From NCBI GenBank assembly GCA_947452005.1, contig CANGBC010000004.1:62001-126000 (forward strand): DNA of 64,000 bases. Direction: 5' to 3'. A model generated the notes under the pieces. That model did not search any database. It was given only the letters and a program-made list of their open reading frames with translations, and was not told the DNA's origin. The number at the start of each line of letters is the position of its first letter. Position 1 is the stretch's first letter. This DNA is from Beijerinckiaceae bacterium (lineage in GTDB: Bacteria; Pseudomonadota; Alphaproteobacteria; Rhizobiales; Beijerinckiaceae). This document shows positions 1-64,000 of the stretch, one piece after another. The translations under genes were made by a program, and so were the position numbers.

Positions 1-328
1 CGCGCGGCAGGAAGGGGCAATCGGCTGCCGCACTCACCACCCATTCGGTTTCAGGCCGGTTCTGCGCGGTCCAGTCTAGCGCTGCGAGTATGCCGGCCAG
101 CGGCCCGGCAAAATCAGGCACGTCATCGGGCACAACGGGCAAGTCAAAGGCATCGAATCGTGCCGGGTCGCCATTGGCATTGAGAATGAGGCCGGAACAT
201 TGTGGCCCCACGCGATCAATCACGCGCTGCAGAATGGTGCGTCCTGCAATCTCGCGCATGGCTTTATCACCGCCGCCCATGCGCCGTGCCAGACCGCCTG
301 CGAGAATGACGCCAATTGTATCACTCAT
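1..328 (-). CDS. mobA: Molybdenum cofactor guanylyltransferase MobA (C-terminus beyond window edge)
   Basis: MobA attaches GMP to molybdopterin to make the bis-MGD cofactor used by formate dehydrogenase. Reading the minus strand from the ATG at 328 gives the nucleotidyltransferase start motif [17 protein letters not shown], and further on the segment [20 protein letters not shown], both diagnostic of MobA. Only about 109 residues are inside the window. The start overlaps the fdhD stop by 8 bp (ATGAGTGA), so the two are probably translationally coupled; a second in-frame ATG lies one codon upstream at 331. Family assignment is secure. Confidence 0.9.
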
Positions 329-1190
329 CATCAGACCCTTTGCGCCTCGCGCGCATGCTTTCTTCTTCGACGAAGTTGAGATCTTGGTCGAAAATAATGC
401 GCTCTTGTCCGGCCAGCGCAATGAAACGTTTGCCCTTGGCGCGACCAATCAGCGTGAGCCCGACCTGGCGTGCCAGTTCCACACCCCAGGCGGTGAAGCC
501 GGAGCGTGACACAAGAATCGGGATGCCCATGCGCACCGTCTTGATGACCATTTCGGAGGTCAGGCGTCCGGTTGTGTAGAAAATCTTGTTCGCAGGATCG
601 ATCTTTTCGCGAAACATCCAGCCGGCAATTTTATCAACCGCATTGTGGCGGCCGACATCTTCCATATAGCAAATGGGCTCGCCCTTTTCGCACAAGATGC
701 AGCCATGGATCGCGCCTGCTGCCAGATAAAGCGAGGGCGTGGTGTTGATCTTGTGGGTCAGCTCATAGAGCCAGCTGGTGCGCAGTTCTGCTTGCGGCAG
801 AACGGCATCCTCCACCGCTTCCATCAGATCGCCAAAGGCCGTGCCTTGGGCGCAGCCGGAGGTCAGCGTTTTCTTCTTCAGCTTTTGCTCGTAATTGGTA
901 CCACGTTCCGTGCGCACAACGACGACTTCGAGATCGTCGTCATATTCGACCTCGGTGACGATATCGTCGGGCTTCAGCATGTTCTGGTTGAGCAAATAGC
1001 CGAGCGCCAGATATTCGGGGTAATCATTGATCGTCATCATGGTGACGATTTCTTGCGCATTGAGATAGAGCGTCAGCGCGCGTTCCACCGGCACACGAAT
1101 ATCGACGGGCGCACCCGTCTGATCAATGCCGCTCACCGCCTCTGTCAGGCGGGGATTGTCGGGCGCGGGGCTGATGATCGCTTTTGTCAT
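321..1190 (-). CDS. fdhD: Formate dehydrogenase accessory sulfurtransferase FdhD
   Basis: FdhD moves sulfur from a cysteine desulfurase to the molybdenum cofactor, a step required for formate dehydrogenase activity. The 289-residue protein carries the FdhD hallmarks [11 protein letters not shown] and [11 protein letters not shown] in the C-terminal half. The catalytic loop reads [10 protein letters not shown]: it has one cysteine where E. coli FdhD has a CxxC pair. Two further cysteines occur in the segment HGCILCEKG. The gene sits 6 bp downstream of the Mrp gene and overlaps mobA, so the four minus-strand genes look like one operon. A GAGG ribosome site precedes the ATG. Confidence 0.93.
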
Positions 1191-1196
1191 CGCGCC

Positions 1197-2285
1197 TCAC
1201 TCAATGACAATGCGCGGGGCAGGCTTGGCAGCCTTGTCGAGCGAGGCCCAGACTTGTGCCGCGATGTCCTTGTAGATTTTCGCGTGATGCGAGTCGGGAT
1301 CGGTGGCGACCACCGGTCGACCCTCGTCGGACGTCTCGCGGATATTCATGTCGAGCGGAATCTCGCCCAAGAATGGCACGCCGAGTTTTTCAGCTTCCGC
1401 ACGCGCGCCGCCATGGCCGAAGATCGGCGAGATATGTCCGCAATTGGGGCAGCAGAAGCTCGACATGTTTTCGATGACGCCGAGCAGCGGCACATCTACC
1501 TTCTGGAACATGGCAATGCCGCGCCGCGCATCAATGAGCGCGAGATCTTGCGGGGTGGAGACAATGACAGCGCCGGACGTTGGCGTCTGTTGCGCAATGG
1601 TGAGCTGTGCATCACCTGTGCCCGGTGGCAGATCGACCACGAGCGCGTCCAACTCGCCCCACGCGACTTCGCGCAACATTTGCGAAATGGCGGAGATCAC
1701 CATGGGGCCGCGCCAGATCATGGCGGCATCATCATCAATCAGGAAACCGATGGACATGACTTTCACGCCGTAGCGTTCCATCGGCTCCAGCATGCGTGGG
1801 CCAACCATGCGCGGCTTGCCACGCAGGCCAAAGAGGCGCGGCTGCGAGGGGCCGTAAATATCAGCGTCCAGAATGCCGACTTTGAGGCCGAGTGCCGCGA
1901 GGCCCAAGGCCAGATTGCAGGCAGTGGTGGATTTGCCAACGCCGCCTTTGCCGGATGCCACGGCAATAATGTGTTTCACACCGGGAAGGGCTGCGGGCTT
2001 GGATGTGGCGCGCGGTTGCGGCGCGGTGGGTTTTCTCGGTGCTTTGTCTGCAGTGAGGCCAACGAGCGCCGTGGTGACACCCGGCAGCGCGCGGATTTTG
2101 GCTTCAGCGGCGGCGCGCACGGGTTCCATGGTCGCTGCTTCTTGCGCGTCAATGACAATGGCGCAGATGACTTTGCCGTCATTGATGACAATGCCGGTGA
2201 GGCGACCAGACGCACTGAGCGATGTGCCGTCAGGCAGTGAGACGCTTTCGAGAGCTTTCAGAATATCGGAATCTTGCAAGGTCAA
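1197..2285 (-). CDS. Mrp/ApbC-family P-loop ATPase, iron-sulfur carrier
   Basis: Mrp/ApbC/NBP35 proteins bind and hand over Fe-S clusters in the cytoplasm. The 362-residue protein has an N-terminal MIP18-like (DUF59) domain of about 85 residues, then the deviant Walker A motif GKGGVGKST near residue 115. A CPNCG pair near residue 280 is the usual cluster-binding CxxC. The start appears to be TTG, with AAGGAG placed 8 nt upstream; no ATG fits better. It lies 12 bp after the polyferredoxin gene and 6 bp before fdhD, which points to a job in maturing the Fe-S-rich formate dehydrogenase. A general housekeeping role is also possible. Confidence 0.92.
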   Translation of the reverse strand: MTLQDSDILKALESVSLPDGTSLSASGRLTGIVINDGKVICAIVIDAQEAATMEPVRAAAEAKIRALPGVTTALVGLTADKAPRKPTAPQPRATSKPAALPGVKHIIAVASGKGGVGKSTTACNLALGLAALGLKVGILDADIYGPSQPRLFGLRGKPRMVGPRMLEPMERYGVKVMSIGFLIDDDAAMIWRGPMVISAISQMLREVAWGELDALVVDLPPGTGDAQLTIAQQTPTSGAVIVSTPQDLALIDARRGIAMFQKVDVPLLGVIENMSSFCCPNCGHISPIFGHGGARAEAEKLGVPFLGEIPLDMNIRETSDEGRPVVATDPDSHHAKIYKDIAAQVWASLDKAAKPAPRIVIE

Positions 2286-2297
2286 TGTATGTGCTCC

Positions 2298-4331
2298 TTA
2301 CGATCCTGCTGGATCGCTGCCGCTCTTGTCGCGGGCACGCAGATAATCTTCGGTGGTCATGATGGGTGGGCGCTGAGGTGCGCCATGCGGATCGAAGCTT
2401 TCATTCATGACGCTTTCGACGCGGCAATTGTCGCACATGCGCACCACATCAATGCGCTTGGCATTGGGGCCGGAGAACATCCAATGCTTGTCGGCGAGTT
2501 TGCTGACAATGCGCTCAATCGTGCTCTTGGTGCCAAAGGCCGTGCCGCAGGAAATGCAATGGAAGGGTTCTTCTTCCTTCATCACGCGCGCGGGTGCGGC
2601 CCAGGCTTCGAAGTCGAGGCGCGGTGCCAGCGCGATGACCTTTTCAGGGCAGGTGGCTTCGCACAATCCGCATTGCACGCACACACTCTCGGTGAATTTC
2701 AGCATCGGCTTGTCGGGATTATCCGACAAGGCGCCTGTCGGGCAGGCGGTGACGCAGGCATGGCAGAGCGTGCAGCCATCGATGTTGATGTCGAGCCCAC
2801 CAAATGGCGCGGCGCGCTCCAGAGCCACAACGGCGACAGGCGCGGGGGCTGCCAGATGCAATTCGCGGAAGGCGGTTTCCATGACCGAACGTTTGGTGCC
2901 GCGCGGCTCGAAGCTGGCAGGCTTTGGTGATGCCGTGCCGAGTTTCTGCGCAACAAGGGCTGCATGCAGTTGATCAGGATCATCCGTCTCGATGAGCTGG
3001 ATGAGAGCATCGCCAAAGCCCAGACCCGCGATGATCTTGGCTGATGTGTCGATCACGGCGTTCAGGCCAGACAGATCATGCTTTGGTTTTTGGTGTGCGA
3101 GCAGGGCCACGCCGGATGCGCCAAAGGCGAAGGCGGCGGCGAAAATATCATAAGAGAGCTGCGTGATTTCATTGACGCGCAGCGGCAGGACGTGGGCAGG
3201 CAGCCCGTCGCCAAAACGCGCCAGTGCATCGATCATCGGCTCGCCATGTTCGCCATCATGCAGAAGCACGAGTGCATTCTGGCCGCCCGCCGCGCGGTAA
3301 GTGCGCAGCAGCGCGCGCAATCGGCGCTCAACCGCATCTGCCGAGGGCAGTGCGTAGGCGGCCGCACCCGTCGGGCAGACAGAGGCGCAAGCGCCGCAGC
3401 CCGCACAGATGTTTTCGTCAATGGCGACATGGTCGCCATTGGGGACGATTGCGCCTGTGGGGCACAGATCAAGGCAGCGTGTGCAGCCGGTGATCTTGGA
3501 GCGCGAATGGGCGCAGAGATTTTCGGTAAAATTCACATAGCGCGGCTTGTCAAATGTGCCGACCATGGTCGCGGCTTTGGCAATGGCGCGTTCCACCGCC
3601 GCGCCATCGCGCGGATCAGCGCGCAAATAGCCATCGCGCAAGTCTGAGGCGGGAAACAGCGGCGCATAGCCGGTGAGATCGAGAATGACATCGCAGTGCG
3701 AGGTCGCGCCATTGGCGGGTGCGCCAAAGACAAGGCGGTCGCGTGATGACGGCGAGGCGAGGGCTGTTTCATCAATGGTGAGTTCAAAGGCGCCCAGATG
3801 CCCTTTGGCATTGCGCACATGGCCCTTGACCACGGGAAAATCGCGCAGGCGCGGCGGCGTCACATCGCCGGGGCGCGACAGCATGACGGTGACATCCATC
3901 GTCTCGGACAGGCGGCGTCCTGCATCGATGGCCACATTATCGCGACCATAAATGAGGATCACGCCGTCTGACTGCATGGAGACGAGCGAGACGGGCGGCA
4001 TGTCTTCGCGCGCTGCTGCAATGAGCGCTGCCATTTTGGGGCCTGCGAGCGCGGCGTCTTTCGACCAGCCGGCTGTCTCGCGGATGTTGACGAAGGTGAG
4101 CGGGCCGGTTGCGCCCATGTCCTCGGCGACTTCGGCAAAGAGCGGGCTTTCCTGCGTGCAGGCAATGGTGAGGGGCGCGTTGGTGCTGAGCGCGGCCTTC
4201 ACGAGATCAAGCTGCGCGCCGCAAAGCTGGTCGGCGCGGGTGAAAGCGCCGCAAGATTTCTCCAGCGCCGCGCCATCCAGCGGCATGGTTTTTTCGCAGG
4301 AACAGACGAAAAGCCGGTTTTCGGCGGTCAT
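2298..4331 (-). CDS. Large 4Fe-4S polyferredoxin of the formate dehydrogenase region
   Basis: This 677-residue protein holds four ferredoxin-type 4Fe-4S motifs: CTRCLDLCPTGA and CAGCGACASVCPTGA near residues 280-320, and CTLCHACVTACPTGA and CVQCGLCEATCPEKV near 525-570. Two additional cysteine pairs occur near the C-terminus (HCISCG and MCDNCR), and a CSC pair lies near the N-terminus. No signal peptide or membrane segment is visible, so it should be cytoplasmic. It is the first gene of the minus-strand operon with mrp, fdhD and mobA. The role is probably electron transfer or cluster delivery for formate dehydrogenase, but no specific reaction can be assigned. Confidence 0.85.
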   Translation of the reverse strand: MTAENRLFVCSCEKTMPLDGAALEKSCGAFTRADQLCGAQLDLVKAALSTNAPLTIACTQESPLFAEVAEDMGATGPLTFVNIRETAGWSKDAALAGPKMAALIAAAREDMPPVSLVSMQSDGVILIYGRDNVAIDAGRRLSETMDVTVMLSRPGDVTPPRLRDFPVVKGHVRNAKGHLGAFELTIDETALASPSSRDRLVFGAPANGATSHCDVILDLTGYAPLFPASDLRDGYLRADPRDGAAVERAIAKAATMVGTFDKPRYVNFTENLCAHSRSKITGCTRCLDLCPTGAIVPNGDHVAIDENICAGCGACASVCPTGAAAYALPSADAVERRLRALLRTYRAAGGQNALVLLHDGEHGEPMIDALARFGDGLPAHVLPLRVNEITQLSYDIFAAAFAFGASGVALLAHQKPKHDLSGLNAVIDTSAKIIAGLGFGDALIQLIETDDPDQLHAALVAQKLGTASPKPASFEPRGTKRSVMETAFRELHLAAPAPVAVVALERAAPFGGLDINIDGCTLCHACVTACPTGALSDNPDKPMLKFTESVCVQCGLCEATCPEKVIALAPRLDFEAWAAPARVMKEEEPFHCISCGTAFGTKSTIERIVSKLADKHWMFSGPNAKRIDVVRMCDNCRVESVMNESFDPHGAPQRPPIMTTEDYLRARDKSGSDPAGS

Positions 4332-4437
4332 TCAGGTCAACTCCGGGGCCGGAAAGGGCCATCTCCCGCTAGATAGACCCTGCCTGAGCCCTTTGACATG
4401 GGGAAGGGGTGGGGTTTCGGGAATTTTTCCGTGAAGT

Positions 4438-4464
4438 CTTGACTTTAGGAGTATAGTCCTATAC
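4438..4464 (+). promoter_or_regulatory. Candidate promoter with palindromic -10 region
   Basis: CTTGAC at 4438 and CTATAC at 4459 match the alphaproteobacterial -35/-10 style with a 15-nt spacer. The -10 hexamer is the right arm of an inverted repeat GTATAG-TC-CTATAC at 4451-4464, so a regulator could cover the promoter. The site lies in the 315-bp gap between the divergent polyferredoxin gene and the plus-strand accessory operon. Apart from this site and the repeat at 4502, nothing else was seen in the gap. Direction is inferred from hexamer quality only. Confidence 0.45.
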
Positions 4465-4501
4465 GCTACAGGTTCATTCGGTCAGGCACGTTTGTTCCGG
4501 G

Positions 4502-4584
4502 CGTCATTGCGAGCGGAGCGAAGCAATCCAGATGCGGCGCAGCGGCCACTGGATTGCTTCGTCGCTTCGCTCCTCGCAATGACG
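4502..4584. repeat. Dispersed palindromic repeat, copy 1
   Basis: An 83-bp element starting CGTCATTGCGAGCG and ending with its inverse CGCAATGACG. Inner arms read AGCAATCCAG and CTGGATTGCT, separated by a variable centre. The same element recurs at ten other places in this window, always outside or at the edge of genes. Confidence 0.9.
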
Positions 4585-4646
4585 GTTCTGTTGCTTGACG
4601 GGGCGCCTTCCAAGACTATCTCCTGCACAACGCCACGAGAGGCCCC

Positions 4647-5399
4647 ATGCCCATTGATACGCCCGCCCTTGATCTGCCGCCCGGCTATAGCGCTGTTGCT
4701 TTGCGTGAGCATGGCGATGCTTTTGCGCATGCGCAGACCATTGCGGCTGAGGTGGGGGCTGGCACTCTGGTGCATGTGCGCCGCTATGATCTCGTTGAAT
4801 TTGCCCTCGTGCTGGAGCCCGACGAGCCGCTCGTCTCGGCGCGCCGCGCGCATTATGCCTCGATGGTGGCTATGGCCGATGCCATTGCCGCCCATTGCCC
4901 GCCCGAGCGCATGGTCGAATTTGGTTGGCCTGATTCCATTCTCTTTGATGGCGGGTTGATTGGCGGCGCGCGCCTCGCCTGGCCCAAGGATTGTGCGGAA
5001 GATGCGATCCCCGATTGGCTGGTCACTGGGGTCATTCTGCGGGCAGCTGATCTGGCGCATGTTGATACCGGCATGGTGCCCGGTGCGGTTTCGCTTATGT
5101 CGGAAGGTTTTGAGCTGATCGACACCGACATGCTGATCGGCTCTTATGCGCGCCATTTGATGGTGCAGTTTGATCGCTGGAAAGAGCGCGGCTTCAAATC
5201 TGTGGCGCAGGATTATTTCGCGCGCATGCCCGCCAAAAAAGCCGGCGAGCGCCGCGCTATTGATGGCAACGGTGATTTGCTCATCCATGCCCCGCTCGAC
5301 ACGGGGGCGGCTGAGCGCGTGGTCTTTCTGCCAGCCTTGCAGGCGCAAAGCTGGTATGATGCAGAAAATAGCGCACCAAAGTTTCAGGTGGCTCTGTGA
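4647..5399 (+). CDS. Biotin/lipoate-protein ligase-like protein
   Basis: A 250-residue protein resembling the small biotin/lipoate ligase-like family found beside formate dehydrogenase genes in alphaproteobacteria. Recognisable parts are the early HVRRYDLVEFALVLEP stretch and WPDSILFDGGLIGGARLAWP near residue 90, equivalent to the ligase core. The motif GRGRxGRxW of true BirA is not seen, so ligase activity is uncertain. It opens a run of five genes whose stops and starts overlap, and may act with them in formate dehydrogenase assembly. It has no signal peptide. Confidence 0.7.
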   Translation: MPIDTPALDLPPGYSAVALREHGDAFAHAQTIAAEVGAGTLVHVRRYDLVEFALVLEPDEPLVSARRAHYASMVAMADAIAAHCPPERMVEFGWPDSILFDGGLIGGARLAWPKDCAEDAIPDWLVTGVILRAADLAHVDTGMVPGAVSLMSEGFELIDTDMLIGSYARHLMVQFDRWKERGFKSVAQDYFARMPAKKAGERRAIDGNGDLLIHAPLDTGAAERVVFLPALQAQSWYDAENSAPKFQVAL

Positions 5400-5950
5400 T
5401 GAAACTGCCCCGCACTTTGCGGCTTGATCCATCCGATACATTTGTCTTTGCCCATGCAGCTGATGCGGGCGAATGGGCGGTGTCCGGCTCTTTCATGTTT
5501 TTCGATTGCGATCTTGAGGCGCTGTCACCCAAAGAGCGTGCAGCTTTGCGTGCAGGCTTTTTGGGGCTGTCCAGTTTCGGCTGGTCGACGCTTGTGGTGG
5601 TGACGCCTGTCACGCCTGCCGAGCGCGCCGCTGCTGTTGAGTGTCTTGCGCAATTCATTTTCGACAAAATGGGTGCACCCTCGCTTGAGCATGCGCGCGC
5701 GGCGGCGGAAGACGAGATCGCTTTTGCAGCCTCCATCTGCGAGCATCCCGAAGGCACGGTTCTGGCTGTGCAGCGTGGGCTTGAGGATGGCGAAATCCGC
5801 GAGCGTTTCCGCACGCTTCATCAGCGCGCGCGGGAGAAGAGCGCTGACACTTTGCATGCGCAGGCGCGCGCCTTCACCTTTGTCGAGAGTGAAGGTGATG
5901 TGGAAGAACACGTCGACCTGATGGGTCTGATGAAAGACAAAGCACCATGA
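5399..5950 (+). CDS. DUF6505-like protein, formate dehydrogenase accessory cluster
   Basis: A 183-residue cytoplasmic protein with no catalytic motif that I recognise. It begins MKLPRTLRLDPSDTFVFAHA and carries the block GSFMFFDCD in the first third. I match it from memory to the family called DUF6505. The ATG at 5399 shares one base with the stop of the upstream gene (TGATG); a GTG one codon earlier is possible. The stop overlaps the next start by 4 bp (ATGA). Strict conservation of such overlaps suggests the products are made in fixed ratio. Confidence 0.65.
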   Translation: MKLPRTLRLDPSDTFVFAHAADAGEWAVSGSFMFFDCDLEALSPKERAALRAGFLGLSSFGWSTLVVVTPVTPAERAAAVECLAQFIFDKMGAPSLEHARAAAEDEIAFAASICEHPEGTVLAVQRGLEDGEIRERFRTLHQRAREKSADTLHAQARAFTFVESEGDVEEHVDLMGLMKDKAP

Positions 5951-6966
5951 GAGAATTCTGGGTTTCTTCGGGTCATCATCTTGTGCGCCGTGCCGACCAT
6001 GGCGGGCTGATGGCCACGCCTGAATGGATGATGGCCTATCTTGCGCGCCCCGAGCTTTTGCCGCCCGATGATGCATGTGAGCATGAGCGCGGCTTGCATG
6101 CCAATTTGATGGCCGATCCGTTTCGTCTGGTGAGCGAGGCGGAAGTCTCGGCCATTGCCGATCCGGATGGGCGCGAGAACTGGCAATTCATGCTGGCTTT
6201 TCGGGATCGCATACTGAAAGCGCCTTCGCTTGAGGCAGCTTATCTGGATTTTGCGCGCCATGGCGCAGAAGGCGTGCCGCCGATTTTTCTGTCGCAGCTT
6301 GTGCATCTCATTTTGCGCAATGCGCTCGATGAATGTGATGATCCTTTTCAGTTGCGCGCTGCCGAGCTTTTCTTCCGCGCGCAAAAAGCCACCGTGCATG
6401 AAGGCGCTTTGTTGCTGGCCGATGCGGAAGTGGTTGAGGCGCAGCAGCAGTTAAAAGACAATGCGCATCTGACGCCGCTCACCGCTCTGCTTGATCCGGT
6501 GCCGGAGTTTGGCAATCTCGACATTATGGACGACGAGAATGCCTGGACCTATTGGTCACGCTCTGATGCGCATACGATGATCATGAATATTGGTGCCAGC
6601 AAGACAGCGCGCGAGGCACTGGCGCGGGTGATTGAGCGCTGGGTGAAACATCTGCTTGATCTGGATGTGGTCGTCGAGCCGCTGGCGGCGATTGAAGACA
6701 AGGATTGGCGCTGGTTTGTCGGGCTCGATCCCGAAGGCACCAAGATTGGCAATATGCTCTGGAAGGGCGCGACCTTGGGCGCTGGCTTTTCCGAGCGCGT
6801 GGTGACGCTGATGCGCATGGTGATCAAGGATGAAACGCGCGTGCGCGCTGATGTGCGCGGGGCGCCGATTTATCTGATTGGTGCGATGGACGCGGAAAAA
6901 CTCTGGCGCATGAAACCGCAAAATCTGATCGCGGGTCTGCCGTTGATCGAAAGCAAAAAATCATGA
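5947..6966 (+). CDS. DUF6352-like protein, formate dehydrogenase accessory cluster
   Basis: A 339-residue soluble protein beginning MREFWVSSGHHLVRRADHGG, which I match to the family called DUF6352. It appears mostly helical, with no signal peptide, no cysteine motif and no nucleotide-binding loop. It overlaps both neighbours by ATGA junctions. A function is not known. Its constant place beside formate dehydrogenase genes suggests an assembly or regulatory role. Confidence 0.65.
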   Translation: MREFWVSSGHHLVRRADHGGLMATPEWMMAYLARPELLPPDDACEHERGLHANLMADPFRLVSEAEVSAIADPDGRENWQFMLAFRDRILKAPSLEAAYLDFARHGAEGVPPIFLSQLVHLILRNALDECDDPFQLRAAELFFRAQKATVHEGALLLADAEVVEAQQQLKDNAHLTPLTALLDPVPEFGNLDIMDDENAWTYWSRSDAHTMIMNIGASKTAREALARVIERWVKHLLDLDVVVEPLAAIEDKDWRWFVGLDPEGTKIGNMLWKGATLGAGFSERVVTLMRMVIKDETRVRADVRGAPIYLIGAMDAEKLWRMKPQNLIAGLPLIESKKS

Positions 6967-7472
6967 GTGCCTTTGAGCAAGAGATCACGCGCGAACTGGG
7001 CGTCGTTCTCTCGCGACGCAAAGTGACCCATGCCTGGGCTGATCATGTCTGGTCACCTGACAGTGTGCTGTTTCCTGCGCCCGATACGCTGCCCGGCACG
7101 GTGGTTTCAGATGATGGCACGCGTGCGCTGGTCTATGCAGGTGTGGCGTCCATCGAGCTCTTTGCCTCAGACACCAGCAATTATCTCGACAATATGTTTG
7201 AGGGTGCAGCCCGTCTCTGGATTGCGGCGCGGCTTGAGAATGATGCCCCGACACTGGTGCGCGTGACAGCAGACCCGACCGAAGGCGAAGCCTGGTTTGA
7301 AGCCGGTTTTGATATTGTGGGCTCGATCCCGATGCCCGATCATCTGGCGTCCTGGATCGCAGCGTTCACGGATGCGTTTCATGTTGAGCGCGTGTTTGAA
7401 AAGCGCAAGCGCGATCGCAGCGAGCGCGGGGAGCGTGGCTTTGGTCACAAGCCTGAACAGGGGCGTTCATGA
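6963..7472 (+). CDS. DUF3305 domain protein
   Basis: A 169-residue protein recognised as DUF3305, a family that travels with formate dehydrogenase and DUF3306. The core includes ITRELGVVLSRRKVTHAWAD at the start, the LFASDTSNYLDN segment near residue 60 and a basic C-terminal tail. There is no signal peptide or membrane span. ATGA overlaps on both sides place it in the middle of the coupled operon. The biochemical role is unknown. Confidence 0.75.
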   Translation: MSAFEQEITRELGVVLSRRKVTHAWADHVWSPDSVLFPAPDTLPGTVVSDDGTRALVYAGVASIELFASDTSNYLDNMFEGAARLWIAARLENDAPTLVRVTADPTEGEAWFEAGFDIVGSIPMPDHLASWIAAFTDAFHVERVFEKRKRDRSERGERGFGHKPEQGRS

Positions 7473-8101
7473 CGTCTGACGAGGAACGTAATTTTCTCGC
7501 GCGCTGGTCGCAGCGCAAGCGTGAGGCTGTGCGCGACAGCGAGGCCAAGGCGCTGGAGCCTGCGCCCGACCAGCTGGTGCCGGAGGCGCCCGAGGAAGAG
7601 GATTTCGACCTCTCGCTCTTGCCCAAGCTCGAAGACATGACGCCACAGACCGATCTGACGCTGTTTTTCAAAAAAGGCGTGCCGGAATTTCTGCGCAATG
7701 CCGCTTTGCGCAAAATGTGGACGCTTGATCCAGCCATTCGCGATTATCGCAGCGAGGCGTTGGATTATGCCTATGACTGGAATGCGCCCGGTGGCGTGCC
7801 GGGCGGGGGCGATTTGCCCGCCGATTTTGATTCGAGCGACATGGTGGCGCGCATTTTCGGTGATGAACCCACCGACAAAAAAGTGATCGAACGTGCTGCA
7901 GCGCAGCAAAAACAGGAAGATTTTCCGGATGTCGCACGTGCGGATGTCGACTCCGCATTGGAAACGAAACCAGAAACACTTATGAAATCAGAACAGGGTC
8001 AAGATATTGACGGTCGTCTACGTCCCCTATCTGCGCCTGATGCGGTGCCGAAAAAGCAACGTCATGGCAGGGCTTTGCCCGTGGGCGCTCTAAAAATTTA
8101 G
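7469..8101 (+). CDS. DUF3306 domain protein
   Basis: A 210-residue protein recognised as DUF3306 by the N-terminal FLARWSQRKREA motif and the central SLLPKLEDMTPQTDLTLFF segment. The last 60 residues are low in hydrophobic residues and look disordered. It is the last gene of the five-gene overlapping run and is followed by a 78-bp gap before the TorD-type chaperone. DUF3306 genes are typically next to DUF3305 in formate dehydrogenase loci. Function is unknown. Confidence 0.75.
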   Translation: MTSDEERNFLARWSQRKREAVRDSEAKALEPAPDQLVPEAPEEEDFDLSLLPKLEDMTPQTDLTLFFKKGVPEFLRNAALRKMWTLDPAIRDYRSEALDYAYDWNAPGGVPGGGDLPADFDSSDMVARIFGDEPTDKKVIERAAAQQKQEDFPDVARADVDSALETKPETLMKSEQGQDIDGRLRPLSAPDAVPKKQRHGRALPVGALKI

Positions 8102-8179
8102 TGTTGTGAAACTTTGCTTGGTCTATGAGAGTGCGCAGGTGATGCAGGCTTGCGCAGTTGTGTGCGGGTTCTCAGGTTT

Positions 8180-8794
8180 ATGGAGTGTCGGGTGCCAGGT
8201 GCTGAAGCGGTGAAGGAGGACATCGATGAGATCGATATCCTGCGTGGTGCCGAATATGCGCTTCTCTCGGTTCTGCTTGGTCAGGCACCGAGCGTCGACC
8301 TGTTGTCGCGTCTTTCCTCCTTGCGGGGCGACGCCACGCCACTGGGCATGGCTCATGTCGAGCTCGCCGAAGCGGCGCGCGCGGTTGATGAGACGGCAGC
8401 GGGGCGCGAATTTTTCGACCTCTTTATCGGGGTTGGGCGTGGCGAGCTCTTGCCCTACGGCTCCTATTACCAGACCGGCTTTCTGCATGAGCGGCCGCTG
8501 GCGCGCGTGCGCGAAGATCTGGCGGAACTCGGCATCGAGCGCGCAGGCCATATGCGCGAGCCCGAAGACCACATCGCGATTCTCTGCGAAATCATGGCAG
8601 GGCTGGCACGCGGTGACTTTGATGCGGATAGCGGCCGTCAGGCCCAGTTTTTTGAGCGTCACATCCAGCCATGGGCGGCGCGCTTCTTTGCTGATCTGGA
8701 AACAACCAGTGCAGCCAAATTCTACAAATCAGTTGGCCGTTATGGCCGCACCTTTATCGAGCTTGAGACGGAGGCTTTCAAACTGCCCAATTAA
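8180..8794 (+). CDS. TorD/DmsD-family chaperone for a molybdoenzyme
   Basis: TorD-family proteins bind the Tat signal and apo-form of molybdoenzymes until the cofactor is inserted. The protein (204 residues from the ATG at 8180) has the family signature PYGSYYQTGFLHERPL near residue 90 and EPEDHIAILCEIMAGL about 40 residues later. The probable client is the FdhA subunit encoded 270 bp downstream. The start is uncertain: no convincing ribosome site precedes 8180, and GTG at 8210 or TTG at 8150 are alternatives. Confidence 0.85.
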   Translation: MECRVPGAEAVKEDIDEIDILRGAEYALLSVLLGQAPSVDLLSRLSSLRGDATPLGMAHVELAEAARAVDETAAGREFFDLFIGVGRGELLPYGSYYQTGFLHERPLARVREDLAELGIERAGHMREPEDHIAILCEIMAGLARGDFDADSGRQAQFFERHIQPWAARFFADLETTSAAKFYKSVGRYGRTFIELETEAFKLPN

Positions 8795-8847
8795 GGGGAG
8801 CAGTTTGGCGGCTGTCGCTTGAACATCATCAACCGGAGGGAACGGTT

Positions 8848-9054
8848 ATGACGAAGACGAATGAGAAGTCAGACGGCGCGATGGATCGCCGCGCCTTCTT
8901 CCGCGCAGGCAGCGGTGCTGCTGTGGTTGCGGCAACAGTGGTGGCCACCGGCGCGGAGCCGGCGATGGCCGCTGAATCGGATTCTGAGCGCAAGAAATCG
9001 CGTTATCAGGAGACCGAGCACGTCAAAACATTTTATCGCGTCAACCGGTACTGA
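8848..9054 (+). CDS. Small Tat-signal protein of the formate dehydrogenase region
   Basis: A 68-residue protein that matches the family annotated as formate dehydrogenase region TAT target. It has a twin-arginine motif DRRAFFRAG near residue 13, a hydrophobic stretch rich in Ala/Val, and a conserved C-terminus RYQETEHVKTFYRVNRY. GGAGGG lies 8 nt before the ATG. It sits 12 bp upstream of fdhA, so it is probably co-translated and may help export or anchor the enzyme. Its precise job is unknown. Confidence 0.85.
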   Translation: MTKTNEKSDGAMDRRAFFRAGSGAAVVAATVVATGAEPAMAAESDSERKKSRYQETEHVKTFYRVNRY

Positions 9055-9066
9055 GGAGCAGTTCCT

Positions 9067-12033
9067 ATGCTGACGAAAAGAAAATCAGCTTCGGCTTCGC
9101 GCGCCCGCCTTTCTGGCTTGGCCGCAGGTCTGGCGTCAGGTGTGCTGGATCGCCGTTCATTCTTGCGCCGTTCAGGTCTGGCAGCTGGTGGCGTCGCCGC
9201 CATTGGTTCGCTGTCGCTGGGCGCTGTGCGCAAGGCAGAAGCAGGCCCCGTTGTGGCTGGCGTGAAAAGCGAAATCAAAAAGAACGTCTGCACGCATTGT
9301 TCGGTCGGCTGTTCGGTTGTGGCCGAAGTGCAGAACGGCGTGTGGGTCGGACAGGAACCGGCTTTTGACAGCCCGATCAATCGCGGCTCGCATTGCGCCA
9401 AGGGCGCGTCGGTGCGCGAACTCGTGCATGGGGATCGTCGTCTGAAATATCCGATGAAGCTCGTGAACGGCGAATGGACCCGCATTGGCTGGGACCAGGC
9501 TTTGAATGAAATCGGCGACAAGATGAACGAAATTCGCGCCAAGAGCGGTGCGGATTCGGTCTATTGGCTGGGTTCAGCGAAATTCTCCAACGAAGGCGCT
9601 TATCTGTTCCGTAAGCTTGGCGCTTTCTGGGGCACGAATTCGATCGATCATCAGGCACGTATCTGCCACTCGACCACAGTCGCGGGCGTGGCCAACACCT
9701 GGGGCTATGGCGCGCAGACCAATTCCTACAATGACATTCGCAACGCCAAGACGATCGTCTTCATGGGTTCGAACGCCGCGGAAGCCCATCCTGTCTCGTT
9801 GCAGCATGTGCTGTCTGGCAAGGAAATGAACCGCGCCAATATGTTCGTGCTGGACCCGCGGTTCACGCGCACGGCGGCACATGCCACGGAATTTGTGCGC
9901 ATCCGCTCGGGCACCGATATTGCGGTGATCTGGGGCATGATGTGGCACATCTTCAAGAACGGCTGGGAAGACAAGGAATTCATCGCACAGCGCGTGGCTG
10001 GCATGGACCTTGTGCGCGCCGAAGTTGAAAAGTGGAATCCGGAAGAGACCGAACGCGTCACCGGCATTCCCGGCGAACAGCTCAAGCGTGTCGCAGAGAC
10101 CTTTGCCAAAGAACGTCCCTCCACCTTCATCTGGTGCATGGGCGGCACGCAGCACACGGTCGGCACGGCCAATGTGCGCGCTTATTGCAACCTGCTCTTG
10201 GCGACCGGCAATGTCGGCGTCTTCGGTGGCGGCGCCAACATCTTCCGCGGTCACTGCAACGTGCAGGGCGCGACCGATATGGGCCTCGATATTACGTCGC
10301 TGCCGCTCTATTACGGCCTTGTTGAAGGCGCGTGGAAACATTGGGCGCGTGTTTGGGAGGTTGAATATGACTTCCTGCAGGCGCGCTTTGATGATGTGCC
10401 AGCCAAATCCGGCCGTCCTGCGCGTAGCCGCAAGGAAAACATGGAATTGCCTGGCATTCCCTCGACTCGTTGGTTTGATGCCACAAGCTTCAATCCCGAT
10501 GATGTCGATCAGCGCGATGCGCTGAAGGCGATGATGATCTTTGGTCACGGCGGCAACACTGTGCCGCGCATGCCCGACATGATCAAAGCGCTCGAGCAGC
10601 TCGAGCTGCTCGTGGTGGCTGATCCGCATCCGACAACATTTGCGGCCATTTCCGGCCGCAAGAACGGCACTTATTTGCTGCCGATCTGCACGCAGTTTGA
10701 GACGGATGGTTCGCGCACAGCTTCGAACCGTTCGATTCAGTGGGGTGAAAAGGTCGTCAATCCGATCTTTGAATCGAAGGATGATTACGAAGTCATCTAT
10801 CGTCTTGCGACCAAACTCGGTTTTGCTGACAAGATGTTCAAGAACATCAAGGTCGAAAACAACCGCCCGGTGCCGGAAGACATTCTGCGCGAAATCAATC
10901 GCGGTGGTTGGTCGACGGGCTATTCGGGACAATCACCAGAGCGCCTGAAGGCGCATGTGCGTCATCGCGACAAGTTTGATCTGGTCACCTTGCGCGCGCC
11001 CGCCGATGTGCCCGAAGTTGGTGGCGATTATTATGGTCTGCCGTGGCCGTGCTGGGGCAAGCCGGAATTGCGCCATCCCGGCACGCATACGCTCTACAAC
11101 ACCAACCTGCATGTGAAGGACGGCGGCGGCACGTTCCGCGCGCGCTTCGGCACTGTCTATGAAGACAAGAAAGCCGATGGCACGTCGACCACCTATAACC
11201 TGCTGGCCGAAGGCTCTTACTCAAAGGGCTCAGAGCTGACCGACGGTTATCCGGAATTCACCTTCGGCATTTTGAAGAAACTCGGCTGGGACAAGGATCT
11301 CACTGAGGAAGAAGTGGCGACGATCACCAAGATCGGCGGCGCCAATCCGGATACTGTGGGTTGGGCGATTGATCTGTCGGGTGGCATCATCCGCGTCTGT
11401 CTCGACCATGGCGTGTTGCCTTATGGCAATGCCAAGGCGCGTGCGACAGCGTGGAACTTGCCCGATCCGGTGCCTGTGCATCGCGAGCCGATCTATACGC
11501 CGCGCACCGATCTCGTCGCGAAATATCCGACGCGTCCGGATGGCCGTCAGTTCCGCATGATGAATGCGGGCTTCTCGGTGCAGAAGGCTGCTGTGGAGAA
11601 GGGGATCGCGAAAGACTTCCCGATCATCCTCACCTCTGGTCGCCTTGTGGAATATGAAGGCGGTGGTGAAGAAACCCGTTCGAACAAGTGGCTGGCTGAG
11701 TTGCAGCAAGACATGTTCGTCGAAATCAACACAGCCGATGCCGCGAGCCGTGGCATTGCTGATGGCGGTTGGGTTTGGGTCCATGGCCCTGAGAACAAGT
11801 CAAAGGCGAAGGTCAAAGCGCTGGTGACAGATCGCGTCGGCAAGGGTGTGGCTTTCATGCCCTTCCATTTCGCGGGCTGGTATCAGGGCGTCGATCAGCG
11901 CGGCAATTATCCGAAGGGCACGGACCCCATCGTGCTCGGTGAAAGCGTCAACACGGTCACAACCTACGGCTATGATCCGGTCACGGGCATGCACGAAGGC
12001 AAGGTGACTCTCTGCCAGATCCAGGCAGCGTGA
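9067..12033 (+). CDS. fdhA: Formate dehydrogenase catalytic (alpha) subunit, Tat-exported, bis-MGD and 4Fe-4S
   Basis: Oxidises formate to CO2 in the periplasm. The 988-residue protein begins with a Tat signal (RRSFLRRSGLAAGG near residue 36). It then has the 4Fe-4S motif CTHCSVGC plus a fourth cysteine in SHCAKG, followed by the molybdopterin oxidoreductase body and the C-terminal dinucleotide-binding domain (LTSGRLVEYEGGGEETRS near residue 855). The metal ligand is a cysteine (ARICHS near residue 201), so no selenocysteine or in-frame TGA is involved. GAGGAG precedes the ATG. The order with fdhB and fdhC matches the FDH3-type, quinone or cytochrome-linked enzyme of methylotrophic and rhizobial alphaproteobacteria. 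Confidence 0.96.
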   Translation: MLTKRKSASASRARLSGLAAGLASGVLDRRSFLRRSGLAAGGVAAIGSLSLGAVRKAEAGPVVAGVKSEIKKNVCTHCSVGCSVVAEVQNGVWVGQEPAFDSPINRGSHCAKGASVRELVHGDRRLKYPMKLVNGEWTRIGWDQALNEIGDKMNEIRAKSGADSVYWLGSAKFSNEGAYLFRKLGAFWGTNSIDHQARICHSTTVAGVANTWGYGAQTNSYNDIRNAKTIVFMGSNAAEAHPVSLQHVLSGKEMNRANMFVLDPRFTRTAAHATEFVRIRSGTDIAVIWGMMWHIFKNGWEDKEFIAQRVAGMDLVRAEVEKWNPEETERVTGIPGEQLKRVAETFAKERPSTFIWCMGGTQHTVGTANVRAYCNLLLATGNVGVFGGGANIFRGHCNVQGATDMGLDITSLPLYYGLVEGAWKHWARVWEVEYDFLQARFDDVPAKSGRPARSRKENMELPGIPSTRWFDATSFNPDDVDQRDALKAMMIFGHGGNTVPRMPDMIKALEQLELLVVADPHPTTFAAISGRKNGTYLLPICTQFETDGSRTASNRSIQWGEKVVNPIFESKDDYEVIYRLATKLGFADKMFKNIKVENNRPVPEDILREINRGGWSTGYSGQSPERLKAHVRHRDKFDLVTLRAPADVPEVGGDYYGLPWPCWGKPELRHPGTHTLYNTNLHVKDGGGTFRARFGTVYEDKKADGTSTTYNLLAEGSYSKGSELTDGYPEFTFGILKKLGWDKDLTEEEVATITKIGGANPDTVGWAIDLSGGIIRVCLDHGVLPYGNAKARATAWNLPDPVPVHREPIYTPRTDLVAKYPTRPDGRQFRMMNAGFSVQKAAVEKGIAKDFPIILTSGRLVEYEGGGEETRSNKWLAELQQDMFVEINTADAASRGIADGGWVWVHGPENKSKAKVKALVTDRVGKGVAFMPFHFAGWYQGVDQRGNYPKGTDPIVLGESVNTVTTYGYDPVTGMHEGKVTLCQIQAA

Positions 12034-12046
12034 GGAGATACGAGAA

Positions 12047-12643
12047 ATGGCACGTGTGAAATTTCTCTGTGATGCGGATCGCTGCATCGAGTGCAATGCC
12101 TGCGTCACGGCATGCAAAAACGAACATGAAGTTCCGTGGGGCATCAACCGCCGCCGCGTGGTGACGATCAATGACGGCAAACCGGGCGAGCGCTCGGTTT
12201 CCATGGCTTGCATGCACTGCACCGACGCGCCTTGCGCCGCCGTGTGCCCCGTCTCGTGTTTCTACACCACGGCAGATGCTGTTGTGTTGCACTCGAAGGA
12301 TCTGTGCATTGGCTGCGGCTATTGCTTCTACGCGTGCCCATTCGGCGCGCCGCAATATCCCAAGGTTGGCAATTTCGGTTCGCGCGGCAAGATGGACAAG
12401 TGCACCTATTGCGCGGGCGGCCCGGAAGAAGATTTCTCGACCGTGGAATTTGAAAAATACGGCCGCAACCGTCTCGCAGAAGGCAAGCTACCTCTGTGCG
12501 CGGAAATGTGCTCCACCAAGTCGCTTCTGGCAGGTGATGGCGAGATGATCGCCACCATTTACAAAGAGCGCGTGATGAAGCGCGGCTATGGTTCGGGTGC
12601 TTGGGGCTGGAAGACGGCCTACAAAGAAACCGTTGCTATCTGA
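12047..12643 (+). CDS. fdhB: Formate dehydrogenase iron-sulfur (beta) subunit
   Basis: Carries electrons from FdhA to the membrane subunit through 4Fe-4S clusters. The 198 residues contain CIECNACVTACKNE, CMHCTDAPCAAVCP, CIGCGYCFYACPFGA and a split fourth set CTYCAGG / LCAEMC, which is the FdnH/HybA-type arrangement. It is shorter than E. coli FdnH and lacks the C-terminal membrane helix, as in FDH3-type enzymes. It has no signal peptide and probably crosses the membrane bound to FdhA. AGGAG lies upstream of the ATG and the gap to fdhA is 13 bp. Confidence 0.95.
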   Translation: MARVKFLCDADRCIECNACVTACKNEHEVPWGINRRRVVTINDGKPGERSVSMACMHCTDAPCAAVCPVSCFYTTADAVVLHSKDLCIGCGYCFYACPFGAPQYPKVGNFGSRGKMDKCTYCAGGPEEDFSTVEFEKYGRNRLAEGKLPLCAEMCSTKSLLAGDGEMIATIYKERVMKRGYGSGAWGWKTAYKETVAI

Positions 12644-12675
12644 TGTCTCACGCACACATTTCGAAAGGTCGTGCG

Positions 12676-13677
12676 ATGAAAGCACAGTTCAAATCTCTCG
12701 TGGCGGCTCTGGCGATTTTGTTCGCCAGCGCCATGCTGCCAGCAGCCGCGCAATATAATAATTTCCAGCCGACCAAAGAGGCCGTGCAGGAAGAAAAGCT
12801 TCTGCAGCAGCTGAAGGAAGGTGATCGTCTCTCGGGCCGCATCTCCATTCCCGATGCCAAAGCAGCAAGCCTGATTCAGCCGCAGGGCCAGAGCTGGCGT
12901 GACTTCCACCAGAACAAGCTGCCGACCATTGGCGGCGTGGTTCTGCTGGGCATGCTGGGCGCCTTGGTTCTGTTCTTCCTCGTGCGCGGCCGCGTGCGTG
13001 TTGAACATGGCTTGTCTGGCCAGACGATCACGCGCTTTGCCTCGCTTGATCGCTTTGCGCATTGGATGACGGCGGGTTGCTTCATCATTCTCGCGCTCTC
13101 GGGATTGAACGTCTCCTTCGGTCGCATGGTTATCCTGCCGCTGTTTGGGCCGGAAACATTTGCTGAGCTGACGCATCTGGGCAAACTGGCGCATAATTAT
13201 CTCGCCTTCCCCTTTATGGCGGGTGTGGCGTTGATGTTCGTGCTGTGGGTGAAGGACAACATCCCCAACAAGCTTGATCTGGAATGGATCAAGCAGGGCG
13301 GTGGGCTCTTCGTGAAGGGCAAGCATCCGCTGGCAGAGCGTTTCAATGCGGGCCAGAAGGTTGTGTTCTGGATCGTGATCACAGGCGGTGCGGTCATGTC
13401 CGTGTCGGGCTGGTTCCTGCTCTTCCCCTATATGGCACCGGATGGCGTCACCAGCTTGCAGCTGATGACCACCGTGCATGCGGTGCTGGCCGTTGGATTC
13501 GTCGCAGCCATGCTGGCCCATGCCTATATCGGCTCGGTCGGTATGGAAGGCGCGTTTGACGCCATGGGCAATGGCGAAGTCGATCTCAACTGGGCTAAAG
13601 AGCATCACGCGCTTTGGGTGGCTGAAGAGCAGGCCAAGGCTGCGTCTGTGCCGCGCAACAGCGTGCCAGCGGAATAA
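12676..13677 (+). CDS. fdhC: Formate dehydrogenase cytochrome b556 (gamma) subunit
   Basis: The membrane cytochrome b that passes electrons to the quinone pool. The chosen start gives a Sec-type signal MKAQFKSLVAALAI ending in AAAQ, then about 333 residues. A first membrane span begins near residue 80 (GGVVLLGMLGALVLFFLV). The FdnI-type core then has histidines in FAHWMT, HLGKLAHNYL, VHAVLAVGF and AHAYIGS suited to bind two haems. An earlier ATG at 12643 overlaps the fdhB stop (TGATG) and would add 11 residues. A terminator follows within 30 bp, so this is the last gene of the fdh operon. Confidence 0.92.
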   Translation: MKAQFKSLVAALAILFASAMLPAAAQYNNFQPTKEAVQEEKLLQQLKEGDRLSGRISIPDAKAASLIQPQGQSWRDFHQNKLPTIGGVVLLGMLGALVLFFLVRGRVRVEHGLSGQTITRFASLDRFAHWMTAGCFIILALSGLNVSFGRMVILPLFGPETFAELTHLGKLAHNYLAFPFMAGVALMFVLWVKDNIPNKLDLEWIKQGGGLFVKGKHPLAERFNAGQKVVFWIVITGGAVMSVSGWFLLFPYMAPDGVTSLQLMTTVHAVLAVGFVAAMLAHAYIGSVGMEGAFDAMGNGEVDLNWAKEHHALWVAEEQAKAASVPRNSVPAE

Positions 13678-13702
13678 AACCGCGCGCAGCTTGAATGATT
13701 TG

Positions 13703-13737
13703 AGACTGCCCGGTATCAGCCGGGCAGTCTTTGTTTT
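13703..13737 (+). terminator. Rho-independent terminator after fdhC
   Basis: An 11-bp perfect stem AGACTGCCCGG / CCGGGCAGTCT with loop TATCAG is followed by TTTGTTTT. It ends the formate dehydrogenase operon and insulates it from the repeat and mobB downstream. Confidence 0.9.
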
Positions 13738-13747
13738 GGCGCCTCGT

Positions 13748-13838
13748 CGTCATTGCGAGGAGCGTAGCGACGAAGCAATCCATGGCGCGATGGCCATTGT
13801 GTTGCGCCATGGATTGCTTCGCTTCGCTCGCAATGACG
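13748..13838. repeat. Dispersed palindromic repeat, copy 2
   Basis: A 91-bp element CGTCATTGCGAGG...GCAATGACG with inner arms AGCAATCCATGG / CCATGGATTGCT. It ends 18 bp before the mobB start; reading frames run through it and would falsely lengthen mobB if an upstream ATG were chosen. Confidence 0.9.
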
Positions 13839-13856
13839 AGGTGTGGGGGACAGAAA

Positions 13857-14381
13857 ATGAAACTGATCGGTCTTGCAGGCTGGAGCGGAGCGGGGAAGAC
13901 GACGCTGCTGGAGTGTGTCATCCCGCATTTGATCGCGCGCGGTCTATCGGTTTCGACGATCAAACATGCGCATCACAAGTTCGATGTTGACGTGCCGGGC
14001 AAGGATTCCTGGAAACATCGGCAGGCGGGTGCCACCGAAGTTCTCGTGTCGTCGGGCAACCGTTTTGCGCTGATGCATGAATTGCGCGGGGCGCCCGAGC
14101 CGACATTGGCCGAGCTCTTGTCGCTGCTGTCGCCTGTCGATCTTGTCATTGTCGAGGGCTTCAAGGCTGATCCCCATCCCAAGATCGAGGTCTATCGCGC
14201 CGAGAACGGACAGCCGTTCCTGCATGGGCAGGACAAGGCCATTGTGGCGGTGGCGAGTGATGTTGCGGTTGAGACCGGCTTGCCTGTTCTGCATCTCGAT
14301 GACATTGAAAAAATCGCCGATATGATGTTGACCAAGGCCGTGCCGCTGGCTGATGTGCTGGCGGGCGGCGACGACATTTAA
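13857..14381 (+). CDS. mobB: Molybdopterin-guanine dinucleotide biosynthesis protein MobB
   Basis: GTP-binding adaptor that assists MobA in making the guanylated molybdenum cofactor. The 174-residue protein starts MKLIGLAGWSGAGKTTLLE, with the Walker A loop at residues 8-16. It also has the family segments IKHAHHKFDVDVPGKDSWKH and VIVEGFKADPHPKIEV. The start at 13857 is preceded by GTGGGGGA and lies just after the palindromic repeat. It is 8 bp upstream of moeA, so both are co-transcribed. Confidence 0.94.
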   Translation: MKLIGLAGWSGAGKTTLLECVIPHLIARGLSVSTIKHAHHKFDVDVPGKDSWKHRQAGATEVLVSSGNRFALMHELRGAPEPTLAELLSLLSPVDLVIVEGFKADPHPKIEVYRAENGQPFLHGQDKAIVAVASDVAVETGLPVLHLDDIEKIADMMLTKAVPLADVLAGGDDI

Positions 14382-14389
14382 GGCGGATC

Positions 14390-15640
14390 ATGGCGCAGCT
14401 CTCAGACGATTGCTTTGCCTTCGGCGGTGCATTGATGCCCGTTGATGAAGCTATGGCTTTGATCGCTGCGCGCCTTGTGGCGGTGGACGCCGTCGAGCCA
14501 GTCTCTCTGCATGAGGCCGACAATCGTGTGCTGGCGGATGATCTCTTCGCGCCTGTGCCTTTGCCGCTCTTCGCCAATTCAGCCGTCGATGGCTATGCCA
14601 TTGCAAGCGCCGATCTGCCGCTCGATGGCCCACGTGCATTCGCCGTTTCGCAACGTGTGACCGCAGGCGCTGTGGCGCAACCGCTGGCGGCTGGCACATT
14701 GGCGCGCATTTTCACCGGCGCACCGATGCCTGAAGGCGCTGATACGGTCTTCATGCAGGAAGATGTCGAGATGGATGGCGACACCATCATCCTGCCACCC
14801 GGATTGAAGCCGCGTGCGAATATGCGCCCGGCGGGTGAGGATATTGCGCAAGGCGCGATGGCCATTCCGGCGGGCACGCGTTTGCGCCCGCAACATGTGG
14901 CGCTGGCAGCAGCACTTGGCTTGACCACGCTGCACGTGCGTCGGCGGATCAAGGTTGCAGTTTTTTCAACCGGCAATGAAATTGTGGCGCCCGGCGCGCC
15001 GCGCATATCCGCGCAGCTTTATGATTCCAATCGCTACATGCTGGCGGCCATGTTGGCCCGTTTGGGTTGTGAAGTTTCGGATCTTGGTATTTTGCGCGAT
15101 GAGCGCGCAGCGCTGGCTGCAGGCCTGAAAGCGGCGGCGCGTGATCACGATCTCATTCTCACCTCGGGTGGCGTCTCAACAGGTGAAGAAGATCACATGC
15201 GTGCGGCTGTTGAGGCTGTTGGCTCACTGGTCTTGTGGCGCATGGCGATCAAGCCGGGGCGCCCTGTCGCCATGGGCGTGATTGATGGCATGCCGTTCAT
15301 CGGCTTGCCGGGCAATCCGGTCGCGTCTTTCGTGACCTTTGCCTATGTTGTGCGACCCGTCCTGCTGGCCTTGTCTGGCGCGCGGATGGAAAAGCTCGTC
15401 GCACTGCCGGTGCGTGCGAATTTTGCTTACAAGAAAAAGAAAGGCCGGCGCGAATATGTCCGCGCCAGCCTGACTGTTCTCAGCGATGGAACGCGAGAGG
15501 CTCAAAAATTTCCGCGTGAAGGCGCGGGGCTTTTGTCCTCTCTTTGCGAGACCGATGGTCTCGTCGAATTGGCCGAGGATTGCGAGGGCGTGAAGCCCGG
15601 CGAAATGGTCGCCTTGATCGCTTATCCGAGCCTTTTCTAA
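14390..15640 (+). CDS. moeA: Molybdopterin molybdotransferase MoeA
   Basis: Inserts molybdate into adenylated molybdopterin. The 416-residue protein has the MoeA landmarks NSAVDGYAI near residue 63, FTGAPMPEGADTV near 106, FSTGNEI near 193, LTSGGVSTGEEDH near 256 and GLPGNPVASF near 305. Length is normal for the family. It forms a pair with mobB and, with mobA and fdhD at the left edge, supplies active cofactor for FdhA. Confidence 0.95.
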   Translation: MAQLSDDCFAFGGALMPVDEAMALIAARLVAVDAVEPVSLHEADNRVLADDLFAPVPLPLFANSAVDGYAIASADLPLDGPRAFAVSQRVTAGAVAQPLAAGTLARIFTGAPMPEGADTVFMQEDVEMDGDTIILPPGLKPRANMRPAGEDIAQGAMAIPAGTRLRPQHVALAAALGLTTLHVRRRIKVAVFSTGNEIVAPGAPRISAQLYDSNRYMLAAMLARLGCEVSDLGILRDERAALAAGLKAAARDHDLILTSGGVSTGEEDHMRAAVEAVGSLVLWRMAIKPGRPVAMGVIDGMPFIGLPGNPVASFVTFAYVVRPVLLALSGARMEKLVALPVRANFAYKKKKGRREYVRASLTVLSDGTREAQKFPREGAGLLSSLCETDGLVELAEDCEGVKPGEMVALIAYPSLF

Positions 15641-15641
15641 A

Positions 15642-15794
15642 TTACATCTGGATCAGGTTATGGCCGGGGTCGCCCACGCGTGCGCCTGAGGTCGCAAAAG
15701 CCTTGTCAGCTGTTTGCTGCTGAGTGTTCAGCACAAAGGCAGCGCCGACAGCGAGCGCGACAGCCACGATCACAGCAGAGATAAAAGCCTTCAT
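15642..15794 (-). CDS. 50-residue exported or membrane-anchored small protein
   Basis: A short minus-strand gene of 50 codons. It starts MKAFISAVIVAVALAVGAAF, a hydrophobic helix with a positive N-terminus, so the product is exported or anchored. The remainder is polar and ends DPGHNLIQM. AGGAGT stands 8 nt before the ATG, which strongly supports translation. The stop lies one base from the moeA stop (convergent). No function can be assigned; similar small proteins occur in Bradyrhizobium-like genomes as far as I recall. Confidence 0.65.
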   Translation of the reverse strand: MKAFISAVIVAVALAVGAAFVLNTQQQTADKAFATSGARVGDPGHNLIQM

Positions 15795-15884
15795 AAAGAA
15801 TACTCCTGTTTTATTCTTGGGCGGCTGGCTTGGCCGCTTTCTGGATTGAATCTATGGGCATTGAGACCGCTCAAATCAAGTTAT

Positions 15885-17153
15885 TCAGCGTGGCCGGGCT
15901 GCTTTCTCGATAAAATCTGCGAGCGCTGCGCGACCTTCCTCTGATCCCACCTTTTGCTCGGGCATTTTGGTGCCCGGCGTATAGGTGCTTGGCCCAAGCT
16001 CGAAGAGCTTGGCAATCGTCTCTTTGGTCCAGACGATGTCCTGGGCGGCAAATCCGGCGGAATAGACATAGCCCGGAGCTGTGCCGATGCGTCGGCCTAT
16101 GACGCCATAGAGGGTCGGCCCTGCGCGGTTCTCAGCGTCAGGTGTCAGCGTGTGGCAGACGGCGCAGGCTTTGAAGACTTCCGCCCCGCGCGAGCCATCA
16201 CTGACAAACATTTCTGTCGGCTTCTCGATGACGATGGGGCCCAGATGATCGCCATTGAGCGTGCTCCAGCGGCGCACGAGACGATCACTGCCGCCGGTGA
16301 AGAGAATTTTGCCATCGGGCGAAAAAGCGAGTGACCAGACAGGCAGACCCGGGCCGTTCAATGTGAAGAGTGGCTTGCCGCTGCCGGTCTCAAACAGCGT
16401 CACAGAGCCACGCGGACTGGCGGTCGCCACGCGTGTGCTGTCAGGCGAAAAGGCCAAAGCAATGATCGGGGATTCTGCGGCCTCGATGCGGCGCAGATTG
16501 TTGCCCTGAGCATCCAGCAGAAACAGCGAGCCATCAGCACCACCTGCGGCCATGCGGCCATCTGCGGCAATGCTGAGCGCATTCAGCGGCGCATCGAGCT
16601 TGATGATGCGCGGCGCGCCCTGTAGCGGCCAGATGCGCAGTGTTGCGTCATAGCCAGCGCTGACCAATGTCGTGCCATCGGGCATGAAGCCGACGCCATT
16701 CACATTGCCCTGATGGCCTTCGTAACGGCGGGGCGCGCCGCCGTTGAGTGGCGTGACAGCAAGGCTCGAATCCCACGAGGCTGTCGCGATGCTTGTGCCG
16801 TCAGGCGAGAGAGTGAGCGCCGCAATCGGCGCTGTGTGGATCTTCTCGATGCTGAGCGGGCGGGTGAGATCTGTGCGGTTCCAGATGGCGAGGCGGCCAT
16901 CTTCGCCTGCAGTTGCAAAACCGTTTGGCGTCACGCCAACGGCATTCACCGCGCCATCATGGGCGCGCAGAATGGCGCGCGCTGTACCGCGCTCCAGCGT
17001 CCAGACAATGGCGGAAGAATCAAACGAGCCGGTAATGGCCTCCCGGCCATCGGGCGTGAGCGCAATCGCCCGCACAGGCCCGCCATGGCCGCGCAATTCG
17101 CCCTGGGCGAGGGCGGGTGCGGTAAGGAGGAGGGCGAGGAGGAGCGCGCGCAT
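15885..17153 (-). CDS. WD40 beta-propeller fused to c-type cytochrome, periplasmic
   Basis: From the ATG at 17153 the 422-residue product begins with a signal peptide (MRALLLALLLTAPALAQ). About seven WD40 repeats follow, visible as recurrent LSPDG / FSPDS turns with 40-residue spacing. A C-terminal class I cytochrome c domain has the haem site CAVCH near residue 320 and a methionine ligand in PGTKMPEQ. An additional in-frame ATG 15 codons upstream would precede the signal and is unlikely. The position next to the formate dehydrogenase cofactor genes suggests a periplasmic electron-transfer or scaffold role, which is inference. Confidence 0.85.
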   Translation of the reverse strand: MRALLLALLLTAPALAQGELRGHGGPVRAIALTPDGREAITGSFDSSAIVWTLERGTARAILRAHDGAVNAVGVTPNGFATAGEDGRLAIWNRTDLTRPLSIEKIHTAPIAALTLSPDGTSIATASWDSSLAVTPLNGGAPRRYEGHQGNVNGVGFMPDGTTLVSAGYDATLRIWPLQGAPRIIKLDAPLNALSIAADGRMAAGGADGSLFLLDAQGNNLRRIEAAESPIIALAFSPDSTRVATASPRGSVTLFETGSGKPLFTLNGPGLPVWSLAFSPDGKILFTGGSDRLVRRWSTLNGDHLGPIVIEKPTEMFVSDGSRGAEVFKACAVCHTLTPDAENRAGPTLYGVIGRRIGTAPGYVYSAGFAAQDIVWTKETIAKLFELGPSTYTPGTKMPEQKVGSEEGRAALADFIEKAARPR

Positions 17154-17205
17154 GGGCGGTAATCTAGTGCGTCCACTTGCGGGGTCCAGTCGCGACATTG
17201 TGAGC

Positions 17206-17293
17206 CGTCATTGCGAGGAGGCCGCAGGCCGACGCGGCAATCCAGAAGCCTCACGTGAAGCCCGTGGATTGCTTCGCTGCGCTCGCAATGACG
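17206..17293. repeat. Dispersed palindromic repeat, copy 3
   Basis: An 88-bp copy with the variant outer arm GAGGAGGCCGCAGGCCGACGCGGCAATCC on the left and the standard TGGATTGCTTCG arm on the right. It lies between the WD40-cytochrome gene and tusA. Confidence 0.9.
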
Positions 17294-17333
17294 ACAGTTG
17301 ACGGGCCGCCTCTCCTTCGTCACACCATGGCTC

Positions 17334-17564
17334 ATGACAATGATCCTCGATCTCACCGGGCTGAAATGCCCGCTGCCCGCGCTCAAGACCCGCAAGGCGC
17401 TGAAATCTGTTGCGCCCGGCGGCAAGCTCGAAGTGCATTGCACCGATCCGCTGGCGGTGATCGATATTCCCAATCTCATCCGCGAGACGGGCGACCGGAT
17501 TGAAATCCGCGAGCGCGATGACACGCGCATCGTGTTTCTGATTGAAAAGGCGGGTGCGTCATGA
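17334..17564 (+). CDS. tusA: TusA-family sulfur carrier protein
   Basis: A 76-residue sulfur relay protein. It shows the invariant motif LTGLKCPLPALKTRKAL, in which the cysteine of CPLP carries the persulfide. TusA competes for and distributes sulfur from IscS and affects molybdenum cofactor and formate dehydrogenase activity in E. coli, so its place near fdhD and mobB fits. ATG codons at 17334 and 17340 are both possible. The stop overlaps the next start by 4 bp. Confidence 0.9.
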   Translation: MTMILDLTGLKCPLPALKTRKALKSVAPGGKLEVHCTDPLAVIDIPNLIRETGDRIEIRERDDTRIVFLIEKAGAS

Positions 17565-17926
17565 CGTGGCCAACCGAACTGCGCCTGTCGAAAGATCGCC
17601 GCACGCTCAGCGTCAGTTTTGATGATGGCGCGCAATATGAGCTGTCTGCCGAATTGCTGCGCGTGACCAGCCCGTCAGCTGAAGTGCAGGGGCATTCCGA
17701 ATCCGAGCGCAAGACGGTGGGCGGCAAGCGCAATGTCGCCATTCTCTCGGTCGATGCGGTGGGCAATTATGCCGTGCGTCTGGTCTTCGACGATATGCAT
17801 TCGACCGGCATTTATTCGTGGGACTTTTTGGGCGAGCTTGGCGCAAACGCGCAGGCGCGGTTTCAAACCTATCTGGATGATCTGGCCGCCAAAGGGCTTG
17901 ATCGTGACAAGCCGGGCGTCAAATAA
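17561..17926 (+). CDS. DUF971 domain protein
   Basis: A 121-residue protein consisting of one DUF971 domain (the gamma-butyrobetaine hydroxylase N-terminal-like fold). Signature parts are WPTELRLSKDRRTLSVSFDDG at the start and GNYAVRLVFDDMHSTGIYSW near residue 67. The domain is found fused to Mrp in plant HCF101 and is linked to Fe-S metabolism. Overlap with tusA (ATGA) indicates coupling. No catalytic residues are evident. Confidence 0.85.
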   Translation: MTWPTELRLSKDRRTLSVSFDDGAQYELSAELLRVTSPSAEVQGHSESERKTVGGKRNVAILSVDAVGNYAVRLVFDDMHSTGIYSWDFLGELGANAQARFQTYLDDLAAKGLDRDKPGVK

Positions 17927-17928
17927 AC

Positions 17929-18008
17929 CGTCATTGCGCGCCGCAGGCGAAGCAAATCAGAAAGCAGCACATGCGGCTCTGGATTGCTTCGCTTTGCTCG
18001 CAATGACG
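17929..18008. repeat. Dispersed palindromic repeat, copy 4
   Basis: An 80-bp copy starting CGTCATTGCGCG, immediately after the DUF971 stop. The left arm is degenerate (GCAAATCAG instead of GCAATCCAG), the right arm standard. Confidence 0.85.
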
Positions 18009-18013
18009 TTCTG

Positions 18014-19054
18014 TTAATGCCCCACCGGAACCATTTCATTATAAAGAGCGATGACATCTTTCGGTGTAGCCGCAGCGCGTGCAACGAGATCGAGCACGCC
18101 TTTGCCGTCGATCGGTGACAATTCAATATTCACCTTCTCCGCATCGGCCTGAAACTCCTTGTCGGCGACCATGCTGACAAAAGCCTTTTGCAGCGCGCTG
18201 GCGCGATCAGCGGGCACGCCGGGCGGTGCCAGAAATGGCAGCGCCATGAAGAACGGCAGTTCGGCAAATTCCACCAAGGCCCGCATGCGCGGATCGGTGG
18301 CAAGCTCGCGGCCTGTTGGCACATCAGGCAAAGCTGGCAGACGTGTGATGCGGCCAAACTGGATGAGAGGGCGCACTTTTTTGCCGTTCCACAGCGAGGG
18401 CTGGCCTGCGCGCACGGAATTATAGCCAATCACTTGTCCATCAAGCTCGCGCCGCTCCATGGCAAGGAACATGGGCGCTGCACCGGGATAGCCGCGCACA
18501 ACATCAATGTTCATGCCGAGCACGGTTTTCGCAATGATGGCGAACGTCAGATTGGTCGAGCCTGGCTGATCGCCACCAAGCTTCACCGAAATGCCGGGCT
18601 TGTGGAGATCAGCTGCGGTTTTAGCCGGATGATCATCATTGACGAGCAACAGATAGCCATCATCTGCATAAGACGACAAAGAGCCGAGCCACGTGAATTT
18701 TTGCGGATCGAATTTGGCATTGGTGTTGCCTTGGATCTGCAGCTGCATGGTGCCACGCTGGATGAGCGAGATCACCGAGCCATCGCGCTCGACCGTATTG
18801 TAGAGTTTGTTGGCAGCCACAAGTCCGCCGCCGCCGGGCAGATTCTGCACGACAATATTGGGCTGACCCGGGATGAAACGGCCAAGATGGCGTGAGACGA
18901 GGCGGCCTGAAATATCATTGATGCCGCCGGGTGAGGTGGGCACAACGAGTGTGATGGTGCGGCCTTTGTAGAAACTTTCAACGCTTTCTTGCGCATGGGC
19001 TGCGAGCGGCAAGGTGGCGAGGGCAAGTGCGGTTAATAGCGTGCGGCGATCCAT
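18014..19054 (-). CDS. Bug/TctC-family tripartite transporter solute-binding protein
   Basis: A 346-residue periplasmic binding protein of the TTT family, which captures small carboxylates. It begins MDRRTLLTALALATLPLAAHA, a signal peptide, followed by the family start SFYKGRTITLVVPTSPGG and the ligand loop LPGGGGLVAAN near residue 95. GAGGAG precedes the ATG. No TctA/TctB genes are adjacent, so it must use a shared permease or act as a sensor protein. It is the last gene on the minus strand of the cupin-EutA-Rieske block, separated from it by two repeat copies. Confidence 0.92.
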   Translation of the reverse strand: MDRRTLLTALALATLPLAAHAQESVESFYKGRTITLVVPTSPGGINDISGRLVSRHLGRFIPGQPNIVVQNLPGGGGLVAANKLYNTVERDGSVISLIQRGTMQLQIQGNTNAKFDPQKFTWLGSLSSYADDGYLLLVNDDHPAKTAADLHKPGISVKLGGDQPGSTNLTFAIIAKTVLGMNIDVVRGYPGAAPMFLAMERRELDGQVIGYNSVRAGQPSLWNGKKVRPLIQFGRITRLPALPDVPTGRELATDPRMRALVEFAELPFFMALPFLAPPGVPADRASALQKAFVSMVADKEFQADAEKVNIELSPIDGKGVLDLVARAAATPKDVIALYNEMVPVGH

Positions 19055-19082
19055 GGAGTGTTCTCCTCAATCATTATCAGTT

Positions 19083-19128
19083 CGTCACTGCGAGCGTTCT
19101 GGATTGCTTCGCTTCGCTCGCAATGACG
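19083..19128. repeat. Dispersed palindromic repeat, copy 5 (short)
   Basis: A 46-bp version: the outer CGTCACTGCGAGCG arm runs straight into TTCTGGATTGCTTCG...GCAATGACG, so most of the left half and the centre are deleted. It shows that internal deletion of the element occurs. Confidence 0.85.
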
Positions 19129-19135
19129 GTGCGCT

Positions 19136-19873
19136 TCATTTCGGAAGCGGTGGCATGGTTTCGAGGATCTTGCCGTAACCCGCCTTGGGCTCGTTGATAT
19201 GCAAGCGGCGCTGCACTTCCCACACGCGCGCGGGCACGGGGTGAATGACCGGCACACCGAGATCTTGTTCGAGCATGTGAATGATATTGAGCACACGCCA
19301 GCCTGAGCCCAGCATGTAGATCACATCGCCGCCGCCTGATTTCAAGAAGGCTTTCTTGATATGGCCATAGACCTGCTCGCCGGAAAGTTCCTGCGCGCGG
19401 TCGAAAGGCACTTCAATGCCCGCCATACATTTCACATCAAAACCCGCATCCTGAAAATAGCGCGAGAATGTGTTGTTGATGTCGCCGGGGAAGTAGGTCG
19501 CACCGACGATGCTCTTGGCGCCAAGCGCGCGCATGGCGGTAATGTGGTTCTGGCCCGAGGTGAAAATCGGCACGCCGAATTTTTCTTCCCAGCCTTTGAC
19601 GATTTCCGATTCGCGCTTCAGGCCCTGCACCATGAAAGGCGGGGCACCCGATGGGTGAATGAGATCGCAGCCGGCATCGGCGCAGATTTTGATCTGGTCC
19701 TCGTAAGCGGCAAAAACTTTTTCAAACTCATCACGCGTGCCGCGGCTGATGTTGAGAAACATCGGAATGACGCCGATACCTTCGGGTGCGAGCCGGATGA
19801 ATTCTTCGGTCGAGCCCGGACGCAATGTCGGGTGCACCATGCCAAGCGTGCCACGCCAGCTTGAAAAGCCCAT
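19136..19873 (-). CDS. Asp/Glu racemase / maleate isomerase-fold protein lacking both catalytic cysteines
   Basis: A 245-residue protein with the arylmalonate decarboxylase / maleate cis-trans isomerase fold, recognised by the start GTLGMVHPTLRPG, the segment VPIFTSGQNHITAMRALGAK and the C-terminal LGVPVIHPVPARVWEV. In the active families two cysteines face each other; here the matching loops read HPSGAPPF (about residue 93) and LGSGWRVL (about residue 195), without cysteine. GGGAGG lies 8 nt before the ATG at 19873, which decides the start. It is grouped with a bicupin, an EutA-like protein and a Rieske oxygenase. The reaction cannot be stated. Confidence 0.75.
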   Translation of the reverse strand: MGFSSWRGTLGMVHPTLRPGSTEEFIRLAPEGIGVIPMFLNISRGTRDEFEKVFAAYEDQIKICADAGCDLIHPSGAPPFMVQGLKRESEIVKGWEEKFGVPIFTSGQNHITAMRALGAKSIVGATYFPGDINNTFSRYFQDAGFDVKCMAGIEVPFDRAQELSGEQVYGHIKKAFLKSGGGDVIYMLGSGWRVLNIIHMLEQDLGVPVIHPVPARVWEVQRRLHINEPKAGYGKILETMPPLPK

Positions 19874-19957
19874 GTATATTCCTCCCAAATCGCCCGGTCT
19901 TTGCGCCGGTGCGGATGGGGGCAGTTTAGGGGAGGAGATTGGTGCTGGCTAGGGGTT

Positions 19958-20047
19958 CGTCATTGCGAGCGGAGCGAAGCAATCCAGAGGCCTCACGTGT
20001 CGCTTCTGGATTGCCGCGTCGGCCCTGCGGGCCTCCTCGCAATGACG
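19958..20047. repeat. Dispersed palindromic repeat, copy 6
   Basis: A 90-bp copy with left arm CGTCATTGCGAGCGGAGCGAAG and a right arm variant TTGCCGCGTCGGCCCTGCGGGCCTCCTCGCAATGACG. Confidence 0.9.
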
Positions 20048-20051
20048 GCGC

Positions 20052-20080
20052 AAAAAAGGGGCCCTGAGGCCCCTTTTCAG
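20052..20080 (-). terminator. Rho-independent terminator after the bicupin gene
   Basis: On the minus strand the stem AAGGGGCC / GGCCCCTT with a short TCAG loop is followed by a run of T. It lies 6 bp past the stop of the bicupin gene, so the EutA-bicupin transcript probably ends here. Confidence 0.85.
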
Positions 20081-20085
20081 TAAAG

Positions 20086-21192
20086 TCACACGGCGACGTT
20101 GAACTTGTCCATCTTGGGCGTCACGCCGTTCTTCTTCATCTCTTCCAGCCATTCGCGGTGGATGCGCGGATCCTGATCTTCATATTCGATCTGGTCGCCA
20201 CCTTCCTTGATGGAGAGCGAGACGGCACCCTTTTCGCCATTCACACCGATCAGCGAGCGGCGCTGCGATAACATGGTGGGGTAGCGCAGGCCACCGACTG
20301 CGGTCGCGAGATAACGCGCCGGTTCGGTCGATGTGTTGAAGTGCTGATGGAACTGCTGGTCGGCTGGCGGGAAGACGGTGCCGTGCTTCCAGTCGATGCG
20401 GATGAAATCTTTTTCATGCGGATACCAGAGCAGTGAATAGCCGTGGCCAGTGACGCACATGACGTGGAAAGACGGCCCGTGCTTGTGGCCCTTCTTGTAG
20501 GTGCCCACCGGCATTTCCGAAATATGCGCATGCATAATGCCATCGGCCAGCACGAACATGATGTTGGTGCCGCCAGCTCCACGATCACCCCAGCTCTTCA
20601 ACTCAATGCCTGCGAGATCGGGAACGAAATTGGTTTCCCACATGTGGTTGCCCGGACGCACGGTGATGAGATCACCTTCGCCCGAGAAGTAACCCTGCTT
20701 GCCCGCACGCGACATGAAATCGCGATTGGTCTGGAACACGAAATCTTCGTCATGGAAGACGTTCATGATCATCGGCAGATTGGTGGTGGAGACCAGCAAA
20801 GCGCGCTCGCGGCCCGAGCCATTGAAATGGCGATGCGTGGCATTGAGCGGGATCGCAAAGAGGCTTTTCGGGCCCCATTCAAACGAGCGCTTGGTGCCAT
20901 CGGCAAATTCAATCTGCGTCGAGCCTGTGCCTTCGAGTACATAGATGACATCTTCATAGAGATGCTTTTGCGGCGATGTTGACTGGCCCGGGCCAATGTC
21001 AAACAGGAACATGTTGGAGAAGTCGCCGCGACCCTTCAGATGAACGGCGGCACCCTTCACGCCATAGCGCGCCCAGGGCTTGGTCTCGACGCAGAAGAGA
21101 TCGACGCCGTAATCCTCATGGACCGGCAGACCCTCTTTTTCGACCCAGTTCAGATAGGGATCAACGCCATAGCGCGGCTTGTCGTCAGACAT
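20086..21192 (-). CDS. Bicupin protein, probable metal-dependent dioxygenase-like enzyme
   Basis: A 368-residue soluble protein with two cupin domains. Metal-site style motifs are QKHLYEDVIYVLEGTGS near residue 76 and HKHGPSFHVMCVTGHGYS near residue 238. The overall plan is like gentisate-type bicupins, but the sequence is not close enough for a substrate call. GGGAGTGAACC precedes the ATG. It follows the EutA-like gene by 24 bp and is terminated right after its stop, so both are probably expressed together. A role in the degradation pathway of the neighbouring Rieske oxygenase is inference. Confidence 0.75.
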   Translation of the reverse strand: MSDDKPRYGVDPYLNWVEKEGLPVHEDYGVDLFCVETKPWARYGVKGAAVHLKGRGDFSNMFLFDIGPGQSTSPQKHLYEDVIYVLEGTGSTQIEFADGTKRSFEWGPKSLFAIPLNATHRHFNGSGRERALLVSTTNLPMIMNVFHDEDFVFQTNRDFMSRAGKQGYFSGEGDLITVRPGNHMWETNFVPDLAGIELKSWGDRGAGGTNIMFVLADGIMHAHISEMPVGTYKKGHKHGPSFHVMCVTGHGYSLLWYPHEKDFIRIDWKHGTVFPPADQQFHQHFNTSTEPARYLATAVGGLRYPTMLSQRRSLIGVNGEKGAVSLSIKEGGDQIEYEDQDPRIHREWLEEMKKNGVTPKMDKFNVAV

Positions 21193-21216
21193 GGTTCACT
21201 CCCGTGTGTTTTTGTT

Positions 21217-22746
21217 TCACTGATGATTGGCAGGATTGTCGAAGAGCAGGGATTTGATGACGACCGGCACAACGCCGGGCGGTGAAATCAATTCGCCAAT
21301 GTCGACAAAGTCGAGTTCTTGCAGCTGCACGCCATCAATCGAGACGACAGGGCCTTCAACCCCCTCTTCATCTTGCAGCAAGCGGCCCATGGTGCGGCCG
21401 ACATCGCCATCGATCATGAGGCACAATGTGTTGGTGCGTTTGCCATCGGGCGCGACTGCAGCCTTGATTGCCTTGGCAGCATTGGCGAGACGCGAATATT
21501 CCGGATCACCATGCCAAGGGAAAGCAATGGCAAGCCGCGCGCTTGGTTCGAGATCAAGCACCGCCATTTTTTCGTGGATGCGCTTGATGATGTCGGCAGC
21601 TGGAATGTCTTCCGACAGATCCATGCCGATCTGCACAACAGGGATATTGTGGACGGGTAGCACGCCCTCCTGATCCTTGGGCAGATAGATGGTCTTGCCA
21701 GACACCTGCACCGTGAATTGCGAGGCGCCGATCACGGTTGCGCGGATGCGATTGCCCGGATCTTCCACCGGAATGGTGCAGCGGGCTGCGAGCTTTTCGC
21801 GAATGGCAGCGGCCAATGGCTTGGCAATATCGCCAAACTCTTCTTCTTCCGTGCCGAAAATATATTCCGACACGCCACCCGAGAAGGTGATGATCTCAGG
21901 TGTGAGCGAACGATCAAGCGGTTCGGTGAGGGCGATCTTTTGGCCGAGCTCATCGAGCGGTTCATTGACGATTTGATCAATGGCGAGGTCCGCCAGACGC
22001 ACAGCGATTTTCTTGCGCGTCATCGCATTGGAGAGCGCGCCGGGCGTGGTGGGCAGGCCGAGATCATCTGCCACCAATTGGGCTGATTCATCGACACGCG
22101 TCCAGCCTGTCTTGCCGTCATGTGCGACAAGGCGTCCACCGACAGCGAAAGCGGCGACGGATTTGATCATGCCCTTGTCGATGAGCGCGAGCTTGGTGGT
22201 GCCACCGCCAATATCGACGTGCAGCACGACAGCGTTCTTGGCTTTCGATAAAGCAACCGCGCCGGAGCCGTGGGCGGCGAGTGTGCATTCGAGTTTGTGG
22301 CCTGCTGTGGCGCAGACGAATTTGCCGGATTCTTCTGCAAAGAGCTCGTCAATGGCACGCGCGTTGGAGCGCTTGATGGCCTCGCCCGTCAGAATGACGG
22401 CGCCTGTATCAATATCTTCGCGCTTGACCTTCGCATCGCGGTAGCAGGCGCGGATAAATTCTTGCAGGTAGGCAGCATCAATCATGCCGTTGGGCAGGAA
22501 AGGTGTGAGCATGATCGGCGAACGCCAGACCACTTCACGCCCCGTCACGACAAAGCGCGCCGAGAGGCCTTGCGAGATGCGCTGCAATGTCACTTTTGCA
22601 AACAGCAGATGTGAGGTGGATGAGCCAATGTCGATGCCGACTGTTTTCAGCTCAACTGATTCCTGCGCCCAAATCCAGGCGGCCATTGCGGCCTTGTCAT
22701 CATCTGACATGGCATTGTGGTCGTGTTCCTCGTCCATATCGTGCAT
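21217..22746 (-). CDS. eutA: EutA-like reactivating factor (ASKHA ATPase) without EutBC
   Basis: EutA renews inactive adenosylcobalamin on ethanolamine ammonia-lyase with ATP. This 509-residue protein has the two ASKHA nucleotide motifs VGIDIGSSTSHLLFAKV near residue 37 and LHVDIGGGTTKLALID near residue 170, and EutA-typical stretches such as GREVVWRSPIMLTPF and VILTGEAIKRSNARAI. It starts with a His/Asp/Glu-rich tail (HDMDEEHDHN). No eutB, eutC or other cobalamin enzyme is in the window. It sits between Rieske oxygenase and bicupin genes on the same strand, so its client here may be different. Family call is firm, role is open. Confidence 0.82.
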   Translation of the reverse strand: MHDMDEEHDHNAMSDDDKAAMAAWIWAQESVELKTVGIDIGSSTSHLLFAKVTLQRISQGLSARFVVTGREVVWRSPIMLTPFLPNGMIDAAYLQEFIRACYRDAKVKREDIDTGAVILTGEAIKRSNARAIDELFAEESGKFVCATAGHKLECTLAAHGSGAVALSKAKNAVVLHVDIGGGTTKLALIDKGMIKSVAAFAVGGRLVAHDGKTGWTRVDESAQLVADDLGLPTTPGALSNAMTRKKIAVRLADLAIDQIVNEPLDELGQKIALTEPLDRSLTPEIITFSGGVSEYIFGTEEEEFGDIAKPLAAAIREKLAARCTIPVEDPGNRIRATVIGASQFTVQVSGKTIYLPKDQEGVLPVHNIPVVQIGMDLSEDIPAADIIKRIHEKMAVLDLEPSARLAIAFPWHGDPEYSRLANAAKAIKAAVAPDGKRTNTLCLMIDGDVGRTMGRLLQDEEGVEGPVVSIDGVQLQELDFVDIGELISPPGVVPVVIKSLLFDNPANHQ

Positions 22747-22785
22747 TTTTGGGGACCTTCTATCCGGGCCTTTGTTTCAGGGCAT

Positions 22786-24090
22786 TTACTCTGCTGCGTG
22801 AGATTTGGCCTGATGCGCCATTTCTTCGGGTGTGACGCCCATCACGCGCCAATCATTTGTTTTGGGCACCACGCCTTCAAAAGACATGAGCTTGTTGTGG
22901 GGAATGCGCGGCTCTACCGTGCCGATAGCTGGACCGCCAGCAGCGAAGCTTTGTGCGGCAGCAACCATTTGCTTGCGGAATTCGACAATGGCAAGATCGC
23001 TCGCACCCAGACGGTCGTGGGTGCGATCAGCAATCGGCCCCATCGTTTCCCACATGACAATGTCCTGATTGGGAATGCCGGGAATGCCCGTGAAATTACC
23101 AAGCTTCATCGCTTTGCGATCTTGCAGGTAATTGTTCGCGCGATTGCGGACCTTGATGAAATATTTATCCACATCAATGCCAACCTGCGCATGCAAGAAT
23201 TTGCGCCATTCTTCCGTTGCAGGTGTGGTTGCCGCATCGCCCCAGGCGATGAAGTGGAAGGCCGTGTGTGTGTCATCTGTCGGCACATGCAGAATGGCGA
23301 CATTGTAGAGATTGTTGGGCGGGATCAGCACGCTATAGGGCGCGATGAACAGCGTTGTGCGGATGTAATCATGCGTCTGCGGATTGGCGATGGGCTTGCG
23401 GATCGCGGCATAGCGAAAGCCAAAAGACGTGCGCTGCACTTGCATGCGCGGGGCTTTGTCGGTTGAGGGGCGCAGCCAATTTGTGTCTGTCGCAGCCGCA
23501 CCCGGCACACGCGCTGGCACCATGTCGGAGGAATGGAGCGACGAGGAATGCGCGCTATCAATCGCGCCTTCTAGAATTTGCGCCCAATTGCAGTCGATGT
23601 GAATCTTGGCAATCGACACGCGGGTGTCTGGTGTGGGCTGGAACACGGGCGGCTCAAATTCGGGCATGGTTTCAGCTGGACCCATATAGACCCAGACGAA
23701 GCCCGCGCCTTCGCGCACTGGATAGGCTTTGTGCTTCACCTTTTCGACAAGGCCCGTGCCCGGCGGCTCGGAGGCCATTTCGACCACATTGCCTTCGACG
23801 TCGATTTTCCAGCCGTGATAGAGGCAGCGCAGGCCGCATTCTTCGTTGCGGCCGAAGACCAGCGAAGCGCGGCGGTGCGGGCACATTTCATCCAGAATGC
23901 CGACGCGGCCTTCGGTATCGCGGAAGACGACGAGATCTTCGCCCAGAAGGCGCAGCTTCAGCGGATCGCAATCCGGCTCTGGCACTTCTTCAATGAGGCA
24001 AGCGGGCAGCCAATGGCGGCGCATGATCTGGCCCATGGGCGCATCGCCCTCGACACGGCACAGGAGGTCGTTTTCCTCTTTCGTGAGCAT
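22786..24090 (-). CDS. Rieske-type ring-hydroxylating oxygenase, large subunit
   Basis: A 434-residue oxygenase of the phthalate 4,5-dioxygenase / vanillate demethylase class. The Rieske 2Fe-2S site is CPHRRASLVFGRNEE then CLYHGWKID (CxH...CxxH) near residues 70-95. The mononuclear iron site reads DSAHSSSLH (D-x2-H-x4-H) near residue 180. There is no small beta subunit nearby, as expected for this class. The matching reductase is divergently encoded at 24353. GAGGAAACGCC precedes the ATG. Substrate is unknown, but the Gfo/Idh/MocA neighbour suggests an aromatic carboxylate. Confidence 0.9.
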   Translation of the reverse strand: MLTKEENDLLCRVEGDAPMGQIMRRHWLPACLIEEVPEPDCDPLKLRLLGEDLVVFRDTEGRVGILDEMCPHRRASLVFGRNEECGLRCLYHGWKIDVEGNVVEMASEPPGTGLVEKVKHKAYPVREGAGFVWVYMGPAETMPEFEPPVFQPTPDTRVSIAKIHIDCNWAQILEGAIDSAHSSSLHSSDMVPARVPGAAATDTNWLRPSTDKAPRMQVQRTSFGFRYAAIRKPIANPQTHDYIRTTLFIAPYSVLIPPNNLYNVAILHVPTDDTHTAFHFIAWGDAATTPATEEWRKFLHAQVGIDVDKYFIKVRNRANNYLQDRKAMKLGNFTGIPGIPNQDIVMWETMGPIADRTHDRLGASDLAIVEFRKQMVAAAQSFAAGGPAIGTVEPRIPHNKLMSFEGVVPKTNDWRVMGVTPEEMAHQAKSHAAE

Positions 24091-24352
24091 GGCGTTTCCT
24101 CGACTTGCTTAGCTCTCTAAGTTTCTGCCAGAATAGCGGGGAGATGGGGGATTGTCCACGGGGCAGGGGCGCCTTTCAGCCGTCTTTGCGAGCGTAAGCG
24201 AAGCAATCCAGAGGGGACACGGAGGCCCATGGATGAGGGCAAGCATCGCACGACCCCCACCCCCAACCCCTCCCCACAAGGGGGAGGGGGATGGGCAGCC
24301 CCCTTGAACAAATATCCTTAGCCCTCTAAGTATATGCGCGAGTGCGGAGGGG
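24091..24352. promoter_or_regulatory. Divergent promoter region with two truncated repeats
   Basis: The 262-bp gap separates the Rieske oxygenase and its reductase and must hold both promoters. A half copy of the dispersed palindrome (CGTCTTTGCGAGCG...AGCAATCCAGAG) lies at 24181-24211. A C-rich/G-rich stem CCCCTCCCC / GGGGGAGGGG of the second repeat family lies at about 24258-24290. The short motif TTAGCTCTCTAAG near 24109 recurs as TTAGCCCTCTAAG near 24319, so it may be a paired operator. No hexamer promoter could be fixed with confidence. Confidence 0.45.
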
Positions 24353-25315
24353 ATGATGGCGGTCGAAGAGCTGAAACAGGCCTTGCGGATCACGGACAAG
24401 CGGTCAGCGGCGGCGGATATCGAATATTTCGAGCTGAAAAAGCCCGATGGCGGGGAGGTCATGCCCTTCATGCCCGGCGCGCATGTCTCTCTGCGCGTGC
24501 CCAATGGCAAGATCCGCAAATATTCGCTCTGCAATGATGCCGAAGAGCGCGACCGCTATTGCATCGCTGTGAAGCGCGAGACAAACGGGCGCGGCGGCTC
24601 TGTCAGCCTGATTGATGAGGCCAAGATTGGCGACGAGATCATGGTCTCGGCACCGCGCAATGATTTCGAACTGGTGAGCGCGCCGCAATATGTCTTCATC
24701 GCCGGTGGCATTGGCATCACGCCGATCCTGTCGATGATCAAATGGGTGCGCGCTACAGGCACAGCGAAATTCAAACTCTATTATCTGACACGCTCGCCGG
24801 AAATGACGGCTTTTCTCGACGAGCTGAAAGCGCCTGAGCTGCGCGGCATGGTGATCATCCATCATGACGAGGGTGATCCCGACAAGGCTTTTGATCTCTG
24901 GCCAGTCGTCGAAAAGCCCGGTGCAGCGCATCTTTATTGCTGCGGGCCGCGTGGGCTGATGGAAGCTGTGCGCGATATGACCGGACATTGGTCAAGCGCC
25001 AAAGTGCATTTTGAAGATTTCACGCCGCCCGGCGCCATCACCAAGGCGCAGGATGTGCCCTTCACCGTGCGGCTCGCCAAGACGGGCGCTGTTTATGATG
25101 TGCCGGTGGGCCAAACCATTCTCGAAGTGCTGCGCGCGCATGGCCACGATGTTTCATTCTCTTGCGAGAGTGGCTCGTGTGGTTGCTGCAAGACGAAGCT
25201 TGTGTCCGGTGAGGTCGACCACCGCGATCTCGTGCTGGCTGACCATGAGAAGGCGAGCCAGATCATGGTCTGTGTATCGCGCTCTATGGGCGGCGAACTT
25301 GTGCTTGATCTGTAA
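24353..25315 (+). CDS. PDR/VanB-family oxygenase reductase (FMN, NADH, 2Fe-2S)
   Basis: The 320-residue electron donor for a Rieske oxygenase. The order is an FAD/FMN-binding domain with RKYSLCND near residue 53, an NAD-binding domain with IAGGIGITPILSMIKW near 117 and LYCCGPRGLMEAVRD near 200, and a C-terminal plant-type 2Fe-2S domain with CESGSCGCCKT near 275 and a fourth cysteine in MVCVSRS. GGAGGGG precedes tandem ATGs at 24353 and 24356. It is divergent from the oxygenase gene and followed after 9 bp by the dehydrogenase gene. Confidence 0.93.
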   Translation: MMAVEELKQALRITDKRSAAADIEYFELKKPDGGEVMPFMPGAHVSLRVPNGKIRKYSLCNDAEERDRYCIAVKRETNGRGGSVSLIDEAKIGDEIMVSAPRNDFELVSAPQYVFIAGGIGITPILSMIKWVRATGTAKFKLYYLTRSPEMTAFLDELKAPELRGMVIIHHDEGDPDKAFDLWPVVEKPGAAHLYCCGPRGLMEAVRDMTGHWSSAKVHFEDFTPPGAITKAQDVPFTVRLAKTGAVYDVPVGQTILEVLRAHGHDVSFSCESGSCGCCKTKLVSGEVDHRDLVLADHEKASQIMVCVSRSMGGELVLDL

Positions 25316-25324
25316 GGCTGACCC

Positions 25325-26518
25325 ATGAGCGCGCCGGTCCTGAAACTTGGAATTGCCGGAATTGGCCGCGCTTTTTCCTTCATGATTCCGACGTTCCGCG
25401 ATGATCCGCGCGTGGCCATTGTGGCGGGCTTTGATCCGCGCGCGGAAGCGCGTGCGCGCTTTGCACAGGATTTTGGCGCAAGCACTTATGAGAGCATGGA
25501 AGAACTCTGCGCCAGCGACGTGGACGCCATTTACATTGCTTCGCCCCATCAATTCCATGCGCCGCAAGTGGCCATGGCCGCAGCCCACGGCAAGCATGTG
25601 CTGGTCGAAAAGCCGATGGCTTTGTCATTGCAAGATTGTCAGGCAATGATTGATGCCACGCGCAAAGCCGGTGTGCATCTGATCGTTGGCCACAGCCATT
25701 CCTTTGATGCGCCGATCCGCAAGATTGCCGAGCTTGTGGAGGCTGGCACCTACGGGCGGCTGCGCATGATCACGGCGCTGAACTTTACGGATTTTCTGTT
25801 TCGTCCGCGCCGACCCGAAGAGCTGGACAGCACGCTGGGTGGCGGTGCGATTTACAATCAGGCGCCCCATCAAGTTGAAATGCTCCGCCTCATTGCGGGT
25901 GGGCGCGTGAAAAGCGTGCGCGCGATGACGGGCGTGTGGGATGAGTCGCGCCCGACGGAGGGCGCCTATAATGCCTTTCTTACCTTCGAGAATGGTGTCA
26001 GCGCGACCATGACCTATTCAGGCTATGCGCATTTTGACAGTGATGAGCTGCTCGACTGGACCAATGAGATTGGGCTGAAGAAAGACTCGAAAAATTATGG
26101 CGCGGCGCGCAAGGCCATTCTGGCCTCTGGCAATCTGGCGGAAGAGTCAGCGCTGAAAAACGCCCGTAATTATGGCGGTTCCGCTTATACCGATCTGTCG
26201 AGCGAGAGTGCGCGTCAGCATCACACTTTTGGTTTTCTCACCGCCAGTTGCGAGCAGGCTGATTTGCGCAGCTTTGGCGATGGCGTGCGCGTTTATGGTG
26301 ACCTTGAACAAACATTCTTGTCACTTGAGCCGCCCAAAATTCCGCGCAGTGAAGTGGTGGATGAACTGTACGCCGCGGTGTTTGATCATGTCGCACCGCT
26401 TCATTCGGGCGAATGGTCGCTGGCGACCATGGAAGTCTGCCTCTCGCTGCTGCAATCGGCCCGCGAGGGGCGCGAGATTTTTATGATGCATCAGATCGGC
26501 ACGGGAGCACGCGCATGA
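25325..26518 (+). CDS. Gfo/Idh/MocA-family oxidoreductase, possible cis-dihydrodiol dehydrogenase
   Basis: A 397-residue NAD(P)-dependent dehydrogenase. It has an N-terminal Rossmann fold (LGIAGIGRAFSFMIPTF), the family motif EKPMALSLQDC near residue 97, and a C-terminal Gfo/Idh/MocA alpha/beta domain with GGGAIYNQAPHQVEM near residue 175. Phthalate cis-4,5-dihydrodiol dehydrogenase (Pht4) belongs to this family, and the gene follows a PDR reductase, so a dihydrodiol substrate is likely. The stop overlaps the MarR start by 4 bp. Confidence 0.85.
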   Translation: MSAPVLKLGIAGIGRAFSFMIPTFRDDPRVAIVAGFDPRAEARARFAQDFGASTYESMEELCASDVDAIYIASPHQFHAPQVAMAAAHGKHVLVEKPMALSLQDCQAMIDATRKAGVHLIVGHSHSFDAPIRKIAELVEAGTYGRLRMITALNFTDFLFRPRRPEELDSTLGGGAIYNQAPHQVEMLRLIAGGRVKSVRAMTGVWDESRPTEGAYNAFLTFENGVSATMTYSGYAHFDSDELLDWTNEIGLKKDSKNYGAARKAILASGNLAEESALKNARNYGGSAYTDLSSESARQHHTFGFLTASCEQADLRSFGDGVRVYGDLEQTFLSLEPPKIPRSEVVDELYAAVFDHVAPLHSGEWSLATMEVCLSLLQSAREGREIFMMHQIGTGARA

Positions 26519-27078
26519 GCAAGCGCGGCGGCCTCGCCCAAGTCATCCAGCATCATTGGCGCGAGGCTGTGCCCGATGATCGCCTGGCCCATCTCATCAA
26601 GGATGCCTCGCGTGGACTTGGCCGCGCCCTGCAGATGCGGCTCGCTGAACACGGCGTGTCCTTCGGTCATTGGACCTTTTTGCGCATCCTTTGGAATGGC
26701 GATGGCATTGCGCAGCGTGCTTTGTCGGATCTGGCTGGCGTGATGGAGCCGACCACTTTCTCCGCTGTGAAGGCGATGGAGAAGCTCGGCTATGTCGAGC
26801 GGCGTCAGAAGCCGGGTGATCGCAAGCAGGTGTTCATCCATCTCACGCCGCTGGGTCAATCGCTGAAAGACAAGCTTGTGCCGCTGGCGGAAGAGGTCAA
26901 TGCGATTGCCGTGGAAGGCCTGGACGAGCGCGAGATTGCCGCCATGCGTCAAGCGCTGCTTGCCATGATCGACAATCTGGCGCGCGATGAAGACCAGGCG
27001 GCGGGTGACAACCGCCGCATCCCCTCAACACGTGAAGTGGCGGGACGTTTGTCTGGCGCGCTGCCTTCGCGTAAGTAA
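26515..27078 (+). CDS. MarR-family transcriptional regulator
   Basis: A 187-residue winged-helix regulator. It has the MarR core GHWTFLRILWNGDGIAQRAL near residue 48, a recognition helix in MEPTTFSAVKAMEKLGYVERR and a wing KPGDRKQVFIHLT. The ATG overlaps the preceding stop (ATGA), so it is in the reductase-dehydrogenase operon and probably controls the divergent Rieske promoter region in response to an aromatic ligand. The 25 C-terminal residues are a basic, low-complexity tail. Confidence 0.9.
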   Translation: MSKRGGLAQVIQHHWREAVPDDRLAHLIKDASRGLGRALQMRLAEHGVSFGHWTFLRILWNGDGIAQRALSDLAGVMEPTTFSAVKAMEKLGYVERRQKPGDRKQVFIHLTPLGQSLKDKLVPLAEEVNAIAVEGLDEREIAAMRQALLAMIDNLARDEDQAAGDNRRIPSTREVAGRLSGALPSRK

Positions 27079-27108
27079 GCAATCTGATTTTTCTTGGGGC
27101 CAACATCC

Positions 27109-27963
27109 ATGACCATGGCTTTCTTTAACCCGATCCTGCTCGAAAATGCCGTGCGTGCAGCGCTGGACGAAGATCTCGGCCAGGCCGGCGACATCACCAC
27201 CATGGCGACGATCCCCGCCGACATGCAGGCTTCCGCCGTCATGGCCGCGCGCAAAGGTGGCGTGGTCTGCGGCCTGCCTTTGGCTGAGGCTGCGTTTCGC
27301 CTGATTGATCCCAAGCTCTCGTTTGAGCCGCTGGTGGCGGAAGGCGCGCATGTGCCAGCCAAGACGCCGGTCGCGCGCATCAAGGGCAATGCACGCGCAA
27401 TTTTGACGGCTGAGCGTGTGGCCTTGAATTATGCCTGCCGCCTGTCAGGCATTGCGACGATGACGGCGGAATTTGTCGCGCTGGTCGCCCATACGAATGC
27501 GAAGATCTGCTGCACGCGCAAGACCACGCCCAATCTGCGCGCTTTTGAAAAATATGCCGTGCGCTGTGGTGGGGCCATGAACCATCGCTTTGGTCTCGAT
27601 GATGCGGTGCTGATCAAAGACAATCACATTGCGGTGGCGGGCGGCATTCGCGCGGCTTTGCGTGCGGCGAAAGCTGCAGCCGGTCATCTGGTGAAAGTCG
27701 AGATTGAAGTCGATACGCTGGATCAGCTGCGCGAAGTGATCAGCGAGGGCGCGGACTTTGTGTTGCTCGACAATATGAATGTGGAGCAGATGCGCGAGGC
27801 TGTCGCGATGGCCAAGGGCAAGGTGAAGCTCGAGGCGTCTGGCGGGATCAACCGTGGCAGCGTGAAAGAGATTGCCGAGACGGGCGTGGATCTCATTTCA
27901 TCCGGCGCGCTGACGCATTCGGCACCGATTCTGGATTTGGGTCTCGACATCGAGATTGGTTGA
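27109..27963 (+). CDS. nadC: Nicotinate-nucleotide diphosphorylase (carboxylating), NadC
   Basis: Converts quinolinate and PRPP to nicotinate mononucleotide and CO2 in NAD synthesis. The 284-residue product has the NadC features ALDEDLGQAGDITT near the start, CTRKTTPNLRAFEKYA near 142, DAVLIKDNHIAVAGG near 170 and EASGGINRGSVKEIAETGVD near 247. nadA and nadB are not in the window. It stands alone between a MarR gene and a repeat copy. ATG at 27109 is preferred over 27115. Housekeeping is the simplest reading; a link to pyridine carboxylate metabolism is possible. Confidence 0.94.
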   Translation: MTMAFFNPILLENAVRAALDEDLGQAGDITTMATIPADMQASAVMAARKGGVVCGLPLAEAAFRLIDPKLSFEPLVAEGAHVPAKTPVARIKGNARAILTAERVALNYACRLSGIATMTAEFVALVAHTNAKICCTRKTTPNLRAFEKYAVRCGGAMNHRFGLDDAVLIKDNHIAVAGGIRAALRAAKAAAGHLVKVEIEVDTLDQLREVISEGADFVLLDNMNVEQMREAVAMAKGKVKLEASGGINRGSVKEIAETGVDLISSGALTHSAPILDLGLDIEIG

Positions 27964-27972
27964 CGTTTTCCG

Positions 27973-28058
27973 CGTCATTGCGAGCGTAAGCGAAGCAATC
28001 CAGAAGCCTCACGTGTAGCTTTCTGGATTGCTTCGTCGCTTTGCTCCTCGCAATGACG
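27973..28058. repeat. Dispersed palindromic repeat, copy 8
   Basis: An 86-bp copy, CGTCATTGCGAGCGTAAGCGAAG...GCAATGACG, between the convergent nadC and dienelactone hydrolase genes, 4 bp from the latter's stop. Confidence 0.9.
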
Positions 28059-28062
28059 AGGA

Positions 28063-28866
28063 TTACTCAAGCCGCACATTCTTCGAAAAGTCGTAAGCCT
28101 TCGCAAACGAGCAATCGTAGGCCTGGAAGACCGGATCGGGCGTCCAGTTGGGCGACAGCACGCGCGCCAGAAACTTCTGCTGATCGGCCCAGCCTTGTTC
28201 GGCCTGCGGCTTGCGATAGCGGCCGGGCATGGTGTCGTTCAGCCAGCCGTGCGGGGCATCGGCGTAGACGTGGATGTCATAGCCCTTCTTGTTGGCCTCA
28301 AGGCAATTGCGCATGCGCTGCACGTCTTCAATCGCAATGATGTGGTCGGAGGCACCGAAGGCCCCAAAGACCGGGCAATCGAGCGAGGCCAAAATGTCGT
28401 CCAGCGTTTTGGGCTGGCGTTCATTGATCGCCCATTCGCGCTTGGAGGCTGCGCCATACCAGACAATCGCGGCCGTGATTTTGCGCTCAGCCGCATAGAC
28501 CAACGGATGGCGGCCTGTCTGGCAATAGCCAGCCACTGCCACTTTTTCCATATCAGCGCCCGCTTCATTCGACATGGCTTTGATCGCCGCGTCGATATTT
28601 TCCAGAGCTTCCATATCGCTCATGTCATAGCGGCCATCGCCGCAATTGAGCTTGGGCTGATCAGGGTGGCGGAAGAAGAAGTTCGGGGCGAGCACAGCAA
28701 AACCATCGCTCGCGCAACGCTTGGCGAGATCGCGCGTGTGCTGCACGAGGCCATAGCGCTCATGCATCAGCACGACCACGGGGCGGCGTTCAGATCCGGC
28801 GGGCTTGGCCAGAAAGGCAGGCATGCCGTTCGAGCAGGTGATTTCCTTCGTTTCGATCGAAGTCAT
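28063..28866 (-). CDS. Dienelactone hydrolase family protein
   Basis: A 267-residue alpha/beta hydrolase of the dienelactone hydrolase type. The nucleophile elbow is GYCQTGR near residue 130, with cysteine as in true dienelactone hydrolases. The early VVVLMHERYGLVQHTRDLAK segment is the usual oxyanion region, and the catalytic acid and histidine are probably in FGASDHII and YADAPHGWLND. No signal peptide is present, so it is cytoplasmic. It is 13 bp downstream of the isochorismatase-like gene on the same strand. Ring-cleavage lactone hydrolysis is plausible; the exact substrate is unknown. Confidence 0.88.
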   Translation of the reverse strand: MTSIETKEITCSNGMPAFLAKPAGSERRPVVVLMHERYGLVQHTRDLAKRCASDGFAVLAPNFFFRHPDQPKLNCGDGRYDMSDMEALENIDAAIKAMSNEAGADMEKVAVAGYCQTGRHPLVYAAERKITAAIVWYGAASKREWAINERQPKTLDDILASLDCPVFGAFGASDHIIAIEDVQRMRNCLEANKKGYDIHVYADAPHGWLNDTMPGRYRKPQAEQGWADQQKFLARVLSPNWTPDPVFQAYDCSFAKAYDFSKNVRLE

Positions 28867-28879
28867 TTTTGTCTCTCCC

Positions 28880-29524
28880 TCAGGCGCGCATCAGCGCGAC
28901 AATATCATCCACATTCATCACGCGGCTCATGCGCGGGAAAACGCGGTCCATGAAAAACTCATTGTTATTGCCGCGCGCCGAGAAACAGGCATCGCGTGCG
29001 ACCACAATGCCGAAGTCGAGGTCGCGTGCGGCAAAGACGGTGGAGGCAATGCCCACATCGGTCGAGCCGCCGCAGATGACGATGTTGACGATGCCGCGCA
29101 CGCGCATCTGCAATTCGAGATCGGTCTGGAAGAAAGAGTTCCAGCGATGCTTGGGCACCATCACGTCGCCCTTGGCGGGTGCGAGTTCAGGGGCCACTTC
29201 CGCATCTTTGCTATCGCCATAGAAGCGTGGCTTGATGACCGCATCAGGCGCATCGGTGGAGCCCAGATCCATATCGGTATCCGTCAGGCGCAGCACCGTG
29301 TCCGAGCCATCGGGGGCATGGTGGCCGGAGGGGTAAAAGGCGGTCATGCCGACCTTGCGCGCGCCCATCAGAAGGCGCTGCATATTGGGCAGGATGTTGC
29401 GGTCGGCCAGAAACTTTTGCTTGGCGGGATCGCGCGGGTGCAGATAGCCGTTGAGGCTGTCGAACATGATCAGCCCGGTGTTTTCTGCCGAAAGCTCTTT
29501 TTCCATGCGGGATATTTTGGCCAT
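28880..29524 (-). CDS. Isochorismatase-fold hydrolase with glycine at the nucleophile position
   Basis: A 214-residue isochorismatase-like protein starting MAKISRMEKELSAENTGLIM, with the usual early aspartate in LIMFDSLNGYLHP and the lysine-bearing VIKPRFYG segment. The nucleophile turn reads GGSTDVGIAST, where amidohydrolase members have DVC. The Gly is what true isochorismatases have, so a cysteine-based amidase reaction is unlikely. GGAGAGG precedes the ATG at 29524, which fixes the start; longer readings run into the divergent promoter. It is divergent from the epimerase gene at 29639. Confidence 0.8.
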   Translation of the reverse strand: MAKISRMEKELSAENTGLIMFDSLNGYLHPRDPAKQKFLADRNILPNMQRLLMGARKVGMTAFYPSGHHAPDGSDTVLRLTDTDMDLGSTDAPDAVIKPRFYGDSKDAEVAPELAPAKGDVMVPKHRWNSFFQTDLELQMRVRGIVNIVICGGSTDVGIASTVFAARDLDFGIVVARDACFSARGNNNEFFMDRVFPRMSRVMNVDDIVALMRA

Positions 29525-29638
29525 GCCGCCTCTCCTTTTCTTGTTTTTACGCAGGTTGAGGATAGGGGCTTGCCCCGGCTCGCACAATGGGCCGAAAATA
29601 GGCGCAAAGACCGCCACAGGCGGGAGGGAGGATTTTCC

Positions 29639-30589
29639 ATGAGCGTTCTCGTCACCGGGGCTGGCCTTGTCGGCACGTCATTCGCGCGCCAAGCCATCAA
29701 ACGGGGCGAGAAAGTCGTCTTTTTTGATCCCGAACCGCGCCGGAATTTTATCGATTTCAAATGTGGTGCGGGACAGGCCGAGCTGGTGCGCGGGGATGTC
29801 CGCGATTTGCCAGCGCTGCTGGATGCGGTGAAGCGGTTCAAGGTGGAGACCATTGTCCACACAGCCGGGCTGATCGGTGGGCGCGTGCAGCAATCCTTGT
29901 CGCTGGCTTTCGACATCAATCTGGGCGGCACGCGCAATGTGGCTGAGGTGATGCGGCTGGCCGGCCTGCGCCGCCTCGTCCATATCTCGACCTTCGGTGT
30001 CTATGACACGCGCCGCGACATGCCCACCACAGTGGATGAGACGTTCCCGCGAGGCGCTGGGCGTGGCTATGGCAATCTGAAAGTGGCCAAGGAAGTGCTG
30101 CTCGAAGCCTATGCCGATTGGCACAAGTTCGAGCTCGTGATGCTGCGGCCAGCCAATGTCTATGGCTTTGGGCATTTTTGGGCAGGTTCTTCGGGCGGCG
30201 CCAAAATGCAGGCTTTGCTCGAGGCCGGGCTTGCAGGCACAAAGGCGCGTATTCCGTCTGCTGAGACCATGGCCAATGAATATATCTATGCCGATGATAT
30301 GGGGCGTGCGGTTGATCTGGCTGTGACAAAGCCCGCAGCGGCCGGGGGCATTTTCAACATTGGCAATGGCTTTGTGACGCCTTTTGCCGATGTTGTGGCC
30401 GCGGTGCGTCACCATTGCCCGGGGTTGGACTTTGAAATTGAGCCGGGCGAGCCGCCCAAGAACAAATCTGCCCCACTTTCGATCAGCGCAGCGCAAAAAC
30501 ATCTGGACTGGCAGCCCACTCACGACATTGTGGCTAGCTTCGGAGCCTATCTTTCGGAAATCAAAGCGGCCCGTGCACAAGGACTTTGA
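29639..30589 (+). CDS. NAD-dependent epimerase/dehydratase family protein
   Basis: A 316-residue extended short-chain dehydrogenase. The N-terminal Rossmann loop is VTGAGLVGTSFARQA, and the catalytic region has HISTFGVYD followed by RGAGRGYGNLKVAKEVL, giving the Ser/Tyr/Lys triad (tyrosine in RGYGNLKVAK). The segment RPANVYGFGHFWAG near residue 170 is typical of NAD(P)-dependent epimerases. GGGAGGGAGG lies upstream of the ATG. A sugar-like or hydroxyacid substrate is possible; no closer call can be made. Confidence 0.88.
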   Translation: MSVLVTGAGLVGTSFARQAIKRGEKVVFFDPEPRRNFIDFKCGAGQAELVRGDVRDLPALLDAVKRFKVETIVHTAGLIGGRVQQSLSLAFDINLGGTRNVAEVMRLAGLRRLVHISTFGVYDTRRDMPTTVDETFPRGAGRGYGNLKVAKEVLLEAYADWHKFELVMLRPANVYGFGHFWAGSSGGAKMQALLEAGLAGTKARIPSAETMANEYIYADDMGRAVDLAVTKPAAAGGIFNIGNGFVTPFADVVAAVRHHCPGLDFEIEPGEPPKNKSAPLSISAAQKHLDWQPTHDIVASFGAYLSEIKAARAQGL

Positions 30590-30746
30590 AAACATCCGAC
30601 TTTGGTCGTTCTGCCCCTTCAGGGCATGGCGTACCGGGGCGGAGGTCGCTAAGATCGCGCCAAGGAAAATTCAGGGGGGATAGACGCGGCAGGCCCAAAC
30701 AGGGTCGGCGGACTTGTCCTCTTTGTTCAATCAGGAGGATAAACGC

Positions 30747-31253
30747 ATGTCGGACCAGGTTGCACCGTCCGAAGACCAATCGCGAGGGCTGATCAAGTCC
30801 ACGCAGGAGCTGGGCGCTGGCCTGTTCCTGATTGCGATTGCCTTGTTTTTCTATTGGCAGGGCCTTGATCTGCCGCGCGGCTCGTTGCGCGCGCTGGGCC
30901 CTGGCATGTTGCCCCTGGCACTGGTCACGCTGCTGGGCGTCGGCGGCCTGATGATGGTGATCTTTTCATTGTTTGAAGTGGGTCCGCGCCTTGAGCGCTG
31001 GTCGCTGCGCGGTCCGTTCTTCGTGTTCGGCGGCATCATTCTTTTCGCGCTGCTCATTCGCACTTGCGGCTTGATGGTTGCTGGTCCCGTGTCGATGATT
31101 TTCGGCATGATGGCGAGCGACGAATTCGAGCTGAAAGAAGCGACGATCTTTTCCGTCGCGATGACCATCGTCTGCATCCTTCTCTTCAAGACGCTTTTGC
31201 GCTTGCCGATCCCTGTGATTGGCACGCTGCTTGAGCCGTTCTTTCCTTTCTGA
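30747..31253 (+). CDS. tctB: Tripartite tricarboxylate transporter small permease TctB
   Basis: A 168-residue membrane protein with four predicted helices (LGAGLFLIAIALFFYWQG, LPLALVTLLGVGGLMMVIFS, FFVFGGIILFALLI, and a C-terminal span). This is the TctB topology. The LPRGSLRALGPGMLP loop after helix 1 is a typical TctB mark. AGGAGG lies 7 nt before the ATG at 30747. It begins a tctB-tctA-tctC operon for uptake of an organic acid. Confidence 0.88.
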   Translation: MSDQVAPSEDQSRGLIKSTQELGAGLFLIAIALFFYWQGLDLPRGSLRALGPGMLPLALVTLLGVGGLMMVIFSLFEVGPRLERWSLRGPFFVFGGIILFALLIRTCGLMVAGPVSMIFGMMASDEFELKEATIFSVAMTIVCILLFKTLLRLPIPVIGTLLEPFFPF

Positions 31254-31271
31254 GCCGGAGAATTTTTCATC

Positions 31272-32774
31272 ATGGAAGCTTTCCTCGGCAATCTCGCGTT
31301 GGGCTTTGGCGTTGCGCTGACGCTCAACAATATTTTCCTCTGTTTCGTTGGCTGTATGGTTGGCACGCTGATTGGCGTGTTGCCGGGTGTGGGCCCGATC
31401 GCCACCATTGCGATGCTCTTGCCCATCACCTTTGGTTTTGACCCGACCGGCGCCCTCATCATGCTCGCCGGCATTTACTACGGCGCGCAATATGGTGGCT
31501 CGACGACAGCCATTCTTGTGAACATTCCCGGTGAAGCGACTTCGGTTGTCACCGTGCTCGATGGTCACCAGATGGCCAAGCAGGGCCGCGCCGGTGTGGC
31601 GCTGGGCATGGCAGCCATGGGCTCGTTCTTCGCGGGCACTGTGGCCACTTTGTTCATTGCGGCGCTTGGTCAGCCTCTGACGAAATTGGCGCAGCTGTTC
31701 GGCCCGGCCGAATATTTCTCGCTGATGATCATGGGTCTCGTGTTCGCGGTCGTGCTGGCACGCGGTTCGATTCTCAAAGCCATGTGCATGATCTTGCTCG
31801 GCCTGTTGCTGGCGACCGTGGGTACTGACCTTGAAACAGGTCAGGAGCGCATGACGCTTGGTATTCAGGACTTGTCGGATGGTGTCGACTTTGCCGTTCT
31901 CGCCATGGGTATTTTCGGTTTTGCGGAAATCGTCCGCAATCTGGAAAATCCTGAGACGCGTGACGTTGTGCGCGCAGCCATTGGTCGTTTGTGGCCCAGC
32001 AAGGATGACTTCCGTCAGTCTTACTTCCCGATTCTGCGCGGCACGCTGATCGGCGCTGTGCTTGGCATTCTGCCAGGCAATGGTGCTGTGCTCGGGCCGT
32101 TCGCGTCCTACACAGTCGAGAAGAAGATCGCGAAAGATCCCAAGCGCTTTGGTCGCGGTGCGATTGAAGGCGTGGCCGGTCCGGAATCAGCCAATAATGC
32201 AGGCGCGCAAACCGCCTTCATTCCGCTGCTGACTCTGGGCATTCCGCCCAACGCCGTGATGGCGTTGATGGTGGGCGCGATGACCATTCACGGCATTATT
32301 CCTGGGCCCCAGGTGATGACCAAGAACCCGGAATTGTTCTGGGGCATGGTCGCCTCCATGTGGATCGGCAATCTGATGCTGGTCATCATCAACCTGCCGC
32401 TCATCGGTCTGTGGGTGAAACTCTTGCAGGTGCCTTACCGCATGATGTTCCCGGCGATCATGATCTTCTGCTGCATCGGCATTTACTCGATCAACAATTC
32501 CACCAGTGACGTTCTGTTCACGGCCTTCTTCGGCCTGGTCGGCTACACACTGCTGAAATTCGGTTTCGAGCCTGCCCCGATGTTGCTGGGCTTTGTGCTG
32601 GGCAAGTTGATGGAAGAAAAGCTGCGTCAGGCCTTGATCCTGTCGCGTGGCTCTTTCTCGACCTTCATCGAGCGTCCGGTTTCGGCTGGTCTGTTGCTGG
32701 TGGCGGTCGTCATGCTGGCCATTGCGCTTCTGCCGTCGATCCAGAAGGGTCGCGACGAAGTATTTACGGAATAG
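31272..32774 (+). CDS. tctA: Tripartite tricarboxylate transporter large permease TctA
   Basis: The 500-residue, roughly 11-helix permease of the TTT system. The family motifs are IGVLPGVGPIATIAMLLP near residue 35, YYGAQYGGSTTAILVNIPGE near 73 and VAGPESANNAGAQTAFIPLL near 301. GGAGA precedes the ATG, 18 bp after tctB. It is the only TctA in the window, so the three other binding proteins at 18.0, 42.9 and 44.1 kb either share it or use permeases elsewhere. Confidence 0.95.
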   Translation: MEAFLGNLALGFGVALTLNNIFLCFVGCMVGTLIGVLPGVGPIATIAMLLPITFGFDPTGALIMLAGIYYGAQYGGSTTAILVNIPGEATSVVTVLDGHQMAKQGRAGVALGMAAMGSFFAGTVATLFIAALGQPLTKLAQLFGPAEYFSLMIMGLVFAVVLARGSILKAMCMILLGLLLATVGTDLETGQERMTLGIQDLSDGVDFAVLAMGIFGFAEIVRNLENPETRDVVRAAIGRLWPSKDDFRQSYFPILRGTLIGAVLGILPGNGAVLGPFASYTVEKKIAKDPKRFGRGAIEGVAGPESANNAGAQTAFIPLLTLGIPPNAVMALMVGAMTIHGIIPGPQVMTKNPELFWGMVASMWIGNLMLVIINLPLIGLWVKLLQVPYRMMFPAIMIFCCIGIYSINNSTSDVLFTAFFGLVGYTLLKFGFEPAPMLLGFVLGKLMEEKLRQALILSRGSFSTFIERPVSAGLLLVAVVMLAIALLPSIQKGRDEVFTE

Positions 32775-32790
32775 TCGATCACATTCACGA

Positions 32791-32825
32791 CACTGGGCGA
32801 TGGGGCATCTTCCCATCGCCCAGTG
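32791..32825 (+). other. Long intergenic stem-loop between tctA and tctC
   Basis: Two perfectly complementary 14-nt arms, CACTGGGCGATGGG and CCCATCGCCCAGTG, flank a 7-nt loop. No T run follows, so it is not a standard terminator. It is well placed to stabilise the 3' end of tctA mRNA or allow partial read-through, so that the binding protein gene is expressed at a different level from the permease. Confidence 0.75.
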
Positions 32826-32888
32826 CAAGCTCCCATACTCTTGCCAAGGCCGAGCCAATGGCCTGAACAAAGAGTGGGAGCGAATTGC

Positions 32889-33851
32889 ATGAAGAAGCTC
32901 GTCCTGGCGCTGGCCGCCACAGCGATGATGACAGGTGCCGCGCAGGCCCAGTCCTATCCCAACCGCCCTGTCACGATGATCGTCCCGTTTGCTGCGGGCG
33001 GCCCAACCGACATTGTTGCGCGCATCGTGGGCGAGCATATGTCGAAGACTCTCGGCCAGCAGATCGTCGTTGAAAATGTCGCGGGTGCGGGTGGCACCAC
33101 AGGCATTACGCGCGCCGCGCAATCCAAGAATGATGGCTACACGATCATGATGGGCCATATGGGCACGCATGGTGCTGCGCCCGCACTCTACGCCAATCTG
33201 AAATATGATCCGGTGAAGGATTTTGAACCTGTCGGCATGGCCGCTGGCACGCCGATCTTGATCGTCGGCAAGAAGAATTTCCCGGCCAAAGATCTCAAGG
33301 AAATGATGGCCTATCTCAAGGCCAATGCAGACAAGGTGAACCAGGCCCATGCGGGCATTGGCGCTGTGTCTCACATGACCTGCATCATGTTCAACAGCCA
33401 GCTCGGCATCAAGCCTACGGCAGTACCCTATAGTGGCACAGGGCCAGCTCTGAATGATCTTGTGTCGGGTCAGGTCGATTATATGTGCGACCAGATCGTC
33501 AATCTCGTGCAGCAGATCAAGGCGGGCTCCATCAAGGCCTATGCGATTGCAACCCCTGTGCGCTCGCCAGCGCTGCCCGATGTGCCAACCACTGTTGAAG
33601 CGGGCATGCCCGATTATCAGGTGACCGCCTGGAACGCGATTTTCGCACCCAAGGACACACCCAAGGAAATCGTGACCGGCCTCACCGATGCGCTCAACAA
33701 GGCGCTGGATGACGAGGCCACCAAGGGCCGTCTGCTGGAGCTGGGTGGCGTCTTGCCAACCAAGGATGAGCGCGGCGGCAAGTGGCTTGGCGAATTTGTG
33801 GGCAAGGAGGTCGCCCGCTGGACGCCCGTCCTGAAGGATGCACCGAAGTAA
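32889..33851 (+). CDS. tctC: TTT solute-binding protein TctC (Bug family) of the tct operon
   Basis: A 320-residue periplasmic binding protein. The signal peptide MKKLVLALAATAMMTGAAQAQ is followed by the Bug start YPNRPVTMIVPFAAGGPTD, the VENVAGAGGTTG loop near residue 60 and YSGTGPALNDLVSGQVD near 180. GGGAG precedes the ATG at 32889; an upstream in-frame ATG lies in the stem-loop and lacks a ribosome site. It completes the tctBA set and is followed by a palindromic repeat that may serve as terminator. Confidence 0.94.
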   Translation: MKKLVLALAATAMMTGAAQAQSYPNRPVTMIVPFAAGGPTDIVARIVGEHMSKTLGQQIVVENVAGAGGTTGITRAAQSKNDGYTIMMGHMGTHGAAPALYANLKYDPVKDFEPVGMAAGTPILIVGKKNFPAKDLKEMMAYLKANADKVNQAHAGIGAVSHMTCIMFNSQLGIKPTAVPYSGTGPALNDLVSGQVDYMCDQIVNLVQQIKAGSIKAYAIATPVRSPALPDVPTTVEAGMPDYQVTAWNAIFAPKDTPKEIVTGLTDALNKALDDEATKGRLLELGGVLPTKDERGGKWLGEFVGKEVARWTPVLKDAPK

Positions 33852-33861
33852 GGAACGTTAG

Positions 33862-33982
33862 CCCCCTCTCCCGCATGCGGGAGAGGGGGGCCGCCGGAGG
33901 CGGTCGGGTGAGGGTGAGCGCGGCTGAACTGCCCTCATCCGCCCTGCTCCGCAGGGCACCTTCTCCCGCATGCGGGAGAAGG
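33862..33982. repeat. Second repeat family: double perfect palindrome after tctC
   Basis: A 28-bp perfect palindrome centred on CCCGCATGCGGG (33862-33889) and a 24-bp palindrome with the same core (33959-33982) enclose a spacer with GCCGCCGGAGGCGG and TGCTCCGCAGGGCA. The outer parts are related to the element at 35649-35770. It lies 10 bp after the tctC stop and can form strong hairpins. Confidence 0.85.
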
Positions 33983-34074
33983 GCTGGCGCCCGGTCATAT
34001 TCTCAAAAAATGAGAAATATGGATTGACTCTCTTCGGAGGCTCTCCTAGCCTCCGGGCCAAAGGGAGGACTTCC

Positions 34075-34908
34075 ATGACCTATACAGCGCTTCATGCCGG
34101 CACTTATCTCCATCACATTGAACTGCAGAGCTCCAACCCGCAGCGGCTTGCGAAATTTTATGGCGATGCCATGCAGATGCAGGTCGAGAAGCAGGGTGCG
34201 GTCTTTGTTTGCCGCGGTCCTGAGCGCCGCCTGATCATCTCGCAGGGTCAAGACAAGAAGCTGGCGCTGGGCGCCTTCGCCTGCCGCGATGCCGATGGTC
34301 TGCGCATGTTGCGCGAACGCGCCACCAAGGAAGGCCTCAACCCGCAGGACGAAGCCTCTGTCTTCATGGATCACGCTTTCGCGGTTGTCGACCCTGATGG
34401 CAACAAGGCAGTTTTTGGTCTCGCCAAAAAAGACCCCGAAGGCCTGAAAGGTCTGAAAGGCCCGACACAGCATTTGACGCTGGCGACCCATGATCCCGAA
34501 GCGATTGAAGCTTTTTATGCGGGCAAGCTTGGCTTTGCCGTTTCGGATCGTGTTCGCAAGCCCAATGGCGAAGTGGCGACGATCTTCGCGCGCTCAAACC
34601 ACGAGCATCACACACTCGCCTGCTTCCGCTCAGATCGCGTGGGTGTTGATCATCATTCTTATGAAGCGGGCGATTGGACGGTTATTCGCGACTGGTGCGA
34701 TCATCTGGCGACCCTCGACATTCAATTGATGTGGGGACCGGGCCGTCATGGCCCGGGCAACAATCTCTTCATCTTCATCGTCGACCCCGATGGCAATTGG
34801 ATCGAGATTTCGGCTGAACTCGAAATCATTCACGACCGTCCTGTGAAGGAATGGCCGCATGCCGAGCGCACGCTCAATCTCTGGGGCAAGGCGATCTTGC
34901 GCAGCTGA
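34075..34908 (+). CDS. VOC-superfamily protein, type I extradiol dioxygenase-like
   Basis: A 277-residue protein with two glyoxalase/extradiol modules, about residues 10-125 and 135-270. Candidate metal ligands are His in GTYLHHIELQ or PTQHLTLATHD, His in HEHHTLACF and Glu in GNWIEISAELE. This is the layout of type I ring-cleavage dioxygenases (2,3-dihydroxybiphenyl dioxygenase class). AAGGGAGG precedes the ATG at 34075; longer in-frame readings run into the repeat. With the downstream hydroxylase and hydrolases it suggests meta-cleavage of a catechol. Confidence 0.82.
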   Translation: MTYTALHAGTYLHHIELQSSNPQRLAKFYGDAMQMQVEKQGAVFVCRGPERRLIISQGQDKKLALGAFACRDADGLRMLRERATKEGLNPQDEASVFMDHAFAVVDPDGNKAVFGLAKKDPEGLKGLKGPTQHLTLATHDPEAIEAFYAGKLGFAVSDRVRKPNGEVATIFARSNHEHHTLACFRSDRVGVDHHSYEAGDWTVIRDWCDHLATLDIQLMWGPGRHGPGNNLFIFIVDPDGNWIEISAELEIIHDRPVKEWPHAERTLNLWGKAILRS

Positions 34909-34914
34909 GGCACA

Positions 34915-35688
34915 ATGGCAGGTCTCGCGCGATATATGGCTGTGTTGCGCCTTTTTTCTGAAGGCATGCCAACATGGACTGTGGCCGAAATGGCTGATGC
35001 TTTGCAGGTTCCGCAAAGCACAGCCTATCGCACCGTGCGAGATCTCCTGAGCGAAGGGCTTGTCGAAATGTCATCCGAGGCGCGCTATCGCCTTGGACCT
35101 GCTTTCATCGAGTTTGATCGACTGACCCGCCTCACCGATCCGTTGATGCAAGCAGGTGCAGATGTCTTGCGCGCGCTTGTGCAGGAGGCGGGCGTGCCCG
35201 GTGTGGCATTGCTGTGTCGCCTCTATGGAGGCGAAGTGATGTGCATCGCCGATCATGTCTCGCCTGAAGCCTCTTTCTCGCCAAGCTATGAGCGCGGCAA
35301 GCCGATGCCTTTGACACAGGGCGCAACATCGAAAGCCATTCTTGCGCGACTGCCCGCCAAGCGCCTGTCCAAATTGATTGGTGCTGATGCGGTGGAGACG
35401 ATGCGGGCGGAATTGGCTGCGATTCGCCGCGCTGGTTTTTGTCTGGGGCGCGGCGAGATTGACGAAGGGCTGGCGGGTATCGCTGTGCCGATTGTCTGCG
35501 AGCCCGAAGGACTGGTTGCCTCGCTGTCGCTCGTTGTCGAGAGCCATCGCCTGGCGGGCGCACGCGAAGAGCGCTTGCGCCATTTGGTGATGAGCGCGGC
35601 ACATGAGATTGAAAATCTCCTCAATCATGATCATCAGGCGCGCGGCCCGGTTCTCCCGTCGGGAGAAGCTGTCGGCGGAGCCGACTGA
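34915..35688 (+). CDS. IclR-family transcriptional regulator
   Basis: A 257-residue regulator with an N-terminal winged helix (LFSEGMPTWTVAEMADALQ, recognition helix QSTAYRTVRDLLSEGLVE) and a C-terminal effector domain with PLTQGATSKAILARLPA near residue 130 and GEIDEGLAGIAVPI near 183. It starts 6 bp after the VOC gene and probably controls the local catabolic genes. The last dozen residues (from RGPVLPSGEA on) are encoded by the start of a palindromic repeat, so the natural C-terminus may have been replaced. Confidence 0.9.
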   Translation: MAGLARYMAVLRLFSEGMPTWTVAEMADALQVPQSTAYRTVRDLLSEGLVEMSSEARYRLGPAFIEFDRLTRLTDPLMQAGADVLRALVQEAGVPGVALLCRLYGGEVMCIADHVSPEASFSPSYERGKPMPLTQGATSKAILARLPAKRLSKLIGADAVETMRAELAAIRRAGFCLGRGEIDEGLAGIAVPIVCEPEGLVASLSLVVESHRLAGAREERLRHLVMSAAHEIENLLNHDHQARGPVLPSGEAVGGAD

Positions 35689-35770
35689 TGAGGGGATACG
35701 CTTTGACTTTTCTTGTTAGAACCCCTCATCCGTCTGCTTCGCAGACACCTTCTCCCCAAAGGGAGAAGGA
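35649..35770. repeat. Second repeat family: inverted copies flanking a short spacer
   Basis: The left half (GGGAGAAGCTGTCGGCGGAG...GATGAGGGG) and the right half (CCCCTCATCCG...TCTGCTTCGCAGACACCTTCTCCC) are inverted versions of one sequence around a spacer containing GACTTTTCTTGTTAG. The element is related to 33862-33982. Its left half enters the IclR coding sequence. Confidence 0.8.
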
Positions 35771-35797
35771 CGCGTGTCACGTTGGAGCTTTGAGACC

Positions 35798-37396
35798 ATG
35801 ACCCATCTGACCTGCGATATCGCGATTGTCGGCGCTGGCCCCACCGGCATGACGATGGCTCATCTGCTGGGCCAAGCGGGCGTGAAGGTGATCCTCATCG
35901 AGCGCAATGCCAGCACGGTGACGCAGCCGCGCGCTGTCTCGATTGATGATGAAGCCCTGCGCACCATGCAGGCGATTGGTCTGGACCGCGAGATCATCGA
36001 ACATGTCGCGCTGGATTATGGCTCGAATTATTTCACGCCTGCGGGCGTGTGCTTTGCCAAAGTCGAGCCGACGACGCGCGAATATGGTTTTCCGCGCCGC
36101 AATGCGTTCACCCAGCCCAAGCTGGAGGCGACCCTCCGCGCGCATCTGGATCGCTATCCCCATGTCACCCTGCTGTTTGAGCATGAGTGCGAGAGCGTCA
36201 GCGAAAATGACAGCGGCACTGTTTTGCGCCTGCGCCATGATGGGGCTGAGGTCACGGTGGAGGCCTCTTATGTGGTGGCGTCCGATGGCGCGCGCTCGGC
36301 TTTGCGCAAAGCGATTGGCGCCAATCTGGTGGGCTCAACCTATCACCAGAAATGGATCATCGTTGATCTCGCCTCGACGAAAGAGCGCATGCGCCAGACG
36401 CGCGTGATGTGTGATCCCAAGCGCCCGTTCATCACGCTTCCCGGTCCGGGCGGGATTCGCCGCTATGAATTCATGTTGCATGAAGGCGAAGATGAAGAGC
36501 GCGCGGCTTCTCCTGAATTTGTGCGCGAACTTTTGGCGGCAGCAGGCCCGGATGCAGATTCACCCGTCGTGCGCCGTCAGGTCTATGCTTTTCATGCACG
36601 CAAAGCGGATCGCTGGAATTCCAAGCGCATTTATCTGGCGGGCGATGCCGCGCATTTGTCGCCACCCTTCGCAGGGCAGGGGATGAACAGCGGTCTGCGC
36701 GACGCGCATAATCTGGCATGGAAACTGGCGGCTGTCGTGAAGGGACAAATTGGGGCAGGTCTGCTCGCAACTTACGAGCGCGAGCGTTCGCCCCATGCTT
36801 GGGCCTTGATTGAGCTCGCCATGAATATGGGCCGCATCATGATGCCCACATCTGAGCGTCAGGCGTTTTTTGTGCAGAATGCGTTCCGCTTGGCGGCGCG
36901 TCTTGTGCCGCCGCTGCATGCCTATTTCGCGCAGATGAAATATAAGCCCAAGCCCTTTTATCATGATGGCTTCATCGCCAATGATGGCGGTTTGAAATTG
37001 TCCGGCCGCATGTTGCCCCAACCCACATTGGAGACGCACGCGGGCACGCGTCTGCGCTTTGATGATGTGGCGGGATCAGGCTTTGCTATTGTTGCACTGG
37101 GTGAAGATGCGCAGGCGCTGGCTGCAGCGATTGATCCATCCACGCTCGGTCTGGGTGATGTGCCGCGCATTGCCATTGTGCCGCAGAAGATAAACCTTGA
37201 GCCGACGCGCCATGACGGACTTGTTGAGGGGCGCGATCTCGACAATCATCTGGGCGAGATTGCGACACGCGCGAAAAACACGCTGATCTTGCTGCGCCCC
37301 GACCGCTATGTGGCGCTCGCCATGAGTGTTGAAAAAGCCCAGACGCCGGGCACTTTTGTGGAAATGGTGCGGGGTTTGATGGGGGTGATGAAGTAA
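35798..37396 (+). CDS. FAD-dependent aromatic hydroxylase, MhpA-like
   Basis: A 532-residue flavin monooxygenase. It has the dinucleotide fold IAIVGAGPTGMTMAHLLG at the start, the MhpA-typical RAVSIDDEALRTMQAIGLD near residue 45, the DG motif SDGARSALRKAIG near 165 and the second FAD motif GDAAHLSPPFAGQGMNSG near 280. Members add a hydroxyl to 3-hydroxyphenyl-propionate type acids. ATG at 35798 is preferred over GTG at 35774, with GGAG upstream. It may feed the extradiol enzyme at 34075. Confidence 0.88.
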   Translation: MTHLTCDIAIVGAGPTGMTMAHLLGQAGVKVILIERNASTVTQPRAVSIDDEALRTMQAIGLDREIIEHVALDYGSNYFTPAGVCFAKVEPTTREYGFPRRNAFTQPKLEATLRAHLDRYPHVTLLFEHECESVSENDSGTVLRLRHDGAEVTVEASYVVASDGARSALRKAIGANLVGSTYHQKWIIVDLASTKERMRQTRVMCDPKRPFITLPGPGGIRRYEFMLHEGEDEERAASPEFVRELLAAAGPDADSPVVRRQVYAFHARKADRWNSKRIYLAGDAAHLSPPFAGQGMNSGLRDAHNLAWKLAAVVKGQIGAGLLATYERERSPHAWALIELAMNMGRIMMPTSERQAFFVQNAFRLAARLVPPLHAYFAQMKYKPKPFYHDGFIANDGGLKLSGRMLPQPTLETHAGTRLRFDDVAGSGFAIVALGEDAQALAAAIDPSTLGLGDVPRIAIVPQKINLEPTRHDGLVEGRDLDNHLGEIATRAKNTLILLRPDRYVALAMSVEKAQTPGTFVEMVRGLMGVMK

Positions 37397-37398
37397 TT

Positions 37399-37492
37399 CG
37401 TCATTGCGAGCGAAGCGAAGCAATCCATGGCGCGCATTTTGGTCATGTCGCACCATGGATTGCCGCGTCGCCTTCGGCTCCTCGCAATGACG
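37399..37492. repeat. Dispersed palindromic repeat, copy 9
   Basis: A 94-bp copy with inner arms AGCAATCCATGG / CCATGGATTGC and the right-arm variant CGCGTCGCCTTCGGCTCCTCGCAATGACG. It lies between convergent genes. Confidence 0.9.
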
Positions 37493-37498
37493 AGGAAA

Positions 37499-38344
37499 TC
37501 AGCCGTCCACCTTTTTCAAAAATTGCAGAACGCGCGCATTGAACTCATCCGCGCATTCGATATTGCCCATGTGACCGGCTTTCTCGAACACATGCAATTC
37601 GCAATCGGGAATGTGTGGCACAAAGCCGTCCGTGTAGCCGGGCTCGCGCAATGTGTCGTGTTTGCCGGCAAAAACCAGCACCGGCACTTTGATGTTGCCA
37701 TAGTTGAGCGAGTCGCGTTCGCGCCGATCACCTGAGCCATCGCGGAAGGGCGCTTTGAAACGCGCGGCCGCTGTGGCTTCCCATGCGCCGGGCAGATTGG
37801 CGAGCTCAAGGCGCCGATCAAGATAGGCTTCATCCTTCGCCCATTTTTGATCAACGAACATGACCTCGACGATCTTGCGCAAATGTTCGCGCGTGCCGTC
37901 ATAGGTGTTGAGTGTCTTGCGCGCTTCATTGTTGGGCGCGTCGCCCCCGCCCGAGCAGCAGGTGACAGAGCGCAGAGGCCAATCGGGATTGTCGCGGGCC
38001 GCGACCGTCATGCACAGGCCACCCGACATGGATGAGCCCATGACATGCACCGGGCCCAGACACATGATTTCGATAAAGCGGCGGATATGTTCAATGCGGC
38101 GATTGAACTGGCCGGTGAAATCAAAAATCTTGTCCGTGCGGCCAAAGCCCAGATGGTCCGGGGCGATCACATGATAATGCGCGCCCAGAGCCTCAATGTT
38201 GAATTCCCAGGAGAGCTCGGCAGCGCCGCCAAACTCTGCAGAGTGCAGGAGCAAAAGAGAAGGGCGCCGTCCACGATGAACGGCGCCCGCCTCGATGTAA
38301 TGCGTCCTCACCCCGTCAATGGAGACGAAGTGAGAAGCGCTCAT
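37499..38344 (-). CDS. Alpha/beta hydrolase, MhpC-like meta-cleavage product hydrolase
   Basis: A 281-residue serine hydrolase. The nucleophile elbow is GSSMSGG near residue 103. The acid is probably in FAGKHDTLREPG and the histidine in KAGHMGNIECADEFN near residue 260. The order and the LLLLHSAEFGGAAELSW oxyanion segment are like MhpC/BphD hydrolases that split ring-fission products. Its ATG overlaps the stop of the luciferase-like monooxygenase gene by 4 bp, so they are co-translated. The substrate is not determined. Confidence 0.85.
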   Translation of the reverse strand: MSASHFVSIDGVRTHYIEAGAVHRGRRPSLLLLHSAEFGGAAELSWEFNIEALGAHYHVIAPDHLGFGRTDKIFDFTGQFNRRIEHIRRFIEIMCLGPVHVMGSSMSGGLCMTVAARDNPDWPLRSVTCCSGGGDAPNNEARKTLNTYDGTREHLRKIVEVMFVDQKWAKDEAYLDRRLELANLPGAWEATAAARFKAPFRDGSGDRRERDSLNYGNIKVPVLVFAGKHDTLREPGYTDGFVPHIPDCELHVFEKAGHMGNIECADEFNARVLQFLKKVDG

Positions 38345-39510
38345 TCTGCGGCAGCCTTGGTGTTGAGCGGCTGCGTGCGTGCGAGATCCTTGATCTGCGG
38401 ATACACTTCCTTGGCAAACAGCGACATGCTCTTCACCGTGCGTGTATGGTCGAGCCAGCCCGCCTGCTGCATCATGAGCAGGTGGTCGAAGCCGCCGACG
38501 AGATCGTAGAGGCGCTTGATCTGCTTGGCGACGCTGTCGGGCGTGCCATAAACCATGACGCCTTCTTCCTTCAGGAACTCCATCGTCTTGGCGCGCATCG
38601 CATCGGTGCGGCCCGTGAATGTGCCCTTCAGCGCATTGACGTTGAAATCAACCGGCACATAGCCTGGAGGATTGCGATACTGCGGTTCTGTCTTGGCATT
38701 GAGATACCAGGTCAGCTCGCGTGCACCCTTCTCGGCTTCTTCTTCCGTGTCGGCTGTGAAGACGAGCGGCATGTAAGCCGTGCCACCGCCACCGGGCAGG
38801 CCGGTGTCGTTATAGGCTGAGCGGTAAGCGTCGAACATCCACTTCACTTTCGTGTGCGGCTGCAAGAAGGTCGCGAAGACATAACCGCGTGCGGCTGCCT
38901 TTTTGATGTTTTCGAGATCGGACGAACCCGTCATCCAGATCGCGGGATGAGGTGTCTGATAAGGACGCGGCCAGAGGTTGACTGCACGGCGATGGGTGAA
39001 GCGACCTTCAAAGTTGAAGGGCTCATCCACAGCGCCCCAAGCCTTCACGCACAGATCAATGCCTTCCCAGAGGCGGTCAACTGTTTCGGTCGGGTTGGAA
39101 TTGGCGGCAAACACTTCATACGGCACACCGCGCACGAAGCCGACATCGAGACGGCCCTTCGAGATGCAATCGATCATCGCCATTTCTTCGGCGATACGGA
39201 TTGGGTCACCACGATTGGCAATCGGATTGCCGAGAATGCAGATGCGGCCCTTCGACGTCTGGCGCGCCAGAATGGCGGCCGTCAGCGGAGCTGCGACATC
39301 GATGCAGGTTGCGGTCTGATGATGCTCGTTGCAGAGCAGATCAAGACCCAGATCATCGGCGATCATATATTCGTCGAGATAGCGGTTGTAGAGATCCGCA
39401 CCAATCTTCGGATCGAAGTGCTTGTTGGCCAGCGACACGCGCATGGTCGACAAGTCTTCGAGCGGCGGCAGGTTTGGATAGGGCATTTCGGTAAAGTGCC
39501 AGGCACGCAT
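38341..39510 (-). CDS. LLM-class flavin-dependent oxidoreductase
   Basis: A 389-residue luciferase-like monooxygenase, using reduced FMN and oxygen. Features are LGLDLLCNEHHQTATCIDVA near residue 53, RICILGNPIANRGDPIRIAE near 91 and the PHPAIWMTGSSDLENIKKAA segment near 188. GGGAGGG stands 6 nt before the ATG at 39510, which decides the start over a TTG two codons earlier. It lies between two alpha/beta hydrolase genes and near ribB, all on the minus strand, which would link flavin supply to flavin use. Confidence 0.88.
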   Translation of the reverse strand: MRAWHFTEMPYPNLPPLEDLSTMRVSLANKHFDPKIGADLYNRYLDEYMIADDLGLDLLCNEHHQTATCIDVAAPLTAAILARQTSKGRICILGNPIANRGDPIRIAEEMAMIDCISKGRLDVGFVRGVPYEVFAANSNPTETVDRLWEGIDLCVKAWGAVDEPFNFEGRFTHRRAVNLWPRPYQTPHPAIWMTGSSDLENIKKAAARGYVFATFLQPHTKVKWMFDAYRSAYNDTGLPGGGGTAYMPLVFTADTEEEAEKGARELTWYLNAKTEPQYRNPPGYVPVDFNVNALKGTFTGRTDAMRAKTMEFLKEEGVMVYGTPDSVAKQIKRLYDLVGGFDHLLMMQQAGWLDHTRTVKSMSLFAKEVYPQIKDLARTQPLNTKAAAE

Positions 39511-39537
39511 GTTCAACCCTCCCTTAATTTCCCAAAA

Positions 39538-40320
39538 TCAGTTGATGAAGCCATTCAGCGCAGACATGAACGCGTCTGTCGCCTCAAGGTGCGGATAGTG
39601 ACCGGCATTCGCGATGGTCACGAATTTGGCGCCGGGCACGAGTTTCGAATAGGCCTCGCCGTAAGCGAGCGGCGTGATGCCGTCCTTCTCGCCCCAGATA
39701 AAGAGCGTGGGAATGGTCACGCGGTGCAGGCGATGGCGCAGGTTGGGATTGTGCATATAGGGCGACCAGCAGAAGCGCGCGAAGCTTTCCATATTGCGCG
39801 CCACAGCGGTGAGCTGGGCATCATCCATGACCGAGAAATCGCGCTTGCCATTTTCCGGATTGGCCCATTTGGCAGCCGCCACTTTGTTGGGCAGCGAGGT
39901 CCAGATGTCCATAATGTCGCGATCCCAGGCACCGCCGATTTTCACGCCATAAGCGTCAACCAGAACGAGCTTGGAAATGCGCGATGTGGTCTTGATCGCC
40001 ATTTCAGCGGCAATCCATCCACCCAGCGAGAAGCCCACCAGCGTCACGTCTTTCAGGTCAAGCGCGTCGATGACATCGAGCATGACATAGGAGAGGTCGT
40101 TTGGATTGGCGAGCCAATCGGGGCGATCCGAGGTGCCAAAGCCGGGCGCTGCCGGCATGATCACCTCGAATTTTTTGGCAAGATCATCGACGAAAGCAGC
40201 GCCGTTTTCGAGCTGCTCTTCGCTGGCCAAGAGAACCAGCGGGCGGCCGGAACCGCGACGTTCGACTTCGATTGCGAGGCCCGCAACCGTGATCTTTTGA
40301 ACGTTCCCTCTCCCTGACAT
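39538..40320 (-). CDS. Alpha/beta hydrolase
   Basis: A 260-residue serine hydrolase with the nucleophile elbow GFSLGGWIAAEMA near residue 95, the acid in IWGEKDGITPLAYGE near 211 and the histidine in ANAGHYPHLEATDAF near 240. It resembles the enol-lactone / meta-cleavage hydrolase group. AAGGAC precedes the ATG. It is 27 bp upstream of the luciferase-like gene and 40 bp downstream of ribB on the same strand. Confidence 0.85.
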   Translation of the reverse strand: MSGRGNVQKITVAGLAIEVERRGSGRPLVLLASEEQLENGAAFVDDLAKKFEVIMPAAPGFGTSDRPDWLANPNDLSYVMLDVIDALDLKDVTLVGFSLGGWIAAEMAIKTTSRISKLVLVDAYGVKIGGAWDRDIMDIWTSLPNKVAAAKWANPENGKRDFSVMDDAQLTAVARNMESFARFCWSPYMHNPNLRHRLHRVTIPTLFIWGEKDGITPLAYGEAYSKLVPGAKFVTIANAGHYPHLEATDAFMSALNGFIN

Positions 40321-40360
40321 TTTTTTGTCCTTCTTTGATGCGGCGCCTTTTTGGTGCGCT

Positions 40361-41506
40361 TTAGATGCTGGGTATCGGTTGCTGCCCGATCAGTGAGATG
40401 CCGTAACCATCAAGGCCGACAACTGTTCGATTGGTGTTGGACAGCAGAATGATGTTGCGCGCGCCCAGATCAAACAGGATCTGCGCACCCACGCCATATT
40501 GGCGCAATTCATGGATCGGCAGGCTCGACTTCTGACCCTCGCGCTCGCGCACAGCGCGCGACAATGCGGTGGGAGAAGGATCGCGGATAATCACGATAAT
40601 GCCACGGCCCTTTTGCGCGATGAGGCGCATGGAGGCTTCCAGCTCGCTGCCGCGTGCACGCGCTTCGCCGCCGGCAAACTGGCTTTGTGTATTGTCGCCC
40701 AGAGCGTCCGCCAGCAGATTGGCCTGATGCATGCGCACCAGTACCGGCTCGTCACCGGAAATATCGCCACAGACCAGAGCCATATGTTCAGAATGATCAA
40801 TGCGGTTGGCGTAGATCTTCACGTTGAACGCACCGCCAAAGCGGCTGGTGATCTGCGTCTCGGCCACAGCCTCGATCAGCTTTTCGTTACGGCGGCGATA
40901 GGCGATGAGATCGGCGATGGTGGCGATCTTGAGATCGTGCTCGCGGGCGAATTTCACCAGATCAGGCATGCGCGCCATGGTGCCGTCGTCATTCATGATC
41001 TCGCAGATCACGCCCGACGGGTTCATGCCAGCAAGGCGCGAAATATCGACCGCGGCTTCCGTGTGGCCTGCGCGCACCAGCACGCCGCCATCTTGCGCGA
41101 CCAGCGGAAACACATGGCCGGGGGAGACCAGATCAGCCTTGCCCATGGCCGGATCAATGGCGACCGCAATGGTGCGGGCACGATCAGCTGCCGAGATACC
41201 GGTGGTGACGCCTTCCGCGGCTTCAATCGAAACGGTGAAAGCCGTTTGATGGGGTGCGTCGTTTTTCGGGGCCATCATCTGCAAGCCGAGCTGCTGTGTG
41301 CGCTGGCGCGTGATGGAGAGGCAGATCAGGCCACGCCCGTATTTGGCCATGAAGTTGACGGCATCGGCATCGGCCTTCTCGGCGGGGATAACAAGATCGC
41401 CCTCATTCTCACGACCCTCGTCGTCGACGAGGATGAACATACGGCCCTGGCGCGCGTCTTCGATGACGTCTTCGATGGGCGAAAGAAATGCAGAATGAGG
41501 AGACAT
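40361..41506 (-). CDS. ribB: 3,4-dihydroxy-2-butanone 4-phosphate synthase with degenerate GTP cyclohydrolase II domain (RibBX type)
   Basis: Makes the four-carbon precursor of riboflavin from ribulose 5-phosphate. The N-terminal RibB domain (about 1-205) is complete: [17 protein letters not shown] near residue 28 and [16 protein letters not shown] near 141. The C-terminal region follows the GTP cyclohydrolase II fold, but the zinc-binding cysteines and the RxHSEC motif are missing; the equivalent place reads [15 protein letters not shown]. Such RibBX proteins are known in other proteobacteria. The gene heads a minus-strand run with flavin-using enzymes. No FMN riboswitch is visible upstream. 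Confidence 0.9.
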
Positions 41507-41746
41507 GAAAAGCCAGCTTGCCGGTTTCCGGCGGTTGCAGGTTCGGGCGCGAAAAGCCCAAGCCTCTGTTGAACATCAGCGTGCCGCGACCCCGGTCGGG
41601 GGGTCAATGGCTCACGCGGCCAGACAAAGCCCCGACTTTGCATAAAACGCAAGGGTTTGACGCAGAGCGCAAGAAATCGCATCCTTGGGGTTAAGTCGCC
41701 CCCTCTGAGGGGTGATCCAAACGAGATTTGGGCAGGGAGGCGATTG

Positions 41747-42787
41747 GTGAGCGGGCTGATTGAGGCTGTGCCGACCCCCATTTCGGGCTGGGTTGAGACC
41801 TGCGCCCATCTGACGAGTCGCGCGGGCGCGCCGCTGGCGGCAGATGCGGGCGCGGCGCGGCGCACGATTCTTGAAATGTCACGCGGCCGCTGCACCTTCG
41901 AAATCGAAGATCCCTCGTGTTTCTATGGGTTTAAGGGCGCCGAGGCGCGGGTGGGCCGGATGAGCCTCAAATTCCTCTCCTGGGATTGTGAGGGGCCGTG
42001 CGAGACCTCGACCTGGCGGGGTCATGATCATCATATGGCTTTGCACATTCCCTTGCGGGGCACGTTTCAGGCCCGACAGGGCGGCGAATGGATTGATGTG
42101 CCGCCGGGCTCGGCTTTGGTCGTCTCGGCCGCTGGTGAGACCCGGCGCAAGTGGGACGGGCCGAGCGACCTCCTCAACATTATGGTGGACCGCGATGCGC
42201 TGGACCAAAGCGTCACGCGTGAGGCTTTTTCTGGCCCCGATGGCGTGCTGCAATTTCCAGCCCTGACCCTGATCGACCTGAAGGAAGCCGCTACCCTTGC
42301 GCGCTTTGTGGAGATGATCATCCGCGATCTGGAAGGCGAGAATTCGGCCTTTTCAGATCCCGCGGTCGGGCTCGAAGTTGAGCGCGTGCTCTTGCAGCTC
42401 GTGCTGCGCTCGATGCGCCACGAGGTGGAGCGCCGCCCGATCCATGAGCGCTATCGCATCGTGCCGGCCTATATGCGCCGCGCTGAGCGGTTCATCCGCG
42501 AGCATTTCTCCGAGACGCTCGATATGGCACGCATTGCGGAGGGCAGCGGCGTGTCCGCGCGCACTTTGCAATATGGCTTTCGCAAATATCGGGGTGCCAG
42601 CCCGATGACATTCTTGCGCGATGTGCGCCTGTCATCGGCGCGCCGCGCTTTGATTGACGGGCGTGGTGTTTCCATCCGCGCAGTGGCAAGTGCTGTGGGT
42701 TATCCCAGCACCAGCCAGTTTGCGCGCGATTATCGCGCATCCTTCGGGGAATCGCCCACCGAAACACGCCGCATGTTGCGGGGATAA
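41747..42787 (+). CDS. AraC-family transcriptional regulator
   Basis: A 346-residue regulator. The N-terminal part (to about residue 220) resembles the AraC-binding-like cupin sensor domain (GTFQARQGGEWIDVPPGSAL). The C-terminal 100 residues hold two helix-turn-helix units: MARIAEGSGVSARTLQYGF and IRAVASAVGYPSTSQFARDY. GGGAGG precedes the GTG at 41747; an upstream TTG at 41657 lacks a ribosome site. It is followed by two Bug genes, a GST and a ThDP enzyme, which are its likely targets. Confidence 0.88.
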   Translation: MSGLIEAVPTPISGWVETCAHLTSRAGAPLAADAGAARRTILEMSRGRCTFEIEDPSCFYGFKGAEARVGRMSLKFLSWDCEGPCETSTWRGHDHHMALHIPLRGTFQARQGGEWIDVPPGSALVVSAAGETRRKWDGPSDLLNIMVDRDALDQSVTREAFSGPDGVLQFPALTLIDLKEAATLARFVEMIIRDLEGENSAFSDPAVGLEVERVLLQLVLRSMRHEVERRPIHERYRIVPAYMRRAERFIREHFSETLDMARIAEGSGVSARTLQYGFRKYRGASPMTFLRDVRLSSARRALIDGRGVSIRAVASAVGYPSTSQFARDYRASFGESPTETRRMLRG

Positions 42788-42805
42788 GATTGATGAAAAA
42801 GACCT

Positions 42806-42888
42806 TCATTGCGAGCGAAGCGAAGCAATCCAGAGCCTCACGTGTTGCTTCTGGATTGCCGCGTCGCCTTCGGCTGCTCGCAATGACG
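42806..42888. repeat. Dispersed palindromic repeat, copy 10
   Basis: An 83-bp copy whose left end TCATTGCGAGCG directly follows the sequence ATGAAAAAGACCT. The right arm is the CGCGTCGCCTTCGGCTGCTCGCAATGACG variant. It ends 22 bp before the Bug gene. Confidence 0.9.
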
Positions 42889-42909
42889 GAAGAAAAGGGA
42901 GGAATAAAA

Positions 42910-43941
42910 ATGAAGAAGAAAATTTTATTGGTTCCTGTCACCACAATCTTGCTCGCAGGCCCCGCCTTTGCGCAAGCCCCCGCTGATTTTTATCGCGGCA
43001 AGTCGCTCGATATGGTGATCGGTTTTTCGGTGGGTGGCGGCTATGACATTTATGCGCGCACGGTTGCGCGCTTCATGGGCGAACATATGCCCGGCAAGCC
43101 GCGCATCGTGCCCAAAAACATGACGGGCGCTGGCAGTCGCGTGGCGGCCAATTACGTTTACAATGTTGCACCCAAGGACGGCACGGTGCTTGCCACCGTC
43201 GATCAATCCATGCCGCTTGAGCAGGCGGTGGGGGATGCGGGCATCACCATTGATACGCGCAAGTTTACGTGGATCGGCAATCCGATTGTCGACAATAACA
43301 CGCTGGTCACCTGGCATACATCGCCGGTGAAAACTGTGGCGGATGCGCAGAAGAAGGAAATCGCCATTGGCGCAACCGGCTTCAACACATCAGCGCAATA
43401 TCCGCAGGTGATGAATTCGCTGCTGGGCACGAAATTCAAGATCATCATGGGCTATCCCGGCGGCAATGAAGTCAATCTGGCCATGGAAAACGGCGAAGTG
43501 GCGGGACGCGGCTCGAACAGCTGGGCGTCATGGAAAGCCAGCAAGCCCGATTGGGTGCGCGACAAGAAGATGAACATCATCGTGCAGATTGGCCTGACGA
43601 AGACCGCCGATCTGCCTGATGTGCCGCTCTTGGTGGATCTGGCCAAGACGGACGATGATCGTCTGGCCTTGCGGCTTGTCTCGGCACCACCTTCGGTTGG
43701 GCGCCCGATTTTCTCGACACCCAATGTGCCGGATGATCGCACCAAGGCTTTGCGCGATGCGTTTGATGCCACCATGAAAGACGCGGCTTTCCTTGAGGAA
43801 GCCAAGAAGACCGGGCTCGATATCAATCCGATTTCGGGCGCAGAACTGCAGAAAGTGGTCGCCGATATTATAGACACGCCCAAGCCCGTGCGTGATCGGC
43901 TGGCCGCCATTCTCTCGCTGATTGATCGTGACAAGAAGTGA
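42910..43941 (+). CDS. Bug/TctC-family solute-binding protein, tandem paralogue 1
   Basis: A 343-residue periplasmic binding protein with signal peptide MKKKILLVPVTTILLAGPAFA. The mature part begins FYRGKSLDMVIGFSVGGGYD and includes VPKNMTGAGSRVAANYVYNV near residue 70 and MGYPGGNEVNLAMENGEV near 180. GGGAGG precedes the ATG at 42910. It is clearly paralogous to the next binding protein, and the two share the FYKGK-type N-terminus with the 18-kb one. No permease gene is adjacent. Confidence 0.92.
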   Translation: MKKKILLVPVTTILLAGPAFAQAPADFYRGKSLDMVIGFSVGGGYDIYARTVARFMGEHMPGKPRIVPKNMTGAGSRVAANYVYNVAPKDGTVLATVDQSMPLEQAVGDAGITIDTRKFTWIGNPIVDNNTLVTWHTSPVKTVADAQKKEIAIGATGFNTSAQYPQVMNSLLGTKFKIIMGYPGGNEVNLAMENGEVAGRGSNSWASWKASKPDWVRDKKMNIIVQIGLTKTADLPDVPLLVDLAKTDDDRLALRLVSAPPSVGRPIFSTPNVPDDRTKALRDAFDATMKDAAFLEEAKKTGLDINPISGAELQKVVADIIDTPKPVRDRLAAILSLIDRDKK

Positions 43942-43954
43942 CGATCCGCAGGAT

Positions 43955-44041
43955 CGTCATTGCGAGGAGGCCGAAGGCCGACGCGGCAATCCACAAGCCA
44001 CACGTGAGGCTCTGGATTGCTTCGCTTCGCTCGCAATGACG
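43955..44041. repeat. Dispersed palindromic repeat, copy 11
   Basis: An 87-bp copy with the left-arm variant GAGGAGGCCGAAGGCCGACGCGGCAATCC, between the two tandem Bug genes. Confidence 0.9.
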
Positions 44042-44067
44042 ACGCTGAACGAAAGGAAAAACAAAAA

Positions 44068-45081
44068 ATGAAAAAGACTTTTGCAGCCGCTCTCTCCGCA
44101 GTTCTTCTTGCTGGTCCGGCATTCGCCCAAGAGCCTGAATTCTACAAAGGCAAAACGGTGGATCTGTTCATCGGCTATGCGCCCGGTGGTGGCTACGACA
44201 CTTATGCGCGGCTCGTTGCGCGCTTCATGGGCAATTACATGCCCGGCAATCCGAATTTTGTGCCGAAAAATATGGCGGGCGGCGGTGGCCGCGTGGTCGC
44301 CGGATATATTTTCAAAGTGGCACCCAAAGATGGCACTGCCATCGCAATGGCTGATCAATCGCTCGTGCTGCAACAGGCGATTGGCGATACGACGATCCAG
44401 TTCGACATGAACAAATTCGTCTGGGTCGGCAATCCGTCGGCTGACAACAACACAGCCGTGACTTGGTACACGACCGGTGTGAAAACCATTCAGGACGCCA
44501 CGCAAAAAGAAGTCATTGTTGGTGCCACAGGCCCCAATACATCGGCGCAATTGCCGCAGGTGATGAATGCGATCCTCGGCACCAAATTCAAAATTGTGCA
44601 GGGCTATCCCGGCGGCAATGAGATGAATCTGGCCATGGAAAATGGCGAGATCGGCTCGCGCGGCTCCAATCCATGGTCGTCGTGGAAGGGCACCAAGCCT
44701 GACTGGGTCAAGGACAAGAAGATCAACATTCTTGTGCAGATCGGCCTGACCAAAGCCGCTGACCTGCCGGATGTGCCGTTGCTGCTTGATCTGGCCAAGA
44801 CTGATGATGACCGCGCTGTACTGCGCCTGATTTCAGCACCCGCCACTATTGGCCGTCCATTGTTTGGTCCACCAGACATGCCGGCCGCGCGGCTGGCCAT
44901 TTTGCGCAAGGGGTTTGACGCCATGGTCAAGGACAAGGCGTTTCTGGATGAGGCCGCGCGCGAGCGGCTCGACATCAATCCGGTCTCGGGTGAGGATCTC
45001 GCCAAGATCGTGGCAGACATTGTCGCCACGCCCAAACCCATTGCTGACAAGCTTGCGGCCATCATTGCCGAACCGAAGTAA
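44068..45081 (+). CDS. Bug/TctC-family solute-binding protein, tandem paralogue 2
   Basis: A 337-residue binding protein with signal MKKTFAAALSAVLLAGPAFA and mature start FYKGKTVDLFIGYAPGGGYD. It matches the preceding paralogue along its whole length, for example VPKNMAGGGGRVVAGYIFKV and GYPGGNEMNLAMENGEI. AAAGGA precedes the ATG. It is followed after 12 bp by a GST gene, so it probably leads a short operon. Ligand is unknown; aromatic or small carboxylic acids are usual for the family. Confidence 0.92.
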   Translation: MKKTFAAALSAVLLAGPAFAQEPEFYKGKTVDLFIGYAPGGGYDTYARLVARFMGNYMPGNPNFVPKNMAGGGGRVVAGYIFKVAPKDGTAIAMADQSLVLQQAIGDTTIQFDMNKFVWVGNPSADNNTAVTWYTTGVKTIQDATQKEVIVGATGPNTSAQLPQVMNAILGTKFKIVQGYPGGNEMNLAMENGEIGSRGSNPWSSWKGTKPDWVKDKKINILVQIGLTKAADLPDVPLLLDLAKTDDDRAVLRLISAPATIGRPLFGPPDMPAARLAILRKGFDAMVKDKAFLDEAARERLDINPVSGEDLAKIVADIVATPKPIADKLAAIIAEPK

Positions 45082-45093
45082 AAGAGGATCATC

Positions 45094-45717
45094 ATGACCA
45101 AGCTGTTTTATGCGCCGGGCTCTTGCGCTCTTGGCATCCACGTATTGCTCGAAGAAATTGGCGCGCCGTTTGAATTGGCGAAGGTCAATCTCGCCGCGCG
45201 TGAGCAATTTTTGCCCGACTATGTGAAGATCAATCCGAAATCCAAAGTGCCGGCGCTGATGCGCGATGATGGCACTGTGCTGACAGAATGGCCCGCCATT
45301 GCCGCTTGGCTCGCCCTCACCCACCCCGACAAGGGTCTGCTCTCACTTGAGGCCGAGCAGCTCGCGCGCACGCTGGAGTCGGTGGACTATGTCTGCGCCT
45401 CGCTCCACATGCAGGGGTTCACGCGCATCTGGAAGCCAGAAGCCTTTGCCCCGACCGAAACCGACAAGGCGGCCGTAAAGGCACGCGGGCAGGAGATCGT
45501 CGACAAGGGCCTCGTCTGGTTCGATGGCGAGCTGGCGGGCAAGGATTATCTGGGCGGCGCGACCATGAGCATTGCCGATGCGGCACTCTTCTATCTTGAA
45601 TTCTGGGTGGCTGAGCGGCTGAAACAGCCGCTGCCAGTCCATTTGGCTGCCCATTATGCACGCATGAGGGCGCGCCCGGCGGTTGCCAAGGCGCTGGCCG
45701 ACGAGGGCCTTGTCTGA
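45094..45717 (+). CDS. Glutathione S-transferase family protein
   Basis: A 207-residue protein with an N-terminal thioredoxin-like domain (LFYAPGSCALGIHVLLEEIG, then INPKSKVPALMRDDGTVLTE with the cis-proline before the ALM) and a C-terminal helical domain (GKDYLGGATMSIADAALFYLE). The SCALGIHV start places it in the beta-like GST class. GAGG lies before the ATG. It follows the Bug gene by 12 bp and precedes the ThDP enzyme, suggesting a joint catabolic or detoxifying function. Confidence 0.9.
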   Translation: MTKLFYAPGSCALGIHVLLEEIGAPFELAKVNLAAREQFLPDYVKINPKSKVPALMRDDGTVLTEWPAIAAWLALTHPDKGLLSLEAEQLARTLESVDYVCASLHMQGFTRIWKPEAFAPTETDKAAVKARGQEIVDKGLVWFDGELAGKDYLGGATMSIADAALFYLEFWVAERLKQPLPVHLAAHYARMRARPAVAKALADEGLV

Positions 45718-45831
45718 GCGCCCTTTTCCAGGGCTGCCCAGCTAGAACTAAAGTTGACTCTTCTCGCCCCTGAAGCGAGAAGAGAACCTTCAAAAACGTC
45801 AAGAAAACACAGCACGCAGGGAGACAAGAAA

Positions 45832-47595
45832 ATGCTGACAGATCGCCCAGAGGGCAAGGTCGACACCAAGGTTGGATTTGGCAGCGATGTCGCCGCGCAA
45901 ATGCTGCGCCGCTTCGGCTTCAAATATATCAGCCTCAACCCCGGTGCGAGCTACCGCGGTCTGCACGATTCCCTTGTGAATCATCTGGGCAATGTCGATC
46001 CCTCCATGCTGCTTTGCCTGCATGAAGATCATGCGGTTGGCATTGCGCATGGCTATGCCAAGGCAACGGGCGAGCCGATGGCTTGCGTGCTGCATTCCAA
46101 CGTCGGCCTGATGCATGGCTCGATGGCGCTCTACAACGCCTGGTGCGATCGCGCGCCAATGTTTGTGCTGGGTGCCACAGGCCCTGTCGATGCCGCGCTG
46201 CGTCGTCCCTGGATCGATTGGATCCATACCTCTGCCGATCAGGCGGGCATCATCCGCGACTTCATCAAATGGGACAATCAGCCTTCATCAGCCGATGCAC
46301 TTGTTGAAGCCATGGCGCGCGCCAATATCATCACGCGTTCCGAGCCAAAGGCGCCTGTCTATATCTGCCTCGATGCAGGCTTGCAGGAATCGAGCCTTGA
46401 GAAGCAGCCGGAATGGCCCGATCTCAATCGCCTGAAAGCGCCCGCACCAGCGCGTGCGGCCAAGGCTGATCTCGATGCGGCTGTGAAGCTGTTGAAGGAT
46501 GCCAAGCATCCGGTCGTCTTGCTCGGCAAGACCGACTGGAGCGATGCTGGCTGGCAGGCGCGCATCAAGCTCGTCGAGCGTCTGGGCGCAGTTGTCTTCA
46601 CCGATCTGAAGAACCGCTCAAGCTTCCCGACCGATCATCCCTCGCATGTGGCGGCACCGTTCAACCAGGTTGGCCGTGCGCCCAAGCGCATTGTCGATAT
46701 TCTGGAACAGGCCGACGTCATTCTCGCGCTGGAATGGACCGATCTGGCGAGCGCTCTGCGCATCAAGAAAGACGGCAAGATCGGCGCCAAGGTCATCGCC
46801 ACTGCGATGGATCAATATCTGCACAATGGCGCGCATGCCAATTATCAGGCGCTGCCAGAATCCGATATTTTCATGGCGGCTTCATCTGACTCCGTGATTG
46901 ACGATCTCGTTGCAGAGCTGGGTGCGGGCAAGAAAGATTGCTGGCAGAAGGCTGAGCGCAAGGACGTCAAGATTGATCCCACGCGCGTGACGATGGATCA
47001 GCTGGCGGTCAGCCTGCGTTCAGCTTTTGAAGATCCCGATAAGGTTTCGCTTGCGGCCATCTGCCGTGGCTGGACCGCTGATCTTTGGCCTTTCCGTCAT
47101 CCGCGCGCCTATCTGGGCAAAGACGGCGGCGGCGGCATTGGTTCGGGTCCGGCTCTGTCAGTGGGTGCAGCTGTCGGCAATCTCGACAAGGATCTTCACA
47201 CAGTGGCGATTCTGGGCGACGGCGATTTCGCCATGGGTGGCCATGCCATCTGGACGGCGGCGCGTCATCGCATTCCGTTGCTCGTGCTGATCAACAACAA
47301 TCGCTCCTATTTCAACGACGAGCTGCATCAGGAAACGATTGCGGTGCGTCGTGAGCGTCCGGCGCAGAACCGTTGGATCGGCCAGCGCATTGCTGATCCC
47401 GATCTCGACTTTGCGAAATTTGTCGAAGCGCAGGGCGCGGTTGGCATTGGCCCGGTGAAGACACCGGCCGAACTGGATGCCGCGATCAAGCGCGGTGTGG
47501 ATGTGTTGAAGAAGGGCGGCGTCTGCCTGATCGATGTTCACATCGAGCCGGGCGAAGAGCGCGGCGCGGCCTCAACCGGTCACCGCAGCACCTGA
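45832..47595 (+). CDS. Thiamine diphosphate-dependent decarboxylase/synthase
   Basis: A 587-residue ThDP enzyme of the acetolactate synthase / benzoylformate decarboxylase superfamily. The N-terminal PYR domain has the activating glutamate in LCLHEDHAVGIAHGYAKATG near residue 65. The C-terminal PP domain has the cofactor motif GDGDFAMGGHAIWTAARHRI then LINNNRSYFND near residue 462. GCAGGGAG precedes the ATG at 45832. Substrate is not clear: a 2-keto acid or acyl-CoA is expected. A terminator follows at once, so it ends the Bug-GST unit. Confidence 0.9.
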   Translation: MLTDRPEGKVDTKVGFGSDVAAQMLRRFGFKYISLNPGASYRGLHDSLVNHLGNVDPSMLLCLHEDHAVGIAHGYAKATGEPMACVLHSNVGLMHGSMALYNAWCDRAPMFVLGATGPVDAALRRPWIDWIHTSADQAGIIRDFIKWDNQPSSADALVEAMARANIITRSEPKAPVYICLDAGLQESSLEKQPEWPDLNRLKAPAPARAAKADLDAAVKLLKDAKHPVVLLGKTDWSDAGWQARIKLVERLGAVVFTDLKNRSSFPTDHPSHVAAPFNQVGRAPKRIVDILEQADVILALEWTDLASALRIKKDGKIGAKVIATAMDQYLHNGAHANYQALPESDIFMAASSDSVIDDLVAELGAGKKDCWQKAERKDVKIDPTRVTMDQLAVSLRSAFEDPDKVSLAAICRGWTADLWPFRHPRAYLGKDGGGGIGSGPALSVGAAVGNLDKDLHTVAILGDGDFAMGGHAIWTAARHRIPLLVLINNNRSYFNDELHQETIAVRRERPAQNRWIGQRIADPDLDFAKFVEAQGAVGIGPVKTPAELDAAIKRGVDVLKKGGVCLIDVHIEPGEERGAASTGHRST

Positions 47596-47604
47596 TATCA
47601 AGAA

Positions 47605-47630
47605 GGGGCGCTGCAAAGCGCCCCTTTTTT
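47605..47630 (+). terminator. Rho-independent terminator after the ThDP enzyme
   Basis: A perfect 7-bp stem GGGGCGC / GCGCCCC with loop TGCAAA and six T, 9 bp past the stop codon. Confidence 0.92.
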
Positions 47631-47658
47631 GCAAGCTGTCCTTGCGAGGAGCAAAGCC

Positions 47659-48126
47659 ATGCAGCGCCTGACCATCAGCCTTGATGACGAGTTTGCAGCC
47701 GCCATTGACGCTTTTATGGAGCGGCAGGGCTATTCCAACCGATCCGAGGCTGTGCGCGATCTGGTGCGTGATGCGCTGGTGCGCTCGGAAGGCGCTGGCC
47801 CTTCAACGCATCGTTGTGTGGCGGCTGTGTCTTATGTTTATGATTATGATGGACGTGATCTCGCCATGCGGCTCGATCGTGCCCACCATGAAAATCACGA
47901 TCTGACCATTTCAACCATGCGCACACGTCTTGATCATCATCATTGCATGGAGGTGACGCTGTTGCGTGGCCACACCGATGCGGTGCGCAAGCTGGCGGCC
48001 CAAACCATGGCTGAACGGGGCGTGCATTTTGGCCAGGTCAATCTGGTGCCCATCCGCGATGGCGGCGACACGCATGCCCATGATGATGATGGACACACCC
48101 ACACACATTCGACGCCCGCCCTTTAA
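47659..48126 (+). CDS. nikR: Nickel-responsive transcriptional regulator NikR
   Basis: A 155-residue ribbon-helix-helix repressor. The DNA-binding part is QRLTISLDDEFAAAIDAFM followed by GYSNRSEAVRDLVRDAL. The ACT-like nickel domain has the ligands in RLDHHHCMEVTLLRG (His/His/Cys). The C-terminus is His-rich (DTHAHDDDGHTHTHS), which may add metal binding. GAGGAG precedes the ATG at 47659. No nik transporter, urease or hydrogenase gene is in the window, so its targets are elsewhere or include the adjacent MFS gene. Confidence 0.93.
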   Translation: MQRLTISLDDEFAAAIDAFMERQGYSNRSEAVRDLVRDALVRSEGAGPSTHRCVAAVSYVYDYDGRDLAMRLDRAHHENHDLTISTMRTRLDHHHCMEVTLLRGHTDAVRKLAAQTMAERGVHFGQVNLVPIRDGGDTHAHDDDGHTHTHSTPAL

Positions 48127-48156
48127 GGCAAGCGCACACAACAAAGGGAGAAGAGG

Positions 48157-49548
48157 TTGAAGCGCCATGTGATCATTCCGCTGATCGTGGCTTGCGCCCT
48201 CTTCATGCAAAATCTCGATTCCACGTCGCTGGCCACCGCCCTGCCGACGATTGCAGCGTCCTTCGGGGAATCGCCGTTGCGCCTGCATCTGGCGATCACC
48301 GCCTATTTGCTGGCGGTCGCGGCTTTTCTGCCAATGAGCGGCTGGGTGGCAGACAAATATGGCGCGCGTGTCATCTTCCGCGCGGCGATTGTGGTCTTCA
48401 CTGTTTCGTCCATGGCCTGCGGCCTAGCGCAGGATTTCAATCAATTGATCATTGCGCGTGTGGTGCAGGGTTTTGGCGGCGCAATGATGGTGCCGGTTGG
48501 GCGTCTCATTCTCGTGCGTTCTGTCTCCAAGGCTGAGCTTGTGGGCGCCATGGCTGTGATGGGCGTGCCCTCGGTCATTGGCCCCATTATCGGGCCTTTG
48601 CTGGGTGGCATCATCACCACCTATTCGCATTGGCGCGGCATATTCTGGATCAATGTCCCGGTTGGCATTCTCGGATTTTTTCTGGCCGGAAAATATATCG
48701 AGAACATGCGCGAAGAGGGCGTGAAGCCGTTTGACTGGATCGGCTTTCTTTTGTCGGGATGCGGGCTGGCGTCCACCGTGTTTGGACTCGATACGGCTTT
48801 TGCCAAACAAGATCCGGATGCTTTGGGTCTGGGCCTGCTGGGCGGTGGGCTGATCATGCTGCTGCTCTATGTCTGGCATGCGCGGCGTGTGCCCAATCCG
48901 ATCATGGATCTGAGCCTGATGCGCATTCGCACTTTCCGTGTGAGCGTCACGGGCGGCTCTCTGTTTCGTTTGGGCGTGGGGGCCATGCCGTTCCTTCTGC
49001 CGCTCTTGATGCAAGAAGGCTTTGGCTATTCGCCGATTGAATCGGGCGCACTCACCTTTTTGTCGGCGGTGGGGTCGCTTGGCATGCGCACGCTGTCGCG
49101 CCATTTTCTGCGCCGCTTCGGCTATCGGCCTGTTCTGGTGTGGAACGGCATTCTCGCCAGCGTGTCGATTGGTGCCTGCGCCTTTTTCACCGCCGATCTG
49201 CCGATCTGGATCATGATGGCGGTGATCTTTCTGGGCGGCGTTTCCCGCTCGCTCGCCTTCACCGCGATCAATTCCATCGCCTTCGCCGATGTCGAGCGCG
49301 CCGAGATGAGCCATGCGACGAGTTTCTCGCAATTGGCCCAGCGCCTGTCGCTCACCATGGGGGTGGCCTTTTCAGCCATCATTTTGCATCAGGTGGCGGG
49401 CGAGGCGACGCGCCTGCCCGTGAGCGCCTTTGCCATTGCCTTTGCTGTCATTGGCGTGGTCTCGGCGGGCTCCATATTCAGCTTCCTGCGCTTGCCGGTG
49501 GAGGCCGGGGCCGTGCTGGCCGGGCGCAAGGTCGAGCCCAAAGCCTGA
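48157..49548 (+). CDS. MFS transporter, DHA2 (14-helix) drug exporter-like
   Basis: A 463-residue membrane protein. It has the DHA2 signs NLDSTSLATALPTIAASFGE in helix 1, GWVADKYGARVIFRAAIVVF (motif A) after helix 2 and GVPSVIGPIIGPLLGGIITT (motif C) in helix 5. It appears to have about 13-14 helices. The start is a TTG preceded by GGGAGAAGAGG, 31 bp after nikR, so both are probably co-transcribed. Substrate is unknown. The 280-bp gap downstream is A+T rich. Confidence 0.88.
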   Translation: MKRHVIIPLIVACALFMQNLDSTSLATALPTIAASFGESPLRLHLAITAYLLAVAAFLPMSGWVADKYGARVIFRAAIVVFTVSSMACGLAQDFNQLIIARVVQGFGGAMMVPVGRLILVRSVSKAELVGAMAVMGVPSVIGPIIGPLLGGIITTYSHWRGIFWINVPVGILGFFLAGKYIENMREEGVKPFDWIGFLLSGCGLASTVFGLDTAFAKQDPDALGLGLLGGGLIMLLLYVWHARRVPNPIMDLSLMRIRTFRVSVTGGSLFRLGVGAMPFLLPLLMQEGFGYSPIESGALTFLSAVGSLGMRTLSRHFLRRFGYRPVLVWNGILASVSIGACAFFTADLPIWIMMAVIFLGGVSRSLAFTAINSIAFADVERAEMSHATSFSQLAQRLSLTMGVAFSAIILHQVAGEATRLPVSAFAIAFAVIGVVSAGSIFSFLRLPVEAGAVLAGRKVEPKA

Positions 49549-49828
49549 CAAAAACTGATTCGCCTCAAGGTGAGGGCACTATCCCCAAAGCGGGATTGCG
49601 TGCCCAGAAAATTGGCACGATATGGCCAAGCTCCCGTTACGTTATAGCTCTGCTTTAGCTAGTGATTAGACAAGTTTCGGTTTTATTATAACTTTTTTTG
49701 CAATTTTTGTAACTGTAAACGGCACATTTAAAAAACTTGAGCTAGTGTGGATCTGTCGCCGCCGGGCTGGGTTGCGTAACCTTTTGCTGCCCTCGGCTCT
49801 ATTTTGATCTGGGAAGAGGCTCTAAGAA
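49549..49828 (+). promoter_or_regulatory. A+T-rich intergenic region with a probable promoter
   Basis: This 280-bp gap contains the most A+T-rich stretch of the neighbourhood (about 49660-49740), with TTAGAC near 49665 and TATAAC near 49686 as a candidate -35/-10 pair, and T-rich blocks. It probably drives the small gene at 49829. No hairpin terminator for the MFS gene was recognised. Confidence 0.4.
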
Positions 49829-50119
49829 ATGAAGGCTTTTGACGAGAATTTTGAATCTGCGCGTCGCCATTTCGGTGTCGCCTTGATCGACCTGAATTAT
49901 GCGGTGGCCGATCTCGCCCGCGCCACGGTCTGCAATGAGATGGAAGTCGGCACGAATGCCGCTCTTGAGCTGCTCAGCCCGGAGATTGAGCGTTTGTCCG
50001 AACTCTCGGCCTTTATCGACCGGGTGGCCGAAACGCGTCCGGGCGAAAATACAGCCCTGCTCCAACAATGGTGGCCGGACCTTGTGCGCCAGCCTCTGGA
50101 GAACAGTGTTTCCAAATAA
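49829..50119 (+). CDS. Hypothetical small protein (96 residues)
   Basis: A soluble, acidic, mostly helical protein starting MKAFDENFESARRHFGVALI. It has no cysteine pair, signal peptide or membrane span. GAGG precedes the ATG and an A+T-rich promoter region lies upstream, so it is probably expressed. I do not recognise a family. The helical pattern with leucines in the second half (ALELLSPEIERLSELSAFID) could mediate dimerisation. Confidence 0.65.
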   Translation: MKAFDENFESARRHFGVALIDLNYAVADLARATVCNEMEVGTNAALELLSPEIERLSELSAFIDRVAETRPGENTALLQQWWPDLVRQPLENSVSK

Positions 50120-50234
50120 GGGCCGTTTGGCGAAAATCATTCGTCATTGACGGCCCGCCTCCGGCAGGCGATGGACATAGCGCGTCTCTCTCTTGAGAGC
50201 GCGCTATTTTCTTGATCTTTCGGAGCCGCGTTAC

Positions 50235-51314
50235 ATGAGCAATGACCTCTCTGTTCTCTTCTCTCCCGTGCGTATCGGGAGCCTGGATCTGCCCAACAGA
50301 ATTGTCATGGCGCCGCTGACACGCAACCGCGTTGAACCCGCAACACTCGCCCCGCGCGCGCTGAATGCCGATTATTATCGCCAGCGCGCCAGCGCCGGCC
50401 TGATCATCACCGAGGCCACGCAGATTTCGCAGCAGGGCCAGGGCTATCTCAACACGCCGGGTATCTATTCGGATGCGCAGGTCGAGGGCTGGCAGATCGT
50501 CACGCAGGCCGTGCATCATGCGGGCGGGCGCATTGCCTTGCAGCTCTGGCATGTGGGCCGCGTCTCGCATGTGTCGCTGCAACCCAATGGTGGCGCGCCT
50601 GTTGCACCCAGCGCCATTCCCGCCAAGACCAAAACCTATCTCGCCCATGGCTTTGATGATGTGTCCGCGCCGCGCGCGCTCGAGCATGCCGAAATCAAGG
50701 CGATTGTGCGCGACTATGCAAAAGCCGCTGCCAATGCAAAGCGCGCTGGCTTTGATGCGGTCGAAATTCACGGCGCCAATGGCTATCTGATCGACCAATT
50801 CCTGCGCGATGGCACCAATCACCGCACCGATGAATATGGTGGCTCGATTGAAAATCGCACGCGTTTCGCACTCGAAGTGACGCATGCTGTTTTGGAGAGC
50901 TGGGATCCCTCACGTGTGGGCTTTCGCATCTCGCCCGCAGCGCCTGCCAATGACATGAGCGACAGCAATCCGGCGCCACTCTTCCAGCATCTCGCGCAAG
51001 AATTGAGCGCGCTGAAACTGGCGTTTCTGCATGTCAATGAAACGCAGGGCGCTGAAGGACCGCGGTTTGATTTTGCCGCTCTGCGCAAGGCGTTTTCAGG
51101 CGCTTATATGGCCAATGCTGGTTATGAAGCGGCGAGTGCGGCCAAAGCCATCAGCGAAAACCGCACGGATGTGGTGGCCTTTGGCAAATTGTTCATCTCC
51201 AATCCTGATCTCGTCGCGCGTTTCCAGAAAGGCGCGAGCCTGAATGAATGGGATCAGGCGAAGTTTTACGGGGGCGATGCCGCGGGCTATACGGATTATC
51301 CCGCGCTTGCCTGA
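50235..51314 (+). CDS. Old Yellow Enzyme-family alkene reductase (NemA-like)
   Basis: A 359-residue FMN enzyme that reduces activated C=C bonds with NAD(P)H. It has VMAPLTRNRVEPATLAP near residue 30, LQLWHVGRVSHVSLQPNG near 112, the EIHGANGYLIDQFLRDGTN active-site stretch near 180, and GGSIENRTRFALEV near 205. Length is normal. The ATG at 50235 is preceded by GGAG at some distance. It converges on the epimerase gene at 51315, whose stop is adjacent. Confidence 0.94.
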   Translation: MSNDLSVLFSPVRIGSLDLPNRIVMAPLTRNRVEPATLAPRALNADYYRQRASAGLIITEATQISQQGQGYLNTPGIYSDAQVEGWQIVTQAVHHAGGRIALQLWHVGRVSHVSLQPNGGAPVAPSAIPAKTKTYLAHGFDDVSAPRALEHAEIKAIVRDYAKAAANAKRAGFDAVEIHGANGYLIDQFLRDGTNHRTDEYGGSIENRTRFALEVTHAVLESWDPSRVGFRISPAAPANDMSDSNPAPLFQHLAQELSALKLAFLHVNETQGAEGPRFDFAALRKAFSGAYMANAGYEAASAAKAISENRTDVVAFGKLFISNPDLVARFQKGASLNEWDQAKFYGGDAAGYTDYPALA

Positions 51315-52301
51315 TCAGAGTTTGTAAAAACTGCGATACCATTCAACAAAAGCCCGCACGCCCTCATCCACGGGCGTGCGCGGCAAAAAGCCGGTGAGTT
51401 TTTCGAGCACGCCTGTTGCTGCTAATGTCGATTGCGGCTCGCCCGGCTGCATCGGCAAATCATTGCGGATAGCGCTGCGGCCTGTCGCTTTTTCAATCGC
51501 GCGAATATAGGCATCCAGCTCGACGGATGTGCCGCCAGCAATATTGATCACGCGCCAAGGTGCGGCGGGTGAGCCATTCGCCTCCGCCGAGGGTGCGGGT
51601 GCGAGCGGCACAAGGCGCACGATGGCTTCGATACAATCATCGACATAAGTAAAGTCGCGCTGCATCTGGCCGCCATTGTAAATATCAATCGGCTGGCCTT
51701 GCAGAATAGCGCGCGTGAATTTGAACAGCGCCATATCGGGGCGCCCCCACGGACCATAGACCGTGAAGAAACGTAAGACGCTGGTCGGCTGCTTCCACAA
51801 ATGCGCATAGGAATGCGCCATGGATTCGGTGGCCCGTTTGGTCGCTGCATAAAATGACAAGGGGTGATCGGCGCGATCTGATTCCGCAAACGGCGTGGGA
51901 TTGGCGCCATAGACGGAGCTGGTCGAGGCCATCAGCAAATGTTGCACAGGATGCGCGCGCAGGGCTTCGAGCAGGTTGAACGTGCCGATGATATTGGCAT
52001 TCACATAAGAGCGCGGCTCTTCCATCGAATAGCGCACGCCTGCCTGGGCTGCCAGATGCACGACGATATCAGCGCGCGTGTCGGCGACGAGCGCTCGCAG
52101 GGCGCTCTCGTCTTCCAGCATGAATTCATGCGCCTGAAACAAATGCGATGTGCCAAGTTCGGCATGGCGGGCGCGCTTCAAGGCCGGATCATAATAATCC
52201 GTCATGCCATCAAGGCCCGTCACCTCATGGCCGAGCGCCATCAGTCTGCGGCAGAGATGAAAGCCGATGAAGCCGGCTGATCCGGTGACAAGAAAACGCA
52301 T
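51315..52301 (-). CDS. NAD-dependent nucleotide-sugar epimerase (UDP-glucuronate 4-epimerase-like)
   Basis: A 328-residue extended SDR. It has the Rossmann start FLVTGSAGFIGFHLCRRL, AAQAGVRYSMEEPRSYVNAN near residue 88 typical of UDP-glucuronate epimerases, the catalytic YAATKRATE (Tyr/Lys) near 152 and RFFTVYGPWGRPDMALFKF near 178. The ATG at 52301 follows GAGG, while an upstream TTG is less likely. It probably makes UDP-galacturonate for surface polysaccharide. Confidence 0.9.
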   Translation of the reverse strand: MRFLVTGSAGFIGFHLCRRLMALGHEVTGLDGMTDYYDPALKRARHAELGTSHLFQAHEFMLEDESALRALVADTRADIVVHLAAQAGVRYSMEEPRSYVNANIIGTFNLLEALRAHPVQHLLMASTSSVYGANPTPFAESDRADHPLSFYAATKRATESMAHSYAHLWKQPTSVLRFFTVYGPWGRPDMALFKFTRAILQGQPIDIYNGGQMQRDFTYVDDCIEAIVRLVPLAPAPSAEANGSPAAPWRVINIAGGTSVELDAYIRAIEKATGRSAIRNDLPMQPGEPQSTLAATGVLEKLTGFLPRTPVDEGVRAFVEWYRSFYKL

Positions 52302-52361
52302 CAAAACCTCTTGGACCCGAAATCTATGCCCTCAAACAGCTGAGCCATGCAAGGGGCAGGC

Positions 52362-53093
52362 TCAGAGCAGGCGCTGATCTTGTCCCTCAAGGACCAGACA
52401 CGTCAGGTGCCCGCTTTTCACGGCCCCGGTATCCAGGTTGATGCGATTGGCATGAAACTCGGGCGCGCGCACGGGCGTGTGGCCATGGATGATGATGCGG
52501 CCAAAATCCTCAGTGCTGGAGAGGAAGGGTTCACGAATCCACATCAGGTCATGCGGGCTTTGTTGATCGAGCGCGATGCCCGGCCGCACACCGGCATGGC
52601 AAAAGAAATAGGGACCGCAGTCATAGCTGAGGTGAAGGCCCCGCAAGAAGCGGCGGTGATGGGCGGGCAGCGCGTGCATGAGCGCATGGCGGGCCTCGGC
52701 ATAGCCCTGGCCGCGCTCCGCATCGCGCGGATCAACGCCATAGGACGCCAATGTCTCGAGGCCACCAACGCGGCGCCAATTCTCAAGCGTGGCTGGATTG
52801 TCAAGAAACGCCTCAAGCAGAGCCTCATGATTGCCGCGCAGGCAGACACTGGCAGAAGGCAGGCGATGATGGGCGAGCGCATCCACAACCGCACAAGACT
52901 CAAGCCCGCGATCAATATAATCGCCAAGCAGAATGATCAGGGCCTCGTCAGGGGTATCGCGCGTGAGGTCACGTTCAATCTTTTGTGTGACCGTCTCCAG
53001 AAGATCCAGGCGGCCGTGGACATCGCCGATGCAGTAGATGCGCAGGCCATGCGGCATGTCTGGCAAAGTCTGATCTGTGTGCCCGTGACCCAT
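52362..53093 (-). CDS. Metallophosphoesterase, PPP-family serine/threonine phosphatase-like
   Basis: A 243-residue phosphatase with the full metal-site set: YCIGDVHGRLDLLETV near residue 20, LLGDYIDRGLES near 56, LRGNHEALLEAF near 83 and IIHGHTPVRAPEFH near 210. This is the PrpA/lambda phosphatase layout. It is cytoplasmic. A tiny ORF with its own terminator lies just upstream in the same direction, so expression may depend on read-through. Confidence 0.92.
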   Translation of the reverse strand: MGHGHTDQTLPDMPHGLRIYCIGDVHGRLDLLETVTQKIERDLTRDTPDEALIILLGDYIDRGLESCAVVDALAHHRLPSASVCLRGNHEALLEAFLDNPATLENWRRVGGLETLASYGVDPRDAERGQGYAEARHALMHALPAHHRRFLRGLHLSYDCGPYFFCHAGVRPGIALDQQSPHDLMWIREPFLSSTEDFGRIIIHGHTPVRAPEFHANRINLDTGAVKSGHLTCLVLEGQDQRLL

Positions 53094-53132
53094 GGTGTGA
53101 AATCTGGAGCGTCAATGGGGCGAAAAAAGGAT

Positions 53133-53172
53133 TTTAAAAAACAAAGAGGGACTGCCCCGAGGCAGCCCCTCC
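53133..53172 (-). terminator. Rho-independent terminator of the 22-codon transcript
   Basis: On the minus strand the 11-bp stem GAGGGGCTGCC / GGCAGTCCCTC (one G-U pair) with loop TCGG is followed by TTTGTTTTTT. It lies 26 bp past the small ORF's stop and 40 bp before the phosphatase start, so it can end a separate small transcript or act as an attenuator. Confidence 0.9.
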
Positions 53173-53197
53173 ATTGTCTTTGCCGCAGCGGTTGCGC

Positions 53198-53266
53198 TTA
53201 ATCGACGCCCACCTCAGCGGAGGCGTGGATCCAGGTGCAAAGCTCCGGCTGATGACAATGAGACAC
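53198..53266 (-). CDS. 22-residue peptide with an extreme Shine-Dalgarno sequence
   Basis: A GTG-initiated ORF of 22 codons with three histidines, two cysteines and a tryptophan (the first half begins MSHCHQPELCTW). The 15 bases GAAAGGAGGTGATCC stand directly before the AG of the initiation region; with these, 17 nt are complementary to the end of 16S rRNA. It is followed by a terminator and preceded by an inverted repeat, so it forms a compact unit of about 150-180 nt. It could be a leader peptide, a free small protein or a ribosome-binding RNA. I do not recognise a family. Confidence 0.6.
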   Translation of the reverse strand: MSHCHQPELCTWIHASAEVGVD

Positions 53267-53306
53267 TGGATCACCTCCTTTCGATTGTTGAAGACGGCTC
53301 TAGTCT

Positions 53307-53333
53307 GCTTGCGAATCACTTTTCTTCGCAAGC
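53307..53333. promoter_or_regulatory. Perfect 9-bp inverted repeat upstream of the small ORF
   Basis: GCTTGCGAA and TTCGCAAGC flank a 9-nt A+T-rich spacer. It lies about 40 bp upstream of the small ORF start, where a promoter is expected, so it may be an operator for a dimeric regulator; if transcribed it would form a hairpin. The 381-bp gap 53094-53474 otherwise holds the small ORF, its terminator and, at its right end, the leader of the acidic protein gene. Confidence 0.6.
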
Positions 53334-53474
53334 CCTATTTTTCAGGGGTGAGCTGAATGTTGGGCCGTTAACTTTTCGTTTACTTTTGTGTCTTGCACCT
53401 GCATCACAATAGACTTTGCATCCAAGCGGGGGTTTCGCGAGTTCCCCCGCTGTCCAGCCAGTCGGGGAGAGACC

Positions 53475-53768
53475 ATGTTCACTGTAGAGATCGAGGGCCG
53501 TGCCATTGCGGTCACCAATGCGCAGGAAGCGCAGGCGCGCGAATTGATCGAGAGCGAAGAGTTTCTTGAAGACCTGACGGTCATTCACAGCGGCGGCAAA
53601 CCCATTTGGGACGGCGAGACAGAGCTCAGCCTTCGCCCGGCAACGCCCGCCGAAGTCGAAGAATTTGAAGATGCTGACGATCTCGATGAAGACGAGACCG
53701 CCGATGAAGATGAGCCCTCTGTTGTTTTCCTCATCGATATTGATGACGAAGAAGACGACGAGGCTTGA
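53475..53768 (+). CDS. Acidic hypothetical protein (97 residues)
   Basis: A soluble protein starting MFTVEIEGRAIAVTNAQEAQ. The last 35 residues are nearly all Asp/Glu (EDADDLDEDETADEDE), which gives a very low pI. GGGGAGAG precedes the ATG at 53475. It has its own terminator. The family is not recognised. Acidic tails like this are found in DNA mimics and chaperones, but nothing else supports either idea. Confidence 0.7.
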   Translation: MFTVEIEGRAIAVTNAQEAQARELIESEEFLEDLTVIHSGGKPIWDGETELSLRPATPAEVEEFEDADDLDEDETADEDEPSVVFLIDIDDEEDDEA

Positions 53769-53772
53769 TACA

Positions 53773-53801
53773 AAAACGGGCGCCTGAGGCGCCCGTTTTT
53801 T
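53773..53801. terminator. Bidirectional terminator between convergent small genes
   Basis: The stem AAACGGGCGCC / GGCGCCCGTTT with a TGA loop has A and T runs on either side, so it can stop transcripts from both the acidic protein gene (plus) and the 77-residue protein gene (minus). Confidence 0.92.
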
Positions 53802-54035
53802 TCACTTCTTGGTGGTCGCACCAGCGCGTTGCAGGCTTTTGATGCGCAACGGCGGCTGGCCGGATTTTTCGGCAATCTCGCGATCTTGCTCTTCGATCAC
53901 GGCGCGGGCGGGCTCATCACCATCCAGGCCGCCGACGACATCGCTGGGCACACGGCGATTGGAGCGACGCGAGCCATCTTCGTAAAACACATCGAAGAGC
54001 ACGAATTCGCTTTTGGAATTTTGTTTCTTCGCCAC
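53802..54035 (-). CDS. Hypothetical protein (77 residues)
   Basis: A small basic/acidic mixed protein; from the GTG at 54035, preceded by GGAGAG, it reads MAKKQNSKSEFVLFDVFYED and ends in a lysine tail. A GTG at 54068 would add 11 residues but has a poorer ribosome site. No signal, membrane span or motif. It resembles small conserved hypotheticals of rhizobia by its EFVLFDVFYEDGS core, which is recollection only. Confidence 0.65.
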   Translation of the reverse strand: MAKKQNSKSEFVLFDVFYEDGSRRSNRRVPSDVVGGLDGDEPARAVIEEQDREIAEKSGQPPLRIKSLQRAGATTKK

Positions 54036-54116
54036 AGCTCTCTCCGCAATCTCGATCGTGCAATTCACAATCCCAATAAAGGAGACGTATAGGCCCTGCG
54101 TGGCAGAAAGGGAAAT

Positions 54117-54401
54117 TCAGGCCGACCCGGCTGCGGCCGCGCCATAGACAAAGCGCAGGACGCGTGCGCCCCCACAATCGCGCAGCTCCAGATCGCCATA
54201 ATCGGCGCCCATCCGCAGCATCAGATCACGCGGCAACTCGACGGACAGCAGTGGCGTCTTCTTGAGCGAGGCCATTTCGCACGCCTTGGCAATGAGTTCA
54301 CGCACGCCCCGCTCGTGGGCTGGCATATCCGTCAGCGTCACAGACATGGGCCCGCCAGCGAGCGTTGCCTGCAGCAATTGATCGAGATCCGACAGTTTCA
54401 T
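54117..54401 (-). CDS. Hypothetical protein (94 residues)
   Basis: A soluble protein starting MKLSDLDQLLQATLAGGPMS. It has one cysteine in the middle and one near the end (RDCGG), and no recognised domain. GGAGCG precedes the ATG. It is divergent from the rpf-like operon start at 54654, with a 252-bp A+T-rich gap between them. Function is unknown. Confidence 0.6.
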   Translation of the reverse strand: MKLSDLDQLLQATLAGGPMSVTLTDMPAHERGVRELIAKACEMASLKKTPLLSVELPRDLMLRMGADYGDLELRDCGGARVLRFVYGAAAAGSA

Positions 54402-54653
54402 GCGGGACGCTCCGGTTGCGCGCGGTTAAAGACAAGTAAACGGAGGCCCGGCCCAAAAGGTTTCCCGCACGGAAGCATTCATTGTTTTACTCAACAGAAA
54501 CAAAGAGGAGTAATTTGTGAAGCATAATGTTTCGCAAATTGCGACATATGCGATTGATTAAGACAATTACATGATCATTGGCCTGTCGGATGGCAGAGCC
54601 AACTTTGTCTGCGCTGTCCGGATTGTTGTGTTCCAAGCTCACCGGGCGCGTTC

Positions 54654-56798
54654 ATGTCTCTCATCGTTATCCTCGACGACCGGATTTCGAACCGGAATAT
54701 TTTCGCCAAGCTCGCGGCCTCCATCGAAGAGGATGTGTCGGTGCGCGCTTTTGGTGATCCGCAAGAGGCTCTTGATTGGCTGGCCCATCACACGCCCGAT
54801 CTCGTCATCACCGATTATAAAATGCCCGAGATGGACGGCGCGGAATTCACCCGCCGCTTCCGTGAGCTGTCGTCCTCCATTGATGTCCCGGTCGTTGTCA
54901 TCACGGTCTATGAAGAGCGCAGCTTCCGTTTGCGTGCCTTGGAAGCAGGCGCAACCGATTTTCTCACCTCACCTGTCGATCACCATGAATTCGTCACGCG
55001 CGCCCGCAATTTGCTCAAAATGCACAAGCAGCAGAAATTGCTGGCGAGCCGTGCCATCTCACTGGAGCGCGAGCTGGAACATAGCGAGCGCTCGCGTGAA
55101 TGGGCGCTGCGCGATTCCCGCGAGCGCCTGGCGCAAGTCATCGACACGCTGCCAGTGGCTATTTGCGCGGCTGGCGCTGATGGCAATCTGATTTTTGTGA
55201 ACGCGTTCAAAGCGGAGCTGTTTGGCTTTGAGGCGGACAAGAAAATCGGCCAAAGTCTGACCGATGTGTTTGGCACTGAGGGCGGTGAGAGCATGATGGC
55301 GCTTAACCGCATGGTGTTTGAAACAGGCAAAGCGCTGCCGCCCTTTGAAGAAGAAATTGTCGATGCCAAGGGTGATGTGCGTGTTTTGCTGACCACCAAA
55401 TCGCCGCTGAAGGATCTGACGGGTCATGTGACAGCCGTCCTGACCAGCGCGCTTGATATTACGACCCGCAAAGCCACCGAAGGCCATTTGCGCCATCTCG
55501 CCCATCATGATCCGCTGACCGATCTGCCCAATCGCACGCTGCTGCATGAGCGCATGCGCCGCCTGATTGCCCGCTCACGGCGTGGTGATCAGCCCTTTGC
55601 CTTGCACATGCTCGATCTCGATGGATTCAAAGCGGTCAATGATCTGCTCGGCCATTCGGCCGGTGACCGGTTCATCCGCCATGTGGGTCAAAAATTGCGT
55701 CAGGCCATCCGCGCGCAAGATACTTTGGCGCGATTGGGGGGTGATGAATTTGCCATTCTGCAAGCACAGGTGACTTCTGGCGAAGATGCGGCAGATTTTG
55801 CGCGCCGTATTCTCGAGGTGGTCGCTGATGCCTCTGACTTTGAAAATAGCGGACTGCGCACCACCGCCAGTATCGGCATTGCCATTCATCCCGATGACGG
55901 GCTTGATGGTGAAGATCTGCTGAAAAATGCGGATCTCGCCATGTATCGCGCCAAAGGCGAGCAGGGCAATGCATTCTGCTTTTATGCCGCCGACATGCAG
56001 ATGCGCGCGCGCAACGATGCCATGCTGGATGGCGAATTGCGCCGTGCATTGGAGAATGGCGAATTCCTGCTCTATTATCAGCCGCAAATTGATATGCGCA
56101 GCGGCGACATTGTCGGTGCGGAAGCTCTGTTGCGCTGGAACCGACCGGGCAATGGCATAGTTGGGCCCGGCGTTTTTCTCACGCGCTGCGAAGAAAATGG
56201 CCTAATCATTCCCCTCAACGAATGGGTGTTGCGCGAAGCCTGTCGCGAAGCGCGCGGCTGGCAGGATATGGGATTAGCCTTGCGCGTCAGTGTCAATTTG
56301 TCGCCTGTGCAATTCCGCAAGCGCGATATGCCTGACCTCGTCAGAAGCGCGCTGCAGGAGAGCGGCCTGCCACCGGACTATCTGGATCTTGAATTGACCG
56401 AAAGCATCGTCGTCAGAGACTTTGATGCAGTCGCCGCCGACTTGCAGCAAATGCTGGATATGGGGGTGCATGTGTCGATTGATGATTTCGGCACGGGCTA
56501 TTCATCGCTGTCCTATGTCAAGAATTTCCCCGTTGACCGGCTCAAGGTTGATCAGAGTTTTGTGCGCAACCTCACGCAGGATTCCAATGATGCAGCGATT
56601 GTGCGTGCCATCGTCACGCTGGGGCATAGTCTGGGCCTGAAAGTTGTGGCCGAAGGCGTGGAGACGCCCGAGCAATTGGCGCGCCTGCGTGATGAAGGCT
56701 GCGATGAAGTGCAGGGCTATTATTTCGGCCGCCCCATGCCCGCGTGGGATTTCATTGCGCAGGCTGCGCAATGGCCGCAGCTGGCCGCCAGTGCGTGA
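54654..56798 (+). CDS. REC-PAS-GGDEF-EAL response regulator of the DSF locus
   Basis: A 714-residue cyclic-di-GMP enzyme. The N-terminal receiver (1-125) has the acceptor Asp54 in [12 protein letters not shown] and resembles the RpfG receiver (for instance [11 protein letters not shown] and [10 protein letters not shown]). The usual receiver lysine is replaced: the loop is TSPVD with Ser106. A PAS domain follows (about 160-270), then GGDEF with an intact [10 protein letters not shown] (about 275-435), then EAL with [17 protein letters not shown] and [12 protein letters not shown] (about 455-705). Both catalytic motifs are intact, so it may make and break c-di-GMP. It precedes the RpfC-like kinase by 8 bp. 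Confidence 0.92.
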
Positions 56799-56806
56799 GC
56801 GGCCTC

Positions 56807-58885
56807 ATGCGCGCCGAGCAGGGTCTCTTTGGCTGGGTCATGTCGCGCCTGTCCGCGCGCCCTGACAGCGAACATGAGCTGACGCTCAGCCGTTTGGCGC
56901 TCAGCATGATTGCCTTTCTGGCGCTGTTCATCGGCTATCTGGGCGGGAGCGACGAGCATCGGCATTATCTGGAACACGTCAGCACGTATTTCGTGGCTTT
57001 TACCGCAGCCACATTGTTTCTCTTTGCGCATCTGCTCTGGCGCCCGGGCGTCTCGCAGTTTCGGCGCTATCTGGGTATTCCGATTGATATTGGCTGCGTG
57101 GCCTATCTCATGCATTCGGGCGATGAGCTGACAGCTTTCACCTATCCGATTTTTCTTTGGGCAATTTTTGGCAATGGCTTCCGATTTGGCATCAAATATC
57201 TTTTTGTTGCCGCCATCCTTGGTTTTCTGGCCTTTCTGGCCGTCATCGTCACCACACCATTCTGGCGCGACAATCGTGAATTGAGCACGGGGCTTTTGCT
57301 GGCGCTCATTGTTTTGCCGGTCTATGTGTCCGCCCTCATTCGCCGCCTGTCAGAAGCCAAGCGGCAGGCGGAAGAGGCCAGCCGTGCAAAAAGCCTGTTT
57401 CTGGCATCGATCAGTCATGAATTGCGCACGCCGCTCAATGCTGTGATCGGTTTGAGCGATATGCTGTCCAGGACAAAGCTGGATGATGCGCAATCAGATA
57501 TGGCGCGCACGATTGGGAAATCAGGGCGCTCCCTGCTCGGGCTGATCAATTCATTACTCGATTTGTCGCGCATGGAAATCGGCAAAAAGCCGCAGATGAC
57601 CGTGTTCGATTTGCACGAATTGCTCAACGACATTCATGCCATGCTGGATGTGCAGGCAAAGGCAAAGACTATCGACTTGTTGTTGCATGTGGACCCGAAC
57701 GTGCCCCGTTTTGTTCTGGGCTCGATGCGCCATTTCGAAGAGGTGCTGATCAACCTGTGCGGCAATGCGGTCAAATTCACGACGCGCGGCTATGTGGGGA
57801 TGGCGGTGAAAATCGCATCGCTTGAGGGCGAACAGATTCGGTTGCGCTTTGAAGTGACGGATACTGGCATAGGCATTGCGCCCGAAGCGCAGGCGCGGAT
57901 TTTTGAATCGTTCACACAGGCCGATGAGACGATCATTGATCGTTTTGGCGGCACAGGGCTTGGTCTTTCGATTGCGCGGCAATTGGTCAATGCACATGGC
58001 GGCGAAATTGGCGTGCAGAGTGCGCCAGGGCGTGGCTCGACCTTCTGGTTTGAGATGGAAGTCGGGTTGGCTGAGGCGCCTGAGGTACAGCTGACAGACG
58101 AGACGCTTACCCCGACGCGCGCCCTGCGCATTCTGGTGGCAGAAGACAATCGCACCAATCAAATGGTGATCGCGCGCATTCTTGAACATGGCGGGCATTC
58201 GCTTGTCATCGTCGATAATGGTGATGCGGCGGTTGATCGCTTGCTGCAGGAGGATTTTGACCTGGTCTTGATGGACCTGAACATGCCGGTGATGAATGGG
58301 CTCGAGGCGTCGAAATTTTACGCTTTCGCGATGCTGGGGCAGGAGCGTGCGCCGATTGTTGCGCTCACCGCCGACGCGACGCCCGAAAGTGCGCGCAAAT
58401 GTGCGGAGGCTGGCATGGTGGCCTGTTTGAACAAGCCCATTGATGCCAAAGCCCTGCTCGAGGCGGTGGCGCGTTATGGGCGAGCGGTTGCGCATGTTCC
58501 TGTCGAACCCACCCTTGCATCAGTGCCCGCCGATGGGGCGGTTGCGGCGGTCAATCCGGACGCTTTGGCTGATCTTGAGAAATTGGGCGGCAAGCTTTTT
58601 GTGGGCGAGATTGTCACGCAATTTGTCAGCGATGCTGCGGGCGTTTTGCAAAAACTCGAAGAGGCGGTGCAGGCACAGGATGTCGCGAGCTTTCGCGATC
58701 ATGCCCATGCTTTGCGATCTTGTGCTGCCAATGTCGGCGCGCAGGCGATTTTTCAGCGTTGTCTGGCATTACGCGCGATTGAGCCCGATGCGCTGAGGCA
58801 CGATGGACAAGCGCAATTGCAGGCTCTGGAAGCCGAATTTGCGGCTGCGCGCGCGGCCTTGCTACCGCATATTCAGGCTGCGTGA
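56807..58885 (+). CDS. rpfC: RpfC-like hybrid sensor histidine kinase (DSF receptor)
   Basis: A 692-residue kinase. The N-terminal input region has five to six helices with the RpfC pattern: SARPDSEHELTLSRLALSM, then LWRPGVSQFRRYLG, AIFGNGFRFGIKYL and LSTGLLLALIVLPVYVSALI. HisKA follows (SISHELRTPLNAVIG, His about 204), HATPase (NAVKFT, DTGIGIAP, GGTGLGLSIA), a receiver (LVLMDLNMPVMNG, Asp about 489) and a C-terminal Hpt (AHALRSCAANVG, His about 633). In Xanthomonas RpfC senses the fatty acid signal DSF. ATG at 56807 is chosen; a GTG at 56795 overlapping the previous stop is possible. Confidence 0.88.
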   Translation: MRAEQGLFGWVMSRLSARPDSEHELTLSRLALSMIAFLALFIGYLGGSDEHRHYLEHVSTYFVAFTAATLFLFAHLLWRPGVSQFRRYLGIPIDIGCVAYLMHSGDELTAFTYPIFLWAIFGNGFRFGIKYLFVAAILGFLAFLAVIVTTPFWRDNRELSTGLLLALIVLPVYVSALIRRLSEAKRQAEEASRAKSLFLASISHELRTPLNAVIGLSDMLSRTKLDDAQSDMARTIGKSGRSLLGLINSLLDLSRMEIGKKPQMTVFDLHELLNDIHAMLDVQAKAKTIDLLLHVDPNVPRFVLGSMRHFEEVLINLCGNAVKFTTRGYVGMAVKIASLEGEQIRLRFEVTDTGIGIAPEAQARIFESFTQADETIIDRFGGTGLGLSIARQLVNAHGGEIGVQSAPGRGSTFWFEMEVGLAEAPEVQLTDETLTPTRALRILVAEDNRTNQMVIARILEHGGHSLVIVDNGDAAVDRLLQEDFDLVLMDLNMPVMNGLEASKFYAFAMLGQERAPIVALTADATPESARKCAEAGMVACLNKPIDAKALLEAVARYGRAVAHVPVEPTLASVPADGAVAAVNPDALADLEKLGGKLFVGEIVTQFVSDAAGVLQKLEEAVQAQDVASFRDHAHALRSCAANVGAQAIFQRCLALRAIEPDALRHDGQAQLQALEAEFAAARAALLPHIQAA

Positions 58886-58888
58886 ATC

Positions 58889-59857
58889 TTACGCGCGCGC
58901 AATGCGTTTGCGTTGCGCCGAGGCCAGGCGTTCCATGCGGCGCAAGTCGCTTTCGCCCAATTGCATGGCTGTGCCTACCCAGATATCGGTGATATCGTGC
59001 AATTCCTCAAAGCTGAGTGGCAGCACGCGTTGGCGGGCCTGCATCAAAGCCAGATGCAGATTGTAACGCGCGGTCCCGCCGGCAATGAATTTACGAACCT
59101 CTTCTTCGCCCGCACCATCCTCAGCCAGAATATCAACCACGCCCATTTCATGCAGCTCTTCGGCGGTGTAGATCTTGCCGGACAGGATCATGCGTTGTGC
59201 GGCGGTCATGCCGATCTTGCGCGTCAGCAGGCTCATGGCGCCCATGCCGGGGAAGAGGTTGAACAAGACCTCTGGCAGGCCCATGCGCGCTTTGCGCTCG
59301 GCCACCAGAATGTTGAACGACATGGCGCCTTCAAATCCCCCGCCCAGCGCATCGCCTTGCACAAGGCCAATGGTGAGCACAGAGGAGTCGAATCCCGTCG
59401 CCATGTGATAGGCGACATCGCAGCAATCAACCGCGTAAGCTCGCAAGCCCTCACGGTCGCTGTTGCGGATCATGGCGACGAAGTGGTCGAGATCGCCGCC
59501 CAGATTGTAAATGCCGGGAAGGTCGGATGCGCCGACGAAAAAGTGCAGCTTGTCCGCACCTGTTCCGGCCTGCGTATAAGTCTGAATGGCACGGCGCAGG
59601 CTGATCAGTTCACGCAGCAGCGAGGGGGTGAAACTGGGCGGGCCAGACGGGCGCATGGCGCACCACATGGCTTTGGCGGGCGCATCAAAACGAATGTTGA
59701 GCTCACGCAGGCCTTGCGGCGGGAACGGTGCGGGTGCCGCCTCGATCCGTTTGAGCTCGGACAGGCGTGGCCTGATCCGTTCCGCTCTCATAAAGGGCAG
59801 GGCGTCGCCCTGAGTGACGCGCAATTGCCCGGCCGTTGAAAGATCAAAATACGCCAT
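58889..59857 (-). CDS. rpfF: RpfF-like DSF synthase (crotonase family)
   Basis: Makes the diffusible cis-2-unsaturated fatty acid signal from acyl-ACP. The 322-residue protein has the RpfF hallmarks NLGGDLDHFV near residue 118, GDALGGGFEGAMSFN with catalytic Glu176, and GLPEVLFNLFPGMGAMS with catalytic Glu196; the 20-residue spacing equals that of Glu141 and Glu161 in Xanthomonas RpfF. GGGGGAG precedes the ATG. It converges on the RpfC-like gene with only 3 bp between stops. It is longer than the Xanthomonas enzyme, with an N-terminal extension. Confidence 0.9.
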   Translation of the reverse strand: MAYFDLSTAGQLRVTQGDALPFMRAERIRPRLSELKRIEAAPAPFPPQGLRELNIRFDAPAKAMWCAMRPSGPPSFTPSLLRELISLRRAIQTYTQAGTGADKLHFFVGASDLPGIYNLGGDLDHFVAMIRNSDREGLRAYAVDCCDVAYHMATGFDSSVLTIGLVQGDALGGGFEGAMSFNILVAERKARMGLPEVLFNLFPGMGAMSLLTRKIGMTAAQRMILSGKIYTAEELHEMGVVDILAEDGAGEEEVRKFIAGGTARYNLHLALMQARQRVLPLSFEELHDITDIWVGTAMQLGESDLRRMERLASAQRKRIARA

Positions 59858-60061
59858 ACTTTTACTCCCCCGCCGCTCGCGAGTGCACTTGGCTACGCGG
59901 GATTAAAGTAAACGCATTTTAACGTTTGTGAACTATTTCGTTACACTTGTTCCCAAAATGGTTAATGGCCCTAACGGAAGGTTTGTCAGATTTTATATGG
60001 ATTTAACGCAATAAATCAGATTTTTCCAGCGCGTTTATTGCTTATTTATCCGCTTTTCGGG
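59858..60061 (-). promoter_or_regulatory. A+T-rich region upstream of rpfF
   Basis: A 204-bp gap with an inverted repeat AAACG-N8-CGTTT at 59910-59927, about 55 bp from the rpfF start, and long A+T stretches further out. It should hold the rpfF promoter; no exact hexamers can be named. The gene on its other side ends here, with no obvious terminator. Confidence 0.4.
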
Positions 60062-60754
60062 TCATACCAGCATGGTCAGGTTGGGGGTGGCGAGCGCGGG
60101 CTTTCGGACCCGTTCCGGCTTGCTCGCTGGCTTCATGTCCTGGGCCCGCCTGGCGGCTGCAAGGGCCATGCGCTGGCGGTGCTCGGGATCTTCGATCATG
60201 CGGCGTAACGCCTGCGCGCAGGCCCCCGTCTCATCCAGCCGGACAAAAACAGCCGCCCCCTCCCAGCGTGCGCGCATGATCGGCGTGTCGATGAGCACGA
60301 GTGGGCAACCGCTTTTGGCGGCACTGGCCAGAAAGGGATCCTCGGCATCATCGTCGGACAGGCACAGAAAGGCGCAAGCCCGCGCCAGAAGGTCGCGCGC
60401 CGCAGAAGCTTTGAGCGGCGGCAGGTCTTGCACTTGTTCAAGCATCACAGGTGGTGATGGCATTTCATGCAGAATGAAGATCTGCGCAGACAAGCGTGCC
60501 GCAATCCGGTCGAGCGCTTCCAAGGCACCTGATCCTGTATTCCGACAGCCTGCCATGATGATACGCGCACGACGTGCGACAGTGGCCGGCGCGATCCGCG
60601 AGGCCGGAAACAGGCCCTCCAACTGGGCTTCGCCAGGTCTGGGGGCGCGATTTTGCCGCACGGAGCGGCCACGCGGCAATCTTTCCCGCAGAAGCGGTGC
60701 CAAAGGCTCGCAAATCAAGGGTGGAATCTGTTTGGTACCCGCATCCGCTGCCAT
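60062..60754 (-). CDS. Glycosyltransferase-like protein, C-terminal half only
   Basis: A 230-residue protein whose middle and end resemble the nucleotide-sugar-binding half of GT-B (GT4-type) glycosyltransferases: EDPFLASAAKSGCPLVLI, then MRARWEGAAVFVRLDE and ALRRMIEDPEHRQRMALAAA. The N-terminal 90 residues are basic and of no known type, so the usual acceptor domain is missing. GGGGAG precedes the ATG at 60754; ATG at 60781 is an alternative. It is next to rpfF and may be a remnant or a specialised enzyme. Confidence 0.55.
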   Translation of the reverse strand: MAADAGTKQIPPLICEPLAPLLRERLPRGRSVRQNRAPRPGEAQLEGLFPASRIAPATVARRARIIMAGCRNTGSGALEALDRIAARLSAQIFILHEMPSPPVMLEQVQDLPPLKASAARDLLARACAFLCLSDDDAEDPFLASAAKSGCPLVLIDTPIMRARWEGAAVFVRLDETGACAQALRRMIEDPEHRQRMALAAARRAQDMKPASKPERVRKPALATPNLTMLV

Positions 60755-60915
60755 GCTCTCCCCGTAAATCTCTTGACGCATGGCCACCAACGCGCCGCCC
60801 AGTACAGGGTTGCAGCCTCCCGACAACGGAGACCGACTTATGTCTTGATCGGCGCACGGCCGCGCTTCATATGAAGACAACCCAGATTGCTCTGGCGTTT
60901 CCCCAAGGAGAACAC

Positions 60916-61311
60916 ATGACGTTCAAGATTTCTCTGGCGGCGGCCGCCGCTTTCGCCCTGATCGGTTTTGCCGGCCAGGCCGTGGCCCAGGATGCTGAAG
61001 CAGGCGAAAAGACCTTTGCCAAATGCCGCGCATGTCACCAGATTGGCGAAACCGCCAAGAACAGCGTCGGCCCCAACCTCAATGGTCTGATTGGCCGTCA
61101 TTCCGGTTCGGTTGAAGGTTACAATTATTCGGAAGCCAACAAGGGCTCGGGCCTGACTTGGGATGAGGCCACGTTCAAGGAATATATCCAGAACCCGCGC
61201 GCCAAAGTGCCCGGCACCAAGATGGTCTTTGCTGGCATCACCAACGAAACCGAAATCGACAATCTCGTTGCTTATCTGAAGCAGTTCGATAAGGACGGCA
61301 AGAAGAAGTAA
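60916..61311 (+). CDS. Class I cytochrome c, periplasmic
   Basis: A 131-residue soluble electron carrier with signal MTFKISLAAAAAFALIG...AVAQ, the haem site CRACH near residue 38, NSVGPNLNGLIGR after it and the methionine ligand in PGTKMVFAGI near 100. This is the cytochrome c2/c550 type of alphaproteobacteria. AAGGAG lies 5 nt before the ATG at 60916. It is divergent from the glycosyltransferase-like gene and 17 bp upstream of the pterin dehydratase gene. Confidence 0.93.
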   Translation: MTFKISLAAAAAFALIGFAGQAVAQDAEAGEKTFAKCRACHQIGETAKNSVGPNLNGLIGRHSGSVEGYNYSEANKGSGLTWDEATFKEYIQNPRAKVPGTKMVFAGITNETEIDNLVAYLKQFDKDGKKK

Positions 61312-61328
61312 TTTTTGGGAGCGCGCGG

Positions 61329-61697
61329 ATGACTTCACAGGTTCTGTCTGAAGATGTCATCCGCGCGCACCTTCAGCGCGATCTGCCGCGCTGGTCGCAT
61401 GTGAATGGTGCGCTGGAGCGCACCTATAAAACCAATGGCTGGAAAGGCACGCTGATGGCGGTCAATGCCATCGGTCATCTGGCCGAAGTGGCCTGGCATC
61501 ATCCTGATCTGCACGTCACCTATCCCGCAGTCACTGTGCGTCTCAATACGCATGATGCAGGCGGCATTACGCAGAAAGATGTCGAGCTTGCGATTGCTAT
61601 TGAAAAGCTGATCATGTGGCAGCCCGCCTCTGAAGGAGGCGCGCTCGAAGGCACGCCGCAAGATCCCGCTTACGCCTATATTTCCTACAAGGATTAA
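61329..61697 (+). CDS. phhB: 4a-hydroxytetrahydrobiopterin dehydratase (pterin carbinolamine dehydratase)
   Basis: Recycles the pterin cofactor of aromatic amino-acid hydroxylases or acts in molybdopterin-related salvage. The 122-residue protein has the active-site motif EVAWHHPDLHVTYPAV near residue 56, with the following histidine and aspartate (LNTHDAGGITQKD). Length is normal. GGGAG precedes the ATG. No phenylalanine hydroxylase gene is nearby. It converges on the transporter gene with 6 bp between stops. Confidence 0.92.
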   Translation: MTSQVLSEDVIRAHLQRDLPRWSHVNGALERTYKTNGWKGTLMAVNAIGHLAEVAWHHPDLHVTYPAVTVRLNTHDAGGITQKDVELAIAIEKLIMWQPASEGGALEGTPQDPAYAYISYKD

Positions 61698-61703
61698 GAC
61701 CCG

Positions 61704-63554
61704 TCAGGCCACAGCCTGTTGCGTCGCCGGGCTCGTGCCACGGCTCAGCGCATGCAGACATGTGTCGAGCGCTCCGGCCAGACTGGCAGCCTGAAAATCA
61801 GCACCCGCGTCGCGCGCCAGAGCGGTCACGCTGGTTTGCGTGTCTTGCGGCAACCAGAAACACGCGATGATTTTGACGCCCTCACAGCGCCGACGCAGGC
61901 GGCGCACGGCATAGCGCAATTGCGCGGTCGATATTTCTGCATCAAGCGATGACAGGCAAATGGTCTCGATGTTTGGCGCACTGCCTTGCGGGCTGCGCCC
62001 AGGCGCCAGTGCGTCGGCAGCTGCGGCTGTCGCGGGGATGCCGCTCTTGCGCAAAATCTGCGCAAGCATGGCTGCAGCGGCTTCATCCAAGGTTGTGCGT
62101 GCAGCCAGACACAGGATCGGCGTCTGGCTTGTGGGCGCGCTTGTGTTGGATGGCAACGGCACGTCGTCGAGGTCGTCGATCACTTCAAACAATGTGTTGC
62201 GCAGCGCTTGTTGTTGATCGCTATCGAGCAGGCCACGGCGCAAATCTGTTTGCGCCAGTCGCAGCGCGGGCACGGCGATTTCATCGTAAAAACTGATCAG
62301 ACTTTGGTTCTTGAGATTTTCCTGTGCCTGTTCGGCGACTTCTGAAGGGTCACCCGCCAGAACGCGCTGATAAAAACTTTCTTGTGGCGTGAGTGCGGGC
62401 AGGTCGCTCAGAATGATATTGAGAAAATTCAGCGCCTCGACATGCTGGCCCAGTACGACCAGACAGACTGTGAGGGGTGTGGACAGCAACAGGCCAATTG
62501 GTCCCCACAGCCATGTCCAGAAGGTGGCCGCCACAACGACGGCAATTGGCGAAATGCCAGTCGAATGGCCATAAAGCAAAGGTTCGATAACCTGACCGGT
62601 GAGCGGCTCGAGAATTAAAAACAGCGCAATGGTCATTATGACCATGCTCCAGCCCGGATCAACGGCGGCTGCGAGCGCGACAGGCCCCAGCGCTGACACC
62701 AGCGCGCCGATATAGGGGACGAAGCGCAGGATCGCGGCCAACAATCCCCACAAGAGCGGACTCGGCACACCGATCAACCACAGGCCGATGCCGACAATCA
62801 CGCCGAAGCTGGCATTGAGCATCGTCTGCACCAGAAAGAAACGGCTCAGCCGAACGGCCGCATCATCCAGCGCCAAAGTGGTGCGATGCAAATCACCTCC
62901 ACTCAGCAGACGGATCATGCGATCACGCAAATCCTCGCGCTGTATGAGAATGAAGACCGTGAAAATCGCCACGATGCCCGTGGTCGCCAAAGGCTCCAGC
63001 ACAGTGGCTGCCACGCTGCGCAACATGTCGAGGGGGCCGGGCGATGGCTGGTGGACTTCGACGGGTACGGGTTCGGGCGGGGGCGGTGAGCCGTCTGTTG
63101 GTGGCGCAGCGCGTGGCGCTGGGCGCCCACTCTCGCCCAGCGAGCGCAACAGGCTGCTCGCGCGCCCGATGACGCCAGAGGGCGTCGCAGCCGCGCGCAA
63201 CGCGTCTGCTTTTTGCAGGATCGTTGTCTGATAGCGCGGAAATTGCGAGGCCAGATCTGAGACCTGCCGCGCCAAAATCGTGCTCAGGCCAAAGATAAAC
63301 CCGAAGGCCACAGCCGCGACCAAGAAAACGCTTAAACCGCGTGAGACATTCCACGCGCGCAGCCGCAATACGGCAGGTGCCAGAACAAAGCTGAGGAGCA
63401 CGGCGAGCACGATCGGCACGAAAATTTGTCGGCCAAACCACAGAGCGGTAATGGTGAAAGCGCAGACCGCCAAGCCGGTCAACGCGTCATGGCCCGGTGG
63501 GCGGGTGAGGCGCAATCGGCCGCGTGTTTGTCCTGTTGGAATAGGCTCGCTCAT
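61704..63554 (-). CDS. AI-2E-family transporter with long C-terminal extension
   Basis: A 616-residue membrane protein. Residues 25-400 follow the AI-2E/PerM plan: helices at the start (LTGLAVCAFTITALWFG), a soluble loop rich in Pro (about 145-180), and helices with WGLLAAILRFVPYIGALVSA near 270 and LWGPIGLLLSTPLTVCLVVL near 350. The remaining 215 residues are soluble and end in a Rossmann-like module (PILCLAARTTLDEAAAAMLA, then KIIACFWLPQDTQTS). Normal members are about 350-400 residues. Substrate is unknown. Confidence 0.85.
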   Translation of the reverse strand: MSEPIPTGQTRGRLRLTRPPGHDALTGLAVCAFTITALWFGRQIFVPIVLAVLLSFVLAPAVLRLRAWNVSRGLSVFLVAAVAFGFIFGLSTILARQVSDLASQFPRYQTTILQKADALRAAATPSGVIGRASSLLRSLGESGRPAPRAAPPTDGSPPPPEPVPVEVHQPSPGPLDMLRSVAATVLEPLATTGIVAIFTVFILIQREDLRDRMIRLLSGGDLHRTTLALDDAAVRLSRFFLVQTMLNASFGVIVGIGLWLIGVPSPLLWGLLAAILRFVPYIGALVSALGPVALAAAVDPGWSMVIMTIALFLILEPLTGQVIEPLLYGHSTGISPIAVVVAATFWTWLWGPIGLLLSTPLTVCLVVLGQHVEALNFLNIILSDLPALTPQESFYQRVLAGDPSEVAEQAQENLKNQSLISFYDEIAVPALRLAQTDLRRGLLDSDQQQALRNTLFEVIDDLDDVPLPSNTSAPTSQTPILCLAARTTLDEAAAAMLAQILRKSGIPATAAAADALAPGRSPQGSAPNIETICLSSLDAEISTAQLRYAVRRLRRRCEGVKIIACFWLPQDTQTSVTALARDAGADFQAASLAGALDTCLHALSRGTSPATQQAVA

Positions 63555-63668
63555 CGTGCGGCAATCATTGAGCCTGACGGGAGGTTCCGTCGCTGCACGT
63601 CAGAGCTGATGGACAGGGATAGCGCATTGGCGCTAGAGCAAAGGGGTTCACCGGAGCTATTGCCACCT

Positions 63669-64000
63669 ATGAGCCCGCGCCAGCCTGATCCTGCTCCCCT
63701 CGCACGTCTGTCTGCACTTGCGACCCTGCCTGTCTTTTTCAGGCTGACGGGAAAAACCGTGGTGCTGGTGGGTGGCAGCGAGGGAGCGGCGTGGAAAGCT
63801 GAATTGCTGGCGTCCACCGGCGCCCATGTGCGCATTTTTGCCCCCGAGCTCTGCGAAAAAATGCACGTGACATTGCGTGACCTGCCCACACTCACGTGGA
63901 TCGCGCGCGTCTGGGAGACAGCCGATTTGCAAGGCGCGGCGCTGGCCATTGGCGATGTTGAAAGTGACGAAGAGGCCACGCGCTTTTGTGCCGCCGCACG
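63669..64000 (+). CDS. Siroheme synthase N-terminal domain (precorrin-2 dehydrogenase / ferrochelatase), cut by window edge
   Basis: The first 110 residues from the ATG at 63669 show the CysG N-terminal fold: LARLSALATLPVFFRLTGKT, the NAD loop VVLVGGSEGAAWKAELLAS and the motif AHVRIFAPELCE. This domain oxidises precorrin-2 and inserts iron to make siroheme for sulfite or nitrite reductase. Whether a methyltransferase half follows cannot be seen. GGAGC lies upstream of the start. The gene continues past the right edge. Confidence 0.85.
   Translation, partial: MSPRQPDPAPLARLSALATLPVFFRLTGKTVVLVGGSEGAAWKAELLASTGAHVRIFAPELCEKMHVTLRDLPTLTWIARVWETADLQGAALAIGDVESDEEATRFCAAA

Follow-up and report, generated by a model that had tools for sequence, protein, structure and literature searches.

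A putative variant of the RpfF-RpfC-RpfG signalling locus with a GGDEF-EAL output in an uncultured alphaproteobacterium

In DSF signalling of the RpfF-RpfC-RpfG kind, the receiver of the sensor kinase RpfC binds and restrains RpfF, as in the known complex 3m6m. The available text of a review (PMC4504480) describes DSF perception as two core pathways, RpfC-RpfG, with an HD-GYP output, and RpfR, and presents rpfC and rpfF of Xanthomonas as convergent genes. The same text describes a further Xanthomonas protein, RpfS, as a DSF-binding histidine kinase with a PAS_4 domain. In Leptospirillum, where DSF signalling has been studied experimentally, RpfF, RpfC and RpfG occur together, with an HD-GYP output and with all genes in one direction, according to the available part of PMC8357829. 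The RpfR systems of Burkholderia and Cronobacter place rpfF beside a convergent PAS-GGDEF-EAL gene, and RpfR has neither a receiver nor an RpfC partner. The locus analyzed here shares with the Xanthomonas system the RpfF Glu pair, an RpfC hybrid kinase in which the DSF-sensor motif is largely retained, a receiver of the RpfG kind and an rpfGC pair convergent to rpfF, whereas it has PAS-GGDEF-EAL in place of HD-GYP, Ser in place of the beta-5 Lys of the receiver and Leu in place of the sensor residue Gln22. Searches of an open-licence library turned up no account of an rpf locus with a GGDEF-EAL output in Alphaproteobacteria, and the locus appears to be an undescribed variant of RpfF-RpfC-RpfG signalling with a changed output.

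The window, that is, the whole analyzed stretch of 64,000 nucleotides, belongs to the assembly of an uncultured alphaproteobacterium (2.03 Mb, 58% complete). Open frames, Pfam domains and PDB matches support three adjoining genes. The first encodes a REC-PAS-GGDEF-EAL protein of 714 aa in the rpfG position (P0001; 54654..56798, + strand; identified by translation, Pfam and orthologs), the second an RpfC-like hybrid histidine kinase (P0002; 56807..58885, +), and the third an RpfF-like crotonase of 322 aa (P0003; 58889..59857, -). The preliminary description of this DNA took an 8-bp spacing as uniting all three genes. Such a gap (56799-56806) does lie between the P0001 stop at 56798 and the P0002 start codon ATG at 56807, and an alternative P0002 start, GTG at 56795, overlaps the P0001 stop, but the argument does not extend to rpfF, which is encoded on the opposite strand with 3 bp between its stop and the stop of rpfC. 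The rpfG-rpfC pair is convergent to rpfF, a layout also seen in Xanthomonas. An AI-2E family gene (61704-63554), considered as a signal transporter, was counted outside the system because among the loci searched only one (L107) has such a gene.

The best PDB matches of the crotonase are 6dgn (RpfF), 5fus, 7zq7 and 3m6m (RpfF). Its two Glu residues 20 positions apart, pointed out in the preliminary description, are E176 and E196; in the alignment they coincide with the Glu pair of 3m6m, and the flanking motifs match too. The protein passes the NCBIfam model PRK08788 (348.8 bits, cut-off 177) and scores below the cut-off of the NCBI RpfF equivalog (206.4 bits, cut-off 550). The nearest RpfF records, at 67-83% identity, come from Rhizobiales and Beijerinckiaceae metagenome assemblies.

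The kinase occupies an open frame at 56744-58885 (+), with a likely start at either the ATG (56807) or the GTG (56795). Behind its membrane region it carries HisKA, HATPase_c, Response_reg and Hpt domains, all above the Pfam cut-offs, and the best PDB match of its receiver is RpfC (3m6m_D, E 9.4e-27), in agreement with the initial reading as an RpfC-like HisKA-HATPase-REC-Hpt protein. Hydropathy indicates four hydrophobic segments of 26-33 residues in the membrane region; RpfC is described as having five transmembrane helices. The segment RPDSEHE (56858..56878, +) is the counterpart of residues 15-21 of the Xanthomonas RpfC sensor, a 22-residue stretch in which R15, D17, S18, E19 and Q22 are required for DSF sensing (PMC5391125). 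Four of these five residues (R, D, S and E) are retained in the RPDSEHEL of P0002, and the Gln22 counterpart is missing, with Leu at that position. Counted without the kinase of the window itself, an R-x-D-S/T-E motif is present in 25 of 31 kinases of GGDEF-EAL loci, 8 of 11 kinases of HD-GYP loci and 15 of 16 kinases of receiver-histidine kinase loci, the single miss being the second kinase of L098. Among the motif-bearing kinases, Gln follows at the Gln22 position in all 8 from HD-GYP loci, in 14 of 15 from histidine kinase loci and in 1 of 25 from GGDEF-EAL loci (L100).

This skewed distribution, the sub-threshold equivalog score of RpfF and the impaired sensing of Q22A reported for Xanthomonas in the available part of PMC5391125 would fit a locus that makes and senses a fatty acid other than those of the cis-2 DSF group, with a different RpfF product and a co-changed RpfC. 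We consider this unlikely, given that the catalytic Glu pair and its flanks are those of 3m6m and that the Gln change may carry no meaning: 31 of 32 kinases of GGDEF-EAL loci fall into one clade of the RpfC tree (34 rows, support 99), so that the loss of Gln22 may have been a single event. The remaining kinase (L100) is placed elsewhere in this tree, which was built by a quick method and in which the long-branched row L098 may represent the second, other kinase of that locus; both the RpfF and RpfC trees were calculated without L002, L025 and L103.

All four domains of P0001 exceed the Pfam cut-offs: Response_reg (aa 4-117; 54663..55004, +) with the acceptor D54, PAS_4 (aa 164-273; 55143..55472, +), GGDEF (aa 283-439; 55500..55970, +) and EAL (aa 461-694; 56034..56735, +). 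The GGDEF motif (362-366) and the I-site RAQD (353-356) are intact, as are EALLRW, with the EAL motif at 490, and the other checked catalytic residues of the EAL domain. Pfam finds no HD-GYP output domain in P0001, the place of which is taken by GGDEF-EAL; the protein is therefore not an RpfG by definition, and it may act like one through its position and its receiver. Among 43 receiver-GGDEF(-EAL) proteins, the checked catalytic residues of EAL are all intact in the 38 complete domains, and contig ends cut two further proteins. The GGDEF motif is intact in 38 of the 43 and altered in five, including L100, which has RSDEF next to an intact EAL, and the I-site is variable. As EAL is better conserved than GGDEF, the dual synthase/hydrolase of the preliminary description gives way to a reading that we favour, in which the net output would be signal-driven c-di-GMP hydrolysis by EAL, as with the HD-GYP domain of RpfG. 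As a counterpoint, EAL has been lost from three of the 43 proteins (L004, L130, L131).

We consider it probable that the window encodes a DSF-type system in which an RpfC-like sensor acts on an RpfG-type receiver driving GGDEF-EAL, with net c-di-GMP hydrolysis by EAL and with PAS as a second input. The membrane kinase would sense the signal through its N-terminal RPDSEHE segment, where the motif is seen and binding is extrapolated from Xanthomonas. Judging from what is known of the family and from the existence of the 3m6m complex, unstimulated RpfC would probably keep RpfF inactive via its own receiver. Upon stimulation, the signal would travel through HisKA, REC and Hpt to the receiver of the neighbouring gene product, which would drive GGDEF-EAL in place of HD-GYP. 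With c-di-GMP hydrolysis as the probable net output, EAL could have taken over from HD-GYP with the sign of the response unchanged, and GGDEF might serve for tuning or as a residual synthase.

The regulator could alternatively be an RpfR-type BDSF receptor with an acquired receiver, its PAS domain binding the fatty acid directly and RpfC being accessory. Like RpfR in the available part of PMC4504480, it is a PAS-GGDEF-EAL protein encoded convergently to rpfF, and its PAS domain is a PAS_4, the type with which RpfS binds DSF in the same source. However, four proteins that we labelled RpfR-type from architecture and gene order (L135-L138) form a separate clade in the GGDEF-EAL tree (support 98, against only 86 for the receiver-bearing clade), a tree made by a quick method with few outside GGDEF-EAL proteins. 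It includes L052-L054 and leaves out the near-copies and repeats L011, L106, L110, L118, L120, L210 and L225. At 1e-5, BLAST finds nothing similar to the window PAS in these four proteins, and no RpfC is seen at their loci. A PAS of this kind also precedes histidine kinases in other alphaproteobacterial loci; these receiver-PAS-kinase proteins, like RpfS, have PAS ahead of the kinase, a likeness to RpfS drawn from its description. An RpfR origin of the GGDEF-EAL part was ruled out by the tree and the absent PAS similarity, and we rate the whole proposal as quite improbable.

The preferred reading places the receiver with those of RpfG, as the preliminary description had suggested. In a quick tree, 72 RpfG-type receivers with all outputs, nine of them from stretches without rpfC or rpfF, formed one clade (SH-aLRT 98) against 61 other receivers, namely 25 from the window genome, 29 of 83 matches of one gammaproteobacterium and 7 RpfC receivers, with one duplicate row. 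The RpfG-type set is not blind, as its members were selected for 36% or more BLAST identity with the window receiver. A first careful tree, in which the bootstrap had not settled, contained 12 further receivers; it kept 53 RpfG-type rows together (100/98) and nested 38 Ser-type alphaproteobacterial rows (99/97) in a 45-row group with HD-GYP RpfG (92/89). The best PDB match of the P0001 receiver is PleD, a diguanylate cyclase and likewise a c-di-GMP response regulator, and the PDB matches prompted us to consider a PleD origin. This was ruled out once the 20 nearest other receivers had been added in a second careful tree (calculated without L224, L226, L229, L233 and L234 of the first), where 12 PleD-like receivers, so labelled from resemblance and frame length, retain the Lys and lie outside the 54-row clade (99/95) that holds the RpfG-type receivers. 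This clade also takes in ten receivers that bear the Lys and lack a demonstrated tie to an rpf locus, and within it the order of the HD-GYP groups and an exclusive sisterhood to RpfG do not resolve. The alphaproteobacterial group persists (33 rows, 96/89), and so does the main GGDEF-EAL group (15 rows, 99/95). Because the earlier trees sampled fewer such neighbours, we have weakened 'sister of RpfG' to 'same clade': on these alignments the window receiver shares a clade with RpfG receivers, with the branching order unsettled. All receiver trees rest on few columns, and all except the two careful ones were built by a quick method. In both careful trees L100 and its family mates have GGDEF-EAL on receivers outside the main GGDEF-EAL group, which indicates repeated gain of this output, or its repeated loss elsewhere.

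The window receiver has S106 where RpfG has the beta-5 Lys or Arg (7 Lys and 4 Arg in 11 HD-GYP RpfG). The same replacement runs through the 61 alphaproteobacterial RpfG-type receivers of the quick-tree set, of which 52 belong to loci with rpfC or rpfF and 9 do not: 60 have Ser and one has Thr, across every output, and all 61 conserve the acceptor Asp and the Thr. Lys is present in all 61 background receivers and in all 20 nearest other receivers; L237, a further GGDEF-EAL relative, has Ala. Since Ser or Thr is found with every output, the Lys-to-Ser change is probably older than the output exchanges among Alphaproteobacteria. With the usual Lys missing, ordinary phospho-activation of the P0001 receiver cannot be assumed; the receiver may be phosphorylated atypically or act through binding, and the change could mean a receiver that works without phosphorylation.

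The gene neighbourhood, the conservation of which the preliminary description proposed as a check, is conserved in relatives, and neither this check nor the receiver trees, the other of its refuting tests that was run, refuted the initial reading. Among the matches listed for 37 genomes of the genus (that of the window included), 27 genomes contain the regulator or a fragment of it, and these include all 18 that are RpfF-positive. These figures include contig-cut regulators in G012, G017 and G034, regulators without EAL in G020, G022 and G031, a partial RpfF just below the cut-off in G017, and RpfF and regulator on different contigs in G009, G012 and G017. No RpfF was detected, among the matches listed, in nine of the 27 regulator-bearing genomes. 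Seven of the nine have an Hpt or REC-Hpt protein at the place of rpfC, with an Hpt domain 39-53% identical to that of P0002, and six of these seven retain a pterin dehydratase gene beyond it; the other two genomes end at a contig edge. Given the Hpt protein and the retained neighbour, rpfF and the kinase core look to have been lost in place, and these nine genomes, seven with an adjoining Hpt protein, suggest that the regulator can operate without DSF. The idea that an HD-GYP protein encoded at another site in this genus is the true RpfG was rejected: 5 of the 51 genomes searched have HD_5, and that of the window (58% complete) is not among them.

Such genomes, with regulator, Hpt protein and mostly the same pterin dehydratase gene in place, together with the missing beta-5 Lys, could also mean that other kinases provide most of the input to the regulator and that its adjacency to rpfC and rpfF is ancestral baggage. 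We give this little credence: among the matches listed for the 37 genomes every RpfF is accompanied by the regulator or a fragment of it, the retained Hpt suggests selection for phosphotransfer to the receiver, and the single RpfC clade (99) uniting 31 of 32 kinases of GGDEF-EAL loci indicates that kinase and output tend to travel together.

The preliminary description saw GGDEF-EAL as the alphaproteobacterial replacement for HD-GYP, a view that a broader sampling contradicts. In an even sample of 385 alphaproteobacterial genomes, RpfF-like genes were found in 24 genomes at E 1e-40 (25 matches). At these 25 loci, the window included, the output is a receiver-histidine kinase in 15, GGDEF-EAL in two and HisKA_2 in one, none was found in seven, and HD-GYP is in the rpfG position at none. 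The receiver-histidine kinase gene immediately precedes rpfC, in the same orientation, at 14 of the 24 non-window loci and is divergent from rpfC in L082; in L092 and L098 its PAS has no BLAST match. L100 is the one REC-PAS-GGDEF-EAL locus besides the window, and in L084 a REC-PAS-HisKA_2 gene adjoins rpfF, with no rpfC recognised by Pfam. The seven loci where no complete rpfC-receiver pair was found include three that stop at or near a contig edge (L081, within the tail of an rpfC-like gene, L099 and L103), and four genomes of this group have the receiver elsewhere, with a kinase in G207, G277 and G386 and with GGDEF-EAL in G293. A Ser/Thr RpfG-type receiver (at least 46% identity) is present in 22 of 24 RpfF-positive and 3 of 361 RpfF-negative genomes (Fisher 1.7e-30, with the relatedness of the genomes ignored). 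The locus, motif and residue counts and the quick trees leave out L026-L080 (short stretches, most of them refetched longer), and some also L105 and L126, which are on the same contigs as L005 and L004.

These patterns suggest repeated exchange of the end piece, with signal maker and sensor remaining recognisable. The alphaproteobacterial receiver, mostly with PAS, would thus be the carrier of an output that varies by lineage (GGDEF-EAL, HisKA kinase, HisKA_2 kinase or none), and the GGDEF-EAL case is one state of this wider exchange. A more tentative extension, which we hold possible though doubtful, is that the DSF regulator of Alphaproteobacteria is a plug-in platform: its Lys-less receiver would be read through its conformation or through binding to a partner, not through classical phosphorylation, the substitutes of HD-GYP would be repeatedly exchanged, the same kind of signal would set c-di-GMP in certain lineages and in others start a second phosphorelay, and the loss of Gln22 in the main GGDEF-EAL kinase clade would reflect a changed ligand. 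If the exchange is real, a sensor and receiver of this kind are coupled in Alphaproteobacteria to additional outputs, among which one is a kinase and not a c-di-GMP enzyme, and output swapping becomes testable. The mapped sensor motif RPDSEHE would likewise be tied to natural variation at one residue, and the Alphaproteobacteria would provide naturally occurring receivers that lack the beta-5 Lys, with which to ask how such receivers signal.

In a sample of the whole phylum, RpfF is present in 63 of 398 genomes, and 20 of the 64 matches were read. Seven of these 20 loci have REC-HD-GYP, three REC-PAS-GGDEF-EAL, two an rpfC with no receiver found and one another kinase; the other seven have RpfF beside GGDEF-EAL with no rpfC, and four of them are RpfR-type by architecture and order. 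GGDEF-EAL loci were found in Acidisoma, Inquilinus, Acidocella, Ancylobacter, Pseudovibrio and Caldovatus; Ancylobacter, a culturable relative, carries the three genes of the window locus (L010-L012). The gene order of these loci varies: in Acidisoma (L006) the pair and rpfF point away from each other instead of converging.

Besides the window's own locus, the evenly drawn set of alphaproteobacterial genomes yielded 24 RpfF loci, and in 14 of them (L083, L085-L089 and L091-L098) the rpfG position is occupied by a receiver-histidine kinase. The output of the fatty-acid signal DSF in these loci is apparently directed to a second phosphorelay. An RpfG-type receiver is also found joined to PAS and a HisKA_2 kinase in L013 (6332-7744) and L084 (10349-11884); in both loci this gene lies beyond rpfF and is divergent from it.

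The regulator, a REC-PAS-GGDEF-EAL protein in the window, is retained next to an Hpt or REC-Hpt protein in congeners where rpfF was not detected (L110, L111, L113, L123, L124, L130 and L131), and this adjoining protein looks like a remnant of RpfC. The proteins encoded in L004 (11070-12476) and L131 (8721-10046) lack the EAL domain and possess changed GGDEF motifs (GGDTF, DSDEI), which reads as outputs in decay with a conserved receiver.

In the alphaproteobacterial loci L147 (6018-9410) and L054 (427-3780), rpfF is convergent to a GGDEF-EAL gene, and rpfC was not seen within the fetched stretches. The L147 protein has the Pfam architecture PAS_7-GGDEF-EAL, an assignment made for this locus only. 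Both GGDEF-EAL proteins fall outside the RpfR-type clade, and the two loci perhaps represent a second RpfR-like arrangement.

An AI-2E family transporter is encoded near the signalling locus of the window (61704-63554, minus strand), with a match in L107 only among the relatives' loci searched. Finally, two Inquilinus loci contain extra short genes (11761-12663 and 12923-13750 in L007; 5989-6783 and 7027-7899 in L008) whose products share the sensor motif of RpfC as well as its membrane region, with the kinase reduced to a stub; they are reminiscent of RpfH as described in Xanthomonas.
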